Source of the DNA: an uncultured Polaribacter sp.
GTDB lineage: Bacteria; Bacteroidota; Bacteroidia; Flavobacteriales; Flavobacteriaceae
Direction of reading: 5' to 3'
Length of the DNA stretch: 64,000 nucleotides
NCBI GenBank assembly: GCA_943787375.1
Contig: CALSME010000001.1
Location: forward strand, 284,142 to 348,141
Made by a program: the position numbers and the translations under genes. Position 1 is the stretch's first letter. Every line of letters begins with the position of its first letter. Below the pieces are notes generated by a model. That model did no database searches. It saw only the letters and a list, made by a program, of their open reading frames with translations, and had not been told where the DNA came from. This document shows positions 1 through 64,000 of the stretch, piece by piece.

Positions 1-285
1 AATGAAAACTTAATCTTTTACATCCGTTTATTTGATTTTGTAAAAGACACAGATCATGATAATGACGGAATTCCTTCTTGGTTAGAAGATCCTGACGGAG
101 ACGGTGATCCTAGAAATGATGATACCAACGGCGACTTTTTTGTGAACTATTTAGACGGCGATGATGACGGGGATGGCGTAGCTACAAAAGATGAAGATGC
201 CAATGGTGATGGAAATCCAGCAAATGACTTCAGTGATCCGAATAATCCGACACTAGCAGATTATCTAAATCCAGACATTAACTAA
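1..285 (+). CDS. C-terminal fragment of a protein with Asp/Gly/Asn-rich (DxDxDG, calcium-binding-like) tail, possibly an FKBP-type peptidyl-prolyl isomerase of flavobacterial type (5' end outside window)
   Basis: Frame 1 is open from base 1 to TAA at 283-285: ...ENLIFYIRLFDFVKDTDHDNDGIPSWLEDPDGDGDPRNDDTNGDFFVNYLDGDDDGDG...; absent from ORF track because truncated. Confidence 0.6.
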   Translation, partial: NENLIFYIRLFDFVKDTDHDNDGIPSWLEDPDGDGDPRNDDTNGDFFVNYLDGDDDGDGVATKDEDANGDGNPANDFSDPNNPTLADYLNPDIN

Positions 286-306
286 CAAAATATATATTTA
301 CCCTAC

Positions 307-340
307 AAAAAAAGCGCTTGAAAATTTCAAGCGCTTTTTT
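307..340. terminator. Bidirectional rho-independent terminator
   Basis: AAGCGCTTGAAA/TTTCAAGCGCTT stem flanked by A-run and T-run between convergent genes. Confidence 0.85.
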
Positions 341-358
341 TATGTTAGAATGTTTCTT

Positions 359-973
359 TTAGAATCGATACGACAATCCTACAAGTACTTGATTCACTCG
401 GGTGTCAAATTCAATACTCGTAGTATCATCTAGAAAACGAGATTCAATATCGTTGAAACCTCTTTCCAAACGTACATCTATTCCTAATTTTCCCAATTCA
501 ATTCCAGCACCTATTTGCAGTCCAACGGTAAAACCATCTCCAGTTACTTCCGGAATATCATTCACATCAAAACCTTGCGCTAAAACATATTGAAAACTAG
601 GCCCAATAAATACATTTCCAACGCCAAAGAACTTTTTACCAAACAATACAGGAATATCAATTTTTTGAAAACTAAAATCTGTTTGAAGTGCATCTGCACC
701 AATTCTTGCTGGAGAATAGGTAATGCTACTCTCTAAATTTGTGTAAATCAACTCGGGTCTAATATAAAGTCCCAATACAGGTATCTTTGCGCGTAACCAG
801 ATCCCTGCGTGGTATCCAGTTTTACTTTCTGCTCCTTTAAAAACATTTTCGGTAACCGCAATAATAGATTCCGAATTGTAATTTATACCCCCTTTAATTC
901 CAAAATGGAGCTGTGCATTGGTGGTTTGACCAAAAGCAAATGCCAAACAAATGAGTAAAATTCCTTTTTTCAT
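359..973 (-). CDS. Outer membrane beta-barrel protein (PorT-like family)
   Basis: Signal peptide MKKGILLICLAFAFGQTTNAQ, GIKGGINY start and C-terminal aromatic LVGLSYRF. Confidence 0.7.
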   Translation of the reverse strand: MKKGILLICLAFAFGQTTNAQLHFGIKGGINYNSESIIAVTENVFKGAESKTGYHAGIWLRAKIPVLGLYIRPELIYTNLESSITYSPARIGADALQTDFSFQKIDIPVLFGKKFFGVGNVFIGPSFQYVLAQGFDVNDIPEVTGDGFTVGLQIGAGIELGKLGIDVRLERGFNDIESRFLDDTTSIEFDTRVNQVLVGLSYRF

Positions 974-984
974 AATATCTTTTT

Positions 985-1941
985 TTATTTTTTTCTTGAA
1001 ATCACTTTTTTAACGGCTGCAACAACTGCATCCGCATCCAATCCGTATTTTTTCATCAATTGCTCTGGAGTTCCAGATTCACCAAAAGTATCATTGGTTG
1101 CAATAAATTCTTGTGGAGTAGGGGTATTAAGTGCTAATGTTCTCGCAACACTTTCTCCCAAACCACCTAATTTATTATGTTCTTCAGCAGTTACAATACA
1201 CCCCGTTTTAGCAACAGACTTTAAAATAATGGCCTCATCCAAGGGTTTGATGGTGTGAATATTGATCACTTCAACAGAAATTCCTTCCGCTTCTAATTTT
1301 TCTGCCGCTTGTAAAGATTCCCAAACCAAGTGTCCAGTAGCAACGATGGTTACGTCGGTTCCTTCGGTTAATTGAATTCCTTTTCCAACAACAAACTTTT
1401 CATCTGCTGGCATAAAAACAGGTACTTTTGGTCTACCAAAACGCAAATAAACAGGCCCATCATGGTCTGCAATGGCAATGGTAGCTGCTTTTGTTTGATT
1501 GTAATCACAGGTATTAATTACGGTCATTCCAGGCAACATCTTCATCAATCCAATGTCTTCTAAAATTTGATGCGTTGCACCGTCTTCCCCTAAGGTTAGA
1601 CCTGCATGAGAGGCACAAATTTTTACATTTTTATCTGAATAAGTAACTGATTGACGAATTTGATCATACACACGACCCGTAGTAAAATTTGCGAAAGTTC
1701 CTGTAAAAGGTATTTTACCTCCAATTGTTAAACCCGCTGCAATTCCAATCATATTTGCCTCTGCAATCCCAATTTGAAAAAATCTATCTGGATTTTCTTT
1801 GATAAACTGGTCCATTTTTAATGAACCAATTAAATCGGCACAAAGGGCAACTACATTAGGATTTGTTCTCCCTAATTCTGTTAAACCATCTCCAAAACCA
1901 GATCTAGTATCTTTTTTTTCTGTGTAGGTGTATTTTTTCAT
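985..1941 (-). CDS. Transketolase C-terminal subunit (transketolase family protein)
   Basis: 318 aa with GIAEANMIGIAAGL, HAGLTLGEDGATHQ, EEHNKLGGLGESVA motifs. Confidence 0.9.
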   Translation of the reverse strand: MKKYTYTEKKDTRSGFGDGLTELGRTNPNVVALCADLIGSLKMDQFIKENPDRFFQIGIAEANMIGIAAGLTIGGKIPFTGTFANFTTGRVYDQIRQSVTYSDKNVKICASHAGLTLGEDGATHQILEDIGLMKMLPGMTVINTCDYNQTKAATIAIADHDGPVYLRFGRPKVPVFMPADEKFVVGKGIQLTEGTDVTIVATGHLVWESLQAAEKLEAEGISVEVINIHTIKPLDEAIILKSVAKTGCIVTAEEHNKLGGLGESVARTLALNTPTPQEFIATNDTFGESGTPEQLMKKYGLDADAVVAAVKKVISRKK

Positions 1942-2089
1942 TCTAAGAGTGTGTTGTTAAATTTTGCGTAAAAATAAACTTTTATTTCTCTTTAAAGAAA
2001 AGAAAAGAGAGAATACAACCAAGACTTTCACACAATATGTTAAAAAGTTTATAAGAATTTTTCGGAAGATCAACTCGGAGCGATACAAC

Positions 2090-2668
2090 TTATAAGTGCA
2101 TCAATGCATCATAGAGTTTATGAACTGGTAAACCGACTACATTAAAAAAACTACCTTCTATTTTTTCAATAGCAATAAAACCAATCCATTCCTGAATTCC
2201 ATAGGCACCTGCTTTGTCAAAAGGTTGGTAAGTGTCGATGTAATAATTGATTTCTTCGTCAGAAATTTCTTTAAAATAAACGACGGTAATATCATTTATA
2301 ATCTTCTGAAAATGATTGCTTTTTATTGAAATGGAAGTCATTACCTCATGTTTTTTCCCCGAGAGTGCTCTTAGCATTTTAAAAGCATCCTGCTTGTCTT
2401 TGGGTTTTCCTAAAGCTTTTCCGTCGAGCCAAACAATCGTGTCCGAGGTAATTAATACATCGTTTTCTTTTAAGTTGGTAAAGGATTTCGATTTTAAATC
2501 GGCTAAATAATCAGTGATTGCGAGTCCTTTAAGTGAAGTTGGATATATTTCTTCTACTTCTTTTAATTGAATGGTAAAAGCAATGTCTAAATCTTTAAAA
2601 AATTGATGCCTTCTTGGAGATCCAGAAGCCAAAATAATATGGTGATTTTTTAATTTTTCGCGTAACAT
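2090..2668 (-). CDS. maf: Maf-like nucleotide pyrophosphatase
   Basis: ASGSPRR N-terminus, SDTIVWLDGKALGKPKD, QPFDKAGAYGIQEW. Confidence 0.9.
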   Translation of the reverse strand: MLREKLKNHHIILASGSPRRHQFFKDLDIAFTIQLKEVEEIYPTSLKGLAITDYLADLKSKSFTNLKENDVLITSDTIVWLDGKALGKPKDKQDAFKMLRALSGKKHEVMTSISIKSNHFQKIINDITVVYFKEISDEEINYYIDTYQPFDKAGAYGIQEWIGFIAIEKIEGSFFNVVGLPVHKLYDALMHL

Positions 2669-2693
2669 GTTGCTGCCTTTAGATCCTGTATCT

Positions 2694-3158
2694 CTAATTG
2701 AAGTTCTTTTTAATTCTGGCCAAATCGCGTTTATTGTCTCGGTCTTTTAACACCTCACGCTTGTCATGCGTTTGTTTTCCTTTTGCCAATGCAACCTCCA
2801 ATTTTGCAAAACCACGCTCATTAATAAACAAACGCATGGGAACAATTGTATTTCCTTTTGCCTCCACATCTCTTTTTAGTTTTTTAAGTTCCCGTTTGTT
2901 CAAGAGTAATTTTCGTTCACTTTTTGGCTTGTGATTGAATTGATGCCCAAAAATATACTCTTCAATATACATGTTAACAACAAACAATTCTCCGCGTTCA
3001 TTAAACTCGCAAAAACTCTCCGTAATTCTGGCTTTACTAAGTCGAATCGATTTTATTTCAGTACCCGTTAATTGAATTCCAGCAACTAATTTGTCGAGAA
3101 TCTCATATTCAAATCGTGCCTTTTTATTTTGTATGTTGATATTTTTCTGAACAGTCAT
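2694..3158 (-). CDS. smpB: SsrA-binding protein SmpB
   Basis: NKKARFEYEILDKLVAGIQLTGTEIKSIR, KGKQTHDKRE; internal ATG (MTVQKN) chosen over the upstream start at 3227. Confidence 0.92.
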   Translation of the reverse strand: MTVQKNINIQNKKARFEYEILDKLVAGIQLTGTEIKSIRLSKARITESFCEFNERGELFVVNMYIEEYIFGHQFNHKPKSERKLLLNKRELKKLKRDVEAKGNTIVPMRLFINERGFAKLEVALAKGKQTHDKREVLKDRDNKRDLARIKKNFN

Positions 3159-3303
3159 TGACTGGATTTTAGAATCATTATAGCTTGTAAATGTCTTTTT
3201 CTTCTTTGGATGAAAATCAAGAACCAATTTTTAACAAAGATACAGTTTTGATTAAGATTAAGATGTGTAATTTAGCAGCCAATTTATGTTTTAAAACACC
3301 ACC

Positions 3304-4047
3304 ATGTTCGTGCGCTTTTTTTTTCTAATTACATTCACACTTTTTATTTCTTGTGCAAGGAAGGAAACCTCACTTACCGCACAACAGATTGTTGATAAAA
3401 CCTTGCTTCGTTCGGGGGCAGATAAAGTGGCGAATGCTCAAATTAGGTTTCAATTTAGAGACAAAAAATATACAGCAATTCGAAAAAATGGAACATTTCT
3501 TTTGGAAAGAATAGTCAGTAATGCTACCTCTACAGTAAGAGATGTCCTATCCAATGAGGGGTTTTCGCGTTTTGTAGAGGATGTGCCCATTACAGTGGTA
3601 GATACTATGGCTGTAAAATATCGAAATTCAATTAATTCTGTTCACTATTTTTCTGTGTTGCCTTATGGATTGAATGATAAAGCAGTACAAAAGAAACTAT
3701 TGCCCTCATCCGTTGTCGCAGGAAAGGATTACTACAAGATTATGATTACATTTTCGGAAGATGGTGGTGGAGAAGATTTTGAAGATGTCTTTGTCTATTG
3801 GATTGGAAAAGAGGATTTTTTAATCGATTATTTGGCCTATTCTTTTCATACAAATGGAGGTGGAAAACGCTTTCGAGTACTAAAGGAGCAATGCAACATA
3901 AAAGGAATACGATTTGTAGATTATCACAACTATAAACCGATAGATCTTGAAATTCCACTGATCGATTTGGACCTCGCTTTTGATAAAAAACAATTAAAAA
4001 AAGTATCAGAAATTATCCTAGAAAATATTGAAGTAACTCTCTTATAA
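3304..4047 (+). CDS. Lipoprotein, DUF6503-like
   Basis: Lipoprotein signal LITFTLFISCARKE; conserved flavobacterial family, name from memory. Confidence 0.6.
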   Translation: MFVRFFFLITFTLFISCARKETSLTAQQIVDKTLLRSGADKVANAQIRFQFRDKKYTAIRKNGTFLLERIVSNATSTVRDVLSNEGFSRFVEDVPITVVDTMAVKYRNSINSVHYFSVLPYGLNDKAVQKKLLPSSVVAGKDYYKIMITFSEDGGGEDFEDVFVYWIGKEDFLIDYLAYSFHTNGGGKRFRVLKEQCNIKGIRFVDYHNYKPIDLEIPLIDLDLAFDKKQLKKVSEIILENIEVTLL

Positions 4048-4054
4048 GATTAAA

Positions 4055-4876
4055 ATGAGCAAAAAGCAACTCATCAGTTCCGCATTAAACGATTTTTACA
4101 ACAAAGCTTCCGAAGAAACACGCTTAGACAGTGGTATGGGTTTTTTTGAATTTGAACGCATCAAGTCGCTTATTGGAAGACATCTTACCAATACCAACGC
4201 AACTATTATTGATGTTGGAGGCGGTACCGGGAAGTACAGTGAATGGTTGGCACAATTGGGACACGATGTTCATTTGATAGAACCTGTTGAGAAACATATT
4301 AAATTGGCGCAAAAACGTGCTCAGCAATTAAAGAAACCCTTTTCAGTGACTTTGGGGGAATCACGAAATCTCGAACTTAAAAATGAGGTGGCTGATTTGG
4401 TTATTTTACACGGACCCTTGTATCACCTTCAAAAAAAAGAAGATCGATTGAAAACCATTCAAGAAGCAAAAAGAGTATTGAAAAAAGGAGGGATTGTTTT
4501 AGGTTTTGCTATCAATTCATCTGCATCAACTGTTGCAGGATTAATGCAAGGGTTGGTGCATAAAAAACCTTTTTTTGAAATGTGTAAGACAGAACTAACT
4601 GCTGGAATCCACAATCCACCAAGGGAATTTCCTTGGTTGTTGGCCGATGGTTTTTACCACAAACCAAAACAGTTAAAGAAGGAATTCACTTCCCAAGGCT
4701 TAGAGATTGTCAACTTATTTGCGGTCGAAGGAATGATTTGGTTGGACAATGAATACTTTGCGAACATGTTACATCCTCAAAAGAAAAAAACATTATTGGC
4801 GCTCTTAGAAATTACCGAAAAAGACGAATCTGTTTTGTCTTTTAGTCCACACATGATGTTGGTTGCAAAAAAGTAA
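4055..4876 (+). CDS. Class I SAM-dependent methyltransferase
   Basis: IIDVGGGTGKYSEWLAQLGHDVHLIEP motif I. Confidence 0.85.
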   Translation: MSKKQLISSALNDFYNKASEETRLDSGMGFFEFERIKSLIGRHLTNTNATIIDVGGGTGKYSEWLAQLGHDVHLIEPVEKHIKLAQKRAQQLKKPFSVTLGESRNLELKNEVADLVILHGPLYHLQKKEDRLKTIQEAKRVLKKGGIVLGFAINSSASTVAGLMQGLVHKKPFFEMCKTELTAGIHNPPREFPWLLADGFYHKPKQLKKEFTSQGLEIVNLFAVEGMIWLDNEYFANMLHPQKKKTLLALLEITEKDESVLSFSPHMMLVAKK

Positions 4877-4878
4877 AC

Positions 4879-5376
4879 TTATTCTAGAATTTCAACACGA
4901 CTTGTTTTTCTTGTCCCTACAATTGTAACAATATAAAGGCTTGCATTGTCGTGGTCGTCCATGTTTTTGTATTTCGCTTCTCCTAAGATTGTGTTTGCAA
5001 AAACAGGTGTTGTATTGCTATGACCAACAATTAAGACCGTTTTTCCTTTTGTAGCTGCAGCAAAATTTTCCGTATACATCTTTCTAGGATCGTAGTGTTG
5101 AATCGGGAGATTCTTTTGCTTTGCAGTAGGTGTAGCAGTTTGTATCGTTCTATTGTATCTTGTTGAATACACAACCTCTACATCTATATTTTTAAAATAC
5201 CTTGCCCAATTTGCAGCCCTTTTTTTTCCCGCATCGTTTAAATTTGGGTTGCGATTGGTTGCATCTGTTCTTACTTTTTCTGCATGACGTATTAAATAAT
5301 AGGTCGTTGTTTCTTCAGTAGTACATGAAAATAGCGTGGTAAAAACAAAAAGAAGAAGGAGTGTGTATTTTTTCAT
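4879..5376 (-). CDS. Histidine phosphatase family lipoprotein
   Basis: LIRHAEKV (RHG motif variant), VGHSNTTP, lipobox FTTLFSC. Confidence 0.85.
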   Translation of the reverse strand: MKKYTLLLLFVFTTLFSCTTEETTTYYLIRHAEKVRTDATNRNPNLNDAGKKRAANWARYFKNIDVEVVYSTRYNRTIQTATPTAKQKNLPIQHYDPRKMYTENFAAATKGKTVLIVGHSNTTPVFANTILGEAKYKNMDDHDNASLYIVTIVGTRKTSRVEILE

Positions 5377-5412
5377 GAGTAGTATTTTATGTTACAAATA
5401 TACGTAAAACCA

Positions 5413-5445
5413 AAAAAGTGATGTCTATACATAACATCACTTTTT
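5413..5445 (-). terminator. Rho-independent terminator downstream of clpB
   Basis: AAAAAGTGATGT...ACATCACTTTTT inverted repeat 20 nt after the clpB stop. Confidence 0.75.
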
Positions 5446-5465
5446 ATAGTTTTACTAAACTCAAA

Positions 5466-8075
5466 TTATAAATTTTTCACCAAATCAGATTGATTTCTAA
5501 AAACGAGTTGATCATCAAAACAATCTAATAAAATAATGCTATCAGTTGTTATTTTTCCTGACAAAATTTCTTTAGAAAGTGTATTTAATACTTCTTTTTG
5601 AAGCACTCTTTTTACTGGCCTCGCACCAAACTCTGGTTGGTATCCTTTCATGGCGAGGTATTCGATGGCCTCGTCTGTAGCATCAATAGTGATTTTCTGT
5701 TGGTCTATCCTTTTTTTCAATTCTTCAAATTGTAATTTTACAATTTGAAGAATAGCAGCTTTGTTCAATGGCGTAAAGAGGAGGATATCATCGATTCGAT
5801 TCAAAAATTCAGGTCTTACAGTTTGTTTCAACAGTCCGAGTACTTCAGTTTTTGCCGCCTCGGAAACCACAGCTAAATCTGCTTTTGAAGCTTCAAATTT
5901 TTCTTGAATCATAGCGCTTCCTAGATTCGATGTCATAATTATGATGGTATTTTTAAAATCGGCAACACGTCCTTTAGTATCAGTTAATCTTCCTTCATCT
6001 AACACTTGTAATAAAATATTAAAAGTGTCAGAGTGTGCCTTTTCAATTTCATCCAATAATACTACAGAATAAGGTCTTCTTCGAACAGCTTCTGTTAATT
6101 GTCCTCCTTCATCATAACCAATATAACCTGGAGGCGCCCCTACCAATCTACTCACAGAATGGCGTTCTTGGTATTCGCTCATATCGATTCTTGTCATTGC
6201 ATTTTCATCATCAAATAAATAGGCTGCTAAAGCTTTTGCCAATGCTGTTTTTCCAACGCCAGTTGTTCCTAAAAACAAGAAACTCCCAATAGGCTTATTT
6301 GGGTTTTGCAATCCAGCTCTAGATCTCCTAACAGCATCGGAAACAGCAACAATTGCTTCTTCTTGACCCACAATTTTTTTGTGCAATTCATCTTCTAAAT
6401 ACAATAATTTTTCACGTTCTGATTGTACCATTTTTTTGACTGGAATTCCCGTCCATTTGCCAACAACTTCAGCAATATCATCTAAGGTAACTTCTTCTTT
6501 GATGATCGAGTTTTCAGATTGATTTTCTCGTAAATGGTCTTGTAAAGCTTCTAATTTGTCTTGTGCTTCTTTAATTTTGCCATACCTAATTTCTGCAACT
6601 TTTCCATAATTTCCTTCGCGTGCTGCTTTTTCAGCCGCTATTTTAAAGTTTTCAATCGATAATTTTGCATTTTGAATATTATCGACAACTTCTTTTTCAG
6701 ATTTCCATTTTGCATTAATCTCGTTTCGCTCTTCTTTAAAATCACCCAACTCAGATCGTAAACCTTTCAACTTTGTTTCATCCTTTTCTCGTTTAATGGC
6801 TTCAATTTCAATTTCTAATTGCATTATTTTACGATCTAAAATATCTAATTCTTCTGGTTTAGAGTTAATTTCCATTCGCAATTTAGAGGCAGCCTCATCC
6901 ATTAGATCAATTGCTTTGTCTGGTAAAAACCGATTGGTAATATATCGTTGCGATAATGTTACAGCACCAATAATAGCTTCATCTTTTATGCGAACTTTAT
7001 GGTGTGTTTCATATTTTTCTTTAATTCCGCGTAAAATTGAAATTGCACTCTCTGTATCTGGCTCATTTACTAGAATCTTTTGAAAACGTCTTTCTAGTGC
7101 TTTGTCTTTTTCAAAATGTTTTTGATATTCGTCTAAGGTAGTTGCACCAATTGCACGTAATTCTCCACGAGCCAAAGCAGGTTTTAAAATGTTAGCGGCA
7201 TCCATAGCCCCATTACCACCACCTGCGCCTACCAATGTGTGAATTTCATCAATAAATAAAACGATATCTCCATTGGAAGTGGTGACTTCTTTGATGACTG
7301 CTTTTAAGCGTTCTTCAAACTCTCCTTTGTATTTTGCGCCCGCAATTAAGGCCCCCATGTCCAAAGAAAAAATGAATTTGTCTTTTAGATTTTCTGGAAC
7401 ATCTCCATCTACAATTCTATGCGCTAATCCTTCCGCAATCGCCGTTTTCCCTGTACCTGGCTCTCCAACTAAAATAGGATTATTCTTGGTTCTACGAGAA
7501 AGAATTTGAAGCAATCTCCTTATTTCATCATCTCTACCAATTACAGGATCTAACATATTGTCTTTCGCTAACTGATTTAAATTTTTTGCATATTTATTTA
7601 AAGAATTGTAGGTTTCTTCTGCATTTTGTGAAGTCACTCTTTCGCCTTTTCTTAGTTCGTTAATGCAATGCTCTAAACCTTTTTCAGTAGCTCCTAAATC
7701 TTTTAAAATTTGTGATATTGTACTTTTTGATTTAAAAATACATAGAATCAAATGTTCGATGGAAATAAATTCATCCTTCATTTTTTTAGCAATTACAGCA
7801 GCTTCCGTTAAACTTTTGCTTGCGACTCTTGAAAGTAATATATCAGCTCCAGATACTTTGGGTATACTTTCTAAATGTTTATCCAAAGTCTGAATTACAA
7901 TGGCGATGTTTATATCTAATTTCTTAAGGATAAAAGGAAGTACATTCTCATCAACTTGTGTCAATGCTTTAAAAACATGCTCGTTTTCTATTTGATTGTG
8001 CCCAAATACTTGTGCGATTTCTTGAGCCAATTGTATGGTTTCCTGTGCTTTGGTGGTATAATTATTAAAATTCAT
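5466..8075 (-). CDS. clpB: ATP-dependent chaperone ClpB
   Basis: 869 aa; two AAA+ modules ([30 protein letters not shown]), middle coiled-coil, Clp N domain. Confidence 0.97.
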
Positions 8076-8185
8076 TATTTTTATTTTTTTTAATTCTTTT
8101 TTTTCTCTTTTGCAATTCTAATACCATTTGATAAACTCATTATAATCAAGTCATTTTGTCTTGTTAGCGCTCATTTTCACTGACT

Positions 8186-8215
8186 TTTTGACTTAATAAA
8201 AGTTCCCTACATTTG
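8186..8215 (+). promoter_or_regulatory. Bacteroidota-type promoter for ytxJ
   Basis: TTTTG (8186-8190) - 17 nt - TACATTTG (8208-8215), matching -33 TTTG / -7 TAnnTTTG. Confidence 0.65.
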
Positions 8216-8242
8216 CAGTGAATTTGAAAATAAAAAGGAAAT

Positions 8243-8638
8243 ATGGGTTTGTTTGATGGAGTTTTTAAGAGTAACAAAAAAGAAAAAGGAGTTGTAGAAA
8301 CATTTATCAATTGGATTCCACTCACAAATTTAGAGCAATTAGCAACCATTAAAGCAGCATCTGAAACCGAATTTGTGCTTATTTTTAAACATTCTACCCG
8401 TTGTGGAATAAGCAGAATGGTTATCAAACAATTCGAAAACCTGTTTACAGCAGAAACTAAGAAACTAAAAGTGTACTATTTAGATCTTTTAAACTATCGA
8501 AATATATCGGATGAAGTAGGATATTCTTTCCAAGTTGTTCATCAATCTCCTCAATTAATCGTGGTTCGAAATGGTGTTACTGTTGCTCATTCTTCACATC
8601 ATGAGATCACAGAAACAAATTTATCAAAATTTCAATAG
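8243..8638 (+). CDS. ytxJ: Bacillithiol system redox-active protein YtxJ-like
   Basis: FVLIFKHSTRCGISR and VVHQSPQLIVV...HSSHHEI thioredoxin-like monothiol family. Confidence 0.85.
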   Translation: MGLFDGVFKSNKKEKGVVETFINWIPLTNLEQLATIKAASETEFVLIFKHSTRCGISRMVIKQFENLFTAETKKLKVYYLDLLNYRNISDEVGYSFQVVHQSPQLIVVRNGVTVAHSSHHEITETNLSKFQ

Positions 8639-8698
8639 GTTAAAGTAGTGAAAAACCTATTTTAAGTCTTATTTTTGTATTTCAAAATTTTTTAAATC

Positions 8699-10249
8699 TT
8701 GGCAGAAATTAGCACCTTAAAGAATACCTCAGGAAAAGAATTATATAATTATCAGGAAGATGCCATCATGGAAATCTTTCAACGATTTGATAATGCTGGT
8801 GACGATTACCACTTGTTATATCAACTTCCAACGGGAGGTGGTAAAACCGTTATTTTTTCTGAAATTGTAAGACGTTATATTTCTAAGTATAAGAAAAAAG
8901 TTTTAGTCTTAACGCACCGAATAGAATTGAGTAAGCAAACCTCAAACATGCTTAACGAGTTTGGTGTTGAAAATAAAATCATTAACAGTACCGCTCAATT
9001 AGACGATCAAGATAAATACGATTGTTTTGTTGCCATGGTGGAGACTTTGAAAAATAGGTTGAATGACGAAAAACTTGACATTTCTGATATTGGTTTGGTC
9101 ATTGTAGATGAGGCGCACTATAATTCTTTTACAAAGATTTTTAAGTTTTTTGACAATTCTATTATATTGGGAGTTACGGCAACTCCATTGAGCTCTAACA
9201 TTAAGTTACCAATGTATGAGAATTATCAAGAGTTATTTGTTGGAGAAACCATTCAACATTTAATTGATAATCATTATTTGGCAAGTGCAAATTTACATTC
9301 CTTTAATGTAGGATTAACGTCACTAGAAGTAGGTGCAAATGGAGATTATACCGTAAAATCTTCAGAAGATTTGTATACCAATTCAGACATGTTGAGTAAG
9401 CTTGTTGAAGCCTATGAAGCAACCTCTAAAGGAAAGAAAACACTGATCTTTAATAACGGAATTAATACTTCGATTCAAGTATATGAGGCTTTTAAAAAGG
9501 CAGGATATCCGATTGCACACTTAGACAATACGAATACAAGAAAAGAGCGTGATTTTATTCTTACTTGGTTTAAGAAAACACCCAATGCCATTATTACTTC
9601 GGTAAGTATTTTAACTACAGGTTTTGATGAGCCTACAATTGAATCTATTATTTTAAATAGAGCAACAAAGTCATTGACATTATATTATCAGATGATTGGT
9701 CGTGGATCGAGAATTTTAGCGAACAAAAACACATTTAACGTGGTCGATTTAGGAAATAATTTCCATCGATTTGGTGCTTGGGGAGCTGATTTAGATTGGC
9801 AAAAAATGTTCAAGTCGCCTGATTATTATTTAGATGCTATTCTTTCTGATGAAGATATTGAAAGTACTTTTAGATACGAATTACCAACCAACATAAAAAA
9901 AGATTTTGAAAAATCTACCGATACTTATTTTGATGTTAAGTATGTTTATATAGATACCATTAGAAACGGTGAATCCTCAAAAAGAGTATTAGAAAAATCA
10001 ATCGTGCATCATGCAAAAATGTGTATTGAAAATAGTGAAGATGTTTTTGATGCCTTAATTTTAGCTAAGAAAATAGGAGAGGAGATTGACGATCGCATTA
10101 ACAGGTATGCAAAATGTATTTCAAAAAGTACACATAATTTTGTTACTTGGCTAAAAGAAGATTATCGTAAAAAATTAAATGCCTACCTACGCGAAAATTT
10201 TGATAGAGATTTTGAAAAGATTCATGGGTATCCACCCATTGAGGAATAA
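8699..10249 (+). CDS. DEAD/DEAH box helicase (SF2, UvrB/SSL2-like)
   Basis: YQLPTGGGKTVIFSE, VDEAHY, GVTATP, QMIGRGSR; TTG start. Confidence 0.88.
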   Translation: MAEISTLKNTSGKELYNYQEDAIMEIFQRFDNAGDDYHLLYQLPTGGGKTVIFSEIVRRYISKYKKKVLVLTHRIELSKQTSNMLNEFGVENKIINSTAQLDDQDKYDCFVAMVETLKNRLNDEKLDISDIGLVIVDEAHYNSFTKIFKFFDNSIILGVTATPLSSNIKLPMYENYQELFVGETIQHLIDNHYLASANLHSFNVGLTSLEVGANGDYTVKSSEDLYTNSDMLSKLVEAYEATSKGKKTLIFNNGINTSIQVYEAFKKAGYPIAHLDNTNTRKERDFILTWFKKTPNAIITSVSILTTGFDEPTIESIILNRATKSLTLYYQMIGRGSRILANKNTFNVVDLGNNFHRFGAWGADLDWQKMFKSPDYYLDAILSDEDIESTFRYELPTNIKKDFEKSTDTYFDVKYVYIDTIRNGESSKRVLEKSIVHHAKMCIENSEDVFDALILAKKIGEEIDDRINRYAKCISKSTHNFVTWLKEDYRKKLNAYLRENFDRDFEKIHGYPPIEE

Positions 10250-10261
10250 ATTAATATAAAA

Positions 10262-10290
10262 AAAGCGCTGAATATCAGCGCTTTTTTTTT
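10262..10290. terminator. Bidirectional rho-independent terminator
   Basis: AAAGCGCTGA-ATA-TCAGCGCTTT followed by T run. Confidence 0.85.
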
Positions 10291-10307
10291 GGAGTTTTTT
10301 TTAAAAT

Positions 10308-11585
10308 CTATTTGGCAGGCAATACTTTACCAACACATTCACCAAAACCAATTCGAACATGCTCGTTTTTACAATGTGCACGCATAATAACGGTATCATG
10401 ATCATTGATAAATGTACGCGTCGTTCCATCTTTTAATAGGATTGGATTTTGACCCCGCCAAGTCAATTCCAACATCGAACCATAACTGTCCTTTGTTGGT
10501 CCAGAAATCGTTCCAGAACCCATCATGTCTCCAGCTTCTACTGGACAACCATTTACAGTATGATGTGCCAATTGTTGTGCCATGGTCCAATACATATATT
10601 TAAAATTTGAATTTGAAAGGATGGTTTCTTCACCATTTTCTGGCTGAATAGCAACTTGCAAATGAATGTCATAACTTCCTTTTCCTTCTTGCTTTAAATA
10701 AGGTAAGGGAGTATGAACTTGTTTTGGGTTATTAGTTCTAAAGGGTGCTAAAGCATCTAGTGTTACAATCCAAGGAGAAATCGTAGAAGCAAAACTTTTC
10801 CCTAAAAAGGGGCCTAAAGGCACATATTCCCAAGCTTGAATATCTCTTGCCGACCAATCATTAAATTGTACCAATCCAAAAATATGTTCTTCAGCTTCGT
10901 GAATTGGAATGCGATCTCCCAATGTATTTGCATCGGTTGTTATAAATGCCATTTCCAATTCGAAATCTAATAGTTTGCTAGGTCCAAAGCCAGGAGTATT
11001 ACTACCTTCAGCTGGTTTCGTTTGTCCATATGGCCTTCTAACAGGAGTTCCAGATGGGATAATCGAAGAACTTCTTCCGTGATATCCAATAGGGATATGA
11101 AGCCAATTTGGTAACAATGCATTTTCCGGATCTCTAAATAAGGAGCCTACATTGGTAGCATGTTCTTTACTGGCATAAAAGTCGGTGTAATCTCCAACCG
11201 AAACTGGCAATAGCATTTCTACTTCGTCCATTCTGAATATAATGTGTTCTTTATGGGTTGCATTGTCTCGGAGCTTTCCATTTGTTACCTCAAAAATATC
11301 AGCAATTCTGTTTCGAACCAAACGCCATGTTTTTCTCCCATCTGCAATAAAATCATTTAAATTGTCTTGCAAAAAAATATCGTCAGTTAATGGAATTCCA
11401 TTAAAATAACCCAATTGATGCAATGCGCCTAAATCAATGGCAAAATCACCAATTCTACTTCCAATTGTTATGATATCCTCTTTAGTGATAAAAACACCAA
11501 AAGGTATATTTTGGATTGGAAAATCGGAATCCTTGTTGACATTCAACCAAGATTTTCTATTTGGATTGTTTGCAGTTATAATCAT
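10308..11585 (-). CDS. fahA: Fumarylacetoacetase
   Basis: MIITANNPNRKSW start, HIPIGYHGRSSSI, DWSARDIQAWEYVPLGPF, GDMMGSGTISGP; internal start chosen. Confidence 0.93.
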   Translation of the reverse strand: MIITANNPNRKSWLNVNKDSDFPIQNIPFGVFITKEDIITIGSRIGDFAIDLGALHQLGYFNGIPLTDDIFLQDNLNDFIADGRKTWRLVRNRIADIFEVTNGKLRDNATHKEHIIFRMDEVEMLLPVSVGDYTDFYASKEHATNVGSLFRDPENALLPNWLHIPIGYHGRSSSIIPSGTPVRRPYGQTKPAEGSNTPGFGPSKLLDFELEMAFITTDANTLGDRIPIHEAEEHIFGLVQFNDWSARDIQAWEYVPLGPFLGKSFASTISPWIVTLDALAPFRTNNPKQVHTPLPYLKQEGKGSYDIHLQVAIQPENGEETILSNSNFKYMYWTMAQQLAHHTVNGCPVEAGDMMGSGTISGPTKDSYGSMLELTWRGQNPILLKDGTTRTFINDHDTVIMRAHCKNEHVRIGFGECVGKVLPAK

Positions 11586-11785
11586 TTTTTGATTTTTATA
11601 TTTTAAATCAAATTTATGCATTTTTTTTCCATTTTCACCTTGAAAAATAATCAATAACGTATTTTGATACCCTCTTTTTTTTGGATTTAATAATTGTTAA
11701 TATAAATGTTTAAAATATCAATAAAACGTATTCAATGGATGTATCATTTTCAGTATTTTTGTAAACTTAAATAACACACACAACA

Positions 11786-13060
11786 ATGCAACAAGATAAC
11801 TTAATTTTCGACCTGATAGAAGAGGAGAAAGAAAGACAATTAAACGGATTAGAATTAATTGCTTCAGAAAACTTTGTAAGTGACCAAGTAATGCGAGCTC
11901 AAGGTTCTGTTTTAACCAACAAATATGCAGAAGGGTATCCCGGAAAACGTTATTATGGCGGTTGTGAAGTTGTTGATATTGTTGAACAAATTGCGATTGA
12001 TAGAGCCAAAGAGTTATTTGGTGCTGCCTATGTAAATGTACAACCACACTCGGGTTCTCAAGCAAATACAGCTGTTTTTTCGGTGTGTTTAAAACCAGGA
12101 GACAAAATTTTAGGTTTTGATTTGTCACATGGTGGTCACCTTACACACGGTTCGCCAGTAAATTTTTCTGGTAAATTATACAAAACCTCTTTTTATGGAG
12201 TTGAGAAAGAAACAGGAATTTTAGACTATGATAAAATTCAAGAAACCGCAACGAAAGAACAACCCAATTTAATTATTGCAGGTGCATCTGCATATTCTAG
12301 AGATATCGATTTTAAACGTTTCAGAGTTATTGCTGATAGTGTTGGTGCAATTTTATTGGCAGACATTTCGCATCCTTCTGGAATGATTGCGAAAGGAATT
12401 TTAAATGATCCTTTACCACATTGTCATATCGTTACAACGACTACTCATAAAACATTGCGTGGACCTAGAGGAGGAATGATCATGATGGGGCAAGATTTTG
12501 ACAATCCATTTGGAGAAACATTGAAAAGCGGAAAAGTAAAAAAAATGTCATCATTATTGCAATCTGCTGTTTTCCCTGGTAATCAAGGAGGGCCTTTAGA
12601 GCATGTAATTGCTGCCAAAGCAATTGCTTTCGGAGAAGCTTTAACCGATGAGTTTTTAGAATACCAAATTCAAGTAAAAGAAAATGCGGCTGCCATGGCA
12701 AAAGCATTTGTAGCCAAAGGATATGATTTAATTTCCGGAGGAACAGACAATCACATGATGTTGATTGATTTGCGCAACAAAAACATTTCTGGAAAAGATG
12801 CTGAAATAGCACTTGGAAAAGCAGACATTACCGTGAATAAAAACATGGTGCCTTTTGATGATAAAAGCCCGTTTGTAACCTCAGGAATTCGTGTTGGAAC
12901 ACCTGCGATTACAACCCGTGGACTCTTAGCTTCTGACATGGCTGCTGTAGTTGATTTTATCGATGAAGCGATACAGCATGCAGAGAATGACAAAGCGTTG
13001 CATGAAATTGGAGACCGTGTTTCTGGTATGATGTCTCACAGAAGATTGTTTGTGATGTAA
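11786..13060 (+). CDS. glyA: Serine hydroxymethyltransferase
   Basis: [36 protein letters not shown]. Confidence 0.97.
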
Positions 13061-13064
13061 AAAT

Positions 13065-14837
13065 ATGATTCAGCAATTAAATTTCTTCCTACATTTACAA
13101 TCGAATACTTTGCTTGTGAAGAAATTTAATGGTTATCTTTTTGCTTTCTTTTTTTATACCATTCCATTGGTGAGCCAAGTTTCTTTTTTAGAAAGCGCTT
13201 CCTCGTTAGGTATGAATATTTCCTATGGTGATAGCGATTTGGGAGGGGGTGTCTCTTTTATTGATTTTAACAATGATGGATGGGATGACATTACTTTTGC
13301 AACCGAGGATACCGAAGAAATTTGTTTTCTAGAAAATAATGACGGTCTTTTAACTCGAGTTTACTTCACCGGAATTTCGAATACTTTAAAAACAAAACAA
13401 ATCATTTGGGTTGATTACGATAATGATGGAGATAAAGATCTTTTTGTTACGGCACTAAATGGTAGCAATCGTTTTTATAAAAATAACGGTGCCATGGTTT
13501 TTACCGATATTTCCAATACAATTGGCTTTTTTACTGACAACAAACACACTACGGGTGCATCTTTTGGAGATATAGACAATGACGGTGATTTAGATGCTTT
13601 TATTTGCAATCGAGACGATGACAATGAATCCGAGAGAAATTATCTATACCAAAATAATAATGGAATTTATACAGATATTTCTGAAGAAGCAGGTATTTTA
13701 CTAACAAGTGAAATCTCTTTCTGTGCAGTTTTTTTTGATTATAATAATGATGGACTTCAAGACATTTATGTTTCTAATGACAAGCCTACCTATCCAAATA
13801 GGTTGTACAAAAACAACGGAGATACTACTTTTGAAGATACCTCAGAGAGTAGTGGTGCAGGTATTTCAATAAATGCAATGACCACTACCATAGGCGATTA
13901 TAACCATGATGGTTGGTTCGATATTTATGTGACCAATACACCAGATGGAAACCAATTGCTGAGAAATAATGGCGACGGAACTTTTACGGATAAAGCAAGA
14001 GATTCTGGTACAGAATTCGATAGTGTAGGGTGGGGTGCTGTCTTCTTGGATGCAGACAATGATGCTGAACTTGATTTATACGTCAGTGGTGAATTTGATG
14101 GTACAAACTCCAGTTTATTACCTTCAGCATTTTATCACAATCAAGGTGATGATACCTTTCAAATACCAAATGATATTGGCTTCGAAGAGGACACCAGAAA
14201 GAGCTATTCGAATGCAATCGGAGACATTGATAATGATGGAAAACCAGATATTGTTGTTAGCAATGATGCGGAAACAAACTTTCTATTCAATAATAAGAGT
14301 ACAAATTCCAATAATTGGATTAAGATTCAACTAGAAGGAACCATCGGTAATAAAGATGGTATTGGGAATCGGATAGAAGTTTTTGCAGGTGGAAAGTCCC
14401 AATTCCGTTATACCTTATGTGGCGAAGGATATTTAAGTCAGAATTCTTCCAATAAATTTATTGGTTTAGGTGCTGCAACAACGATCGATTATATTAAAAT
14501 TACTTGGAACCATAGTGGGGTAGTAGAGATCATCGAGCAGGTAGGGGTCAATCAATCGATAACAATTCAAGAAAACAATGGGATATTAGGGAGTGATGCT
14601 TTTTCAATAGAAAAAATCAACGTATTTCCCATTCCTAGTCGCGATGGTGTTTTTCATATAAAGTCCAATACCCTATTTGAAAGCACAAAAATAGCAGTTT
14701 ATACCATTGCTGGAAAGTTCCTATTTTCTAAAAAAAATGAGGGTTCCTTGGATATTTCATCCTACGGAAAAGGAATTTACTTGATCAAGATCATCACGAA
14801 TAATCAAATTTTTACAAAAAAACTATTGTATTTATAG
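13065..14837 (+). CDS. CRTAC1/FG-GAP (VCBS) repeat protein with ASPIC/UnbV domain and T9SS type A C-terminal sorting domain
   Basis: Repeated DxNxDGxxD motifs; NWIKIQLEGTIGNKDGIGNRIEV...; C-terminal FPIPSRDGVFHI...GIYLIKI...KKLLYL. Confidence 0.85.
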   Translation: MIQQLNFFLHLQSNTLLVKKFNGYLFAFFFYTIPLVSQVSFLESASSLGMNISYGDSDLGGGVSFIDFNNDGWDDITFATEDTEEICFLENNDGLLTRVYFTGISNTLKTKQIIWVDYDNDGDKDLFVTALNGSNRFYKNNGAMVFTDISNTIGFFTDNKHTTGASFGDIDNDGDLDAFICNRDDDNESERNYLYQNNNGIYTDISEEAGILLTSEISFCAVFFDYNNDGLQDIYVSNDKPTYPNRLYKNNGDTTFEDTSESSGAGISINAMTTTIGDYNHDGWFDIYVTNTPDGNQLLRNNGDGTFTDKARDSGTEFDSVGWGAVFLDADNDAELDLYVSGEFDGTNSSLLPSAFYHNQGDDTFQIPNDIGFEEDTRKSYSNAIGDIDNDGKPDIVVSNDAETNFLFNNKSTNSNNWIKIQLEGTIGNKDGIGNRIEVFAGGKSQFRYTLCGEGYLSQNSSNKFIGLGAATTIDYIKITWNHSGVVEIIEQVGVNQSITIQENNGILGSDAFSIEKINVFPIPSRDGVFHIKSNTLFESTKIAVYTIAGKFLFSKKNEGSLDISSYGKGIYLIKIITNNQIFTKKLLYL

Positions 14838-16157
14838 TACATCACTTGCGCGCTCTATAATATTTTCTGGAAGTGCCTTCTTTGCTTTTGCGCCCATTTT
14901 TTTTAATTTCTCTACACTTGTAATCAGATTTCCTTTTCCATCAACAAGTTTGTTCATGGCAGCATTGTAATCTGCTTTAGAAGCATCAATTTTCTTTCCA
15001 ATTCCTATTAAATCATTTAATAAGCCATGAAATTTATCATACAAACTCCCAGCTTGTCTTGCTATTTCTAGTGCATTTTTTTGTTGCTTTTCATTGTTCC
15101 ACATGGTATCAATGGTTCGGAGTGTAGCCAATAATGTAGAAGGCGTTACAATTACAATATTTTTCTCGAAGGCCTTATTGTATAAGAAATTATCTGAATT
15201 TATTGCAACGGCAAAAGCAGGTTCTATTGGAATAAATAGTAACACGAAATCTGGAGATTCAATTTTATAAATATCTTCATACTTCTTTTCACTCAACTGT
15301 TCTATATGACGTTTCAGAGAATTTATATGTTCCTTTAGAAAAAGGGCTTTTTGAGTTTCATCTTCAGAATTTACAAATTGCTCATAAGCGGTTAAAGAAA
15401 CTTTAGAATCGACAACCATTTTTTTATTGTCCGGTAGATGAATGACTACATCGGGCAAGACTCTTTTACCTTCATCATTGGTAAAACTTTGCTGCACAAA
15501 GTACTCTCGATTTTTTTCCAATCCCGATTTTTCTAAAACACGTTCTAGGACCAATTCTCCCCAATTTCCTTGGGTCTTATTATCTCCTTTTAAAGCCTTT
15601 GTTAAATTGATAGTTTCCTTACTCATTTGCAAGTTCATTTCTTTCAATCCTACTATTTGCTGGCGTAAAGCGGCATGATAATCAATACTTTCTTTATGTG
15701 TTTTGTCAACTTTATCTTCAAAGCCTTTAATCTTTTCTTGCAAAGGGTTTAAAATAGTTTTTATGTTTTCTTTGTTCTGTGCCGTAAATTTTATCGATTT
15801 ATCTTCAAATATCTTATTCGCTAAGTTTTCAAATTCTTTGGTAAATTTTTCTTGGAGTTTTGTTACTTCCTCTTTGTTTTCATCTAATTTTTGTTGCAAA
15901 TTTCTTAAATCCGCAACTTGACCAGAATTGATTGTTAGCAGTTGTTCTTTTTCCTGTTGCAAAAACCGAAGATCTTTTTGAACTTTTATTGCAGCATTTT
16001 CTGCAATTTCTTGAGAAGATTGCAGTAAAGCATTTTGTCCTTCTAGTGCTGATTTCTCTTTTTCTGATTTTAATTTTCCTAGCAATCTACCTATAAATAA
16101 GCCAATTGAAATTCCAAAAACAACTATTAAAAAGTTAATTACCAAATTATTCATCAT
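14832..16157 (-). CDS. rmuC: DNA recombination protein RmuC
   Basis: GNWGELVLERVLEKSGL, VLPDVVIHLPDNKKMVVDSKVSL, coiled-coil N-terminus. Confidence 0.92.
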   Translation of the reverse strand: MMNNLVINFLIVVFGISIGLFIGRLLGKLKSEKEKSALEGQNALLQSSQEIAENAAIKVQKDLRFLQQEKEQLLTINSGQVADLRNLQQKLDENKEEVTKLQEKFTKEFENLANKIFEDKSIKFTAQNKENIKTILNPLQEKIKGFEDKVDKTHKESIDYHAALRQQIVGLKEMNLQMSKETINLTKALKGDNKTQGNWGELVLERVLEKSGLEKNREYFVQQSFTNDEGKRVLPDVVIHLPDNKKMVVDSKVSLTAYEQFVNSEDETQKALFLKEHINSLKRHIEQLSEKKYEDIYKIESPDFVLLFIPIEPAFAVAINSDNFLYNKAFEKNIVIVTPSTLLATLRTIDTMWNNEKQQKNALEIARQAGSLYDKFHGLLNDLIGIGKKIDASKADYNAAMNKLVDGKGNLITSVEKLKKMGAKAKKALPENIIERASDVL

Positions 16158-16197
16158 ATCAAATTAAGTCCTTAAATTTAGGACTTTAAAATATACA

Positions 16198-16737
16198 ATG
16201 AAAGCATTTTCAAGTTTTATATTATTTAGGCTCTTGGGATGGAAACTCATCAATGATTTTCCTCAAGATATCAAAAAGTATGTTGTGATTGCAGCACCTC
16301 ACACAAGTTGGATGGATTTCCCGATTGCAATTTTAGCAAGGATGGCCTCTGGAACGATGGTCAATTTCATTGGAAAAGGTTCTCTATTTAAAGGCCCTTT
16401 TGGTTTTTTATTTCGTCTACTAGGAGGAACCCCTGTTGATCGAAGTCAGAATAATAATTTAGTAGATTCGATTGTACATTTATTTAACTCTAAAGAAGAA
16501 TTCCGTTTGGGCTTGTCGCCCGAAGGAACTCGAAAAAAAGTCGCCAAATGGAAAACAGGTTTTTACTACATTGCAAAAGGTGCCAATGTACCTATTGTAA
16601 TGGCCACGTTAGATTTTGGAAATAAACAAATAAAGATATCAAAAGCGTACACAATTACAGAGAACATGGCTAATGACTTTAAATATTTTCATGCCTTTTT
16701 TAGTCATGTTCAAGGAAAAAATCCGGAGCAGTTTTAA
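16198..16737 (+). CDS. 1-acyl-sn-glycerol-3-phosphate acyltransferase family protein
   Basis: APHTSWMDFPIA (HxxxxD) and LSPEGTRKK motifs. Confidence 0.85.
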   Translation: MKAFSSFILFRLLGWKLINDFPQDIKKYVVIAAPHTSWMDFPIAILARMASGTMVNFIGKGSLFKGPFGFLFRLLGGTPVDRSQNNNLVDSIVHLFNSKEEFRLGLSPEGTRKKVAKWKTGFYYIAKGANVPIVMATLDFGNKQIKISKAYTITENMANDFKYFHAFFSHVQGKNPEQF

Positions 16738-16776
16738 GTCAAAAAGTAGTTGTTTTTTTAAATACCAATCGGTTGT

Positions 16777-18018
16777 TTATGCAAATTTTTCAGAGACTTT
16801 TTCAGCGATCCGAACAATTACTTCAGTTGCTTTTATCATGGATTCAACAGGAACATATTCATACTTCCCATGAAAATGATGTCCTCCAGCAAAAATATTT
16901 GGACAAGGCAATCCTTTAAAAGAAAGTTGCGATCCGTCTGTGCCTCCTCTAATTGCTTTTATTAAGGGTTTGATTCCTATTTCTTCCATCGCCTCTTTAG
17001 CAATGGTAACAATGTGCATTACCGGTACAATCTTTTCCTTCATGTTAAAATATTGGTCTTTGATTTCTATGTTGACCGTTTTTTTACCGTATTTTTTATT
17101 GAAATCTACTCCAATTTGCTCAATAAAACGTTTTCGCTTTTCAAACAAATCAAAATCATGATCTCGAATGATGTATTCTAAAACTGTTTTTTCTACGGTT
17201 CCTGTGATGTCATGCAAGTGAAAAAAGCCTTCGTATCCCGATGTTTTTTCAGGAACTTCATTTGCTGGTAAATTTCTCATGAACGCGCTTGCAATGGTCA
17301 TTGAATTGATCATTTTCCCTTTTGCATATCCTGGGTGTACAATTTTTCCTTCGATTGTAATTTTAGCAGATGCTGCATTAAAATTTTCATATTCTAATTC
17401 TCCAATCTGACTCCCATCCATAGTATATGCCCAATCTGCATTGAATTTTTCGACATCAAATAAGTGTGCTCCTTTGCCAACTTCTTCGTCTGGAGTGAAG
17501 CAAATTCGAATGGTACCATGCTTGATTTGAGGATTTTGAACCAAATACTCCATGGCTGAAACGATTTCTGTAATTCCTGCTTTGTCGTCCGCTCCTAAAA
17601 GCGTTGTACCATCTGTGGTAATAATAGTCTGCCCTTTGTATTGCAACATATCGTCGAAGTAGTCAGGAGACAACACAATGTTTTGTGTTTTGTTTAAAAC
17701 AATATCATTCCCATCATAATTCGAGTGTATTTGTGGGTTGACATTTCTCCCTGTAAAATCAGGACTCGTATCAATGTGTGAAACAAAACCGATGGTGGGT
17801 ACTTTATAATTAATATTACTTGGTAATGTAGCCATTAGGTAACAGTTTTCATCCAAAACCACATCTTCTAAACCAATTTCATTGAGTTCTTTTTCTAACA
17901 AACGTGCTAAATTCCATTGCTTTTCTGTAGAAGGGAAATTAGGGTTATTGGGATCTGATTCTGTATCTATGGTAACATAACTTACAAATCTTTTAATAAT
18001 ATTTTCTTTTGTGATCAT
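16777..18018 (-). CDS. pepT: Peptidase T
   Basis: GFVSHIDTSPDFTG, LLGADDKAGITEIV, FTPDEEVGKGAHLFD, IRGGTDGSQLSFKGLPCPNIFAGG. Confidence 0.95.
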   Translation of the reverse strand: MITKENIIKRFVSYVTIDTESDPNNPNFPSTEKQWNLARLLEKELNEIGLEDVVLDENCYLMATLPSNINYKVPTIGFVSHIDTSPDFTGRNVNPQIHSNYDGNDIVLNKTQNIVLSPDYFDDMLQYKGQTIITTDGTTLLGADDKAGITEIVSAMEYLVQNPQIKHGTIRICFTPDEEVGKGAHLFDVEKFNADWAYTMDGSQIGELEYENFNAASAKITIEGKIVHPGYAKGKMINSMTIASAFMRNLPANEVPEKTSGYEGFFHLHDITGTVEKTVLEYIIRDHDFDLFEKRKRFIEQIGVDFNKKYGKKTVNIEIKDQYFNMKEKIVPVMHIVTIAKEAMEEIGIKPLIKAIRGGTDGSQLSFKGLPCPNIFAGGHHFHGKYEYVPVESMIKATEVIVRIAEKVSEKFA

Positions 18019-18076
18019 CTTTTATGTTTTTTACACTACTACTATAACAATTATGGAGTAGGGGTTTTGATATTTA

Positions 18077-19120
18077 TTATTTCAATATGAGTTTGCCTAT
18101 TTTATTGTTGCCAGACAACCACGCTGTATTTATATCTACAAACTGAATGGCATAATAGCCCTCTTTTGATACCTCCTTCCATGTCTTTCCAGCATCATTT
18201 GAAAAAGCAATCCCTGTTTTACCCACTGCAAAAATCTCTTGTCCCTGAGTTCCTGGAACATATTGTACACAACTTTTATAGTTTGGAATTTGCGAATCTG
18301 CAACCAATTTCCAAGTTTTCCCACCATCAGAAGTAATGGCTTTATTTGCGGTGTTTTCTGAGGACTTTGAATAATCTCCGCCCATTATAATTCCATGATT
18401 CATATCATAAAAATCTATAGAATAAATACCTTGAGGCCCTTTTCCTTGAACGATAGGGGTATTGTAAATTTCCCAGGTTTTTCCATAATCGTTTGATTTT
18501 AAGATTCGTGCTTTTTTTCCTCCAGAAGCAATCCATACCGTACTTCCTTTTATTTTTATATTGGTATTGCTAGCTGCAAAAAAAGCTTCTCCTTCTTCAA
18601 AAATTGGTAATGAGCTACAGGGTAATTTTTGCCAAGTTTTTCCTCGATCTTCTGTGACAATAATAGAAGCACAATTTTCTGTTGGATCTCCTACTGCAAT
18701 TGCATGCACCTTATCTTCAAAAAAATGCATTGCGTCATAAAATACCTTTTCATTCTTTTCTGAATAAACCAAACTTGTTTTTCCTTCTGATAATTTATAT
18801 AACAAAGCTGGGTTTCCAATCGAAAGTGCAAAATAATCGGTTCCATTAAAAGCAATACTTCTAAAATTAGGTATTATGGAGTCTTGGTAGCTAGGGAAAT
18901 AAACTTGTGAACGCTTTTCATCTTCTGAAAAAATCCCAATGATACCGCTTGAGCCTGCGAAGGCAACACTAGTTGAATCGATGACTTGGATTGCTCGAAT
19001 GCTTGTATTTTTTATATGAAAGCTTTTTATTACTACAGATTCAATGGTTCTAGGTTGATAGGGGGGTTGGCAAGAAATTAAAATAATTGCTACCAAAATA
19101 AGGATTGGAAATCTTTTCAT
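18077..19120 (-). CDS. YCF48/BNR-repeat (sialidase-like beta-propeller) lipoprotein, often annotated oxidoreductase
   Basis: Lipobox ILISCQPP; repeated S/TxDxGKTWxxV (DRGKTWQKL, DYGKTWEIY, DGGKTWKLV, DAGKTWKEV). Confidence 0.8.
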   Translation of the reverse strand: MKRFPILILVAIILISCQPPYQPRTIESVVIKSFHIKNTSIRAIQVIDSTSVAFAGSSGIIGIFSEDEKRSQVYFPSYQDSIIPNFRSIAFNGTDYFALSIGNPALLYKLSEGKTSLVYSEKNEKVFYDAMHFFEDKVHAIAVGDPTENCASIIVTEDRGKTWQKLPCSSLPIFEEGEAFFAASNTNIKIKGSTVWIASGGKKARILKSNDYGKTWEIYNTPIVQGKGPQGIYSIDFYDMNHGIIMGGDYSKSSENTANKAITSDGGKTWKLVADSQIPNYKSCVQYVPGTQGQEIFAVGKTGIAFSNDAGKTWKEVSKEGYYAIQFVDINTAWLSGNNKIGKLILK

Positions 19121-19167
19121 TTTTGATATTTTTACACAACGAAATTAATGAATACAAATTGAGTTTT

Positions 19168-20088
19168 ATGAAAAAAGCATTGGTAATTTCTGGTGGTGGG
19201 AGCAAAGGCGCATTTGCTGGGGGTGTTGCACAGTATTTAATGAAGGAGGAAAGAAAAGAGTATGATCTCTTTTTAGGAACTTCTACAGGAAGTCTTATGG
19301 TCTCGCATTTAGCATTAGGAAAATTAGATGCATTAAAGAAATTGTATACCAATGTCGATCAAAAATCAATTTTTAGTAATAGCCCTTTTACCATTCGAAA
19401 AGTTGCTGGCGAAAAAGTAATTAGTATCAATCACTTGAACACACTTTGGAACTTTATCAAAGGAAGAAAAACATTTGGTGAAAGCAAAAATTTACGAAAA
19501 CTCATTAAAGAAAATATTACACTAGAAATGTACGATTTAATTAGAAATAATCATAAAGAAGTGGTGGTAACGATTTCTAATTTAACTGCCAATAAGATTG
19601 AATACAAATCGATCAATGATTGTTCATATGAAGACTTTTGTGATTGGATTTGGGGATCTTGTAACTATGTGCCTTTTATGAGTTTGTTAGAAAAGGACCA
19701 TTGCCAATACGGAGATGGCGGTTTCGGAGCTTTAATTCCAATTCGAGAAGCCATTTTAAGAGGTGCTACAGAGATTGATGCCATTATTCTCGATACAGAA
19801 GTTACTCAATTAAATCGAATGCCTTCTAAAAACCCTTTTTCACTGCTGTTTGATGTATTTGACTTTATGCTAACCCATGTCGAAAAACACAATATTACCA
19901 TTGGAAAATTAGCCGCAAACAATAAAAATGTTACTTTAAACTTATACTACACTCCAACGGTTTTAACCACAAATTCATTAGTGTTTGATAAGAAATTGAT
20001 GCGCTCCTGGTGGGAATCAGGATTTATCTATGCGAAGACGAAACAAGAAGTGGATATGAGTGCGTTTAGGCCAAATACAATAGACTAA
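19168..20088 (+). CDS. Patatin-like phospholipase
   Basis: VISGGGSKGAFAGGVAQYL and GTSTGSL (GxSxG); DGGFGALIPI; start at internal MKKALVISGGG. Confidence 0.87.
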   Translation: MKKALVISGGGSKGAFAGGVAQYLMKEERKEYDLFLGTSTGSLMVSHLALGKLDALKKLYTNVDQKSIFSNSPFTIRKVAGEKVISINHLNTLWNFIKGRKTFGESKNLRKLIKENITLEMYDLIRNNHKEVVVTISNLTANKIEYKSINDCSYEDFCDWIWGSCNYVPFMSLLEKDHCQYGDGGFGALIPIREAILRGATEIDAIILDTEVTQLNRMPSKNPFSLLFDVFDFMLTHVEKHNITIGKLAANNKNVTLNLYYTPTVLTTNSLVFDKKLMRSWWESGFIYAKTKQEVDMSAFRPNTID

Positions 20089-20089
20089 T

Positions 20090-20870
20090 TTATTTGAATT
20101 CAAGATACATATTGTTTCCTGTTAGTGTCGTTAATTTTGAATTTGAAATTTCTTTTGGGTATTCTTTTTTTCGAGAATGAAAATCTCCTCTAACTCCTGT
20201 TAAGACGTAATTGATGGATCGGTCAAGAAGCGGATCAGTTTGTTCACCTAAAATACCTAAATTCCCGAAATATTCTCCCAATTCAATTCCAGGTAAAGTT
20301 ACTTCAGGAAGATATCCATTGATTTCATTTTGATTGTCTTTGTTTGTAATTTCAAAGACAATAGGTTGTATTGCATAGCGATGATTTAGATTAAAATTCG
20401 AGCCATTTTTCCTAAAACCATACCTCTTGTAACGCCCTTTGTAGTTGCATCCGATTCTGGAATTACATACCTCATATCACCAATACATTGCTCATAGTCA
20501 TTTTATGACGAACCAAACCAAACTCTATTCCGTTGTTTAGCGTAACCCCATGAAAAGCATTTTCTAGTACCGTATAATTATTAACAATCCATGAAAACCG
20601 ATCCGTTGGTCTTAAAAGCTGGCCTTCAAAAATATTTTCTGGATTTGAAAATCCCGCGAGATAATTGTTCAATGTTGTTTGAGATTTAAATCGGTTGTCA
20701 GCTAATTCTGGCTTTAAACTTTGCCAAAAATAGTAGGCATTTAAGCCCTTACATACAAAGTCGTTTATTTCAATGTTTTTTGGAATCACTTCCGTTTTAG
20801 AAGCGCAATTATATAAAAAGAATAGCAGTAATAAAACCAGTTAAAATATACGAAAAATAGCAAATTTCAT
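20090..20870 (-). pseudogene. Degraded S41 family peptidase lipoprotein, catalytic core missing
   Basis: ATG at 20870 with lipoprotein signal interrupted by TAA (20841-20843); N-terminal VIPKNIEINDFVCKGLNAYYFW...FSWIVNNYTVLE...FGLVRHK; frameshift near 20495-20510; then RYVIPESDATTKGVTRGM joined directly to NLNHRYAIQPIVFEITNKDN...LGILGEQTDPLLDRSINYVLTG. Confidence 0.8.
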
Positions 20871-21030
20871 AGTATATTGTTTTTTCTAGTAACGAATTTT
20901 AAAACGTACTCATATTTATTATTTTTTATTATTTGTAACAAATTAAAATTCAACTCGTCGTAATTAAGTAAATCAGATATACAATAGGGTTTTGTATCAA
21001 AATAAGGAAATTAGTATAATCAAGGCAACA

Positions 21031-21540
21031 ATGAAGCAATCCGATTTTTTAAAAATTGTGTTTCCTTTTAAAAACAAGGTTTTTAGATTTGCAAAAAGAC
21101 TTTTAGTTTCTACTGAAGAAGCTGAAGATGCGACTCAAGAGTTGTTTTTGAAATTATGGAAAAACAAAGAAAAGATTGCCGATTATAAAAATATTGAAGC
21201 ATTTGCAATGACCATGACAAAGAACTATTGTTATGATCGATTAAAATCGAAGCAAGCAAGTAATTTAACTCTAATACATAGTAACTATCAAGAAAAAGAG
21301 ACCAGTTTAGATAAAAAAATTGAATACCAAGATAGTGTAAACCAAGTACATCGATTGATTCAAAAGTTACCTGAACAACAGAAAATTATTATTCAGCTTA
21401 GAGACATTGAACAATATGATTATGATGAAATTTCGAAAATAGTTGATATGCAACCGACTGCAGTGAGAGTTGCACTCAGCAGAGCAAGAAAGACAATTAG
21501 GCAAGAACTTACAAAAACACATAACTATGGAGTTAGCTAA
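21031..21540 (+). CDS. ECF-type RNA polymerase sigma factor
   Basis: EEAEDATQELFLKLWKNKEKI, LPEQQKIIIQLRDIEQYDYDEISKIVDMQPTAVRVALSRARKTIR. Confidence 0.92.
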   Translation: MKQSDFLKIVFPFKNKVFRFAKRLLVSTEEAEDATQELFLKLWKNKEKIADYKNIEAFAMTMTKNYCYDRLKSKQASNLTLIHSNYQEKETSLDKKIEYQDSVNQVHRLIQKLPEQQKIIIQLRDIEQYDYDEISKIVDMQPTAVRVALSRARKTIRQELTKTHNYGVS

Positions 21541-21949
21541 CATAGAAAAATTAGTAGAAAAATACTTAAATGCAGAAACATCTTTGCAAGAAGAGGCAAC
21601 CTTGAAAAACTATTTCATCGAAGGTACAATTGCTCCTCACTTACAAGAATATGAATCTTTATTTTGTTATTTCTCGAATACCAAAGAAGAAATTTTTACA
21701 AAAAACATTCAATTAGAAACTGAAAAACCGCGAGGTAAAAAATTGAAATGGCTTTCTGTAGCTGCTTCTTTAGCAGTATTAGTAAGTGTTTTTTTTGGTA
21801 GTCAGGAATATGAAAAATACCAACAAAAAAAAACATTTGCACAAGTAAGTTATGCGCTTAATATGCTTTCTCTAAATCTTAAAAAAGGAGAGAGAGTTAT
21901 CGCAAAGGTACAAACCTATGAAAACAGGATCAATACGATTTTAGAATAA
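21527..21949 (+). CDS. Putative anti-sigma-factor-like single-TM protein
   Basis: ATG overlaps sigma factor stop; TM segment LSVAASLAVLVSVFFG. Confidence 0.6.
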   Translation: MELANIEKLVEKYLNAETSLQEEATLKNYFIEGTIAPHLQEYESLFCYFSNTKEEIFTKNIQLETEKPRGKKLKWLSVAASLAVLVSVFFGSQEYEKYQQKKTFAQVSYALNMLSLNLKKGERVIAKVQTYENRINTILE

Positions 21950-21989
21950 AAACCAAGTAAATTAGTAAAACCAAGTAACGTTAGAAATT

Positions 21990-22508
21990 ATGAAAAAATT
22001 AGTAATAGTAGTCGCCTTTTTAATTGCATCGTCAGCAAGCTATGCACAATCATTTTTTGATAAATTAGAGGATATGGATGGGGTAGACGTGGTTGTAGTA
22101 ACCAAGGATGCTTTCGAAATGCTATCGAAATTTAAAGACATTCAATTAGAAGGCAATCAAACCATGAAGGTTTTTAGCCTGATTAAAGAATTAAAAGAAT
22201 TAAGAGTTTTTACTACAGATGATTCCGCTATTGCCAATAAAATGGATGAGATGGTTTCTAAATCGATTAAAAGCAATCGTTTAACAGAGTTAATGCGTGT
22301 CAAAGATGATGACTCTCGCGTTAAAATTTATGTAAAAACTACGAAAAAGAAAGATTATGTGAGTGAGGTTTTAATGTTTGTAAAAGGCATTGAGAAGAAA
22401 ACAAAAGAAAATGTAGACTCTGTAATTATTTCGTTGATAGGAAGTATTGATGTCAATAAAATAGCAGAAATTACTGATACTTTTGTAAACGAAACCAATA
22501 AAAAGTAG
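21990..22508 (+). CDS. DUF4252 domain-containing protein
   Basis: Signal peptide; SSASYAQSFFDKLEDMDGVDVVVVTKDAFEML. Confidence 0.8.
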   Translation: MKKLVIVVAFLIASSASYAQSFFDKLEDMDGVDVVVVTKDAFEMLSKFKDIQLEGNQTMKVFSLIKELKELRVFTTDDSAIANKMDEMVSKSIKSNRLTELMRVKDDDSRVKIYVKTTKKKDYVSEVLMFVKGIEKKTKENVDSVIISLIGSIDVNKIAEITDTFVNETNKK

Positions 22509-22549
22509 TTTCTCTTAATAATAAAATTTTAAATTTTACAAAAAAAATC

Positions 22550-23092
22550 ATGAAAAAGTCAACCCTTATCATCTCCATTTTGTTTTTGCTTCTTTTAGTT
22601 AGTGCTTGTAATAATGAAAAATCATTACAAGCCTATATCATAGACAGCAGTGAAAAAGAAGCCTTTATGTATGGTGACCTTCCAGTTGGATTGATCCTTA
22701 CACCAAAGGAAAATGCTTCTGATGAAGTAAAAGAAACGATAAAAAGTATTAAAAAAATGAATGTTGTATTTTTTAAAAAAACAAAAGAAAATGATGCTGC
22801 ATTTGAAACAGAAAAATCAAAATTAAAAAATATATTCACAAATAAAACATATAAAACCTTAGGCAGTTTCAAAGCAAAAGGAATGAATATGAAGTTGTAT
22901 TATACAGGTGAAACAGATCATATTACCGAAGTAATCGCTTTTGGATATAGTAAAGATGTTGGAGTGGGTATTGCTCGGTTGTTAGGTAAAAACATGAACC
23001 CAGTTCGAATTATGGAAATGATGAACAGTATTGAATTAGATACCGACATGATTAAGTTAGGACAATTTAAAGCTGTTTTTAACGAAAAGTAA
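22550..23092 (+). CDS. DUF4252-like lipoprotein
   Basis: Lipobox LLLVSAC; similar layout to the preceding gene. Confidence 0.7.
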   Translation: MKKSTLIISILFLLLLVSACNNEKSLQAYIIDSSEKEAFMYGDLPVGLILTPKENASDEVKETIKSIKKMNVVFFKKTKENDAAFETEKSKLKNIFTNKTYKTLGSFKAKGMNMKLYYTGETDHITEVIAFGYSKDVGVGIARLLGKNMNPVRIMEMMNSIELDTDMIKLGQFKAVFNEK

Positions 23093-23216
23093 AAAACTAA
23101 TCTCATGATACCTTTAAACTGTAATTCCGAAAAGAGTTGCAGTTTTTTCTTTTTAACGGGTAGTTAACATGTTAGACACATTAATTTCTTATTTTTGGAT
23201 TTTACGGATATACCCT

Positions 23217-25658
23217 ATGAAATTTCAACAACTATTATTCCTTTTAATATATTTTACAGTTGCATCAATTTTTGCACAGCAATCCACTGAATATAGAGGA
23301 GAGAGAGAAAAACTCCATCTCTTAGAACACACAAAATTAAAAGTTGATTTTAATTTCAAAGAAAAGCAGCTTAATGGTGAAGCTTGGATTACTCTGAAGC
23401 CATATTTCTTTTCAACAAACAAACTTATTTTAGATGCAAAAGGGATGCTTATTCATCAAGTAATGCTAAAGGACAAAAAATTAGATTTTAATTATGATAA
23501 TTTTAAATTGCGCATCGATTTACCAAAAAAATACACAAAAGAAGAGTCCTATACGCTCTATATTAAATATACGGCAAGACCCGAGAAAGTAACCCAAAAA
23601 GGAAGTGCAGCAATAAACAGTGCAAAAGGATTGTATTTTATAAATGCTGACGGTTCTGATAAAAACAAACCGACACAAATTTGGACACAAGGGGAAACAG
23701 AAGCAAGTAGTTGTTGGTTTCCAACGATAGACAGTCCAAATCAGAAATCTTCCCAAGAAATTTACATGACGGTTCCAAATCAATACCAAACGCTTTCAAA
23801 TGGAGTCTTAGTAAGTCAAATAAAAGATGGTGCTAACCGAACAGATTACTGGAGATTTGATCAAAAACATGCACCTTATTTATTTTTCATGGGAGTTGGC
23901 AAATTTGAAGTAATCAAAGATGTTTATCAAAATATTCCTATTGAATATTATGTTGAAAAAGAATATGCACCCTATGCCAAGGACATTTTTGGGGATACTC
24001 CCGAAATGATAGGTTTCTTTTCTACACTTTTGGGTATAGAATACCCATGGAACAAATACAGTCAAATTGTAGTAAGAGACTATGTGAGTGGAGCTATGGA
24101 AAATACGACTGCGGTTGTTCATGGTGAACAAGCCTATCAAAAACTGGGGCAATTAATTGATGAAAATAAACATGAAAATACCATAGCGCATGAAATTTTT
24201 CATCATTGGTTTGGCAATTATGTTACCGCAGAAAGCTGGGCAAACCTATCTTTGAATGAATCTTTTGCAAATTATAGTGAATACTTGTGGAGGGAACATA
24301 AGTATGGGAAACAAGAAGCAAATGCACATTTGTTTGAGAATAATTTAGCCTATTTAGATGGTCAGAATTCTGATAAAAATTTGGTTCGTTTTAACTACTC
24401 TAATCAAGAAGATTTATTTGACTTGGTGAGTTATAACAAAGGAGGAGCGGTATTGCACATGCTTCGAAATTATTTAGGAGATGCTGCTTTCTTTAAAGGA
24501 TTAAATTTATATTTAACAGAGCACAAGTATAAGACGGCAGAAGTACATCAGCTTCGACTGGCTTTTGAAAAATTGACAGGAAAAGATTTAAATTGGTTTT
24601 TTAATCAGTGGTTTTTTGGAGCAAACCACCCACAAATAGAAGTTTCTTACGATTACAATATCATACAAGACAAGGTGACTGTTAATATTATCCAGTTACA
24701 AGCGGAGAAGTTTAAATTTCCTTTTGCGATTGATATATACGAAAATGGAATCCCTAGAAGAGAGCATGTTTTTGTGGACGGAAATGACGCTTCTTTTACA
24801 TTTTCATACCGAAAACAACCCGATTTTATTCAAGTAAATGCTGATGGAGTTTTACTCTGTGAAATTACCGAAAACAATGTTTTAAGTGATTATATTTTTC
24901 AACTAAAAAATGCGGAAAATTACAGCGATCGAAGAAAAGCTTTACTGGAGGTTGTTAAAAAACAAGATGACAAAGCTGCCTTTAATGCAGTTGTAGAAGC
25001 TTTAAATGATTCTTATTACAAGCTCCGAATACTGGCATTAGAAAATATCGATTTAATTCATAAGTTTTCTAAAAAAGAAGCAATTCGTGAAATTGCTAAA
25101 ATTGCGGCTTCAGATCCAAAAACGTTGGTAAAATCGGCTGCTATTGAAACCTTAGGGAAGTTATTAGATCCTGAGTTAAAGTCAATTTTCATTAAAAATC
25201 TAGAGAGCAAGTCCTATGCGGTTATTGGTAAGAGTTTGGTTGCTTTGTATTATGTAGATCCACAAATGGCGGTTGAAAAATCAAAATCATTGCCCAATGA
25301 AATTCGAAAAATACTAGCAACACCATTGACCCGAATTTTTATTGAGGAAAAAGATCAAGAGGAGCTCCCATTTATAGCACAAAATATACTCTCTGGGATG
25401 TATTTGACTGGGGATAACAAAACCAAAGCAATCTATCAAAAAGCATTTCGACAGATTGCAGAGAGCAATAACAAAGAAGCAATTAAAAATTTAGTTGAAG
25501 ACATGATTGTTAAAGGAATTCAATACAAGAGTTTTAATTTTGATAAAGTAATGATCAACCAGATGAGAAGAATGATTCAAATTCAAAAAAAACAAAATAA
25601 ATCGAATAAAAAAGTCAACATTCAGATTATTAAAACGGCAATGGCAGCGCTTATTTAA
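23217..25658 (+). CDS. M1 family metallopeptidase (aminopeptidase N-like)
   Basis: GAMENTTAVV, HEIFHHWFGNYVTAESWANLSLNESFANY. Confidence 0.95.
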   Translation: MKFQQLLFLLIYFTVASIFAQQSTEYRGEREKLHLLEHTKLKVDFNFKEKQLNGEAWITLKPYFFSTNKLILDAKGMLIHQVMLKDKKLDFNYDNFKLRIDLPKKYTKEESYTLYIKYTARPEKVTQKGSAAINSAKGLYFINADGSDKNKPTQIWTQGETEASSCWFPTIDSPNQKSSQEIYMTVPNQYQTLSNGVLVSQIKDGANRTDYWRFDQKHAPYLFFMGVGKFEVIKDVYQNIPIEYYVEKEYAPYAKDIFGDTPEMIGFFSTLLGIEYPWNKYSQIVVRDYVSGAMENTTAVVHGEQAYQKLGQLIDENKHENTIAHEIFHHWFGNYVTAESWANLSLNESFANYSEYLWREHKYGKQEANAHLFENNLAYLDGQNSDKNLVRFNYSNQEDLFDLVSYNKGGAVLHMLRNYLGDAAFFKGLNLYLTEHKYKTAEVHQLRLAFEKLTGKDLNWFFNQWFFGANHPQIEVSYDYNIIQDKVTVNIIQLQAEKFKFPFAIDIYENGIPRREHVFVDGNDASFTFSYRKQPDFIQVNADGVLLCEITENNVLSDYIFQLKNAENYSDRRKALLEVVKKQDDKAAFNAVVEALNDSYYKLRILALENIDLIHKFSKKEAIREIAKIAASDPKTLVKSAAIETLGKLLDPELKSIFIKNLESKSYAVIGKSLVALYYVDPQMAVEKSKSLPNEIRKILATPLTRIFIEEKDQEELPFIAQNILSGMYLTGDNKTKAIYQKAFRQIAESNNKEAIKNLVEDMIVKGIQYKSFNFDKVMINQMRRMIQIQKKQNKSNKKVNIQIIKTAMAALI

Positions 25659-25683
25659 GTCTAAATCGTTGTTTATAATTGTT

Positions 25684-25709
25684 AAAAGTGATGGAATTCC
25701 ATCACTTTT
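25684..25709. terminator. Bidirectional rho-independent terminator
   Basis: Perfect palindrome AAAAGTGATGGAATTCCATCACTTTT followed by T-run, between convergent genes. Confidence 0.85.
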
Positions 25710-25711
25710 TT

Positions 25712-26071
25712 TTATTTGTGATACTCATCAAAAGTACCATCTTTATAGAAAACCACAATTCTTTTGATTTTTTTACCATTAACATCGGTTATCGGTGCTG
25801 AATTTGTAGATTCTTTTACAGATGGCATAGGAGCGTATAGTTCTCGTTTAGGGAATTCTCCAAGACCATTTAATAACCATTGGATGTCAACGTCCGAAAA
25901 AACACCTGTTACTTTTAAGATAAAATCGAGACTCGGTTTGTTTCTGCCTGACAATATATGGGAGATACTAGAGCGTTGTACACCAATCTTATCTGCAAAT
26001 AAAGATGCCGTAAGTTGATGGGTTTCCATCACTTTCTTTAATCGATTTGTAAATTCAACAATGTTTACCAA
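25712..26071 (-). CDS. Helix-turn-helix (XRE family) transcriptional regulator
   Basis: LTASLFADKIGVQRSSISHILSGRNKPSLDFILKV. Confidence 0.85.
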   Translation of the reverse strand: MVNIVEFTNRLKKVMETHQLTASLFADKIGVQRSSISHILSGRNKPSLDFILKVTGVFSDVDIQWLLNGLGEFPKRELYAPMPSVKESTNSAPITDVNGKKIKRIVVFYKDGTFDEYHK

Positions 26072-26415
26072 TGTAATTATTTTTAATATTACAAAAGTAA
26101 CTTAACTTTAATTAGGAAACAATAGGAAGTTTTTTTTTAACATTTTATTTTTAAAAAAGTTAAACTTAAACATTAGGTAGGGTATTTAATTTACTAACAT
26201 ATAGTATTTTATATATTTATAATAATAAATCTCTATTCTTTGTGTTTTATGGAAGGTTACAAATTTAAACAACGGAGTATTTGTTTACAATAATATCTTT
26301 TTTCATTAAAAATACAGTTTACAATTGTAATATATCTTGAGTATACATTTGTAAAAAAATAACTTGCCAACAAAACTGAATTGAGTATTTTTGAGATGGA
26401 TAAAGAATTCAATTT

Positions 26416-27468
26416 ATGTCATTACTATCAGTCGATTTATTAGACTCATTTTTCAAAAAAGAAAAGGAGACCGCATTATTTGGAAGATGGATTCGGTTGG
26501 CGGACATTACTCCCGTTATTCTTAAACATGAAAAAAACACCTCTGTAAAACAAATCGGTTTTTCGGAACAACAAAGACCCATTTATAGTATTCAACTAGG
26601 AACTGGAAAAAAGAAAATACTTATCTGGAGTCAAATGCATGGAAACGAAAGCACAGGCACCAAGGTTATTTTCGATCTTTTAAATACGCTAACACAATCG
26701 GAAGCTCCTTGCATTCAGCAAATTTTAACTACCTGTACACTGCAAATCATTCCAATGTTGAATCCTGATGGCGCTGAAGTATATACAAGAGTCAATTCCA
26801 AAAAAGTAGATTTAAATAGAGATGCAGTGGAACGTAGTGCTATTGAAAGTAGAATTTTAAGAAACGCTTTAGATACCTTTCAACCCGATTTCAGTTTCAA
26901 TTTACATGATCAGCGAACCATCTTTGGAGTAGAAGGAACTACGAAACCTGCTACCATTTCATTTTTGGCGCCCTCAGAAGATGTAGATAGAGCATTAACA
27001 GCGGGTAGAATACAGACAATGAATATTATTGTTGCCATGAACAACTTGTTACAGCAAGTAATACCCAATGGTGTTGGACGGTATACTGATGAGTTTTACC
27101 CAACTGCAACTGGCGATAATTTTCAAAAGTTGGGATACAATACTGTTTTAATAGAAGCGGGGCATTATCCAAATGATTATGAACGGGAAATGACAAGGAA
27201 ATATCACTTTTTCGCATTATTACAGGGTATTTATCACATTGCTATGAATGATGATTATACTTCGTACAAGCGTTATTTTGATATTCCAAATAATGTTAAG
27301 AATTTCTATGACGTGGTTCACAGATACCCAAATCAAACAAAAAATTGCGTTGCATATCAATATGAAGAAAAAATTATTAAAAATAAATTGGTATTCGATC
27401 TTCAAAAGGTAATGGAAAAACAGATTGAAAATCCACTTTCGCATAACGAAATCGTTTTCGATTCGTGA
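26416..27468 (+). CDS. M14 family zinc carboxypeptidase-like metallopeptidase
   Basis: WSQMHGNESTGT (HxxE), IIPMLNPDGAEVYTRVNSKKVDLNRD, LHDQ. Confidence 0.87.
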   Translation: MSLLSVDLLDSFFKKEKETALFGRWIRLADITPVILKHEKNTSVKQIGFSEQQRPIYSIQLGTGKKKILIWSQMHGNESTGTKVIFDLLNTLTQSEAPCIQQILTTCTLQIIPMLNPDGAEVYTRVNSKKVDLNRDAVERSAIESRILRNALDTFQPDFSFNLHDQRTIFGVEGTTKPATISFLAPSEDVDRALTAGRIQTMNIIVAMNNLLQQVIPNGVGRYTDEFYPTATGDNFQKLGYNTVLIEAGHYPNDYEREMTRKYHFFALLQGIYHIAMNDDYTSYKRYFDIPNNVKNFYDVVHRYPNQTKNCVAYQYEEKIIKNKLVFDLQKVMEKQIENPLSHNEIVFDS

Positions 27469-27552
27469 TTTAATTAAATTTTTATCATCATTTTGACTGT
27501 TTTTATAAATTAAATTCATATTTTTGCACCTAAGCTTGAATTATACGCAATT

Positions 27553-28032
27553 ATGAAAAAATACATGTTAGATGAAATTGATCATCAAATTTTAGACATC
27601 TTAATCGAAAACGCAAGAACTCCATTTACAGATATTGCTAAAAAACTTTTAGTATCTGCTGGAACCATTCATGTTCGTGTCAAAAAGATGGAAGATGAAG
27701 GGATCATTCAAGGTTCTACACTAACACTTAACTACGAAAAAATGGGCTATTCTTTCATAGCACATGTAGGGATCTTTTTAGATAAAACTTCGATGACGCA
27801 AAATGTAATTGAAGATTTGCGGAAAATTCCAAATGTTACTGTTGCTTACGTTGTTGCTGGGATGTACAATATATTTTGTAAAGTAAGAGCGAAAGGGACT
27901 ACCGACGCAAAGGATATAATCTATGCAATCGATGAAATTCCTGGAGTAAATAGAACAGAAACCATGATTGCATTGGAAGAAAGTATCAATGATAAAAAAC
28001 GAATGATGCACGCAATTTTTAAAGAATTATAA
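27553..28032 (+). CDS. Lrp/AsnC family transcriptional regulator
   Basis: LDEIDHQILDILIENARTPFTDIAKKLLVSAGTIHVRVKKMEDEGII. Confidence 0.93.
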   Translation: MKKYMLDEIDHQILDILIENARTPFTDIAKKLLVSAGTIHVRVKKMEDEGIIQGSTLTLNYEKMGYSFIAHVGIFLDKTSMTQNVIEDLRKIPNVTVAYVVAGMYNIFCKVRAKGTTDAKDIIYAIDEIPGVNRTETMIALEESINDKKRMMHAIFKEL

Positions 28033-28054
28033 AATAAACAACATATTTTTTATT

Positions 28055-28083
28055 AAATCCTCATCTTTTGATGGGGATTTTTT
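28055..28083 (+). terminator. Rho-independent terminator after the Lrp family gene
   Basis: AAATCCTCATC-TTTT-GATGGGGATTT followed by TTT. Confidence 0.7.
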
Positions 28084-28108
28084 ATGTTTGTAATACAAAC
28101 TGTAAAAA

Positions 28109-30094
28109 ATGCCTCATATTCACTACAAGCAACACCACTTATCACAAGAAACCCTGCTTGAACTCTATCGAAACATGCTAAAGCCTCGTTTGATCGAGGA
28201 AAAAATGTTGATTTTATTGCGACAAGGAAAAATTTCAAAGTGGTTTTCTGGTATTGGACAAGAGGCAATTTCTGTCGGTGTGACAATGGCCTTAAAAGAA
28301 AAGGAGTATATTTTACCAATGCACCGAAACTTAGGCGTTTTTACGACAAGAAAAATTCCGCTTTCACGACTTTTTTCTCAATGGCAGGGAAAGATGAATG
28401 GTTTTACCAAAGGAAGAGACCGTAGTTTTCATTTTGGTACACAAGACTATAAGATTGTGGGAATGATTTCTCATTTAGGGCCTCAATTTGGTGTTGCAGA
28501 TGGCATAGCATTGGCCAATAAAATAAAAGGAATCAAAGAAGTTTGTGCTGTTTTTACCGGAGATGGAGGAACTAGTGAGGGTGATTTTCATGAGGCTTTA
28601 AACGTGGCATCTGTTTGGAGTTTGCCCGTCTTATTTTGTATTGAAAATAATGGGTACGGACTTTCAACTCCAACTGCAGAACAGTTCAATTGTAAAAACC
28701 TTGCAGATAAAGGAGTTGGTTATGGTATGGAGAGTCATATTATTGAAGGAAATAACATCCTAGAAGTCTATCTAAAAGTTTCTGAAATTGCCGAAAGTGT
28801 TCGAGAAAATCCCAGACCCGTTTTTATTGAATTTAAAACATTTCGGCTCCGTGGACACGAAGAGGCAAGTGGTACCAAATACGTTCCACAATCATTACTG
28901 GAAACATGGGAGGCAAAAAACCCAATTTCAAATTTTGAGCAGTATTTATTGAAAGAATCTGTTTTAACGAATGAAATCAAAGACAGGTACATTTCAGAAA
29001 TAAAAGAAGAAATAGATAGCCACTTAAAGATTGCTTTTGAGGAAGATAAAATTACTCCAAATTTAGCAACTGAATTACAAGATGTATATAAAATAACTGA
29101 ATACCAAGATATTGCACCTTCTGATAAAAAGAATAAGATTCGATTTGTAGATGCAATATCTGAAGGGCTACGGCAGTCAATGGAAAAATATGACGACTTG
29201 GTTATTATGGGGCAAGATGTCGCTGAATATGGAGGTGTTTTTAAAATTACAGATGGATTTGTAGCACAATTTGGCAAAGAGCGAGTCCGGAATACCCCTA
29301 TTTGCGAATCTGCAATTGTAGCAGCTGCTTACGGTTTGTCTGTAAATGGCATGAAAGCTGTAATGGAAATGCAATTTGCTGATTTTGTTTCATCCGGTTT
29401 TAATCCCATTGTAAATCTATTGGCAAAGTCGCATTATCGTTGGGGCGAAAAAGCAGCGATTGTCGTCAGAATGCCATGTGGAGCAGGAGTAGGAGCGGGT
29501 CCATTTCACAGTCAAACAAACGAAGCTTGGTTTACAAAGACCCCTGGATTAAAAGTAGTGTATCCTGCTTTTCCTCAAGATGCAAAAGGGTTATTAGCTG
29601 CAGCTATTGATGATCCAAACCCTGTTTTATTTTTTGAGCACAAAGCATTGTATCGTTCTGTATATCAAGAAGTAAGTGAGAATCATTTTACCATTGAGAT
29701 CGGGAAAGCAAACCAATTAAAAAAAGGGGATCAAATTTCAATTATTACTTACGGCGCAGGGGTACATTGGGCTATAGAAGCGCTCGCTAAAAATCCATTA
29801 ATTTCAGCAGATTTAATCGATTTAAGGACATTGCAACCGCTAGATGTTGAAACAATATATCGTTCTGTTCAGAAAACTGGGAAAGCCATTATTCTACAAG
29901 AAGATTCTCTCTTTGGAGGTATTGCCAGTGACATTTCTGCTTTAATTACTGAGAATTGTTTTCACTATTTAGACGCTCCAGTTAAACGGGTTGGGAGTTT
30001 AGAAACCCCAATTCCATTTCAAGGAGATTTAGAAAATCAATATCTAGCAAAAAATAGTTTTGAAAATGATTTGAAAGTACTCTTAAATTATTAA
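28109..30094 (+). CDS. Fused alpha+beta thiamine-dependent dehydrogenase E1 (branched-chain 2-oxoacid / pyruvate type)
   Basis: N-half GDGGTSEGDFHEALNVASVWSLPVLFCIENNGY (TPP motif); C-half MGQDVAEYGGVFKITDG...GAGVGAGPFHSQ. Confidence 0.92.
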   Translation: MPHIHYKQHHLSQETLLELYRNMLKPRLIEEKMLILLRQGKISKWFSGIGQEAISVGVTMALKEKEYILPMHRNLGVFTTRKIPLSRLFSQWQGKMNGFTKGRDRSFHFGTQDYKIVGMISHLGPQFGVADGIALANKIKGIKEVCAVFTGDGGTSEGDFHEALNVASVWSLPVLFCIENNGYGLSTPTAEQFNCKNLADKGVGYGMESHIIEGNNILEVYLKVSEIAESVRENPRPVFIEFKTFRLRGHEEASGTKYVPQSLLETWEAKNPISNFEQYLLKESVLTNEIKDRYISEIKEEIDSHLKIAFEEDKITPNLATELQDVYKITEYQDIAPSDKKNKIRFVDAISEGLRQSMEKYDDLVIMGQDVAEYGGVFKITDGFVAQFGKERVRNTPICESAIVAAAYGLSVNGMKAVMEMQFADFVSSGFNPIVNLLAKSHYRWGEKAAIVVRMPCGAGVGAGPFHSQTNEAWFTKTPGLKVVYPAFPQDAKGLLAAAIDDPNPVLFFEHKALYRSVYQEVSENHFTIEIGKANQLKKGDQISIITYGAGVHWAIEALAKNPLISADLIDLRTLQPLDVETIYRSVQKTGKAIILQEDSLFGGIASDISALITENCFHYLDAPVKRVGSLETPIPFQGDLENQYLAKNSFENDLKVLLNY

Positions 30095-30128
30095 AAAAAA
30101 GTATATATTTAAGCACAAATTATAAACA

Positions 30129-31136
30129 ATGAACAACAAACAATTTATATTAAAAAAGCGACCAATAGGTGCTCCTGATGATACTACTTGGGAATTTCAA
30201 GAAAATGAAGTTCCTGAATTACAGGACGGTGAAATTTTAGTGCAACAGCATTATATTTCGTTAGATCCTGCTATGCGTGGTTGGATGAATGATACCAAAT
30301 CATATATACAACCTGTTGCTTTAGATGATGTAATGCGTGCAGGTTCTATTGGGAGAGTAATCGCCACAAATAACAATCCAAAATTTGAAATTGGAGATTG
30401 TGTAACCAGTTGGGGTGGTGTTCAACAATATGCGATTGGAAATGGAGATGGCTGGTATAAAGTGGATGCGCGTTTAGCTCCCATGCCAATGTATTTAGGT
30501 ACGCTAGGAATGCCAGGAATGACTGCTTATTTTGGAATTACTCAAGTGGGTAAGATCAAAGAAGGAGATATTGTATTGGTTTCTGGAGCTGCAGGTGCTG
30601 TGGGAAGTATTGTTGGACAAATAGCAAAGATTAAAGGATGTACTGTAATTGGGATTGCTGGTGGACAAGAAAAATGTGATTATCTAAAAAACGAGTTAGG
30701 TTTTGATGATGCTATTGATTACAAATCAGAAAATATTTATACTGCATTAAAGAGAAAGTGTCCGAAAGGTATCGATGTTTATTTTGACAATGTTGGTGGT
30801 CTTATTTTAGACGCTGCTTTAAGTAAACTTAGGATGCATGCACGTGTTGTTATTTGTGGGGCAATTTCACAATACAATAAAAAACATAAAATTGATGGAC
30901 CTAGTAATTATTTATCGCTTTTAGTAACGCGTTCTACGATGCAAGGGATGGTTGTAATGGATTACACCAAAGACTTTGCTGTTGCTGCAAAAGAAATGGG
31001 AACTTGGTTGAAAGAAGGGAAACTAAAGTCGCGTGAAGATATTTACGAAGGCATAGAAAACTTCAAAGAAACCTATGAAAGACTTTTTTCTGGTGATAAA
31101 AACGGAAAATTAGTACTGAAAGTAATTGAAGATTAA
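30129..31136 (+). CDS. NADP-dependent oxidoreductase (MDR superfamily, CurA-like)
   Basis: SLDPAMRGWMND, VSGAAGAVGSIVGQIAKIKG, DVYFDNVGG. Confidence 0.9.
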   Translation: MNNKQFILKKRPIGAPDDTTWEFQENEVPELQDGEILVQQHYISLDPAMRGWMNDTKSYIQPVALDDVMRAGSIGRVIATNNNPKFEIGDCVTSWGGVQQYAIGNGDGWYKVDARLAPMPMYLGTLGMPGMTAYFGITQVGKIKEGDIVLVSGAAGAVGSIVGQIAKIKGCTVIGIAGGQEKCDYLKNELGFDDAIDYKSENIYTALKRKCPKGIDVYFDNVGGLILDAALSKLRMHARVVICGAISQYNKKHKIDGPSNYLSLLVTRSTMQGMVVMDYTKDFAVAAKEMGTWLKEGKLKSREDIYEGIENFKETYERLFSGDKNGKLVLKVIED

Positions 31137-31140
31137 CAGT

Positions 31141-31845
31141 TTAAAGGATTGGATTCTTCCAATCAAATTTTTTAAAAAGCGAATTCCAATCTTCTGGGAA
31201 TTCGCTTTTTAAGTTTACTTTTTTATTTGTAAATGGATGTTTAAAGCTTAAACGACCAGCGTGTAAAAAGAGATTCTTCCAACCAAAATTGGTTTCAAAC
31301 ATGAGGTCATGATTTTTATCTCCATATTTTGCATCACCAATTAAAGGATGGCTAATTTTGAGTGTATGTGCTCTTAATTGATGCATTCTACCTGTTTTAG
31401 GTTCCATTTCCACCAAACTATAGCGGGATGAATCATAGGGTTTTACGGGAATGTCCAATGTAATTGTGGCAAGTGTTTTTAGGTGTGTTAAGGCTTCCTT
31501 GTACGATTTTCCATCTTTTCCTTTTACGGGTGAATCAATTACTTTTTTTTCAGGGGCATGGCCACGAACAATTCCGTAATAGGTTTTTTGTATTTCTTTG
31601 TTCGTAAAAAGCGCTTGAAATTTAGATACATTTTCCGTTTTATTTGTTAGGATCATAATTCCAGATGTTTTTCGATCTAAACGATGTACTGGGTGAAATT
31701 TTTCACCAAATTGTGCTTCTAGTAATTGCAATAAAGATTGCTCATCGGAAACATTTCTCGAAAGATAAGAGTGATGCACAACAACATTATTGGGTTTGTT
31801 CACACAAATACAATAATCATCCTTGTAAATAATCTCTAAATCCAT
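31141..31845 (-). CDS. RluA/TruC family pseudouridine synthase
   Basis: VHRLDRKTSGIMILT, EMEPKTGRMHQLRAH. Confidence 0.92.
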   Translation of the reverse strand: MDLEIIYKDDYCICVNKPNNVVVHHSYLSRNVSDEQSLLQLLEAQFGEKFHPVHRLDRKTSGIMILTNKTENVSKFQALFTNKEIQKTYYGIVRGHAPEKKVIDSPVKGKDGKSYKEALTHLKTLATITLDIPVKPYDSSRYSLVEMEPKTGRMHQLRAHTLKISHPLIGDAKYGDKNHDLMFETNFGWKNLFLHAGRLSFKHPFTNKKVNLKSEFPEDWNSLFKKFDWKNPIL

Positions 31846-32250
31846 AACAGTCTTGTTTTTTGCTAATTTATATAATAATTTTAAAGAGGAGGTGTTAGAA
31901 ACATTATTTGTCTATCATAATAGTTATGTTGTGTGTTTCAAAACATTCTATTTAACATAATATAAATTATAGTACAAGTGTATTCAAATTATTATATTAG
32001 CGTTTTAATAAGTTATAACTATGAGACATTCTACTTATCACAATTGCAATTTTAACTACATTAGTATTAATCACTTTCATATTAAGAAGTCACGTAATCA
32101 TTGGCTTTTAAAAATTATTAGAAAATTATGGATGATCATTTGTAAGCTGTAATATACTATATGTAAAAAATAAAACCATTTTTTAAAAGATGGACTCAAG
32201 GCACCATTATAAAATTGAAAACTGACGAAATAACTACATCAATTTAGTTG

Positions 32251-32258
32251 TACATTTG
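32251..32258 (+). promoter_or_regulatory. Candidate -7 (TAnnTTTG) promoter element for the DEAD-box-like gene
   Basis: TACATTTG 38 nt upstream of ATG 32296; no clear -33 element. Confidence 0.45.
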
Positions 32259-32295
32259 CAGTGCAATTACAAATAACAAACTGTTTATAATTCCC

Positions 32296-32907
32296 ATGCC
32301 TTTTAAAAAATTACATCCAACGATTAAAGAATTCATAGAGGATCAAGACATCACAACCCCTACACCTTTTCAAAAAGCAAGTATCCCTGTTATAAAAAGT
32401 GGTGCAAATATTTTTTGTACAGCTCCAGCAGGAAGTGGAAAAACCATTGCTTTGATTTTAACAACGATGCAAAAATTGAAGTGTGAAGAAATTGGAACAG
32501 CTCCTAGAGCTATTGTAGTTGTAGAAACCAATGAAAAAGCACAACAATTGTATGAACTCTTTTTAAAGTATACAAGACCTACTTCTTTACGAGTTTATTT
32601 TGGTGATGAAAAAGCTCATATTGATTTGTTAAAGTCAGAAATTTTTGAAGGAGTCGACATCCTTATTTCTACACCCAAAACGCTGTATAAATTAATTTTA
32701 GCAGAAGGATTAAATACGACTCAAATAAAAATATTTAGTATTGATGATGCTGATTTTTTAGTTCAAAAATCATTTTCTGCAGATTTAATATCTGTGACAC
32801 AAAGTATTCAAAAATGCCAGTTTGTAATGTATGCTGAAAAAATGCACCCAACCTTAAAACGTTTTGAGTCTTATTTTATGACCCACTATAAAACAGTTAC
32901 GATATAA
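32296..32907 (+). CDS. Single-domain DEAD/DEAH box helicase-like protein (N-terminal RecA domain only)
   Basis: MPFKKLHPTIKEFIEDQDITTPTPFQKASIPVI (Q-motif), CTAPAGSGKTIAL (Walker A), SIDDADFL in place of DEAD; ends without helicase C domain. Confidence 0.75.
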   Translation: MPFKKLHPTIKEFIEDQDITTPTPFQKASIPVIKSGANIFCTAPAGSGKTIALILTTMQKLKCEEIGTAPRAIVVVETNEKAQQLYELFLKYTRPTSLRVYFGDEKAHIDLLKSEIFEGVDILISTPKTLYKLILAEGLNTTQIKIFSIDDADFLVQKSFSADLISVTQSIQKCQFVMYAEKMHPTLKRFESYFMTHYKTVTI

Positions 32908-32951
32908 GCACCCGTATTATAGAAGCATACTAATTTCTTTTATTCAACATT

Positions 32952-33590
32952 ATGACCATTCCAAAATTACATTATATTTCTGAAGGAAATACTCCAAAAG
33001 AACACCTTGAAAACATTCAAAATGCCTGTACCTCTGGAGTCGAATTAGTGCAATTGTGTTTGAATGAATTTTCAGAAGAAACCATTTTAGAAATTGCCAA
33101 AGCAGCTAGAGAAATTACGTCTCATTTTCAAACCAGATTGATCATTAATACGCATTATAAAGTTGTAAAAACAGTGAAAGCAGATGGTGTTCATCTAGAA
33201 AAATCAGACCCTTCTGCTACAATTGCAAGAATACATTTATATACTTGGCAAATGATTGGAGGAACTGCAAATACATTGCAAGACTGCGAAGCACTGATAG
33301 CTGACGAAGTAGATTATATCAATTTAGGTCCGTTTAAAAGTAGTGAAAAAACGATTTCAACCGCGCTAGGAATTAATGGGTATACAGCAATTGTGGAGGC
33401 TCTAAACACAACGACTCCTATTCTCGGTTTTGGTGGAATTAAAACAGAAGACGTAAAGCGTATTTTAACAACAGGAATTACTGGTATTGGTGTTTCAAAA
33501 GAAATTACAAAGAATTTTGACAGTATTAAAACCTTCAATCAACTGCTTAGTGCTTCTTCCACAAACGAATTACGTCATACATTTGAATAA
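32952..33590 (+). CDS. ThiE/TenI-like protein (thiamine phosphate synthase family), substituted active-site motifs
   Basis: TIM-barrel family motifs KADGVHL, GPFKSSEKT, GFGGIKTEDV; QxRxK motif reads QLCLN. Confidence 0.75.
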   Translation: MTIPKLHYISEGNTPKEHLENIQNACTSGVELVQLCLNEFSEETILEIAKAAREITSHFQTRLIINTHYKVVKTVKADGVHLEKSDPSATIARIHLYTWQMIGGTANTLQDCEALIADEVDYINLGPFKSSEKTISTALGINGYTAIVEALNTTTPILGFGGIKTEDVKRILTTGITGIGVSKEITKNFDSIKTFNQLLSASSTNELRHTFE

Positions 33591-33683
33591 AATCATGAAG
33601 CTTCTTATTAATCTCTTAAAAGTTTCCTTCAAAAAATTGCATTAATATAGACATCAAATAGCATAAAAAAGTATATTCGCGCC

Positions 33684-34583
33684 ATGTGGATGTATTTGGG
33701 TTTGTTGGCAGCACTTTTTTTAGGATTGCATAATTTATGTAAGAAACATGCAGTACACCAAAATGCCGCTTTACCTGTGCTTCTAGGGACTATTTCCGCA
33801 GGTTTTTTGTTGCTACTCCCCTTCTTCATTATTTCTATTTATGCTCCAGATTACGCCAAGAAAATGGGATTTTATATTACAAAAATCCCGGGATCTACCC
33901 ATGGTTTTATTTTTATAAAGTCATTGATTATGACTACGTCCTGGATTTTGGCCTATCAGGCGTTAAAACATTTGCCCATTACTATCGTAACTCCAATTCG
34001 TTCTTCAGGACCTTTTTTTACTTTTATAGGTGCTATTTTTATCTATAACGAGCAACCAAATTCTTTACAATGGCTTGGTTTTTTTACGATTATTTTGTCT
34101 GTAGTTTTATACGCTAAAGTTGGAAAAAAAGAAGGGATTAATTTCCACAAAAACAAATGGATTTTTGCTATTGTTGGAGCAACATTTTTAGGTGCTTCAA
34201 GTGGTTTATACGATAAATTTCTAATTCAAAAATTAGTATTAAATCCACAAACTTTACAGTTCTGGTTTTGTGGGTATACCCTCCTAATTTTGACTTTCAT
34301 TCTTTCGATTACATGGTTTCCATATAAAGAAAAACGAGCGAAATTTAAATGGCGTTGGACCATTATTGCCGTTGGAATTTTATTACAAACTGCAGATTAT
34401 TTTTATTTTAAAGCCCTACAAGATCCAGACGCATTAATCATGCTATTATCTGCGATTAAAAGAAGTCAGTTACTGATTGCTGTGGTTATTGGTGGACTTG
34501 TGTTCAAGGAAAAAAATAAAAGAAAAAAGTTAATTCCTTTATTTGGGATCTTATTGGGAGTATTTTTAATTTTATACTCGTAA
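33684..34583 (+). CDS. EamA/DMT superfamily transporter
   Basis: Multiple TM helices, two-repeat layout; ITIVTPIRSSGPFFTFIGAIFIYNEQPNSLQWLGF. Confidence 0.82.
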   Translation: MWMYLGLLAALFLGLHNLCKKHAVHQNAALPVLLGTISAGFLLLLPFFIISIYAPDYAKKMGFYITKIPGSTHGFIFIKSLIMTTSWILAYQALKHLPITIVTPIRSSGPFFTFIGAIFIYNEQPNSLQWLGFFTIILSVVLYAKVGKKEGINFHKNKWIFAIVGATFLGASSGLYDKFLIQKLVLNPQTLQFWFCGYTLLILTFILSITWFPYKEKRAKFKWRWTIIAVGILLQTADYFYFKALQDPDALIMLLSAIKRSQLLIAVVIGGLVFKEKNKRKKLIPLFGILLGVFLILYS

Positions 34584-34705
34584 ATATTCTATTTACAGCT
34601 ATGAAATAGCAGTAATTTTAAGCTTTACTGTTTCTATAACTTAGTATTTTAAAGTATAAGAATTTCTTTTTCACACTAAAATTCAAAAAAATGAATCTTT
34701 TAGTG

Positions 34706-34981
34706 CTAGTTAAAAAACATTCTCCTCATTTCGGTATTGTCGTTTTCTGAAGGAATTAGATAAGGCCTTAATTCTAAAGCTCCACAAATTTCCAAATAAA
34801 CAGCAAGAGGCATTGGTGTTTCTTTTTTGAAATAACGATACAAAGTTGTAACCCCAACTCCTAAAATATCCGCCAGTTTATTTTGTGTAATTTTCTTTTG
34901 TTTCATCCTGTTCTTCAAGTAATTTAAAATTAAATCTTGACCGACTTCTGAGGATTTTTTATAGTGATTCTTCCCAATCAT
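34706..34981 (-). CDS. Small XRE-type HTH regulator
   Basis: MKQKKITQNKLADILGVGVTTLYRYFKKETPMPLAVYLEICGAL. Confidence 0.75.
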   Translation of the reverse strand: MIGKNHYKKSSEVGQDLILNYLKNRMKQKKITQNKLADILGVGVTTLYRYFKKETPMPLAVYLEICGALELRPYLIPSENDNTEMRRMFFN

Positions 34982-35150
34982 CTTTAATCATCTTTTCAAC
35001 GTTCTTAGCTCTTAAAGACAGAGATGCCTTTTCATTATCATTGGTACACCATTTCATTCTTAAGATGCACAAAACATGTAATGATTCTAGTAATGTCTTC
35101 CCATTTTTAGTGGCGTATTTTTTTACATCATTATAAAAATGTTTGGTCAA
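34959..35150 (-). CDS. Hypothetical small protein overlapping the HTH gene
   Basis: TTG-start ORF; 3' end overlaps start of the HTH gene by 23 bp; reading frame stays open further upstream without ATG. Confidence 0.45.
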   Translation of the reverse strand: MTKHFYNDVKKYATKNGKTLLESLHVLCILRMKWCTNDNEKASLSLRAKNVEKMIKDDWEESL

Positions 35151-35277
35151 TCTTTCGTTTTCGGTTATGGCTAGTCTTGCGTTGATATTAGTATGTTTTT
35201 AGTTCAATTATTAATATATGCTAATTTATTAAAAAAAAATTACTTACAAAAAAATTATCAAATATGAAAATAATTTA

Positions 35278-35309
35278 ACATAAAATATTCATATATGAAT
35301 ATTTTATGT
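35278..35309. repeat. Perfect 32-bp inverted repeat (palindrome)
   Basis: ACATAAAATATTCATATATGAATATTTTATGT equals its own reverse complement; near-palindromic extension to about 35270-35317. Confidence 0.9.
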
Positions 35310-35701
35310 AAATTTATAATGATTTAAGGATGAATTAAATTCGAATTTAATACCGTTTTTAGATGAATATTCAGTCAGTGAACATAAATTATGACTCAAT
35401 AATCATCATTTTACTCTCTAAAGAAATTCATGTTTAAAATCTTTTTTTTATAAGATACAACACAATCACTATAAAGTAAATTTAAATAAAAAAAAGAATA
35501 TCTGTATCAATATTTGTCATAAGTGGTCAAAATTCAGAATAACTGGTATATACTATACACTTCTGAATGCACCTTCATCTCTCCTACTTTCGAATACAAA
35601 AATGCATCATTACAGTGTGATAATAAAAAGGAATCGATGAAAGTGTCTTATGAGAAGTTTAAAAAAACAGCTGTATAGATAAATGGTAGCCCTATGTATT
35701 A

Positions 35702-36169
35702 TTAAGATACTAACTGATTGAAATAATCAAAAATCTCTCCCTTAGAGATATTACTCCCTTTTTCAATTAAGTCAAATAGTTCCGTATTTCTTTCCTCTTT
35801 ATAAGGTTTAGATCCCTTAAAGATGTCAACAGAATTATCCATTGGGTTTTGCATCAACCATTCAAACCCTTTTTGCTCTAATAAGTTAATATCCCAATTT
35901 ATTTTAATTGCAATCCTATGAATCTCCTCATCTTCACATTTAAAAAGATTTGCAGTCGTTTCTGAAAAATGCTCTAAATACTGAGTCTTTGTTAGCACAT
36001 CTTCCCAAACAACATCAGAAAAAACATTCATTTCATCTACTGCTACCTTTGGGTTTTCTTCTTTTATTTGAATCCATTCTTTTGCATCGATGCTTTGCGA
36101 AGCTAAAAAGCGTGCAAACTCTTCGTGTAAGTTTTCAAATTGTTCTTTGGTTAATTGTCTGTACTTCAT
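35702..36169 (-). CDS. DUF6495-like family protein
   Basis: MKYRQLTKEQFENLHEEFARFLASQSIDAKEW; conserved flavobacterial protein, name from memory. Confidence 0.65.
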   Translation of the reverse strand: MKYRQLTKEQFENLHEEFARFLASQSIDAKEWIQIKEENPKVAVDEMNVFSDVVWEDVLTKTQYLEHFSETTANLFKCEDEEIHRIAIKINWDINLLEQKGFEWLMQNPMDNSVDIFKGSKPYKEERNTELFDLIEKGSNISKGEIFDYFNQLVS

Positions 36170-36263
36170 TTTTGGTAATTTTAAAAATCGCGATTCGTTA
36201 TTGTTTTCTCAAACGTATCAAAAAATACGTTTATTTAGTTGAAATGGGACAGATTTTGAAAAT

Positions 36264-36294
36264 AAAAAAGCTCGTTATTTCTAACGAGCTTTTT
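36264..36294 (-). terminator. Terminator of the rpsF-rpsR-rplI operon
   Basis: AAAAAGCTCGTTA-TTTC-TAACGAGCTTTTT. Confidence 0.85.
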
Positions 36295-36315
36295 AAAAAT
36301 TATTGAAGATTGTTA

Positions 36316-36762
36316 TTACTCTTTAACAACTTCAAAAGTAATATCTGCAACGACTGCTCTGTGTAATCGAACAGTAGCGTCATATTTACCTAATCTTTTT
36401 ACAGAACCACCAACAACTTTGATAAATTTCTTATCTAAATCTGTTCCTGCTTTTGCCAATGCTGCAGCTAAATCGATGTTATTCACAGAACCAAATAACT
36501 TGTCTCCTGAACCTACTTTAGATGCAATTTTAATTTCATATCCTTTAATTGTTTCTGCAACTTTGTTTGCATCTTCAATTAATTTAGCCTCTTTAAAAGC
36601 TCTTTGTTTTAAATTCTCTGCTAAGACTTTCTTTGCAGATGAAGTAGCTAAAACGGCTTTTGCTGTAGGAATTAAAAAGTTTCTTCCATAACCATTTTTT
36701 ACAGTTACAACGTCATCTTTAAATCCTAAATTTTCTACGTCTTGTTTTAATATCAGTTCCAT
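36316..36762 (-). CDS. rplI: 50S ribosomal protein L9
   Basis: MELILKQDVENLGFKDDVVTVKNGYGRNFLIP. Confidence 0.98.
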   Translation of the reverse strand: MELILKQDVENLGFKDDVVTVKNGYGRNFLIPTAKAVLATSSAKKVLAENLKQRAFKEAKLIEDANKVAETIKGYEIKIASKVGSGDKLFGSVNNIDLAAALAKAGTDLDKKFIKVVGGSVKRLGKYDATVRLHRAVVADITFEVVKE

Positions 36763-36777
36763 ATCTCTACTTCTTTA

Positions 36778-37074
36778 TTATTTTAACATATCTCCAACGT
36801 AAGGCATTAACGCTAAATGACGCGCTCTTTTAATTGCTTGCGCAACTTTACGTTGATATTTTAATGATGTTCCTGTTAAACGTCTTGGTAAAATTTTACC
36901 TTGTTCGTTTACTAAATACATTAAGAAGTCTGCATCTTTATAATCGATATACTTGATATCTTTTTTCTTAAATCTACAGTATTTTGCTTCTTTCTTTGTG
37001 TCAATGTCTAATGGCGTTAAATATCTAACGTCAGCAGATTTACCTCCTTTTGCTTGTTGTTCTATTGTAGCCAT
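36778..37074 (-). CDS. rpsR: 30S ribosomal protein S18
   Basis: [33 protein letters not shown]. Confidence 0.98.
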
Positions 37075-37077
37075 GTC

Positions 37078-37419
37078 TTATTTTTTAGTAGATTTAACAC
37101 GTTCGCTTCTTATGGTCGCCCAAGCTGCAGCATGTTTGTCTAATTTAACTGAAAGGTAACGCATAACGCTATCATCTCTTCTAAACTCTAACTCAAAAGC
37201 TGTAATTTCTTGACCAGAAACTTTGTACTCTAATAAGTGATAAAAACCACTTTTCTTTTTTTGAATTGGGTAGGCTAATTTCTTTAAGCCCCAATCTTCT
37301 TTGGATACTAATTCAGCTCCTTTTGAAACCAAATAATCCTCAAACTTTTGTACTGTTTCCTTTATCTGAGTGTCAGATAAAACGGGATTCAAAATGAAAA
37401 CAGTTTCGTAATGATTCAT
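37078..37419 (-). CDS. rpsF: 30S ribosomal protein S6
   Basis: MNHYETVFILNPVLSDTQIKETV...KLAYPIQKKKSGFYHL. Confidence 0.98.
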   Translation of the reverse strand: MNHYETVFILNPVLSDTQIKETVQKFEDYLVSKGAELVSKEDWGLKKLAYPIQKKKSGFYHLLEYKVSGQEITAFELEFRRDDSVMRYLSVKLDKHAAAWATIRSERVKSTKK

Positions 37420-37451
37420 AATTAAATATTTATTGATTAATTTTAAGGCTG

Positions 37452-37459
37452 CAAATATA
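37452..37459 (-). promoter_or_regulatory. Candidate -7 element for the ribosomal protein operon
   Basis: TATATTTG (TAnnTTTG) on minus strand 32 nt upstream of rpsF. Confidence 0.5.
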
Positions 37460-37583
37460 GTGACTTTTTTGTTATTTAAACCATCTTATCAACAATATTT
37501 TAAAGCTTTTTGGATCTCTTAAAACAGGGCCAATCTTGTTTTAGACTGCGATATTGCGCGTTCCGTTTATTACTTGCTAACAA

Positions 37584-38648
37584 TCAATTTAAATCCAATC
37601 GAACTCCAATAGATACATTTCTAGTTTTTGTGTTTTTAAACAATGGATTCACATCATATTTTACATACAAACTGGTAGATTGATACCCTGCATAGGCGCT
37701 TATTCCATAGTTTACCGTATTCATATTAAAATTACCATATTGAACTTCTTCAACATCTACTCCTTCAAGATCGATATACTCTAAGTATTGTCTGGTCCCC
37801 AATTTAAACCCAATAAACGAGCCTACTCCAATTCGTACAGCTTTTTTATCTGATTTTTTACTTCTAGAAAAATCCCATTCTAAATGTATTGGGAAATTCA
37901 TTTGTACATGACGCAATCTACTTTCCGATAATTTTTCATCTATCCTTGTTGCTAAAGAAATCATGTTTCCATTCATAATATGTTGCTGATTATTTTTTGG
38001 GCGTAAATTATTCCAAAGAAAAGACACACCGTATTTAAAGTACAAAGGCATGAATTTTTTGCTAAAACGTGATTTCCTAGTATAGCCTACTTCATAAAAA
38101 TGAGATTGCCAAAACTGATATTCAGATTCCTCTAAAGAACTTAACTTATGCGCTTCTAATACGTTGTTTACTCCCATTGCAAAAACAAACTGACTGGTCG
38201 TATTTCTAATCGAGTTGGATTTTCTTTTCGCTTTTTTTTCCTTGCTGCTTTCGTCCTCAAGAGTAAATCGAAAGGTTTTGCCACCAACCGAAAATGCATT
38301 GACCTCTTCATCATTAGGAGTCTGAGTATGGCTTGCAATTTTTCCATTCGTTTTATCTTGCACTAATAATTGTAACATCCTTTCTTGCTGTCCAACGAGC
38401 TCTTCGATTCTTCTTGCATGATAGGTAGCTACTTCCTCCTTTAAAGTAGCTGCAGTTGTTTGAGTAATTTCTCCTTTTCCCAGCCGCTTTATAATTTGAA
38501 TTACTTTAATTTTTAGTGAATCTTTTTGTGTTTTTGTAATCAAATCAATTCGTTTAGAGATTTTTGCTACTTCTTTCTCAAATGTTTTTTGTTGCGCTGC
38601 TATTGATGTTACAGCAAACAAAATGATTATTATTATTGTTTTTTTCAT
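37584..38648 (-). CDS. Hypothetical secreted/outer-membrane beta-barrel-like protein
   Basis: Signal peptide; C-terminal alternating pattern ending VSIGVRLDLN; downstream of sigma/anti-sigma-like pair. Confidence 0.6.
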   Translation of the reverse strand: MKKTIIIIILFAVTSIAAQQKTFEKEVAKISKRIDLITKTQKDSLKIKVIQIIKRLGKGEITQTTAATLKEEVATYHARRIEELVGQQERMLQLLVQDKTNGKIASHTQTPNDEEVNAFSVGGKTFRFTLEDESSKEKKAKRKSNSIRNTTSQFVFAMGVNNVLEAHKLSSLEESEYQFWQSHFYEVGYTRKSRFSKKFMPLYFKYGVSFLWNNLRPKNNQQHIMNGNMISLATRIDEKLSESRLRHVQMNFPIHLEWDFSRSKKSDKKAVRIGVGSFIGFKLGTRQYLEYIDLEGVDVEEVQYGNFNMNTVNYGISAYAGYQSTSLYVKYDVNPLFKNTKTRNVSIGVRLDLN

Positions 38649-38699
38649 TTTCTTCTTACTTAATTATTTTAAATTTATTTTTGAATGATTGGGTATCAA

Positions 38700-39518
38700 T
38701 TAATCATTTCTACTTGCAATAGCCGATGCAAGGGTAGATATTCTTTCCTGAATTGATTTTAAAAAGCTATTTTCTAAATAGGTATCATGAATTGTTCTTT
38801 CCACTTCCGCTAAAATAGTCTCTGGATTCACTTTTAATTTGGATTTCTCTAGCTCATCATTAATGATTTCAAGGATAGACTCTCTACTTAAACGCTTCTT
38901 ATTGTAATAGCTTAGAACTTCTTCTTGTGAATGAGTAACAGCATATAATAAATCTCCAGAATCTACATGAATAGCGCTATTTGAAGAAGGCATTAAGTCT
39001 ATTTTCGGAAAACTCAGCGCAGTATCAGAAACAACTTTTGACTCCCTTTCATTTTGAGCAACAATCGTTTTAGTTTCCTTCTTAATGGGAGTTCCGATGT
39101 CCAATACTTGAAGAATTGGCACTTCTTTTAAAGCAGAGTTGTTTTTTTTATTTTCAGTTTTACTTATAAAACTTTTAGATTCATCTTTAATAACAAGCGT
39201 CGAAATTGCTTCTTTTGAAGGAACTTCATTTTGATTTTTTTCAATTTCATCCTTCAGTACATCTGTATTCATTTGCTGAATAACAACGTCATTATTTATT
39301 GGAATGCTTACTTCATTATTAAAAGATAATTGAATTCCAACAGAAACGAGCGTTAAAATACTTGCTACAACACCTATGTAAAAAAACACTCCTTTTTTCT
39401 TGCTTTCAACCTGTGTGTCTAATTGCACAGATAAACGTTCCCATGCAGAAGAAGCTGGTGTAATTGATCTGGTTCTTAATGTCTTCTTTATATAATTTTC
39501 TAACTTATTTGTTTTCAT
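38700..39518 (-). CDS. Putative anti-sigma-factor-like single-TM protein
   Basis: Cytoplasmic-type N-terminus, one TM (VFFYIGVVASILTLVSVGIQL); overlaps sigma factor 3' end by 14 bp. Confidence 0.6.
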   Translation of the reverse strand: MKTNKLENYIKKTLRTRSITPASSAWERLSVQLDTQVESKKKGVFFYIGVVASILTLVSVGIQLSFNNEVSIPINNDVVIQQMNTDVLKDEIEKNQNEVPSKEAISTLVIKDESKSFISKTENKKNNSALKEVPILQVLDIGTPIKKETKTIVAQNERESKVVSDTALSFPKIDLMPSSNSAIHVDSGDLLYAVTHSQEEVLSYYNKKRLSRESILEIINDELEKSKLKVNPETILAEVERTIHDTYLENSFLKSIQERISTLASAIASRND

Positions 39519-40065
39519 GAATTCTTGTATTCATTTTGTGATAATTGTATTGTAATAATTTACGTGCTTTAAATAATTGCGATTTTGAGGTACTTTCTGA
39601 AATTTTTAATTTTTTTGCAATTTCTGAGTGTTTATATCCTTCTATGGCGAATAGATTAAAAACGACCCTATAGCCATCAGGCAATGCATCTATTAATTTT
39701 TGAATATCATTTACGGTAGTGTTTTCTAGATTATCAGTAGTAGCAGCATTAAAAACAAAATCTTCATCAGATAGATCGATTATATTTTTTTTTCGAAGAT
39801 GTGAAATACACGTATTTACCATAATTCTTCGAATCCAACCTTCAAAACTCCCCTCATTTTTAAAAGTGTGTAAGTTGGTAAAAACCTTTAAGAATCCTTT
39901 TAATAGTAGATCATCTGCATGATGGAGATCTTTTACATATAGTCTACACACTCCCAACATTTTAGGAGAATGCTGGTCAAACAATTGTTTTTGTGCCGCT
40001 CTGTTGTTCTGTATCGCTTTTTTTATAAGCGAATTCTGGTTTGTATACAGTTTAATAATTTTCAA
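39505..40065 (-). CDS. ECF-type RNA polymerase sigma factor
   Basis: HHADDLLLKGFLKVFTNL, GWIRRIMVNTCISHLRKK, GYKHSEIAKKLKISESTSKSQLFKARKLL. Confidence 0.92.
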   Translation of the reverse strand: MKIIKLYTNQNSLIKKAIQNNRAAQKQLFDQHSPKMLGVCRLYVKDLHHADDLLLKGFLKVFTNLHTFKNEGSFEGWIRRIMVNTCISHLRKKNIIDLSDEDFVFNAATTDNLENTTVNDIQKLIDALPDGYRVVFNLFAIEGYKHSEIAKKLKISESTSKSQLFKARKLLQYNYHKMNTRIHENK

Positions 40066-40377
40066 TCCTTTCTTTTGTTTTCATTGCCTCACAAATATAA
40101 AGACTCCTAAAGTATTCAAAAGGTTGCCTCTTCCATATTTTATTTTATTAGATCCCCTAGCGAATTTTATAGAGGATAAAAACTCCAATCATTTATACAA
40201 GAACAAAAATAGCAACAAGTATCCATGACTGATGATGTTCAGTTAATTCATTCATTGAAAGGTTTGGGGATTTTTTAAAAAAAAAGACTACTTCAATACA
40301 CGTTAATGAAAATTATGATTATGTGGAAAGAGATGATTGTGAGTAACTAAAAGGTCTCATTCTTAATAAAAGAAATT

Positions 40378-42822
40378 TTAATACGCATCCACATCAATAA
40401 TAAAGCGAATCGGTCTAAAATCACTCACGGCTTCAAAGGTATTTCTAATTTTAGCAATTTGATTTTTAGTATTTGCCAAAGATTGTTTGGGCGGAACCTT
40501 TATAACCAAGTTCTTAATATATTGATTTCGAATTCTAGAAACTGCTGGTGCAGTGGGCCCTAAAACAAATTCGCCAAAAGACTGTTGCAAAGCCCTTACA
40601 AGCCAATCAATCCCTTTGTCAACCTTATTGTAATCACGATGCTTTAAGGTAATTTTTATCAATCGATAATACGGTGGGTATTTATACTGCCAGCGTTCTT
40701 GCAGCTGCTCTTTGTACATTTCTGCATAATTCGTAGTAGAAACTTGCTGTAATATTTGATGGTTGGGATTATAGGTTTGAATGGCTACATTTCCTTGCTT
40801 TTTACTTCTTCCTGCCCTCCCTGAAACTTGCACCATCATTTGATAGGCACGTTCATGTGCTCTAAAATCTGGAAAATTCAACATCGAATCTGCATTTAAA
40901 ATTCCCACCAAAGAAACATTCTCAAAATCCAATCCTTTAGACAACATTTGAGTTCCTACCAAAACATCGATTTCTTTGGATTCAAAAGCACTAATTATTT
41001 TTTGATATCCATGTTTTCCTCGAGTCGTATCTAAATCCATTCGACCAATTTTAAAATCTGGAAAGAGTACTTTTAATTCCATTTCAATCTGCTCAGTACC
41101 AAAACCTTTGGTATCTAATGTATTGCTACCACAAGCACCACAGCTATTTGGCATAGCACGTTGATAGTTGCAATAATGACAACGTAGTTCATGTTTAAAT
41201 TTATGAAAAGTAAGCGTCACATCACAATTTGGGCATTCTGGAGAAATACCACATGTTTTACACTCCACTACGGGAGAATACCCCCGTCTGTTTTGAAATA
41301 GGATTACCTGCTCTTTTGCGTCTAGAGCTTCCTGAATTAACAACAGCATTCGGTCCGAAAAATGCCCTTTCATCTCTTTTTTACGCTGTTTTTCTTTCAC
41401 ATCAATCAACTCAATTTTTGGTAATTGAACATTTCCATGACGTCTGTTTAGAGCAACCAAACCATATTTGTTTTGTGCTGCATTAAAGTAACTTTCTAAT
41501 GAAGGCGTTGCAGAACCTAGCAAAATTTTTGCAGCATGCAATTTTGCCAAAACAATAGCAGCATCCCGCGCATTGTATCTTGGAGAAGGTTCAAACTGTT
41601 TGTAGGAAGTTTCATGCTCCTCATCAACAACAATTAATCCCAGGTTTGAAAAAGGTAAAAAGAGCGCAGATCTTGCTCCTAAAAGAATTCCTGCTTTTGA
41701 TTTGTTTTCTAAAACATTTTTCCAAACTTCTACCCTTTCATTTAGAGAGTATTTAGAATGAAAAACAGAAATTTGATTTCCAAAATAAACCTGTAGACGG
41801 GTTATAATTTGAGTAGTCAATGCAATTTCGGGGACTAAAAATAAGACTTGCTTTCCAGCATCTAAAACTTCTTGAATCAGTTTTGTATACACTTCTGTTT
41901 TCCCAGAACTTGTAATTCCGTGTAAAAGTGTTACGTCTTTTGTTGTAAAGGTTTCCTTGATTTCTTTTAGCGCAAGTTCCTGAAATTCATTCAGTTGTTT
42001 TAAATTATTGGTTACTCCCTTAAAACTAATTCTATCTATTTGAATGTGGTAAAATTCAAAAATATTTTTATCAACTAAAGACTTTAAAATGGTAGAAGAA
42101 ACGTTTGCTTGTACTTCTAAATCTTTTGCTTTTATTGGTTTTTTGTTTACTGATAATTGAAAGAAACTCAATACCGCTTCGCGTTGTTTTTTTGCTCTAG
42201 ATAAAGATTCTAGTAAGGTTTCCAAAGAAGCATCTGTAGCATAATTTGCATGCAACCGAACATACTTAATCAATTTTGGTTTGTATTGTTCGTAAATTTC
42301 TTCTTGTACGCTAATGGCAGATTTTTCTAGTAGACCGTTGATAATTGGCATTACTTTTTTCTTTCCTAAAATAGCTATTACTTGGTGTATGGTTAATTGA
42401 AACTGATGTTGCAAAGCCTCGTAAATAAGAAATTCATCATCCAATAATATTGATGGATCAATTTCTTGCTCATTTTTTGTAATAACAGTTTCGCTTTCTA
42501 ATAGAAAAGCAGATGGCAAAGCAGCTCTGTATACATCGCCTAAGGAACACATATAATAGTTAGAAACCCATTGCCAATGTTTTAATTGCTTTTCGTTGAC
42601 CAAAGGCGCTTCATCTAGAATTTGATGAATTTCCTTTGCCTCATAAAGTGTCGGTGCTATTTGATGAATGTTAAAAACAAGCCCCGTATACATTTTTGTT
42701 TTCCCAAAAGAAACTGCAACACGCATTCCTATTAGCAGGAAATTTGCTTCGTCTTCTGTAATAGAATACGTAAACGTTTTCTGAATCGGAATGGGCAATA
42801 TAACATCAATAAAGTAGGACAA
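40378..42822 (-). CDS. priA: Primosomal protein N' (replication restart helicase PriA)
   Basis: LHGITSSGKTEVY, VVDEEHETSYKQ, zinc-binding CKTCGISPECPNCDVTLTFH, GRAGRSKKQG. Confidence 0.97.
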   Translation of the reverse strand: MSYFIDVILPIPIQKTFTYSITEDEANFLLIGMRVAVSFGKTKMYTGLVFNIHQIAPTLYEAKEIHQILDEAPLVNEKQLKHWQWVSNYYMCSLGDVYRAALPSAFLLESETVITKNEQEIDPSILLDDEFLIYEALQHQFQLTIHQVIAILGKKKVMPIINGLLEKSAISVQEEIYEQYKPKLIKYVRLHANYATDASLETLLESLSRAKKQREAVLSFFQLSVNKKPIKAKDLEVQANVSSTILKSLVDKNIFEFYHIQIDRISFKGVTNNLKQLNEFQELALKEIKETFTTKDVTLLHGITSSGKTEVYTKLIQEVLDAGKQVLFLVPEIALTTQIITRLQVYFGNQISVFHSKYSLNERVEVWKNVLENKSKAGILLGARSALFLPFSNLGLIVVDEEHETSYKQFEPSPRYNARDAAIVLAKLHAAKILLGSATPSLESYFNAAQNKYGLVALNRRHGNVQLPKIELIDVKEKQRKKEMKGHFSDRMLLLIQEALDAKEQVILFQNRRGYSPVVECKTCGISPECPNCDVTLTFHKFKHELRCHYCNYQRAMPNSCGACGSNTLDTKGFGTEQIEMELKVLFPDFKIGRMDLDTTRGKHGYQKIISAFESKEIDVLVGTQMLSKGLDFENVSLVGILNADSMLNFPDFRAHERAYQMMVQVSGRAGRSKKQGNVAIQTYNPNHQILQQVSTTNYAEMYKEQLQERWQYKYPPYYRLIKITLKHRDYNKVDKGIDWLVRALQQSFGEFVLGPTAPAVSRIRNQYIKNLVIKVPPKQSLANTKNQIAKIRNTFEAVSDFRPIRFIIDVDAY

Positions 42823-42978
42823 AAAATTTAAATTTTAGGGTATTATTTCTAATGGAATTATAAAAACAGCCACGAATTTTAAAATTCCACTCGCGACATC
42901 GTTCTTTAAGGTCTAAGAAAAATCAAACTCAAAATTACATAAAAATCACTACATTGTCATTAGAAAACAACAACAAAT

Positions 42979-43851
42979 ATGACAGCACAAGAATGGAGCA
43001 ATAAAGGAAAATTTGCGACTGTATTTTGTAGAAAAATTTTTGTGATTGACACGGCTGTAAATTCAAACTCATTCGACAGTAAAAAAGAAACATTAGTGCT
43101 ATTGCACGGCTACCCAACTTCTTCCTATGATTATTACAAAGTTTTACCCCAGCTCAGTGAAAAATACCGTGTTATCTTGCACGATCACCTTGGTTTTGGT
43201 TTTTCTGACAAACCTTTAGATTATTCATATTCTTTAATCGAACAAGCAGACATTGCTTTGCAACTTTGGAAACAAATGGGGGTCAAAAAGGTAACACTTT
43301 TTGCACATGATTATGGTACTAGTGTTTGTACAGAAATTTTAGCGAGATACAATAAGCAGCAAATAAATTTACAAATCAATGCCCTAATAGTGTGTAATGG
43401 CTCTGTGCACATAGAACTTTCTAAATTACGAACCATCCAAAAATTATTAAAAAACAAATACACTGGAAAATGGGTGGCAAAACTTACGAATTTCCCTATT
43501 TTTAGTAAAAACCTTCGGAATGTTTATTATGATAAAACACAGGTCACAGAAAAAGAATTTGCTGAAATCTGGATGCAATTAGAACACAATAACGGGCGAG
43601 CAGTAATTCACCTTTTAAGTTCTTATATGGTAGAGCGATACACGTTTTGGCATCGATGGATAGGCGCATTAAAAGAAATAAAAATACCAACAAAAATTAT
43701 TTGGGCAAAAAATGACCCCGTAGCTGTTGCTGCAATTGCAGAATTGCTAGCTACCGAAATTCCAAATAACAAATTATATTGGATAGAAAATTGTGGGCAT
43801 TTCCCAATGTTAGAAAGACCTGAAGAATGGACTGCATTGGTATTAAAATAA
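42979..43851 (+). CDS. Alpha/beta hydrolase
   Basis: LLHGYPTSSYDY, HDHLGFGFSDKP, FAHDYGTSV, ENCGHFPMLERPEEW. Confidence 0.88.
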   Translation: MTAQEWSNKGKFATVFCRKIFVIDTAVNSNSFDSKKETLVLLHGYPTSSYDYYKVLPQLSEKYRVILHDHLGFGFSDKPLDYSYSLIEQADIALQLWKQMGVKKVTLFAHDYGTSVCTEILARYNKQQINLQINALIVCNGSVHIELSKLRTIQKLLKNKYTGKWVAKLTNFPIFSKNLRNVYYDKTQVTEKEFAEIWMQLEHNNGRAVIHLLSSYMVERYTFWHRWIGALKEIKIPTKIIWAKNDPVAVAAIAELLATEIPNNKLYWIENCGHFPMLERPEEWTALVLK

Positions 43852-43915
43852 AGAAGCAGCTCTTTTTTATAAAAAAGATTACTTCTTAAAATTTAATAAT
43901 TGGTAGGCGTATTAT

Positions 43916-45157
43916 TTATTCTTTTGGGGTGTTTTCTTCCGATGTGTTTTCCTCAATGATTGCATCTTCAGAAATTGAATCGGTTGCAGGATAGTCTTGT
44001 TGATTTTTCTTAAACTTACGAGATCCTTCGTACAATTCATACTTTACGTAACGACAATCTAAATCACCGTTCTTTAAAGGAATTCTCTTAGAGGTTCTCA
44101 ATCCTACATTTTTTAATGCTTGAATGTCCGAGGTAATTAACCACGCGGTAGAATTTGGATAATTGTGTTTCAATGTATCCCCTATTTTACCGTAAAACTC
44201 GTTGGTGTCTAGAGTTAAACGCTCACCATAAGGGGGATTGAAGATCATGGTTGTTTTTCCAAAAACCTCTTTTTTAGAGTTGAAAAAATTTACGTGATGC
44301 ACCCCAATAAACTCATCTAAGTTTGCTTCTTTTATATTTGCTTCCGCTTTCTGAATCGCAGAAGGCGCTTTGTCAAATCCCATAATTTTAAAGTGAGAAC
44401 TCCTAATTTTCTTTAGTAAAGCATCCTGAATAATGAAATACAATTCTTCGTCATAATCTTTCCATGTTTCAAAACCAAAACGTTTTCTGTTGATATTGGC
44501 AGGAATATTATTGGCAATCATGGCGGCTTCAATCAAAATTGTTCCAGAACCACACATCGGGTCAATAAAATTCTCTTCTCCTCGATACCCTGAAAGCAAT
44601 ACCATACCAGCAGCCAAAACTTCGTTGATAGGTGCGATATTCGTTGCGGTTCTATATCCACGTTTGTGTAGTGAATCTCCAGAAGAATCCAATGAAATTG
44701 TTAAGTAATCGTTTTTTATATGAATGTGAATTTTCAAATCCGGATAAGCAACATCAACATCAGGTCGCTTGCCAAATTTATCTCTAAAATAATCCGCAAT
44801 TGCATCTTTCGATTTTAAGGCTATATAGTGAGAGTGATTGGGTAAGTTAACCGAGTTGGAAACAGCACCGATTGCAAAAGTACCATCAATGTCTAAATAC
44901 TTTTCCCATTTAACTTTCTTAACGGCATCGTATAAATCTTCTTCATCATAGATTTTTGTAACTTTTATTGGTTTTAAAATACGTATCGCAGTTCTTAAAG
45001 CTATATTTGCTTTGTATAAGAAACCCGTATCTCCTTTAAAGGAAACACTTCTAACTGCCTCTGTTACCTCTTTGGCACCTAGGTTTGTTAACTCATTTGC
45101 TAATACTCCTTCTAAACCGAACATGGTGGTTGCCACCATTTTAAAATCTTTCTCCAT
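43916..45157 (-). CDS. THUMP-domain class I SAM-dependent RNA methyltransferase (RlmL-like)
   Basis: MFGLEGVLANELTNLGAK, DPMCGSGTILIEAAM, FNPPYGERL; internal start chosen. Confidence 0.9.
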   Translation of the reverse strand: MEKDFKMVATTMFGLEGVLANELTNLGAKEVTEAVRSVSFKGDTGFLYKANIALRTAIRILKPIKVTKIYDEEDLYDAVKKVKWEKYLDIDGTFAIGAVSNSVNLPNHSHYIALKSKDAIADYFRDKFGKRPDVDVAYPDLKIHIHIKNDYLTISLDSSGDSLHKRGYRTATNIAPINEVLAAGMVLLSGYRGEENFIDPMCGSGTILIEAAMIANNIPANINRKRFGFETWKDYDEELYFIIQDALLKKIRSSHFKIMGFDKAPSAIQKAEANIKEANLDEFIGVHHVNFFNSKKEVFGKTTMIFNPPYGERLTLDTNEFYGKIGDTLKHNYPNSTAWLITSDIQALKNVGLRTSKRIPLKNGDLDCRYVKYELYEGSRKFKKNQQDYPATDSISEDAIIEENTSEENTPKE

Positions 45158-45268
45158 ATTGTAAAATTCACTGCAAAAATACATTTTATAAAAATGATAT
45201 TTCAAAGTTTATAAATATCATTTTACAAGCAACTATAATTAGTTACTTTTACATACTTTTTAAAACGT

Positions 45269-45994
45269 ATGAAAACAAAAGATTGGTTTACAGATTGGTT
45301 TAATACTCCTTATTATCACATTTTATATAATAATAGAAATGATTCTGATGCTCAATTATTTATGCAAAATATTACAACATTTTTAGCACTAAAAAAAGGA
45401 GCACATATTGCAGATTTACCTTGTGGAAAAGGACGACATTCCATTTATTTAAATTCTTTAGGATACAAGGTTACTGGAGGTGATTTGTCTGAAAACAGTA
45501 TTTTACATGCAAAACAGTTCGAAAATGAAAGTCTTAATTTCGAAGTTTGGGACATGAGAGACCCTATTGATCATACCTATGACGCAATTTTCAATCTTTT
45601 TACAAGTTTTGGTTATTTTGAGGACGATCGAGAAGACATTAGGGTTTTAAGCAGTATTAAAAAAGGATTAAACAATGATGGTGTTTTTGTTTTCGATTTT
45701 TTAAATGCTACGAAATTGGAAGCTACGTTGGTCAAAGAAGAAATAAAAGTTGTTGAGGGAATTACCTTCAACATTCAAAGAGAAATTAAAGAAGGGTTTA
45801 TTTTAAAACACATCTCATTTACTGCCGAAAATGTAGAACACTCTTATTCAGAACGTGTAAAATATTTAGATTTACCAAAGATGATATCATATTTAAATAA
45901 AGTAGGTTTTCAGTTGGTAGCGATCTTTGGTGATTATAATTTAACTACTTTTGAAAAAAACATCTCTGATCGTTTAATTTTAGTTGCCAAATAA
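45269..45994 (+). CDS. Class I SAM-dependent methyltransferase
   Basis: GAHIADLPCGKGRHSIYLNSLGYKVTGGDLS. Confidence 0.88.
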   Translation: MKTKDWFTDWFNTPYYHILYNNRNDSDAQLFMQNITTFLALKKGAHIADLPCGKGRHSIYLNSLGYKVTGGDLSENSILHAKQFENESLNFEVWDMRDPIDHTYDAIFNLFTSFGYFEDDREDIRVLSSIKKGLNNDGVFVFDFLNATKLEATLVKEEIKVVEGITFNIQREIKEGFILKHISFTAENVEHSYSERVKYLDLPKMISYLNKVGFQLVAIFGDYNLTTFEKNISDRLILVAK

Positions 45995-46672
45995 ATGAGT
46001 TATATTTTATTAATCATTGCAGTAATACTGGGTGTTACACTTGTTTTTATATTGAAACCAAGTAAGAAGTTTATACAATTACTTCTAGCCTTTAGCGGTG
46101 CATATTTACTTTCTGTTACTATTTTACACTTATTACCTGAAGTTTATATAGAAGGCAATGACTACAAAAACATTGGGATTTATATCTTAATAGGAATTAT
46201 ATTACAATCTGTTTTGGAATCTTTTTCGAAGGGAGCAGAACATGGACATGTTCATGTACATACCAATGACAAACGCTTTCCAACCCTATTATTTGTGAGT
46301 TTATGTATTCATGCATTTTCAGAAGGTTTACCGATACATAATGCTGGTGATAATTTATTGTGGGCTATTGTAGTTCATAAAATTCCGATTGCAATTGTAT
46401 TAACTACTTTTTTATTGCACACAAAATATGCAAAAAAAATCGTGTTTACTTTTTTGCTTTTCTTTGGATTAATGAGTCCATTAGGAATGTTAGTAGGTGA
46501 TAAAATATTGTTTTTTAAGACGTATACATCAGAGATCACGGCATTAATAATTGGAGTTTTCTTACACATCTCTACAATTATTCTATTTGAAAGTTCTGAG
46601 AATCACAAATTTAATGTTCAGAAGTTTACAGCTATACTTATCGGTATTTTACTCACGATCTTTACGTTATAA
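45995..46672 (+). CDS. ZIP family metal transporter
   Basis: HLLPEVY, LCIHAFSEGLPI, VVHKIPIAIVL motifs, multiple TM. Confidence 0.85.
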   Translation: MSYILLIIAVILGVTLVFILKPSKKFIQLLLAFSGAYLLSVTILHLLPEVYIEGNDYKNIGIYILIGIILQSVLESFSKGAEHGHVHVHTNDKRFPTLLFVSLCIHAFSEGLPIHNAGDNLLWAIVVHKIPIAIVLTTFLLHTKYAKKIVFTFLLFFGLMSPLGMLVGDKILFFKTYTSEITALIIGVFLHISTIILFESSENHKFNVQKFTAILIGILLTIFTL

Positions 46673-46696
46673 AAAAACGGAAAGTAGACCTATAAA

Positions 46697-48880
46697 TTAA
46701 TTTCCTACTTCGTTAATAAATTTGATGCGCATCAGTCGGAGTTCATCAAAATCGTATTCTCCATCAAATTCATCGATTGCATCCTGAATACTATCCGATT
46801 CAGCTTCCATAAAATACTCATGTATATCTTCTTGTTGGTCTTCATCCAACAAATCGTCTAATGCATAGTTAACGTCTAACTTTGTCCCAGAAAAAATAAT
46901 CGCTTCCATTTCTTTAATAAGTTCATCCAGCTTTAAACCTTTCGATTTGGCAATATCTTCTAAAGGAAGTTTTCTATCGGTATTTTGAATGATATAGAGC
47001 TTTAATCCTGAGTTTACTCCAGTGCTTTTTACAATTAAATCATCTGGTCGTAGAATGTCGTATTCGGCAACATAAGCGGCAATAGTTTTTATAAATTCTT
47101 TTCCAAATTTTCTAGCTTTCCCTTCTCCAACTCCATGTACTTTAGAAAGTTCGTCTAAATTGATCGGGTATTTTAACGCCATGTCGTCTAGAGAAGGATC
47201 TTGAAAAACAGCAAACGGCGGAACTCCTAATTTATTGGCAACTTTTTTCCGCAAGTCTTTTAATATTTTTACCAATTTAACATCAGCAGTACCCCCCAAA
47301 GATTTCGTGTTTACAAAGATAGAATTGTCATCTCCCTCTTTATAAGAGTGATCTTCAGTCATTAAAAAAGAAGTTGGATTGTCAATATATTCTAAACCAA
47401 TAGGTGTTAATTTAAGTACGCCATATTGCTCAATTTCTTTTCGAATACAATTGACTACTAAAACCTGGCGTATCAGTGCCATCCAATAAGATGGAGATCG
47501 ATCTCGACCAATTCCAAAAAAGAGTTGTTTGTGGGTTCTGTGAGAAGTTAATAAAGCATTTTCTTTACCTACTAAAGTATTTACAACTTCTTTTGACTTG
47601 TATTTCTGCAACGTATCTTTAATTACAGAAAGAAGTTTTACTACGTTTTCTTTTGCTTCATGTTTTGGTTTTGGATTTTTGGAATTGTCATCCATTGCTG
47701 CACCAGCTCCGTTTATTTCATCGAATTCTTCACCAAAATAATGCAATAAATATTTTCTACGATTCATTGAAGTTTCAGCATAGCCAACTACTTCTTGCAA
47801 TAAGGCATGTCCAATTTCCTGTTCTGCAACAGGCTTACTTGCCATAAATTTCTCTAATTTCTCAATATCTTTATATGCATAAAAAGCCAAACAATAGCCT
47901 TCACCGTCATCGCGTCCTGCTCTCCCTGTTTCTTGATAATAACTTTCTAAACTTTTTGGAATGTCATGATGGATTACATATCGAACGTCTGGCTTATCAA
48001 TTCCCATTCCAAATGCAATCGTTGCTACAACAACGTCACAATCTTCCATTAAAAACATATCTTGATGTCTTACCCGTGTTTTAGCATCTAATCCTGCATG
48101 ATAAGGAACCGCCTTGATGCCGTTTACTTGCAATATTTGAGCAACTTCTTCAACCTTTTTTCTACTTAAACAGTAGATGATTCCAGATTTTCCAACGCGC
48201 TGTTTTACAAAACGAATAATATCTTTTTCTACTTCTTTGGTTTTTGGGCGTACTTCATAAAAAAGATTAGCTCTATTAAAGGAGGCTTTAAAACGATTTG
48301 CATCTGAAATGCCTAATGTTTTTAAAATATCTTCTTGAACTTTTTCTGTAGCAGTAGCAGTTAAACCAATAATAGGAACATTATCAATCGCTTTAATAAT
48401 ATGTTTTAGGTTTCTATATTCAGGTCTAAAATCGTGCCCCCATTCAGAAATACAATGTGCTTCATCAATGGCGACAAAGGATATTTTCTGGTTTCTTAAA
48501 AAACTAGCATACTCTTCTTTTATTAAAGATTCTGGGGCAACATATAAAAGTTTTGTAATTCCACTTACAATATCTGCTTTTACTTGGTTGACATCTGTTT
48601 TGTTTAAGGATGAATTTAAAACGTGTGCAATCCCATGATGCTCAGAGATTCCACGAATAGCATCTACTTGATTTTTCATTAAAGCAATTAAGGGAGAAAC
48701 TACAATTGCAGTTCCTTCAGACATCAATGCGGGGAGTTGATAACATAACGACTTACCACCTCCAGTTGGCATAATCACGAAGGTATTATCGCCATTAATA
48801 ATACTTGTGATTACTTTTTCTTGTAATCCTTTAAATTTATTAAATCCGAAAAATTTTTTCAGAGGACTGTGTAAATCCAT
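46697..48880 (-). CDS. recQ: ATP-dependent DNA helicase RecQ
   Basis: VIMPTGGGKSLCYQLPAL, IDEAHCISEWGHDFRPEY, QETGRAGRDDGEG, HRDC domain. Confidence 0.96.
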   Translation of the reverse strand: MDLHSPLKKFFGFNKFKGLQEKVITSIINGDNTFVIMPTGGGKSLCYQLPALMSEGTAIVVSPLIALMKNQVDAIRGISEHHGIAHVLNSSLNKTDVNQVKADIVSGITKLLYVAPESLIKEEYASFLRNQKISFVAIDEAHCISEWGHDFRPEYRNLKHIIKAIDNVPIIGLTATATEKVQEDILKTLGISDANRFKASFNRANLFYEVRPKTKEVEKDIIRFVKQRVGKSGIIYCLSRKKVEEVAQILQVNGIKAVPYHAGLDAKTRVRHQDMFLMEDCDVVVATIAFGMGIDKPDVRYVIHHDIPKSLESYYQETGRAGRDDGEGYCLAFYAYKDIEKLEKFMASKPVAEQEIGHALLQEVVGYAETSMNRRKYLLHYFGEEFDEINGAGAAMDDNSKNPKPKHEAKENVVKLLSVIKDTLQKYKSKEVVNTLVGKENALLTSHRTHKQLFFGIGRDRSPSYWMALIRQVLVVNCIRKEIEQYGVLKLTPIGLEYIDNPTSFLMTEDHSYKEGDDNSIFVNTKSLGGTADVKLVKILKDLRKKVANKLGVPPFAVFQDPSLDDMALKYPINLDELSKVHGVGEGKARKFGKEFIKTIAAYVAEYDILRPDDLIVKSTGVNSGLKLYIIQNTDRKLPLEDIAKSKGLKLDELIKEMEAIIFSGTKLDVNYALDDLLDEDQQEDIHEYFMEAESDSIQDAIDEFDGEYDFDELRLMRIKFINEVGN

Positions 48881-49030
48881 TAGGTCTTGGGGTATGTGTA
48901 ATTAATGCTTAAATATAAATCTTTTTTAAGAATGCAAATGCATTTATTTTAGTGCTATAATTATTTGTAGTAATTTTGCTAATAATAATTTAAAGATATA
49001 ACTTTTTTTATTATGATAAAACCATAAAAC

Positions 49031-50002
49031 TTGAAAAATAACAATACGATCCTAAATACAGCAAAAGAAACGATTCTTCTAGAAAGCAATGCAATTGCAA
49101 ATCTAGCAACTTTAATAGATGATAACTTTGCAGAAGCAATTACTTTTATACTTGCATCCAAAGGTCGTGTCATTGTAACTGGTATTGGTAAAAGCGCCAA
49201 CATTGCAAATAAAATTGTAGCCACTTTAAATTCTACAGGAACTCCTGCTATTTTTATGCATGCAGCAGATGCAATTCATGGAGATCTAGGAAATGTACAA
49301 AAAGACGATGTTGTTATTTGTATTTCTAAAAGTGGAAACACTCCCGAGATAAAAGTTTTAGTTCCATTGATTAAAAATTATGGAAATAAAATTGTGGCGA
49401 TCACAGGAAATATCGATTCTTTTTTGGGTAAAAATGCAGATTTTCCTTTAAATACTTTTGTAGAAAAGGAAGCATGTCCCAACAACTTAGCACCAACGAC
49501 CAGCACAACTGCACAACTTGTTATGGGAGATGCCATTGCTGTTTGTTTGTTGAAATTAAATAACTTTAGTAGCAAAGATTTTGCAAAATACCACCCTGGT
49601 GGTGCATTGGGGAAACAACTCTACCTAAGAGTTTCAGATTTGATTAAGAACAATCAAGTGCCACAAGTTTTAGAAAATGACAGTATTGCTAAAGTAATTG
49701 TAGAAATTTCTGAAAAAAGATTAGGAGTAACCGCTGTTCTAGATGCTAAGAATGCAATCGTTGGAATTATTACTGACGGGGATATTCGAAGAATGTTGAG
49801 CAAATCGAATACAATTGATCGTTTTACTGCCAAAGATATCATGGGCAAAAACCCAAAAACAATACTTAATGATGCAATGGCGGTTGAAGCATTAGAAAGA
49901 TTAGAAAATAATAATATTACGCAAATTTTAGTAACAGATTTGGAGAATAAATATATTGGTGTTGTACATTTACACGATCTAATAAAAGAAGGAATTTTCT
50001 AA
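49031..50002 (+). CDS. kdsD: KpsF/GutQ family arabinose-5-phosphate isomerase
   Basis: VTGIGKSANIANKIVATLNSTGTPAIFMHAADAIHGDLG plus two CBS domains; TTG start. Confidence 0.92.
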   Translation: MKNNNTILNTAKETILLESNAIANLATLIDDNFAEAITFILASKGRVIVTGIGKSANIANKIVATLNSTGTPAIFMHAADAIHGDLGNVQKDDVVICISKSGNTPEIKVLVPLIKNYGNKIVAITGNIDSFLGKNADFPLNTFVEKEACPNNLAPTTSTTAQLVMGDAIAVCLLKLNNFSSKDFAKYHPGGALGKQLYLRVSDLIKNNQVPQVLENDSIAKVIVEISEKRLGVTAVLDAKNAIVGIITDGDIRRMLSKSNTIDRFTAKDIMGKNPKTILNDAMAVEALERLENNNITQILVTDLENKYIGVVHLHDLIKEGIF

Positions 50003-50815
50003 TGACGCAACAAAAAGAAATGTCGTTTTTATCGCATCTAGAAGAACTAAGGTGGCACCTGGTTCGAAGTGCTGCCGCGATCTTTTTATTAGCAATTGTT
50101 TTCTTTGCTTTTGCGGAAGAAGTCTATAATAATTTTTTATTAGCACACATTCAACCAGATTTTATTACCTATCAACTCTTTTGTGATTTCTTTACGTTTT
50201 TTGGTTTTGAGAGTGACTTTTGTAATATTAATTTCGCAGACAAAAAACTACAAAGTATTAAAGTAACTTCTCAATTAATGAACTCCCTTTGGACTTCATT
50301 TATTTTAGGAATTATTGTTGCATTTCCTTATATTTTATGGGAGTTTTGGAGATTCATTTCACCAGGTTTGCATAAAAATGAAAGGCGTCAATCTAGAGGG
50401 TTTATTTCCATTGCTTCCCTATTATTCTTTTTGGGAGTTGCGTTTAGTTTTTATGTGATTGCCCCAATTTCGATTAATTTCCTATACAACTATCAAATTA
50501 CAGATGCGATTCAAAATAATTTTACACTAGAATCTCATATTGGATTAGTAACCAACATGATACTTGGGGTATCTGTACTTTTTGAACTTCCAGTAATTAT
50601 CTATTTTTTAGCTAAAATTGGATTAATAACACCTGCTTTCTCTAAAAAAATACAGAAAACACGCGCTCGTTTTTGTACTTATTATTGCAGCAATTATAAC
50701 CCCACCAGACGTCGCGAGTCAAATAATTGTATCAATCCCAGTTTTAATTTTATATGAAATTAGTATAAAAGTAGCTGCGATTGTTATCAAAAGACAACAA
50801 AAAAATGCCAAATAA
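50002..50815 (+). CDS. tatC: Sec-independent protein translocase TatC, frame-interrupted at an A7 run
   Basis: MSFLSHLEELRWHLVRS...FWRFISPGLHKNERR; frame 0 leaves TatC homology after KIGLITPAFSKK, while the +1 frame from 50651 reads YRKHALVFVLIIAAIITPPDVASQIIVSIPVLILYEISIKVAAIVIKRQQKNAK*. Confidence 0.88.
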
Positions 50816-51155
50816 AGTTCAAGAGTTCAATGACTATCGTCAAAAAATGAACGATAAAATACTCAGTGATGATAATAAAGTTATCAAAAGAATCTTCAAT
50901 TTAGATACCAACACCTTTAAGGAAGGTCACCTACCAACCAAAACAAAAGAATTGTTAGGCTTAGTTGCTTCAGCAGTTTTACGTTGTGATGATTGTGTGC
51001 AGTATCACTTAGAATCTGCCATGAAAAATGGTGTCAGTAAAGAAGAGATGATGGAAACCATGTCGATTGCCACTTTAGTGGGAGGAACTATTGTAATTCC
51101 CCATCTGAGACGCGCCGTTGAATATTGGGAACTTCTTGAAGAAAACACTTTATAA
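50805..51155 (+). CDS. Carboxymuconolactone decarboxylase family protein (AhpD-like)
   Basis: LLGLVASAVLRCDDCVQYHLESAMKNGVSKEEMMETMSIA; start at internal ATG overlapping the restored tatC stop. Confidence 0.88.
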   Translation: MPNKVQEFNDYRQKMNDKILSDDNKVIKRIFNLDTNTFKEGHLPTKTKELLGLVASAVLRCDDCVQYHLESAMKNGVSKEEMMETMSIATLVGGTIVIPHLRRAVEYWELLEENTL

Positions 51156-51198
51156 ATACTTTAAGATTTCCTACAACCAGTTTTACTATATTTGAAAC

Positions 51199-51936
51199 AT
51201 GATTTTAAAAGCCAATAACATTCAGAAGATTTACGGAAGAAGAAAAGTAGTACAAGGGATTTCTTTGGAAGTAAAACAGGGAGAAATCATAGGGCTTTTA
51301 GGACCAAATGGCGCCGGGAAAACAACGTCTTTTTACATGATTGTTGGAATGGTAAAGCCAAACTTGGGTCAAATTTTTTTAAATGATGAAGAAATCACGA
51401 ATGATGCCATGTACCAAAGAGCCCAAAAAGGGATTGGCTATTTGGCTCAGGAAGCTTCTGTTTTTAGAAAATTATCTGTTGAAGACAATATCATGTCTGT
51501 TTTACAATTTACAGGATTGTCAAAAAAAGCCCAAAAAGAAAAATTAGAGTCTTTAATTGAAGAATTTAATATAGGACATGTCCGTAAAAATAGAGGTGAT
51601 TTACTATCAGGGGGAGAAAGACGAAGAACAGAAATTGCACGATGTTTAGCTTCTGACCCTAAATTTATTTTACTAGATGAACCTTTTGCAGGAGTAGATC
51701 CTATTGCAGTAGAAGACATTCAGAGTATTGTTGCGCAACTAAAAAACAAGAATATTGGTATTTTAATTACCGATCATGATGTACAAGCAACCCTAGCAAT
51801 TACTGACCGAACCTATCTAATGTACAATGGAAGCATCTTAAAAGAAGGAACTCCAGAAGAGTTAGCAGCAGACGAAATGGTACGTAAAGTATACTTAGGA
51901 CATGATTTTGAACTAAAAAAGAAGAAGTTTATTTAG
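51199..51936 (+). CDS. lptB: LPS export ABC transporter ATP-binding protein
   Basis: GLLGPNGAGKTTSFYMIVGMV, LSGGERRRTEIARCLASDPKFILLDEPFAGVDPIAV. Confidence 0.96.
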   Translation: MILKANNIQKIYGRRKVVQGISLEVKQGEIIGLLGPNGAGKTTSFYMIVGMVKPNLGQIFLNDEEITNDAMYQRAQKGIGYLAQEASVFRKLSVEDNIMSVLQFTGLSKKAQKEKLESLIEEFNIGHVRKNRGDLLSGGERRRTEIARCLASDPKFILLDEPFAGVDPIAVEDIQSIVAQLKNKNIGILITDHDVQATLAITDRTYLMYNGSILKEGTPEELAADEMVRKVYLGHDFELKKKKFI

Positions 51937-52306
51937 TAATAAAACTACCAAAGTGCCAAAGTATCCCCGATGGATCGTGTACAAAGAATTCTCTTCCCCA
52001 ATCGTTTTCAACAATTTTAGATATTTTTACTTTTGGATATTTCTCAATGAGTTTTTTAGTGTGAACCGTTGTAAGAAAATCTCCTACATTTTCTACCTCT
52101 AAAAAAAGCATACTGTTTGATATCCAATCTTTTACGTTCGCTTTTTGTAAATAAAATCCTAAGTTGTCAGCAATATTAAAATAAGACAATCCCTCGGAAA
52201 GTACAATTTCTGAAAAACCAAAATCCCTATAAAAATTACGTGATTCAGTGTAATCTTTAGCACCAATAAAACTTCTTATCGATTTAAACGGTTGTTTTTT
52301 TTCCAT
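51929..52306 (-). CDS. VOC family (glyoxalase/bleomycin-resistance-like) protein
   Basis: SIRSFIGAKDYTESRNFYRDFGFSE...FFVHDPSGILWHFGS. Confidence 0.8.
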   Translation of the reverse strand: MEKKQPFKSIRSFIGAKDYTESRNFYRDFGFSEIVLSEGLSYFNIADNLGFYLQKANVKDWISNSMLFLEVENVGDFLTTVHTKKLIEKYPKVKISKIVENDWGREFFVHDPSGILWHFGSFITK

Positions 52307-52985
52307 AATTATGAATCATTGACAGGACGACATACAGGAGAATAACCAAAGGTATTGCGATGTATTTCACTGAAAACAACAAGGTTAAGGAAGCGATCAA
52401 AAACAGGTATTTCACCACATTATTCTTAAAATTATAATTCTTAAATTTCAACGAAAACAAAGGCAATTCAGCATTCATTAAATAGGTTAAAAGAAGCGTT
52501 ATTACAAGTAAAAAATAATGATTTGAAATTAAATATTGTACAAATTCGATGGTTGTGTATTCTTGAATTAATGGCAACGAGATGATAAATAAACTCATCG
52601 CTGGAGTTGGCAAACCAATAAAAGAATCGGACTGTCTCGTGTCAATATTAAACTTCGCCAATCGATAACAAGCGCCTAAGGTTAGTAACAAGCCAAAATA
52701 TTTGAGTGCAGGAACTCCAGAAGAGGCATTGTCTAACAAATGATACATAATAATTCCAGGGACAACACCACTAGTTACCATATCTGCCAAAGAATCCAAT
52801 TGCTTTCCTAATTCTCCAGAGACGTTTAGCAAACGGGCTGCAAATCCATCGAAAAAATCAAAAACGATTCCAAGCACTACAAAAAGTGCTGCAAGTTCAA
52901 AATTTTCTTGTACAGCAAAAATGGTTCCAATGGTTCCACAAAAAAGGTTTCCAAGCGTTATTAAATTAGGAATGTGTTTCTTCAT
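52284..52985 (-). CDS. pssA: CDP-diacylglycerol--serine O-phosphatidyltransferase
   Basis: IPNLITLGNLFCGTIGTIFA, DFFDGFAARLLNVSGELGKQLDSLADMVTSGVVPG. Confidence 0.94.
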   Translation of the reverse strand: MKKHIPNLITLGNLFCGTIGTIFAVQENFELAALFVVLGIVFDFFDGFAARLLNVSGELGKQLDSLADMVTSGVVPGIIMYHLLDNASSGVPALKYFGLLLTLGACYRLAKFNIDTRQSDSFIGLPTPAMSLFIISLPLIQEYTTIEFVQYLISNHYFLLVITLLLTYLMNAELPLFSLKFKNYNFKNNVVKYLFLIASLTLLFSVKYIAIPLVILLYVVLSMIHNYGKKTTV

Positions 52986-53093
52986 AAAAAGGCATCATCA
53001 GATTTAAGGAGCTAAAATAGGGAATCTATTTTGAGTGTTTTGACAATTGCGCATTTTTTGTCATATTTGTAGAGAAATGCTATCAAAAAAGTC

Positions 53094-54062
53094 ATGCCAT
53101 TACTAAAATCTACCTTCTTCCCTACACTACCATTTCGAAATTCTCACTTTAACACGATTTATCGTGCTTTGTTTATGAAAGAGAATGTTAGGTATTCTCG
53201 AAAAAGAGTGACCACTTGGGACCAGGATTTCATTGATTTAGATTTTTCTTTGGTAGGATCTAAAACTCTAGTAATCTTAATCCATGGATTAGAAGGAAGT
53301 TCACAATCAAAATACATATTAGCAGCCACAAGTGAGTTTAATAATGAAGCGATAGATACGGTTGCTTTTAATCTCCGAAGCTGTTCTGGAGAAGACAATT
53401 TACTATTAAAAACGTATCACTCAGGTAAAACAGATGATGTTCATTTCGTTGTAAATCATATCATAGATAATTATTCCTATGAAAATATTGTTCTTGCGGG
53501 TTATAGTTTAGGAGGGAATTTAACTTTAAAATATATGGGCGAATTTGCGAAAACACAATCTCCTAAAATTAAATGTGCTATTGCAGTTTCTGTACCTATT
53601 GACCTAGCCTCCTCAAGTGTTGCGATGAGTTCGTATAAAAATAAAATTTACATGGAAGCTTTTTTAAAAACATTACGTTTGAAAGTTTTAGAGAAAGCCC
53701 ATAAATTTCCAGAATTCAAATTAGAGAAAGATAAATTATTTAAAGCCAAAGCTTTCAGCGATTTTGATGCATTGTATACTGCACCTGTTTTTGGATTTTC
53801 TGGAGCGGAAGATTACTGGGAAAAAGCAAGTTCAAAACCTTATTTGAAATCCATTGAAACGCCTACATTATTAATTACCTCAAAAGATGATCCCTTTTTA
53901 GGGGAAGCTTGTTACCCCATAAAAGAAGCAAAAGCCTCTAAAAACTTCTATTTAGAAATCACAAAGTATGGAGGACATGTCGGTTTTATTTCTTCCTTTC
54001 TTATTCATCAGAATAGATGGTTAGAAAACAGAATGCTAAATTTTATAAAACAGAATCTATAA
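53094..54062 (+). CDS. Alpha/beta hydrolase, YheT-like
   Basis: ILIHGLEGSSQSKY, FNLRSCSGEDN, LAGYSLGGNLTLKYMGE. Confidence 0.88.
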   Translation: MPLLKSTFFPTLPFRNSHFNTIYRALFMKENVRYSRKRVTTWDQDFIDLDFSLVGSKTLVILIHGLEGSSQSKYILAATSEFNNEAIDTVAFNLRSCSGEDNLLLKTYHSGKTDDVHFVVNHIIDNYSYENIVLAGYSLGGNLTLKYMGEFAKTQSPKIKCAIAVSVPIDLASSSVAMSSYKNKIYMEAFLKTLRLKVLEKAHKFPEFKLEKDKLFKAKAFSDFDALYTAPVFGFSGAEDYWEKASSKPYLKSIETPTLLITSKDDPFLGEACYPIKEAKASKNFYLEITKYGGHVGFISSFLIHQNRWLENRMLNFIKQNL

Positions 54063-54138
54063 TAAACACAATATCTATTCGAAAGAACAGTTATTTCAAT
54101 TATATATTTAGATATTTGTTATTCTTAAAACAAACCTT

Positions 54139-55212
54139 TTGAAACTTAAAAATCTTTTTTTTCTTTTATTGGTTTTCCCACAATTTATTAGTGCGCAAGC
54201 ATTTCGAAATTATTCTAACGAATTTTTAAACATTGGTGTTGATGCTGCTGCGTTGGGAATGAGTAAAACCGTTGTTGCAACAAGTAATAATGTAAACTCG
54301 ATGTATTGGAACCCAGCTGGGCTTGTTGGTATCGACGATTATCAGGGTTCCATTATGCATGCTTCCTATTTTGCAGGAATTGCAAATTATAATTATGCTG
54401 CATTTGCAATGCCCATCGACAAAGAAAGTGCCATTGCTTTTTCCATCATTCGTTTTGGAGTAGATGATATTTTAAATACAACAGAACTAATAGACAATCA
54501 AGGAAATATAGATTTTAACAATATCAGTTTATTCTCTGCAGCAGATTATGCTTTTAATGTGGCCTATGCTCGAAATCTTATCTTTAAGGATTTGAAATTT
54601 GGTGTCAATGCAAAAGTAGTTCGTAGAATTATTGGAGACTTTGCCTCTTCTTGGGGTTTTGGATTTGACGCGGGAATACAGTTTGAAAGAAATGATTGGT
54701 ACGTTGGACTCATGGTCAGAGATGTTACCACCACTTTTAATAGTTGGAGTATCGATCAGGATGAATTTGATAAAATTAAAAATGCAATTCCTGGGCAAAA
54801 TCAAGAGTTACCTGAAACAACAGAAGTTACAAAACCAAAAATTCAATTCGGAGTTGCCAAGCGTTTTGAAATTGGTCGACTGTTTCATTTACTTTCTGAA
54901 GTGGACTTAAACATGCGATTTGCAAAAACAAATGACCTTATATCTTCTGACATCGTAAGTATAGACCCTGCCGTTGGCTTCCAATTAGATTTTGATGAAC
55001 TGGTCTATCTAAGGGCCGGAGTCGGTAATTTTCAGTACATCACCGAGTCTGACGATAGTAAATCAATGTCTTTGCAACCAAATTTTGGCGTCGGCTTTAA
55101 ATACAACGGAATTCAAGTAGATTATGCCCTAACAAACATTGGTAGTGTTGGAAATGCTTTGTTTTCCAACGTATTCTCTATTACTTTTGATTATCGTTTT
55201 TTTAGACCTTAA
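54139..55212 (+). CDS. PorV/PorQ family (UPF0164-like) outer membrane protein
   Basis: FLNIGVDAAALGMSKTVVATSNNVNSMYWNPAGL; signal peptide; TTG start. Confidence 0.8.
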   Translation: MKLKNLFFLLLVFPQFISAQAFRNYSNEFLNIGVDAAALGMSKTVVATSNNVNSMYWNPAGLVGIDDYQGSIMHASYFAGIANYNYAAFAMPIDKESAIAFSIIRFGVDDILNTTELIDNQGNIDFNNISLFSAADYAFNVAYARNLIFKDLKFGVNAKVVRRIIGDFASSWGFGFDAGIQFERNDWYVGLMVRDVTTTFNSWSIDQDEFDKIKNAIPGQNQELPETTEVTKPKIQFGVAKRFEIGRLFHLLSEVDLNMRFAKTNDLISSDIVSIDPAVGFQLDFDELVYLRAGVGNFQYITESDDSKSMSLQPNFGVGFKYNGIQVDYALTNIGSVGNALFSNVFSITFDYRFFRP

Positions 55213-55217
55213 ATTTT

Positions 55218-56402
55218 ATGAAAAAAAAATACATCCTTCTTCTTTGCTTTCTGTCCTTTTTTAATGTTTCAAATGCACAAGTAAACCTTTCCGTATATTC
55301 CGAAATAAGTATTATTACAGCGGGACCTGGAAGTGAACTTTTTGAAGCATTTGGGCATGCTGCAATTCGAATTAAAGATCCTGTTTTGCAATTAGATGTA
55401 ATTTACAATTATGGAATGTTCGATTTTAATGCGCCTAATTTTTATACCAATTTTGTGAAAGGAAAACTAAATTATCAACTTGGAAGACAGCATTTTAATC
55501 GGTTTGTAAGTAGCTATAATTACCAAAAAAGAAATGTTCAGCAACAAGTGCTAAATTTAAGTCAGCAAGAAAGACAGGCCTTTTTTCTCTATTTAGAAAA
55601 CAATGCTGCTCCAGAAAATCGCGATTATTTGTATGATCCCTATTATAATAATTGCGCTACAAAATTAAGAGACATCACTACGACAATTCTAGGCGATCAA
55701 GTAACCTTTGATGCACTTCATCAATCTCAAAAAAATTACAGTTTAAGAGCATTAATGCGAGAAGAAATTCCTTGGAACACTTGGGGCAGTTTCGGAATCA
55801 ATCTTGCCTTAGGGAGCAAATTAGATGCAATCGCAACAGAAGCTCAATATATGTATTTGCCAAACTATGTCTTTCAGAAGTTTAAAGTAGCGACTCGCAT
55901 CCAGGATGGAAAAAAAATAAATTTAGTTAAAAGAGAAGAAGTGCTCTTAAAACATAGCAAACAATCCTATACATCGCAATTTATAAGCCCTTTGTTTGTT
56001 TTTATACTTCTTTCATTATTAGGATTGTGGATCACTTATAAAGACTATCACAAAAGGAATAGAACAGTATGGTTTGATTTTTTAATTCTATTTACTACGG
56101 GTGTCATTGGAGTTTTTATCCTCTTTCTTTGGTTTTTCACAGACCATGCTACCACCCCAAATAACTTTAATTTTTTATGGGCCTTCGCTCCCAACCTTTT
56201 AGTGGCATTTTTACTTTTGAAAAAGAAATCAAAGCAATGGTTTGCTACATACTTTAAATTTGTAACGGTTTTATTGATTTCAATGCTTCTTTTTTGGATT
56301 CTTGGAATTCAGTCATTTCCATATGCAATCTTTCCCTTTCTGGTATTTCTAATCGTAAGATATGTCTATTTACAACACCATTTTTCAACGTTAAATCAGT
56401 AA
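55218..56402 (+). CDS. DUF4105 domain-containing membrane protein
   Basis: GPGSELFEAFGHAAIRI, YDPYYNNCATKLRD, C-terminal TM helices. Confidence 0.85.
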   Translation: MKKKYILLLCFLSFFNVSNAQVNLSVYSEISIITAGPGSELFEAFGHAAIRIKDPVLQLDVIYNYGMFDFNAPNFYTNFVKGKLNYQLGRQHFNRFVSSYNYQKRNVQQQVLNLSQQERQAFFLYLENNAAPENRDYLYDPYYNNCATKLRDITTTILGDQVTFDALHQSQKNYSLRALMREEIPWNTWGSFGINLALGSKLDAIATEAQYMYLPNYVFQKFKVATRIQDGKKINLVKREEVLLKHSKQSYTSQFISPLFVFILLSLLGLWITYKDYHKRNRTVWFDFLILFTTGVIGVFILFLWFFTDHATTPNNFNFLWAFAPNLLVAFLLLKKKSKQWFATYFKFVTVLLISMLLFWILGIQSFPYAIFPFLVFLIVRYVYLQHHFSTLNQ

Positions 56403-56460
56403 GATAAACAACGTTTTTCTGAGATAAATCTGATTATTTTATAGTATAAAAACAATTAAA

Positions 56461-58143
56461 ATGAAAAAACAACTTATAGAATGTGTACCAAACATTAGTG
56501 AAGGTCGTGATTTGAAAAAAATTCATACCATCGCAAATATTGTAACTACAGTAACAGGTGTAAAGTTATTAGATGTTGATCCTGGAAAAGCAACCAACCG
56601 AACCGTCATTACATTTGTTGGAGCCCCAAAAGAGGTCATTGAAGCTGCTTTTCTATTGATACAAAAAGCGGCTGAGTTGATAGATATGCGCAAACAAACC
56701 GGAGAACACCCAAGATTTGGTGCTACCGATGTTTGTCCATTAGTACCCATTGCAAACATTTCTATGGAAGAAACAGCCGCCTATGCACAGATGCTAGGAA
56801 AGCGTGTTGGCGAAGAATTGGGCATATCCGGCTATTTTTATGAAAATGCAGCGACTTCAGAAGATCGTAAAAATTTGGCAAACGTTCGATCAGGAGAATA
56901 TGAAGGATTGAAAGAGAAACTTTCAAAACTAGATTGGAAACCGGATTTTGGACCCACAGTTTTCAATACGCAAGTAGAAAAATCTGGTGTAATTGCTATT
57001 TCTGCAAGAGATTTTTTAATTGCCTACAATGTAAATTTAAATTCAACATCTACCAGACGAGCCAATGCAATTGCTTTTGATATTCGAGAGAACGGGCGTA
57101 CAAAAATGGTGAATGGTAAAAAAGTATTGGACACAAATGGTGTTCCACAAAGAATACCAGGAAAACTAAAAGCCGTTAAAGGAATTGGATGGTTTATTGA
57201 AGAGTACGGTATCGCACAAATATCGTACAACCTTACAAACATCAGTATCACATCTATGCATGAGGCCTTTTATGAGACTACCTTATCCGCTACAAAACGT
57301 GGCTTGCGTGTTACAGGCTCTGAATTGGTGGGTCTAGTTCCTTTACAAGCCATGTTAGATGCTGCCGATTTTTACTTAAAAAAGCAGCAACGTTCTTTGG
57401 GTATTTCGGAAAAAGAAAAAATAAAAATAGCCATTAAATCTTTGGGATTAGATGATTTAAAACCCTTCAATCCACAAGAAAGAATTATAGAATATGTGAT
57501 GAATGCAGCTGCGGATAAAAAACTAATCGATTTTACGGTTGCAGATTTTGCAGAAGAAACAGCTTCTGAGTCAATGGCACCTGGTGGTGGAAGTATTGCC
57601 GCCTATGTTGGTGTTTTAGGAGTTTCATTAGGCACTATGGTGGCCAATCTTTCTGCGCACAAAGCAGGATGGGATGCACAATGGGAATTTTTTTCAGATT
57701 GGGCCGTAAAAGGTCAAAAATATAAAAATGACCTGTTGTTTTTAGTAGATGAAGATACCCATGCATTTAATAAAATTATCGACGGATTTCGATTACCGAA
57801 AACAAATGCAGAAGAAATTAAAACTCGTAAAGAAGCTATAGAGAACGCAACCAAATATGCAACAGAAATTCCATATAAAGTAATGGAAACCGCATACAAT
57901 TCTATTGAAGTAATGCTTGCCATGATGGAGTACGGTATTCAAAATTCCTTATCAGATGGTGGTGTTGGAGTGCTTTGTGCAAAAACAGCTGTAACAGGTG
58001 CTTATTTTAATGTGAAGATCAATGCAAAAGATATTAAAGACCGAGAGTTTGCCAAAGATATTTTAGTAAAGGCAGAAAGCATCTACCAAAAAACCTGCAG
58101 TTTAGAACTTAAAATGATGGAAATTATCAACAAAAAATTATAA
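56461..58143 (+). CDS. ftcD: Bifunctional glutamate formimidoyltransferase / formimidoyl-THF cyclodeaminase
   Basis: ECVPNISEGRDLKKI, GEHPRFGATDVCPLVP; C-terminal APGGGSIAAYVGVLGVSLGTMVANLS. Confidence 0.95.
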   Translation: MKKQLIECVPNISEGRDLKKIHTIANIVTTVTGVKLLDVDPGKATNRTVITFVGAPKEVIEAAFLLIQKAAELIDMRKQTGEHPRFGATDVCPLVPIANISMEETAAYAQMLGKRVGEELGISGYFYENAATSEDRKNLANVRSGEYEGLKEKLSKLDWKPDFGPTVFNTQVEKSGVIAISARDFLIAYNVNLNSTSTRRANAIAFDIRENGRTKMVNGKKVLDTNGVPQRIPGKLKAVKGIGWFIEEYGIAQISYNLTNISITSMHEAFYETTLSATKRGLRVTGSELVGLVPLQAMLDAADFYLKKQQRSLGISEKEKIKIAIKSLGLDDLKPFNPQERIIEYVMNAAADKKLIDFTVADFAEETASESMAPGGGSIAAYVGVLGVSLGTMVANLSAHKAGWDAQWEFFSDWAVKGQKYKNDLLFLVDEDTHAFNKIIDGFRLPKTNAEEIKTRKEAIENATKYATEIPYKVMETAYNSIEVMLAMMEYGIQNSLSDGGVGVLCAKTAVTGAYFNVKINAKDIKDREFAKDILVKAESIYQKTCSLELKMMEIINKKL

Positions 58144-58149
58144 CTAAAA

Positions 58150-58617
58150 TTGAATCCATTAACCATCGATATCATTCCATTTGAACCGGAATATGCATCC
58201 CATTTTTATACCCTAAATATCGCATGGCTTGAAAAGTATTTCTATGTAGAACCCTACGACGAAAAGGTACTTAGCAATCCAAAAGAGTACATTCTTAAAA
58301 ATGGCGGATTTATTTTTTTCGCAAAAATAAACACGGAAATAGTGGGAACCGTTGCCTTGATCAATCAAGGTGATTTTTTTGAATTGAGTAAAATGGCGGT
58401 AAAACCAGCTTACCAAGGAAAAAAAATAGGATTGCAACTAATGGACTATTGCATTGCGTTTGCAAGAAAACAACAGTGGAAAAGCATTACACTCTATTCT
58501 CACAGATCTCTGGTTGCAGCGATATTTCTTTACAAGAAAATAGGTTTTAAAGAAGTAGCTTTGGAGGAGGACGTTCACTATGAACGCGCAGATATTAAAA
58601 TGCGTTTGGATTTATAA
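58150..58617 (+). CDS. GNAT family N-acetyltransferase
   Basis: ELSKMAVKPAYQGKKIGLQLMDYCI; TTG start. Confidence 0.88.
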   Translation: MNPLTIDIIPFEPEYASHFYTLNIAWLEKYFYVEPYDEKVLSNPKEYILKNGGFIFFAKINTEIVGTVALINQGDFFELSKMAVKPAYQGKKIGLQLMDYCIAFARKQQWKSITLYSHRSLVAAIFLYKKIGFKEVALEEDVHYERADIKMRLDL

Positions 58618-59025
58618 AAAACTTTCGATCGCTAAATCATAGCTTTTTAGTCCAAAACCAGCAATGACTCCTTTTGCGTTTGGAGCGATAAAACTTTGAT
58701 GTCTAAATGCCTCTCTTGCATGCACATTAGAAATATGAACTTCTATCACCGGAGTTTCAATGCCTTTAACAGCATCTCCAATTCCAACAGAGGTATGCGT
58801 ATAAGCCGCTGCATTTAAAACAATGCCGGTATAGCTAAAGCCCACTTCGTGCAATTTATCAATGAGTTCTCCTTCGATATTCGATTGAAAATAATGCAAC
58901 TCAATGTCGGGATATTTAGCTTGCAAAACCTTCAAATAAGCTTCAAAAGTTTCGGAGCCATAGATAGCAGGTTCTCTTTTTCCTAGTAAATTAAGGTTGG
59001 GTCCGTTTAAAATTAAAAGTTTCAT
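58612..59025 (-). CDS. aroQ: Type II 3-dehydroquinate dehydratase
   Basis: LNGPNLNLLGKREPAIYG, VLNAAAYTHTSVGIGDA, EVHISNVHAREAFRHQS. Confidence 0.96.
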   Translation of the reverse strand: MKLLILNGPNLNLLGKREPAIYGSETFEAYLKVLQAKYPDIELHYFQSNIEGELIDKLHEVGFSYTGIVLNAAAYTHTSVGIGDAVKGIETPVIEVHISNVHAREAFRHQSFIAPNAKGVIAGFGLKSYDLAIESFL

Positions 59026-59046
59026 ACAGCTAAAATAATATATAAA

Positions 59047-59079
59047 TAAAAAAAGGAAGCATTATAACTTCCTTTTTTT
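59047..59079 (-). terminator. Rho-independent terminator of the outer membrane protein gene
   Basis: AAAAAAAGGAAG...CTTCCTTTTTTT. Confidence 0.7.
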
Positions 59080-59092
59080 AATAAATATTTAA

Positions 59093-59677
59093 TTATTGCA
59101 ACACAAAAACACCTCCAATATTGAAACTAGAACCTGCATTAAATCGATCAAAAGAATCATCTTCAATAATATTTGTTATACCAACTAAACCTTGCCAATC
59201 AAATAGCAAACTGAAACTTTCAGAAATTGTAAGTTTATATCCAATACCATAAGAAATTCCAAGTTGAAAAGAAGCAACATAATCTTTTATATCCACTTTA
59301 TCTTCCTTTGCAGAAATCAAAAATCCTGGTGTAATTCCGAAATTTAAATTCCATTTTCTTGTACTTCCAAAATGCCAATTAGCATTTAAAGGAATATTTA
59401 GATAATCTAAGATAGCCTCGTACCCAAAACCGCCCCCCATGGAATCATATATGAGTCCTGAGCGAAGACTCCATCTATCATTAAAAAAATAATCTAAATT
59501 TGCGCCAAATTTTATTGCTCCTCTAGGATCAAGTTCACTGACATTATCTCCATTAAAAAAACTCTGTTGATAACCAATAAATGGTGAAATTTCAAATTCT
59601 CCTTTAGTTCTTTCTTGGGCAGATAAACCTCCAAATCCTAACAATGCTAATAAAGCAATACTTACTACTTTTTTCAT
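59093..59677 (-). CDS. Outer membrane beta-barrel protein
   Basis: Signal peptide MKKVVSIALLALLGFGGLSAQ; barrel-like pattern, C-terminal GGVFVLQ. Confidence 0.75.
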   Translation of the reverse strand: MKKVVSIALLALLGFGGLSAQERTKGEFEISPFIGYQQSFFNGDNVSELDPRGAIKFGANLDYFFNDRWSLRSGLIYDSMGGGFGYEAILDYLNIPLNANWHFGSTRKWNLNFGITPGFLISAKEDKVDIKDYVASFQLGISYGIGYKLTISESFSLLFDWQGLVGITNIIEDDSFDRFNAGSSFNIGGVFVLQ

Positions 59678-59760
59678 ATATTTTAAATTAAGTTAAATAA
59701 AGTCTTCATGACTTTGAAACAAATAAAAGATTTTTTTTAAAAAAAAACTAGCGCCAATAA

Positions 59761-59807
59761 ATAAGTGGGCGAAATAAGGAATAAGTGGTTCTCTAAACGG
59801 ATAAGTG
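59761..59807. repeat. Three direct ATAAGTG repeats at exact 20-bp spacing (candidate regulator binding array)
   Basis: ATAAGTG at 59761, 59781 and 59801 (CACTTAT on minus strand), about 85-130 bp upstream of the minus-strand OMP gene. Confidence 0.6.
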
Positions 59808-59947
59808 AATCTGAAAACGAAGCAGATTTTATCCATTTTTTACTCTTTAAGAAAATGAGGTAGTATAAATTTTATTTTAAAAAAAATGAATTTTTATTTA
59901 TAATTATTAGCAACTGTATTTATTTATTTATGCTTATTTTTATCTGT

Positions 59948-60844
59948 ATGAACTGGCAAAACGGAATTAAGGATTTTCAACTTTTTTTAAAAATTGAAAG
60001 AGGGCTTTCTACCAATACCATAGAAAACTATACCAGAGATTTAACAAAACTTGTTGTTTTTTTAAAGGCTAATGAAATGGATGTTTCTCCCATTGCTATA
60101 GATGAAAATATCCTTCAACAATTTATCTACGAAACAGCGAAAAAAGTTGCCGTTCGAAGTCAGGCCCGAATTATTGCTGGATTGCGTAGTTTTTTTGATT
60201 ATTTAATTTTTGAAGACTATAGAACTACGAATCCGACAGATTTAATAGAAACTCCAAAATTAGGATTAAAACTTCCAGACACCCTATCTGTAGCCGAGAT
60301 TAATGCGATTATTTCAGCCATAGATTTGAGTCATCCACAAGGAGAACGGAATAAAACAATGCTTGAAACGATGTATAGTTGTGGACTGCGTGTCACGGAG
60401 TTGATCTCCTTAAAAATATCGGATCTTTTTTTTGAGGAAGGGTTCATAAGAGTCATTGGCAAAGGGAATAAGCAGCGTTTTGTCCCCATTCATAGTACCA
60501 CACAAAAATTAATAAATGACTATGTTTATCATTTTAGAAATACCATCAACCCCAACAAAGGCTTTGAAGATACCTTGTTTCTAAATCGAAGAGGCAATGG
60601 TTTGAGTCGACAAATGGTCTTTATTGTTTTAAAACAACTGGCATTAAAAGCTCAGATTCAAAAGATAATTAGTCCGCATACCTTTCGCCATTCATTTGCA
60701 ACTCACCTCTTAAAAGGTGGCGCTGATTTACGGGTAATTCAGCAAATGTTAGGTCATGAAAGCATCACCACCACCGAAGTCTATTTACATTTAGACAAAA
60801 GCGACTTACAGGATGTGTTAGAAAAGTTTCATCCTCGGAAATAA
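59948..60844 (+). CDS. xerD: Site-specific tyrosine recombinase XerD
   Basis: MYSCGLRVTELISLKISD, HTFRHSFATHLLKGGADLRVIQQMLGHESITTTEVYLH. Confidence 0.95.
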   Translation: MNWQNGIKDFQLFLKIERGLSTNTIENYTRDLTKLVVFLKANEMDVSPIAIDENILQQFIYETAKKVAVRSQARIIAGLRSFFDYLIFEDYRTTNPTDLIETPKLGLKLPDTLSVAEINAIISAIDLSHPQGERNKTMLETMYSCGLRVTELISLKISDLFFEEGFIRVIGKGNKQRFVPIHSTTQKLINDYVYHFRNTINPNKGFEDTLFLNRRGNGLSRQMVFIVLKQLALKAQIQKIISPHTFRHSFATHLLKGGADLRVIQQMLGHESITTTEVYLHLDKSDLQDVLEKFHPRK

Positions 60845-60872
60845 AAAAATCCTGCGAATGCAGGATTTTTTT
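60843..60872. terminator. Bidirectional terminator between xerD and rny
   Basis: AAAAAAATCCTGC-GAAT-GCAGGATTTTTTT. Confidence 0.88.
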
Positions 60873-60891
60873 ATTTCATATATTGTTTCTA

Positions 60892-62460
60892 TTACTTAGC
60901 AACATTCACGGCCCTAGTTTCTCGAATTACCGTTACTTTTACTTGCCCTGGATAGGTCATGTCGTTCTGTATTTTCTGAGAGATACTGAATGATAATTCT
61001 GCCGCTTTGGTATCATTTACTTTCGTACTTTCTACCATCACACGCAATTCACGACCAGCTTGTATAGCATAGGCCTTTTGTACTCCTGTAAAACCAAAAG
61101 CAATATCTTCTAAGTCTTTTAATCGTTGGATATACGAATCCAATACCTGTCTTCTTGCGCCTGGCCTCGCTCCTGAAATCGCATCACAAACTTGAACGAT
61201 TGGAGAGATTAAACTCTTCATCTCAATTTCATCGTGATGGGCTCCAATGGCGTTACAAACATCTGGTTTTTCACCGTATTTCTCTGCCCATTGCATTCCC
61301 AACAATGCGTGTGGCAATTCACTTTCTTCGTTGGGTACTTTACCAATATCATGCAACAATCCTGCACGCTTAGCTACCTTGGCATTTAAGCCCATTTCTG
61401 AGGCCATAATTCCACAAAGATTTGCAACTTCTCTCGAGTGTTGCAGTAAGTTTTGTCCGTAAGAAGAACGGTATTTCATTCTACCGACTGCTTTTATCAA
61501 TTCAGGATGCAATCCATGAATGCCTAAATCAATCACGGTACGTTTACCAACTTCAATAATTTCTTGTGTAATTTGTTTTTCTGTCTTCCCAACTACTTCT
61601 TCAATTCTTGCAGGATGTATTCTTCCATCGGTCACTAATTTATGCAATGATAAACGTGCAATTTCTCTTCGAATTGGATCAAAACAAGATAAAATAATAG
61701 CATCTGGAGTATCGTCAACAATAATTTCTACCCCTGTTGCAGCTTCTATAGCTCTAATGTTTCTTCCTTCTCTACCAATAATTCTTCCTTTTACATCATC
61801 TGATTCTAAGTTAAAAACAGAAACACAATTTTCTACAGCTTGCTCTACGCCTACTCTTTGGATGGTTCCAAGAACTACTTTGCGGGCTTCTTGTTCTGCG
61901 GTTAATTTAGACTCTTCAATGGTGGTTTGAACAAATGCCATTGCATCTGCCTTTGCTTCATCTTTTAAAGAAGCAATTAATTCTTTTTTGGCTTCGTCTG
62001 CAGACAAACCAGAGATTTGCTCAAGCATATCTACTTGGCGTTTGTGGTTTTTCTCTAATTCACTTTCCTTTTTGTCTAGGAAATCAAGTTTAAAATCATA
62101 ATCTTTTTCTTTTTGTTCTAAAGAGCGATTCAATTTTTTATTTTTATCGACTTCGGAGGCTACTTGAGATTCTCGATCACGGATTCTTTTTTCTACATCC
62201 GATATTTTCTTTTCACGAGATAAAATTACTTTTTCATGTTCCGATTTTAATTCAATAAACCGCTCTTTTGCTTGAAGTATCTTATCTTTTTTTGTAGATT
62301 CAGCATCAATTTTAGCTTGTTTTAAAATTGTAGATGCCTCTCTTGTAGTTCTGTTTAATGCTTTTTTTCCTTTTGCCTTCTCTACAATTTTCAGGATTAA
62401 AAAACCAACAATAATTCCTATTAAAATTCCCATACCGATGGGAAATATCATTTCTTCCAT
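60892..62460 (-). CDS. rny: Ribonuclease Y
   Basis: KH region [31 protein letters not shown] domain [14 protein letters not shown]. Confidence 0.97.
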
Positions 62461-62476
62461 AATTTAAATTTAGTGT

Positions 62477-62645
62477 ATAAAAAAGCCTACATCAGTTGGG
62501 TTTATATAAACTCCATTATGGTATTTATAGGACTAACTAGTTGATCAAGGGTCCATGCTGAGATGGCATGCTTTAGCAACTAAGACTCATCCTTCATAAT
62601 AGATTCGTGTTGAGTTTATCAAACAAATTACTAACGTAGGCAGTA
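62477..62645 (-). ncRNA. ssrS: Candidate 6S RNA (6S / 6S-Flavo type)
   Basis: Minus-strand transcript GCCTACGTTAGT...ACTGATGTAGGC-TTTTTT closing stem, second stem ATAAACTC/GAGTTTAT, TATTATG/CATAATG, terminal CATGC/GCATG hairpin; zapA-adjacent position. Confidence 0.6.
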
Positions 62646-62668
62646 TATTATTATCTTTAAGAAAAAAC

Positions 62669-62959
62669 TTATTCTAAATGCATATTTACCAATTGGGTAA
62701 GCGCTTTTATTTTATTTAATACTTCGGTATCTGTTGTTGATTCTTCTAATTGTGAAATTTCTAATTTTGAACCAAACTGTAATGCACACATTGCTAAAAC
62801 ATCTTGTTTGTCGCTAACGGCATAATTTTGCTCGTATTTCTTAATTAAAGTGTTAATCGCGATCGCTGCTTTACGCATACCCTCTTCCTCTTGTGTGTTG
62901 TTAACACTTAAAGGATAGGTTCTTCCTGCTATTACGACGTTTATTTTTAATTTTTCCAC
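62669..62959 (-). CDS. zapA: Cell division protein ZapA
   Basis: KINVVIAGRTYPLSVNNTQEEEGMRKAAIAINTLIKKYEQ. Confidence 0.92.
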   Translation of the reverse strand: MEKLKINVVIAGRTYPLSVNNTQEEEGMRKAAIAINTLIKKYEQNYAVSDKQDVLAMCALQFGSKLEISQLEESTTDTEVLNKIKALTQLVNMHLE

Positions 62960-62971
62960 AATATAATGAAC

Positions 62972-63262
62972 TTACGCATTCAATTGAATGATACACTTAT
63001 CGATTTCTCGAATTAAAGTATTTATTTTGAGTTTCGTTTCTCTTGTATTTTCTTTACTGCCTTCAATAGTTTTTGCAATTTTTAAAAGATGGTATTGTTT
63101 CTGTTGCCCTTCAATTAATTGTTGCTGTTCTAAAAGCTTCTGTTGATACATTGTTGCATTTTGAAGCAATATTTCGTTCTCATTTTTTAAAAATTCATAA
63201 TTTGAAAACAAGTTTTTCAACTTATCTTCCAGTAAATGAATTGCTTCTAATGGTATGCTCAT
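62972..63262 (-). CDS. Short coiled-coil protein upstream of zapA
   Basis: LEDKLKNLFSNYEFLKNENEILLQNATMYQQKLLEQQQLIEGQQ. Confidence 0.65.
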   Translation of the reverse strand: MSIPLEAIHLLEDKLKNLFSNYEFLKNENEILLQNATMYQQKLLEQQQLIEGQQKQYHLLKIAKTIEGSKENTRETKLKINTLIREIDKCIIQLNA

Positions 63263-63411
63263 TTTTACTTTTAGAAAAAACTATAAAAACAAAGTTAATA
63301 TTCTTTTTTCATTCTACAAGGTTTAATTGGTTTTTTAGTTACTAATTGAATTTCAATAAGTTAATAACTACCGTCAAATTTCCCTATTTTAGCTGAAATT
63401 TTACGCTTTCA

Positions 63412-64000
63412 ATGAAATACATTCCTTTCACGCTTTTATTCCTTTCTTTTTTGGGATTTGGTCAAGATAAATACCCGAAAAACTACTTTAGAAGCCCTTT
63501 AGACATTCCGCTTATATTATCGGGTACTTTTGGAGAACTTCGTAGCAATCATTTTCATTCTGGTATTGATATTAAAACACAAGGCAAAGAAGGTTTAAAT
63601 GCCTATGCAGTGGCAGATGGCTATGTTTCTCGTATTAAAATAGCCCAGTTTGGTTTTGGAAAAGCAATCTACATTACGCATCCAAATGGATATACCTCTG
63701 TCTATGCACATTTAAGTAAATATGTAGATGCCATAGAAAAATATGTAAAAGAATATCAGTACAAAACGAAAAAAAACACCACAGGAAATCTCTATTTAAA
63801 AGAAAATCAATTTCCAGTAAAGAAGGGAGATGTCATAGCCTATACAGGAGATACAGGAGGTTCGAGTGGTCCTCATTTGCATTTTGAAATAAGAAACACT
63901 TCAACAGAAAAGGTTGTAAACCCAATGCTTTTAGGGATCTGTCCCGAAGATGATATTCCTCCCGTCTTTCAATCATTGATGATCTATGCATTAAACAGCG
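63412..64000 (+). CDS. M23 family metallopeptidase, 3' end outside window
   Basis: MKYIPFTLLFLSFLGFGQDKYPKNYFRSPLDIPLILSGTFGELRSNHFHSGIDIKT...GDTGGSSGPHLHFEIRNT; not in ORF track because truncated. Confidence 0.9.
   Translation, partial: MKYIPFTLLFLSFLGFGQDKYPKNYFRSPLDIPLILSGTFGELRSNHFHSGIDIKTQGKEGLNAYAVADGYVSRIKIAQFGFGKAIYITHPNGYTSVYAHLSKYVDAIEKYVKEYQYKTKKNTTGNLYLKENQFPVKKGDVIAYTGDTGGSSGPHLHFEIRNTSTEKVVNPMLLGICPEDDIPPVFQSLMIYALNS

Follow-up and report, generated by a model that had tools for sequence, protein, structure and literature searches.

The 64,000-nucleotide stretch of DNA analysed here, hereafter the window, forms the end of contig C1 of an uncultured Polaribacter sp. genome (2.12 Mb, 10 contigs, 79%-complete), and its nearest named records are Polaribacter MAGs. 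The window contains a tatC gene whose reading frame is interrupted by one surplus base, located between two intact neighbours. The features of the locus are as follows.

49031–50002, plus strand: upstream neighbour, SIS + CBS domain protein (KpsF/KdsD type isomerase), intact (Pfam SIS, CBS)
50002–50640, plus strand: 5' part of tatC in the first frame, through ...GLITPAF (PF00902, E = 4.6e-50, profile 1–181; translation)
50640–50643, plus strand: extra-base site, ctct (alignment with four close relatives, in which the stretch from GC-TTT/ATT to the A run is one pyrimidine shorter)
50644–50650, plus strand: A7 run (length and frame equal in the closest relatives, L035 and L042/L018)
50645–50815, plus strand: 3' part of tatC in the next frame, KKYRKHAL...KNAK* (PF00902, E = 8.8e-9, profile 177–208)
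50805–51155, plus strand: downstream neighbour, carboxymuconolactone decarboxylase / AhpD-like, intact, its start overlapping the end of tatC (Pfam CMD)

The open reading frame at 50002–50757 encodes TatC for about 216 codons and then departs from the family, as judged by Pfam and by translation. The six-helix protein is not encoded by a single open reading frame in the given sequence; the frame changes at 50640–50643, and the two frames together cover the PF00902 model whole, positions 1–181 in the first and 177–208 in the next. Translation of the next frame gives KKYRKHALVFVLIIAAIITPPDVASQ...KNAK*, which ends at 50815 and overlaps the ATG at 50805. The broken frame and the intact C-terminus reported by an earlier, sequence-only reading of this DNA are thereby confirmed, although what that reading described as the C-terminal third of the protein is closer to a fifth, 56 residues out of about 270. 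A second, intact tatC was looked for and not found in the 79%-complete genome, which yielded only this broken copy; the genome still encodes two proteins with Tat signals and two TatA-family genes.

Position and age of the extra base

Alignment with the closest relatives locates the surplus base. The site reads GCT TTC TTA AAA AAA TAC in L035 and GCA TTC CTA AAA AAA TAC in L018/L042, which are one genome, and both sequences are in frame. The window reads GCT TTC TCTA AAA AAA TAC; its A count is seven, as in these relatives, and the surplus is one pyrimidine at 50640–50643, 5' of the A7 run. The sequence-only reading had placed the break inside the run at 50644–50650 and had proposed a check of relatives for A6 or A7. 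The two closest relatives carry A7, in frame, which moves the lesion upstream of the run. The A7 run is ancestral, and, since the closest relatives have it in frame, it is neither the lesion nor a feature that arose as a rescue. Among all fetched relatives the A run differs in most. The site is in frame at 110 of 110 loci from other genomes, some of these genomes being represented twice; only the two loci that are the window itself are out of frame. In the tatC family search, every one of the 57 relatives with a hit gave a single match, full-length and free of stops.

The two sides of the break were also compared with respect to substitutions. Relative to L035, differences in the 213 codons on the 5' side of the break number 28 synonymous and 7 nonsynonymous, against 2 synonymous and 0 nonsynonymous in the 56 codons on its 3' side; the comparison with L042 gives the same pattern. 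The protein encoded by the 3' part is identical to those of L035, L018 and L037. Decay as a pseudogene was considered and rejected, as no nonsynonymous change is present downstream with respect to the two nearest relatives, a weak argument over 56 codons only.

One-base insertions elsewhere in the assembly

A scan of 1.03 Mb (contigs C1 and C2) against the largely collinear relative G023, for which 792 ORFs had good matches, revealed six genes that are broken in this assembly with both parts intact: tatC and the LeuB-like, PNPase-like, AddA/UvrD-type helicase, Mfd-like and phosphotransferase-like genes. Gene names except TatC are readings of the sequences, not profile hits. The Mfd-like gene carries two insertions, so that the events total seven, all of them +1; besides tatC, six further insertions thus lie in five conserved genes whose downstream frames are intact. 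All seven lie outside runs of four or more bases. The one-base excess was confirmed at each site by alignment with the close relatives G059, G023, G019 and G060 (at the AddA site with G023, G019 and G060). G059 is the closest genome, with about 97% identity at two loci. Four ORFs were set aside as unclean: one at the C2 end that is integrase-like and has two one-base losses, one that is regulator-like and diverges at its end, and two that are small and doubtful.

The LeuB-like gene (3-isopropylmalate dehydrogenase, G000:C1:164932-166045) lies outside the window and has one extra base, with the break near 165486; a leucine auxotrophy inferred from it would probably be false. The insertions in the Mfd-, AddA-, PNPase- and phosphotransferase-like genes are found on G000:C2 near 462450, 462509, 467520, 560344 and 622682. 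Around its break, the PNPase-like gene (G000:C2:558796-561031) is 94% identical to G019 and ~80% identical to G023 and G059, which elsewhere are nearer than G019; this pattern suggests recombination between lineages. A shared +1 recoding word was sought and rejected. TCTA occurs in both tatC and leuB when compared with G023, but leuB of the closest relative reads ACT CTA, and the PNPase, AddA, Mfd and phosphotransferase sites have no word in common.

The insertions display a two-allele signature, defined as two adjacent bases of which either can be dropped to leave synonymous codons. It is present in six of the seven, compared with 32% expected for random insertions (p = 0.006), the exception being one Mfd insertion. 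The signature words are Leu (T/C)TA in tatC, Thr AC(C/T) in LeuB, Gly GG(A/T) or Phe TT(T/C) in the phosphotransferase, Gly GG(G/A) in PNPase, Ala GC(T/G) in AddA and Leu CT(A/C) in Mfd. Of the six genes, four have both alleles represented among the relatives; the second allele of AddA and that of Mfd were not seen in the aligned relatives. Because the two-allele idea was drawn from the same data, the test supports it and does not prove it.

Clean one-base gaps, coding and non-coding, were also counted against G023, the sole comparison genome, and were not polarised. For gap bases in runs of one or two, the additional base belongs to this genome in 124 cases and to G023 in 70 (p = 0.00013), an asymmetry of which a part could be due to G023 losing bases. 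There is no excess in runs of four or more (74 and 72, respectively). Conversely, genes intact here and broken in G023 have mostly lost one base there, in several instances within a homopolymer. The two assemblies thus differ in their style of error, as expected for artefacts. At 19105–20088, the window contains a 327-residue ORF that is intact here and broken in G023 by a T5 to T4 loss, likely a homopolymer error of the G023 assembly. On the minus strand at 20389–20660 lie weak, frame-shifted remains, possibly a true decayed gene, of an ORF that in G019 is open and 175 residues long.

Origin of the extra base

The presence of the same kind of extra letter in other conserved genes makes an ordinary assembly error, not biology, the most likely explanation. 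On the comparisons above, the extra tatC base is most likely a consensus error, probably arising from merged strain variants, and the organism very probably possesses an ordinary, intact tatC. The sequenced population would have held both TTA and CTA as the leucine codon beside the A run, and the consensus would have written the first letters of both, giving TCTA. The sequences agree with this scheme: the codon is TTA in L035 and CTA in L018/L042, the surplus base in the window stands at this two-allele site with both first letters in tandem, and similar insertions recur elsewhere in the assembly. The retained TatA-family and Tat-signal genes and the lack of nonsynonymous change after the break are in keeping with it. 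The merging of strain variants, rather than another consensus fault, would then be the cause. The sequence-only reading had offered a very recent lesion, an assembly indel and slippage as options; the indel is the best supported, though by another mechanism and at another place, and slippage gained no positive support.

A real, very recent frameshift in the sequenced strain, by which a pyrimidine was gained before the A run and the cell was left without Tat export, is unlikely. The given sequence itself reads this way, short indels do occur, and the undecayed downstream frame fits a very recent event. The same explanation, however, would have to hold for no fewer than five further conserved genes (PNPase-, LeuB-, Mfd-, AddA- and phosphotransferase-like), broken equally recently and in the same manner. 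Spontaneous frameshifts favour homopolymers, and the window alone has 118 runs of seven or more, yet none of the seven insertions falls in a run of even four. If the break were true, one strain would simply have lost Tat export recently. The truncated TatC, if made, should lack helix 6 and the end of helix 5, and hence should not work, since helix 5 forms a TatB/TatC contact in E. coli (PMC5102672).

Far less probable is a real base accompanied by full-length TatC made through transcriptional or +1 ribosomal slippage on A7. Homopolymer slippage that rescues frameshifts is reported in bacteria and chloroplasts (review PMC5009743; PMC8254509), and in principle a Lys-tRNA could shift by one base and pair again within A7. 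In such a case the lesion would be a change of length within the run, but the run is inherited, is equal in the in-frame closest relatives and differs in most others; nor do the other broken genes have a slippery word in common with tatC. Because the A7 run is not the lesion, both slippage on it and an ordinary homopolymer-length error, with one A too many called in the run, fall away. The latter, which would likewise produce a surplus of one base near this position, is scarcely credible: the closest relatives with an intact tatC have seven A's, the surplus is the upstream pyrimidine, and the assembly has no excess of one-base gaps in runs of 4+. The alignment contradicts it unless the Leu codon was simultaneously substituted to TCT. 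That the insertions are real and the lineage reads certain four-base words (e.g. TCTA, which in tatC replaces a leucine codon of the relatives) as one step, with several conserved genes still expressed despite their extra base, has almost no probability, given that the insertion sites lack a common word.

The consensus-error reading has consequences for the use of this assembly, in which one-base insertions that are probably false recur as a class; these matter wherever the assembly is used to call metabolic gaps or pseudogenes (tatC, leuB, PNPase). The locus also illustrates that a one-sequence reading can mislocate a tempting "homopolymer frameshift".

Comparison with known systems

The intact tatC genes of the Polaribacter MAGs L035 (JABJPX010000001.1) and L042 (OX044355.1), both PF00902, have 95% DNA identity to tatC of the window over the whole gene, with the same neighbours and the same A7. 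They differ from it by one base fewer before A7 and by a single open frame. Frameshifted genes rescued by slippage (review PMC5009743) resemble tatC of the window in having a homopolymer beside a one-base frame break; in tatC, by contrast with those genes, the run has kept its inherited length and the break falls outside it. A documented parallel to a merged consensus is found in the collapsed assembly of Trypanosoma brucei, in which nearby allelic variants gave indel errors and false frameshifts (PMC8445201). There, as proposed here, the apparent frame breaks were differing alleles merged in the consensus. In T. brucei the alleles belonged to two homologous chromosomes and the reads supplied the proof, whereas in the present case they are presumed strain variants in a metagenome.
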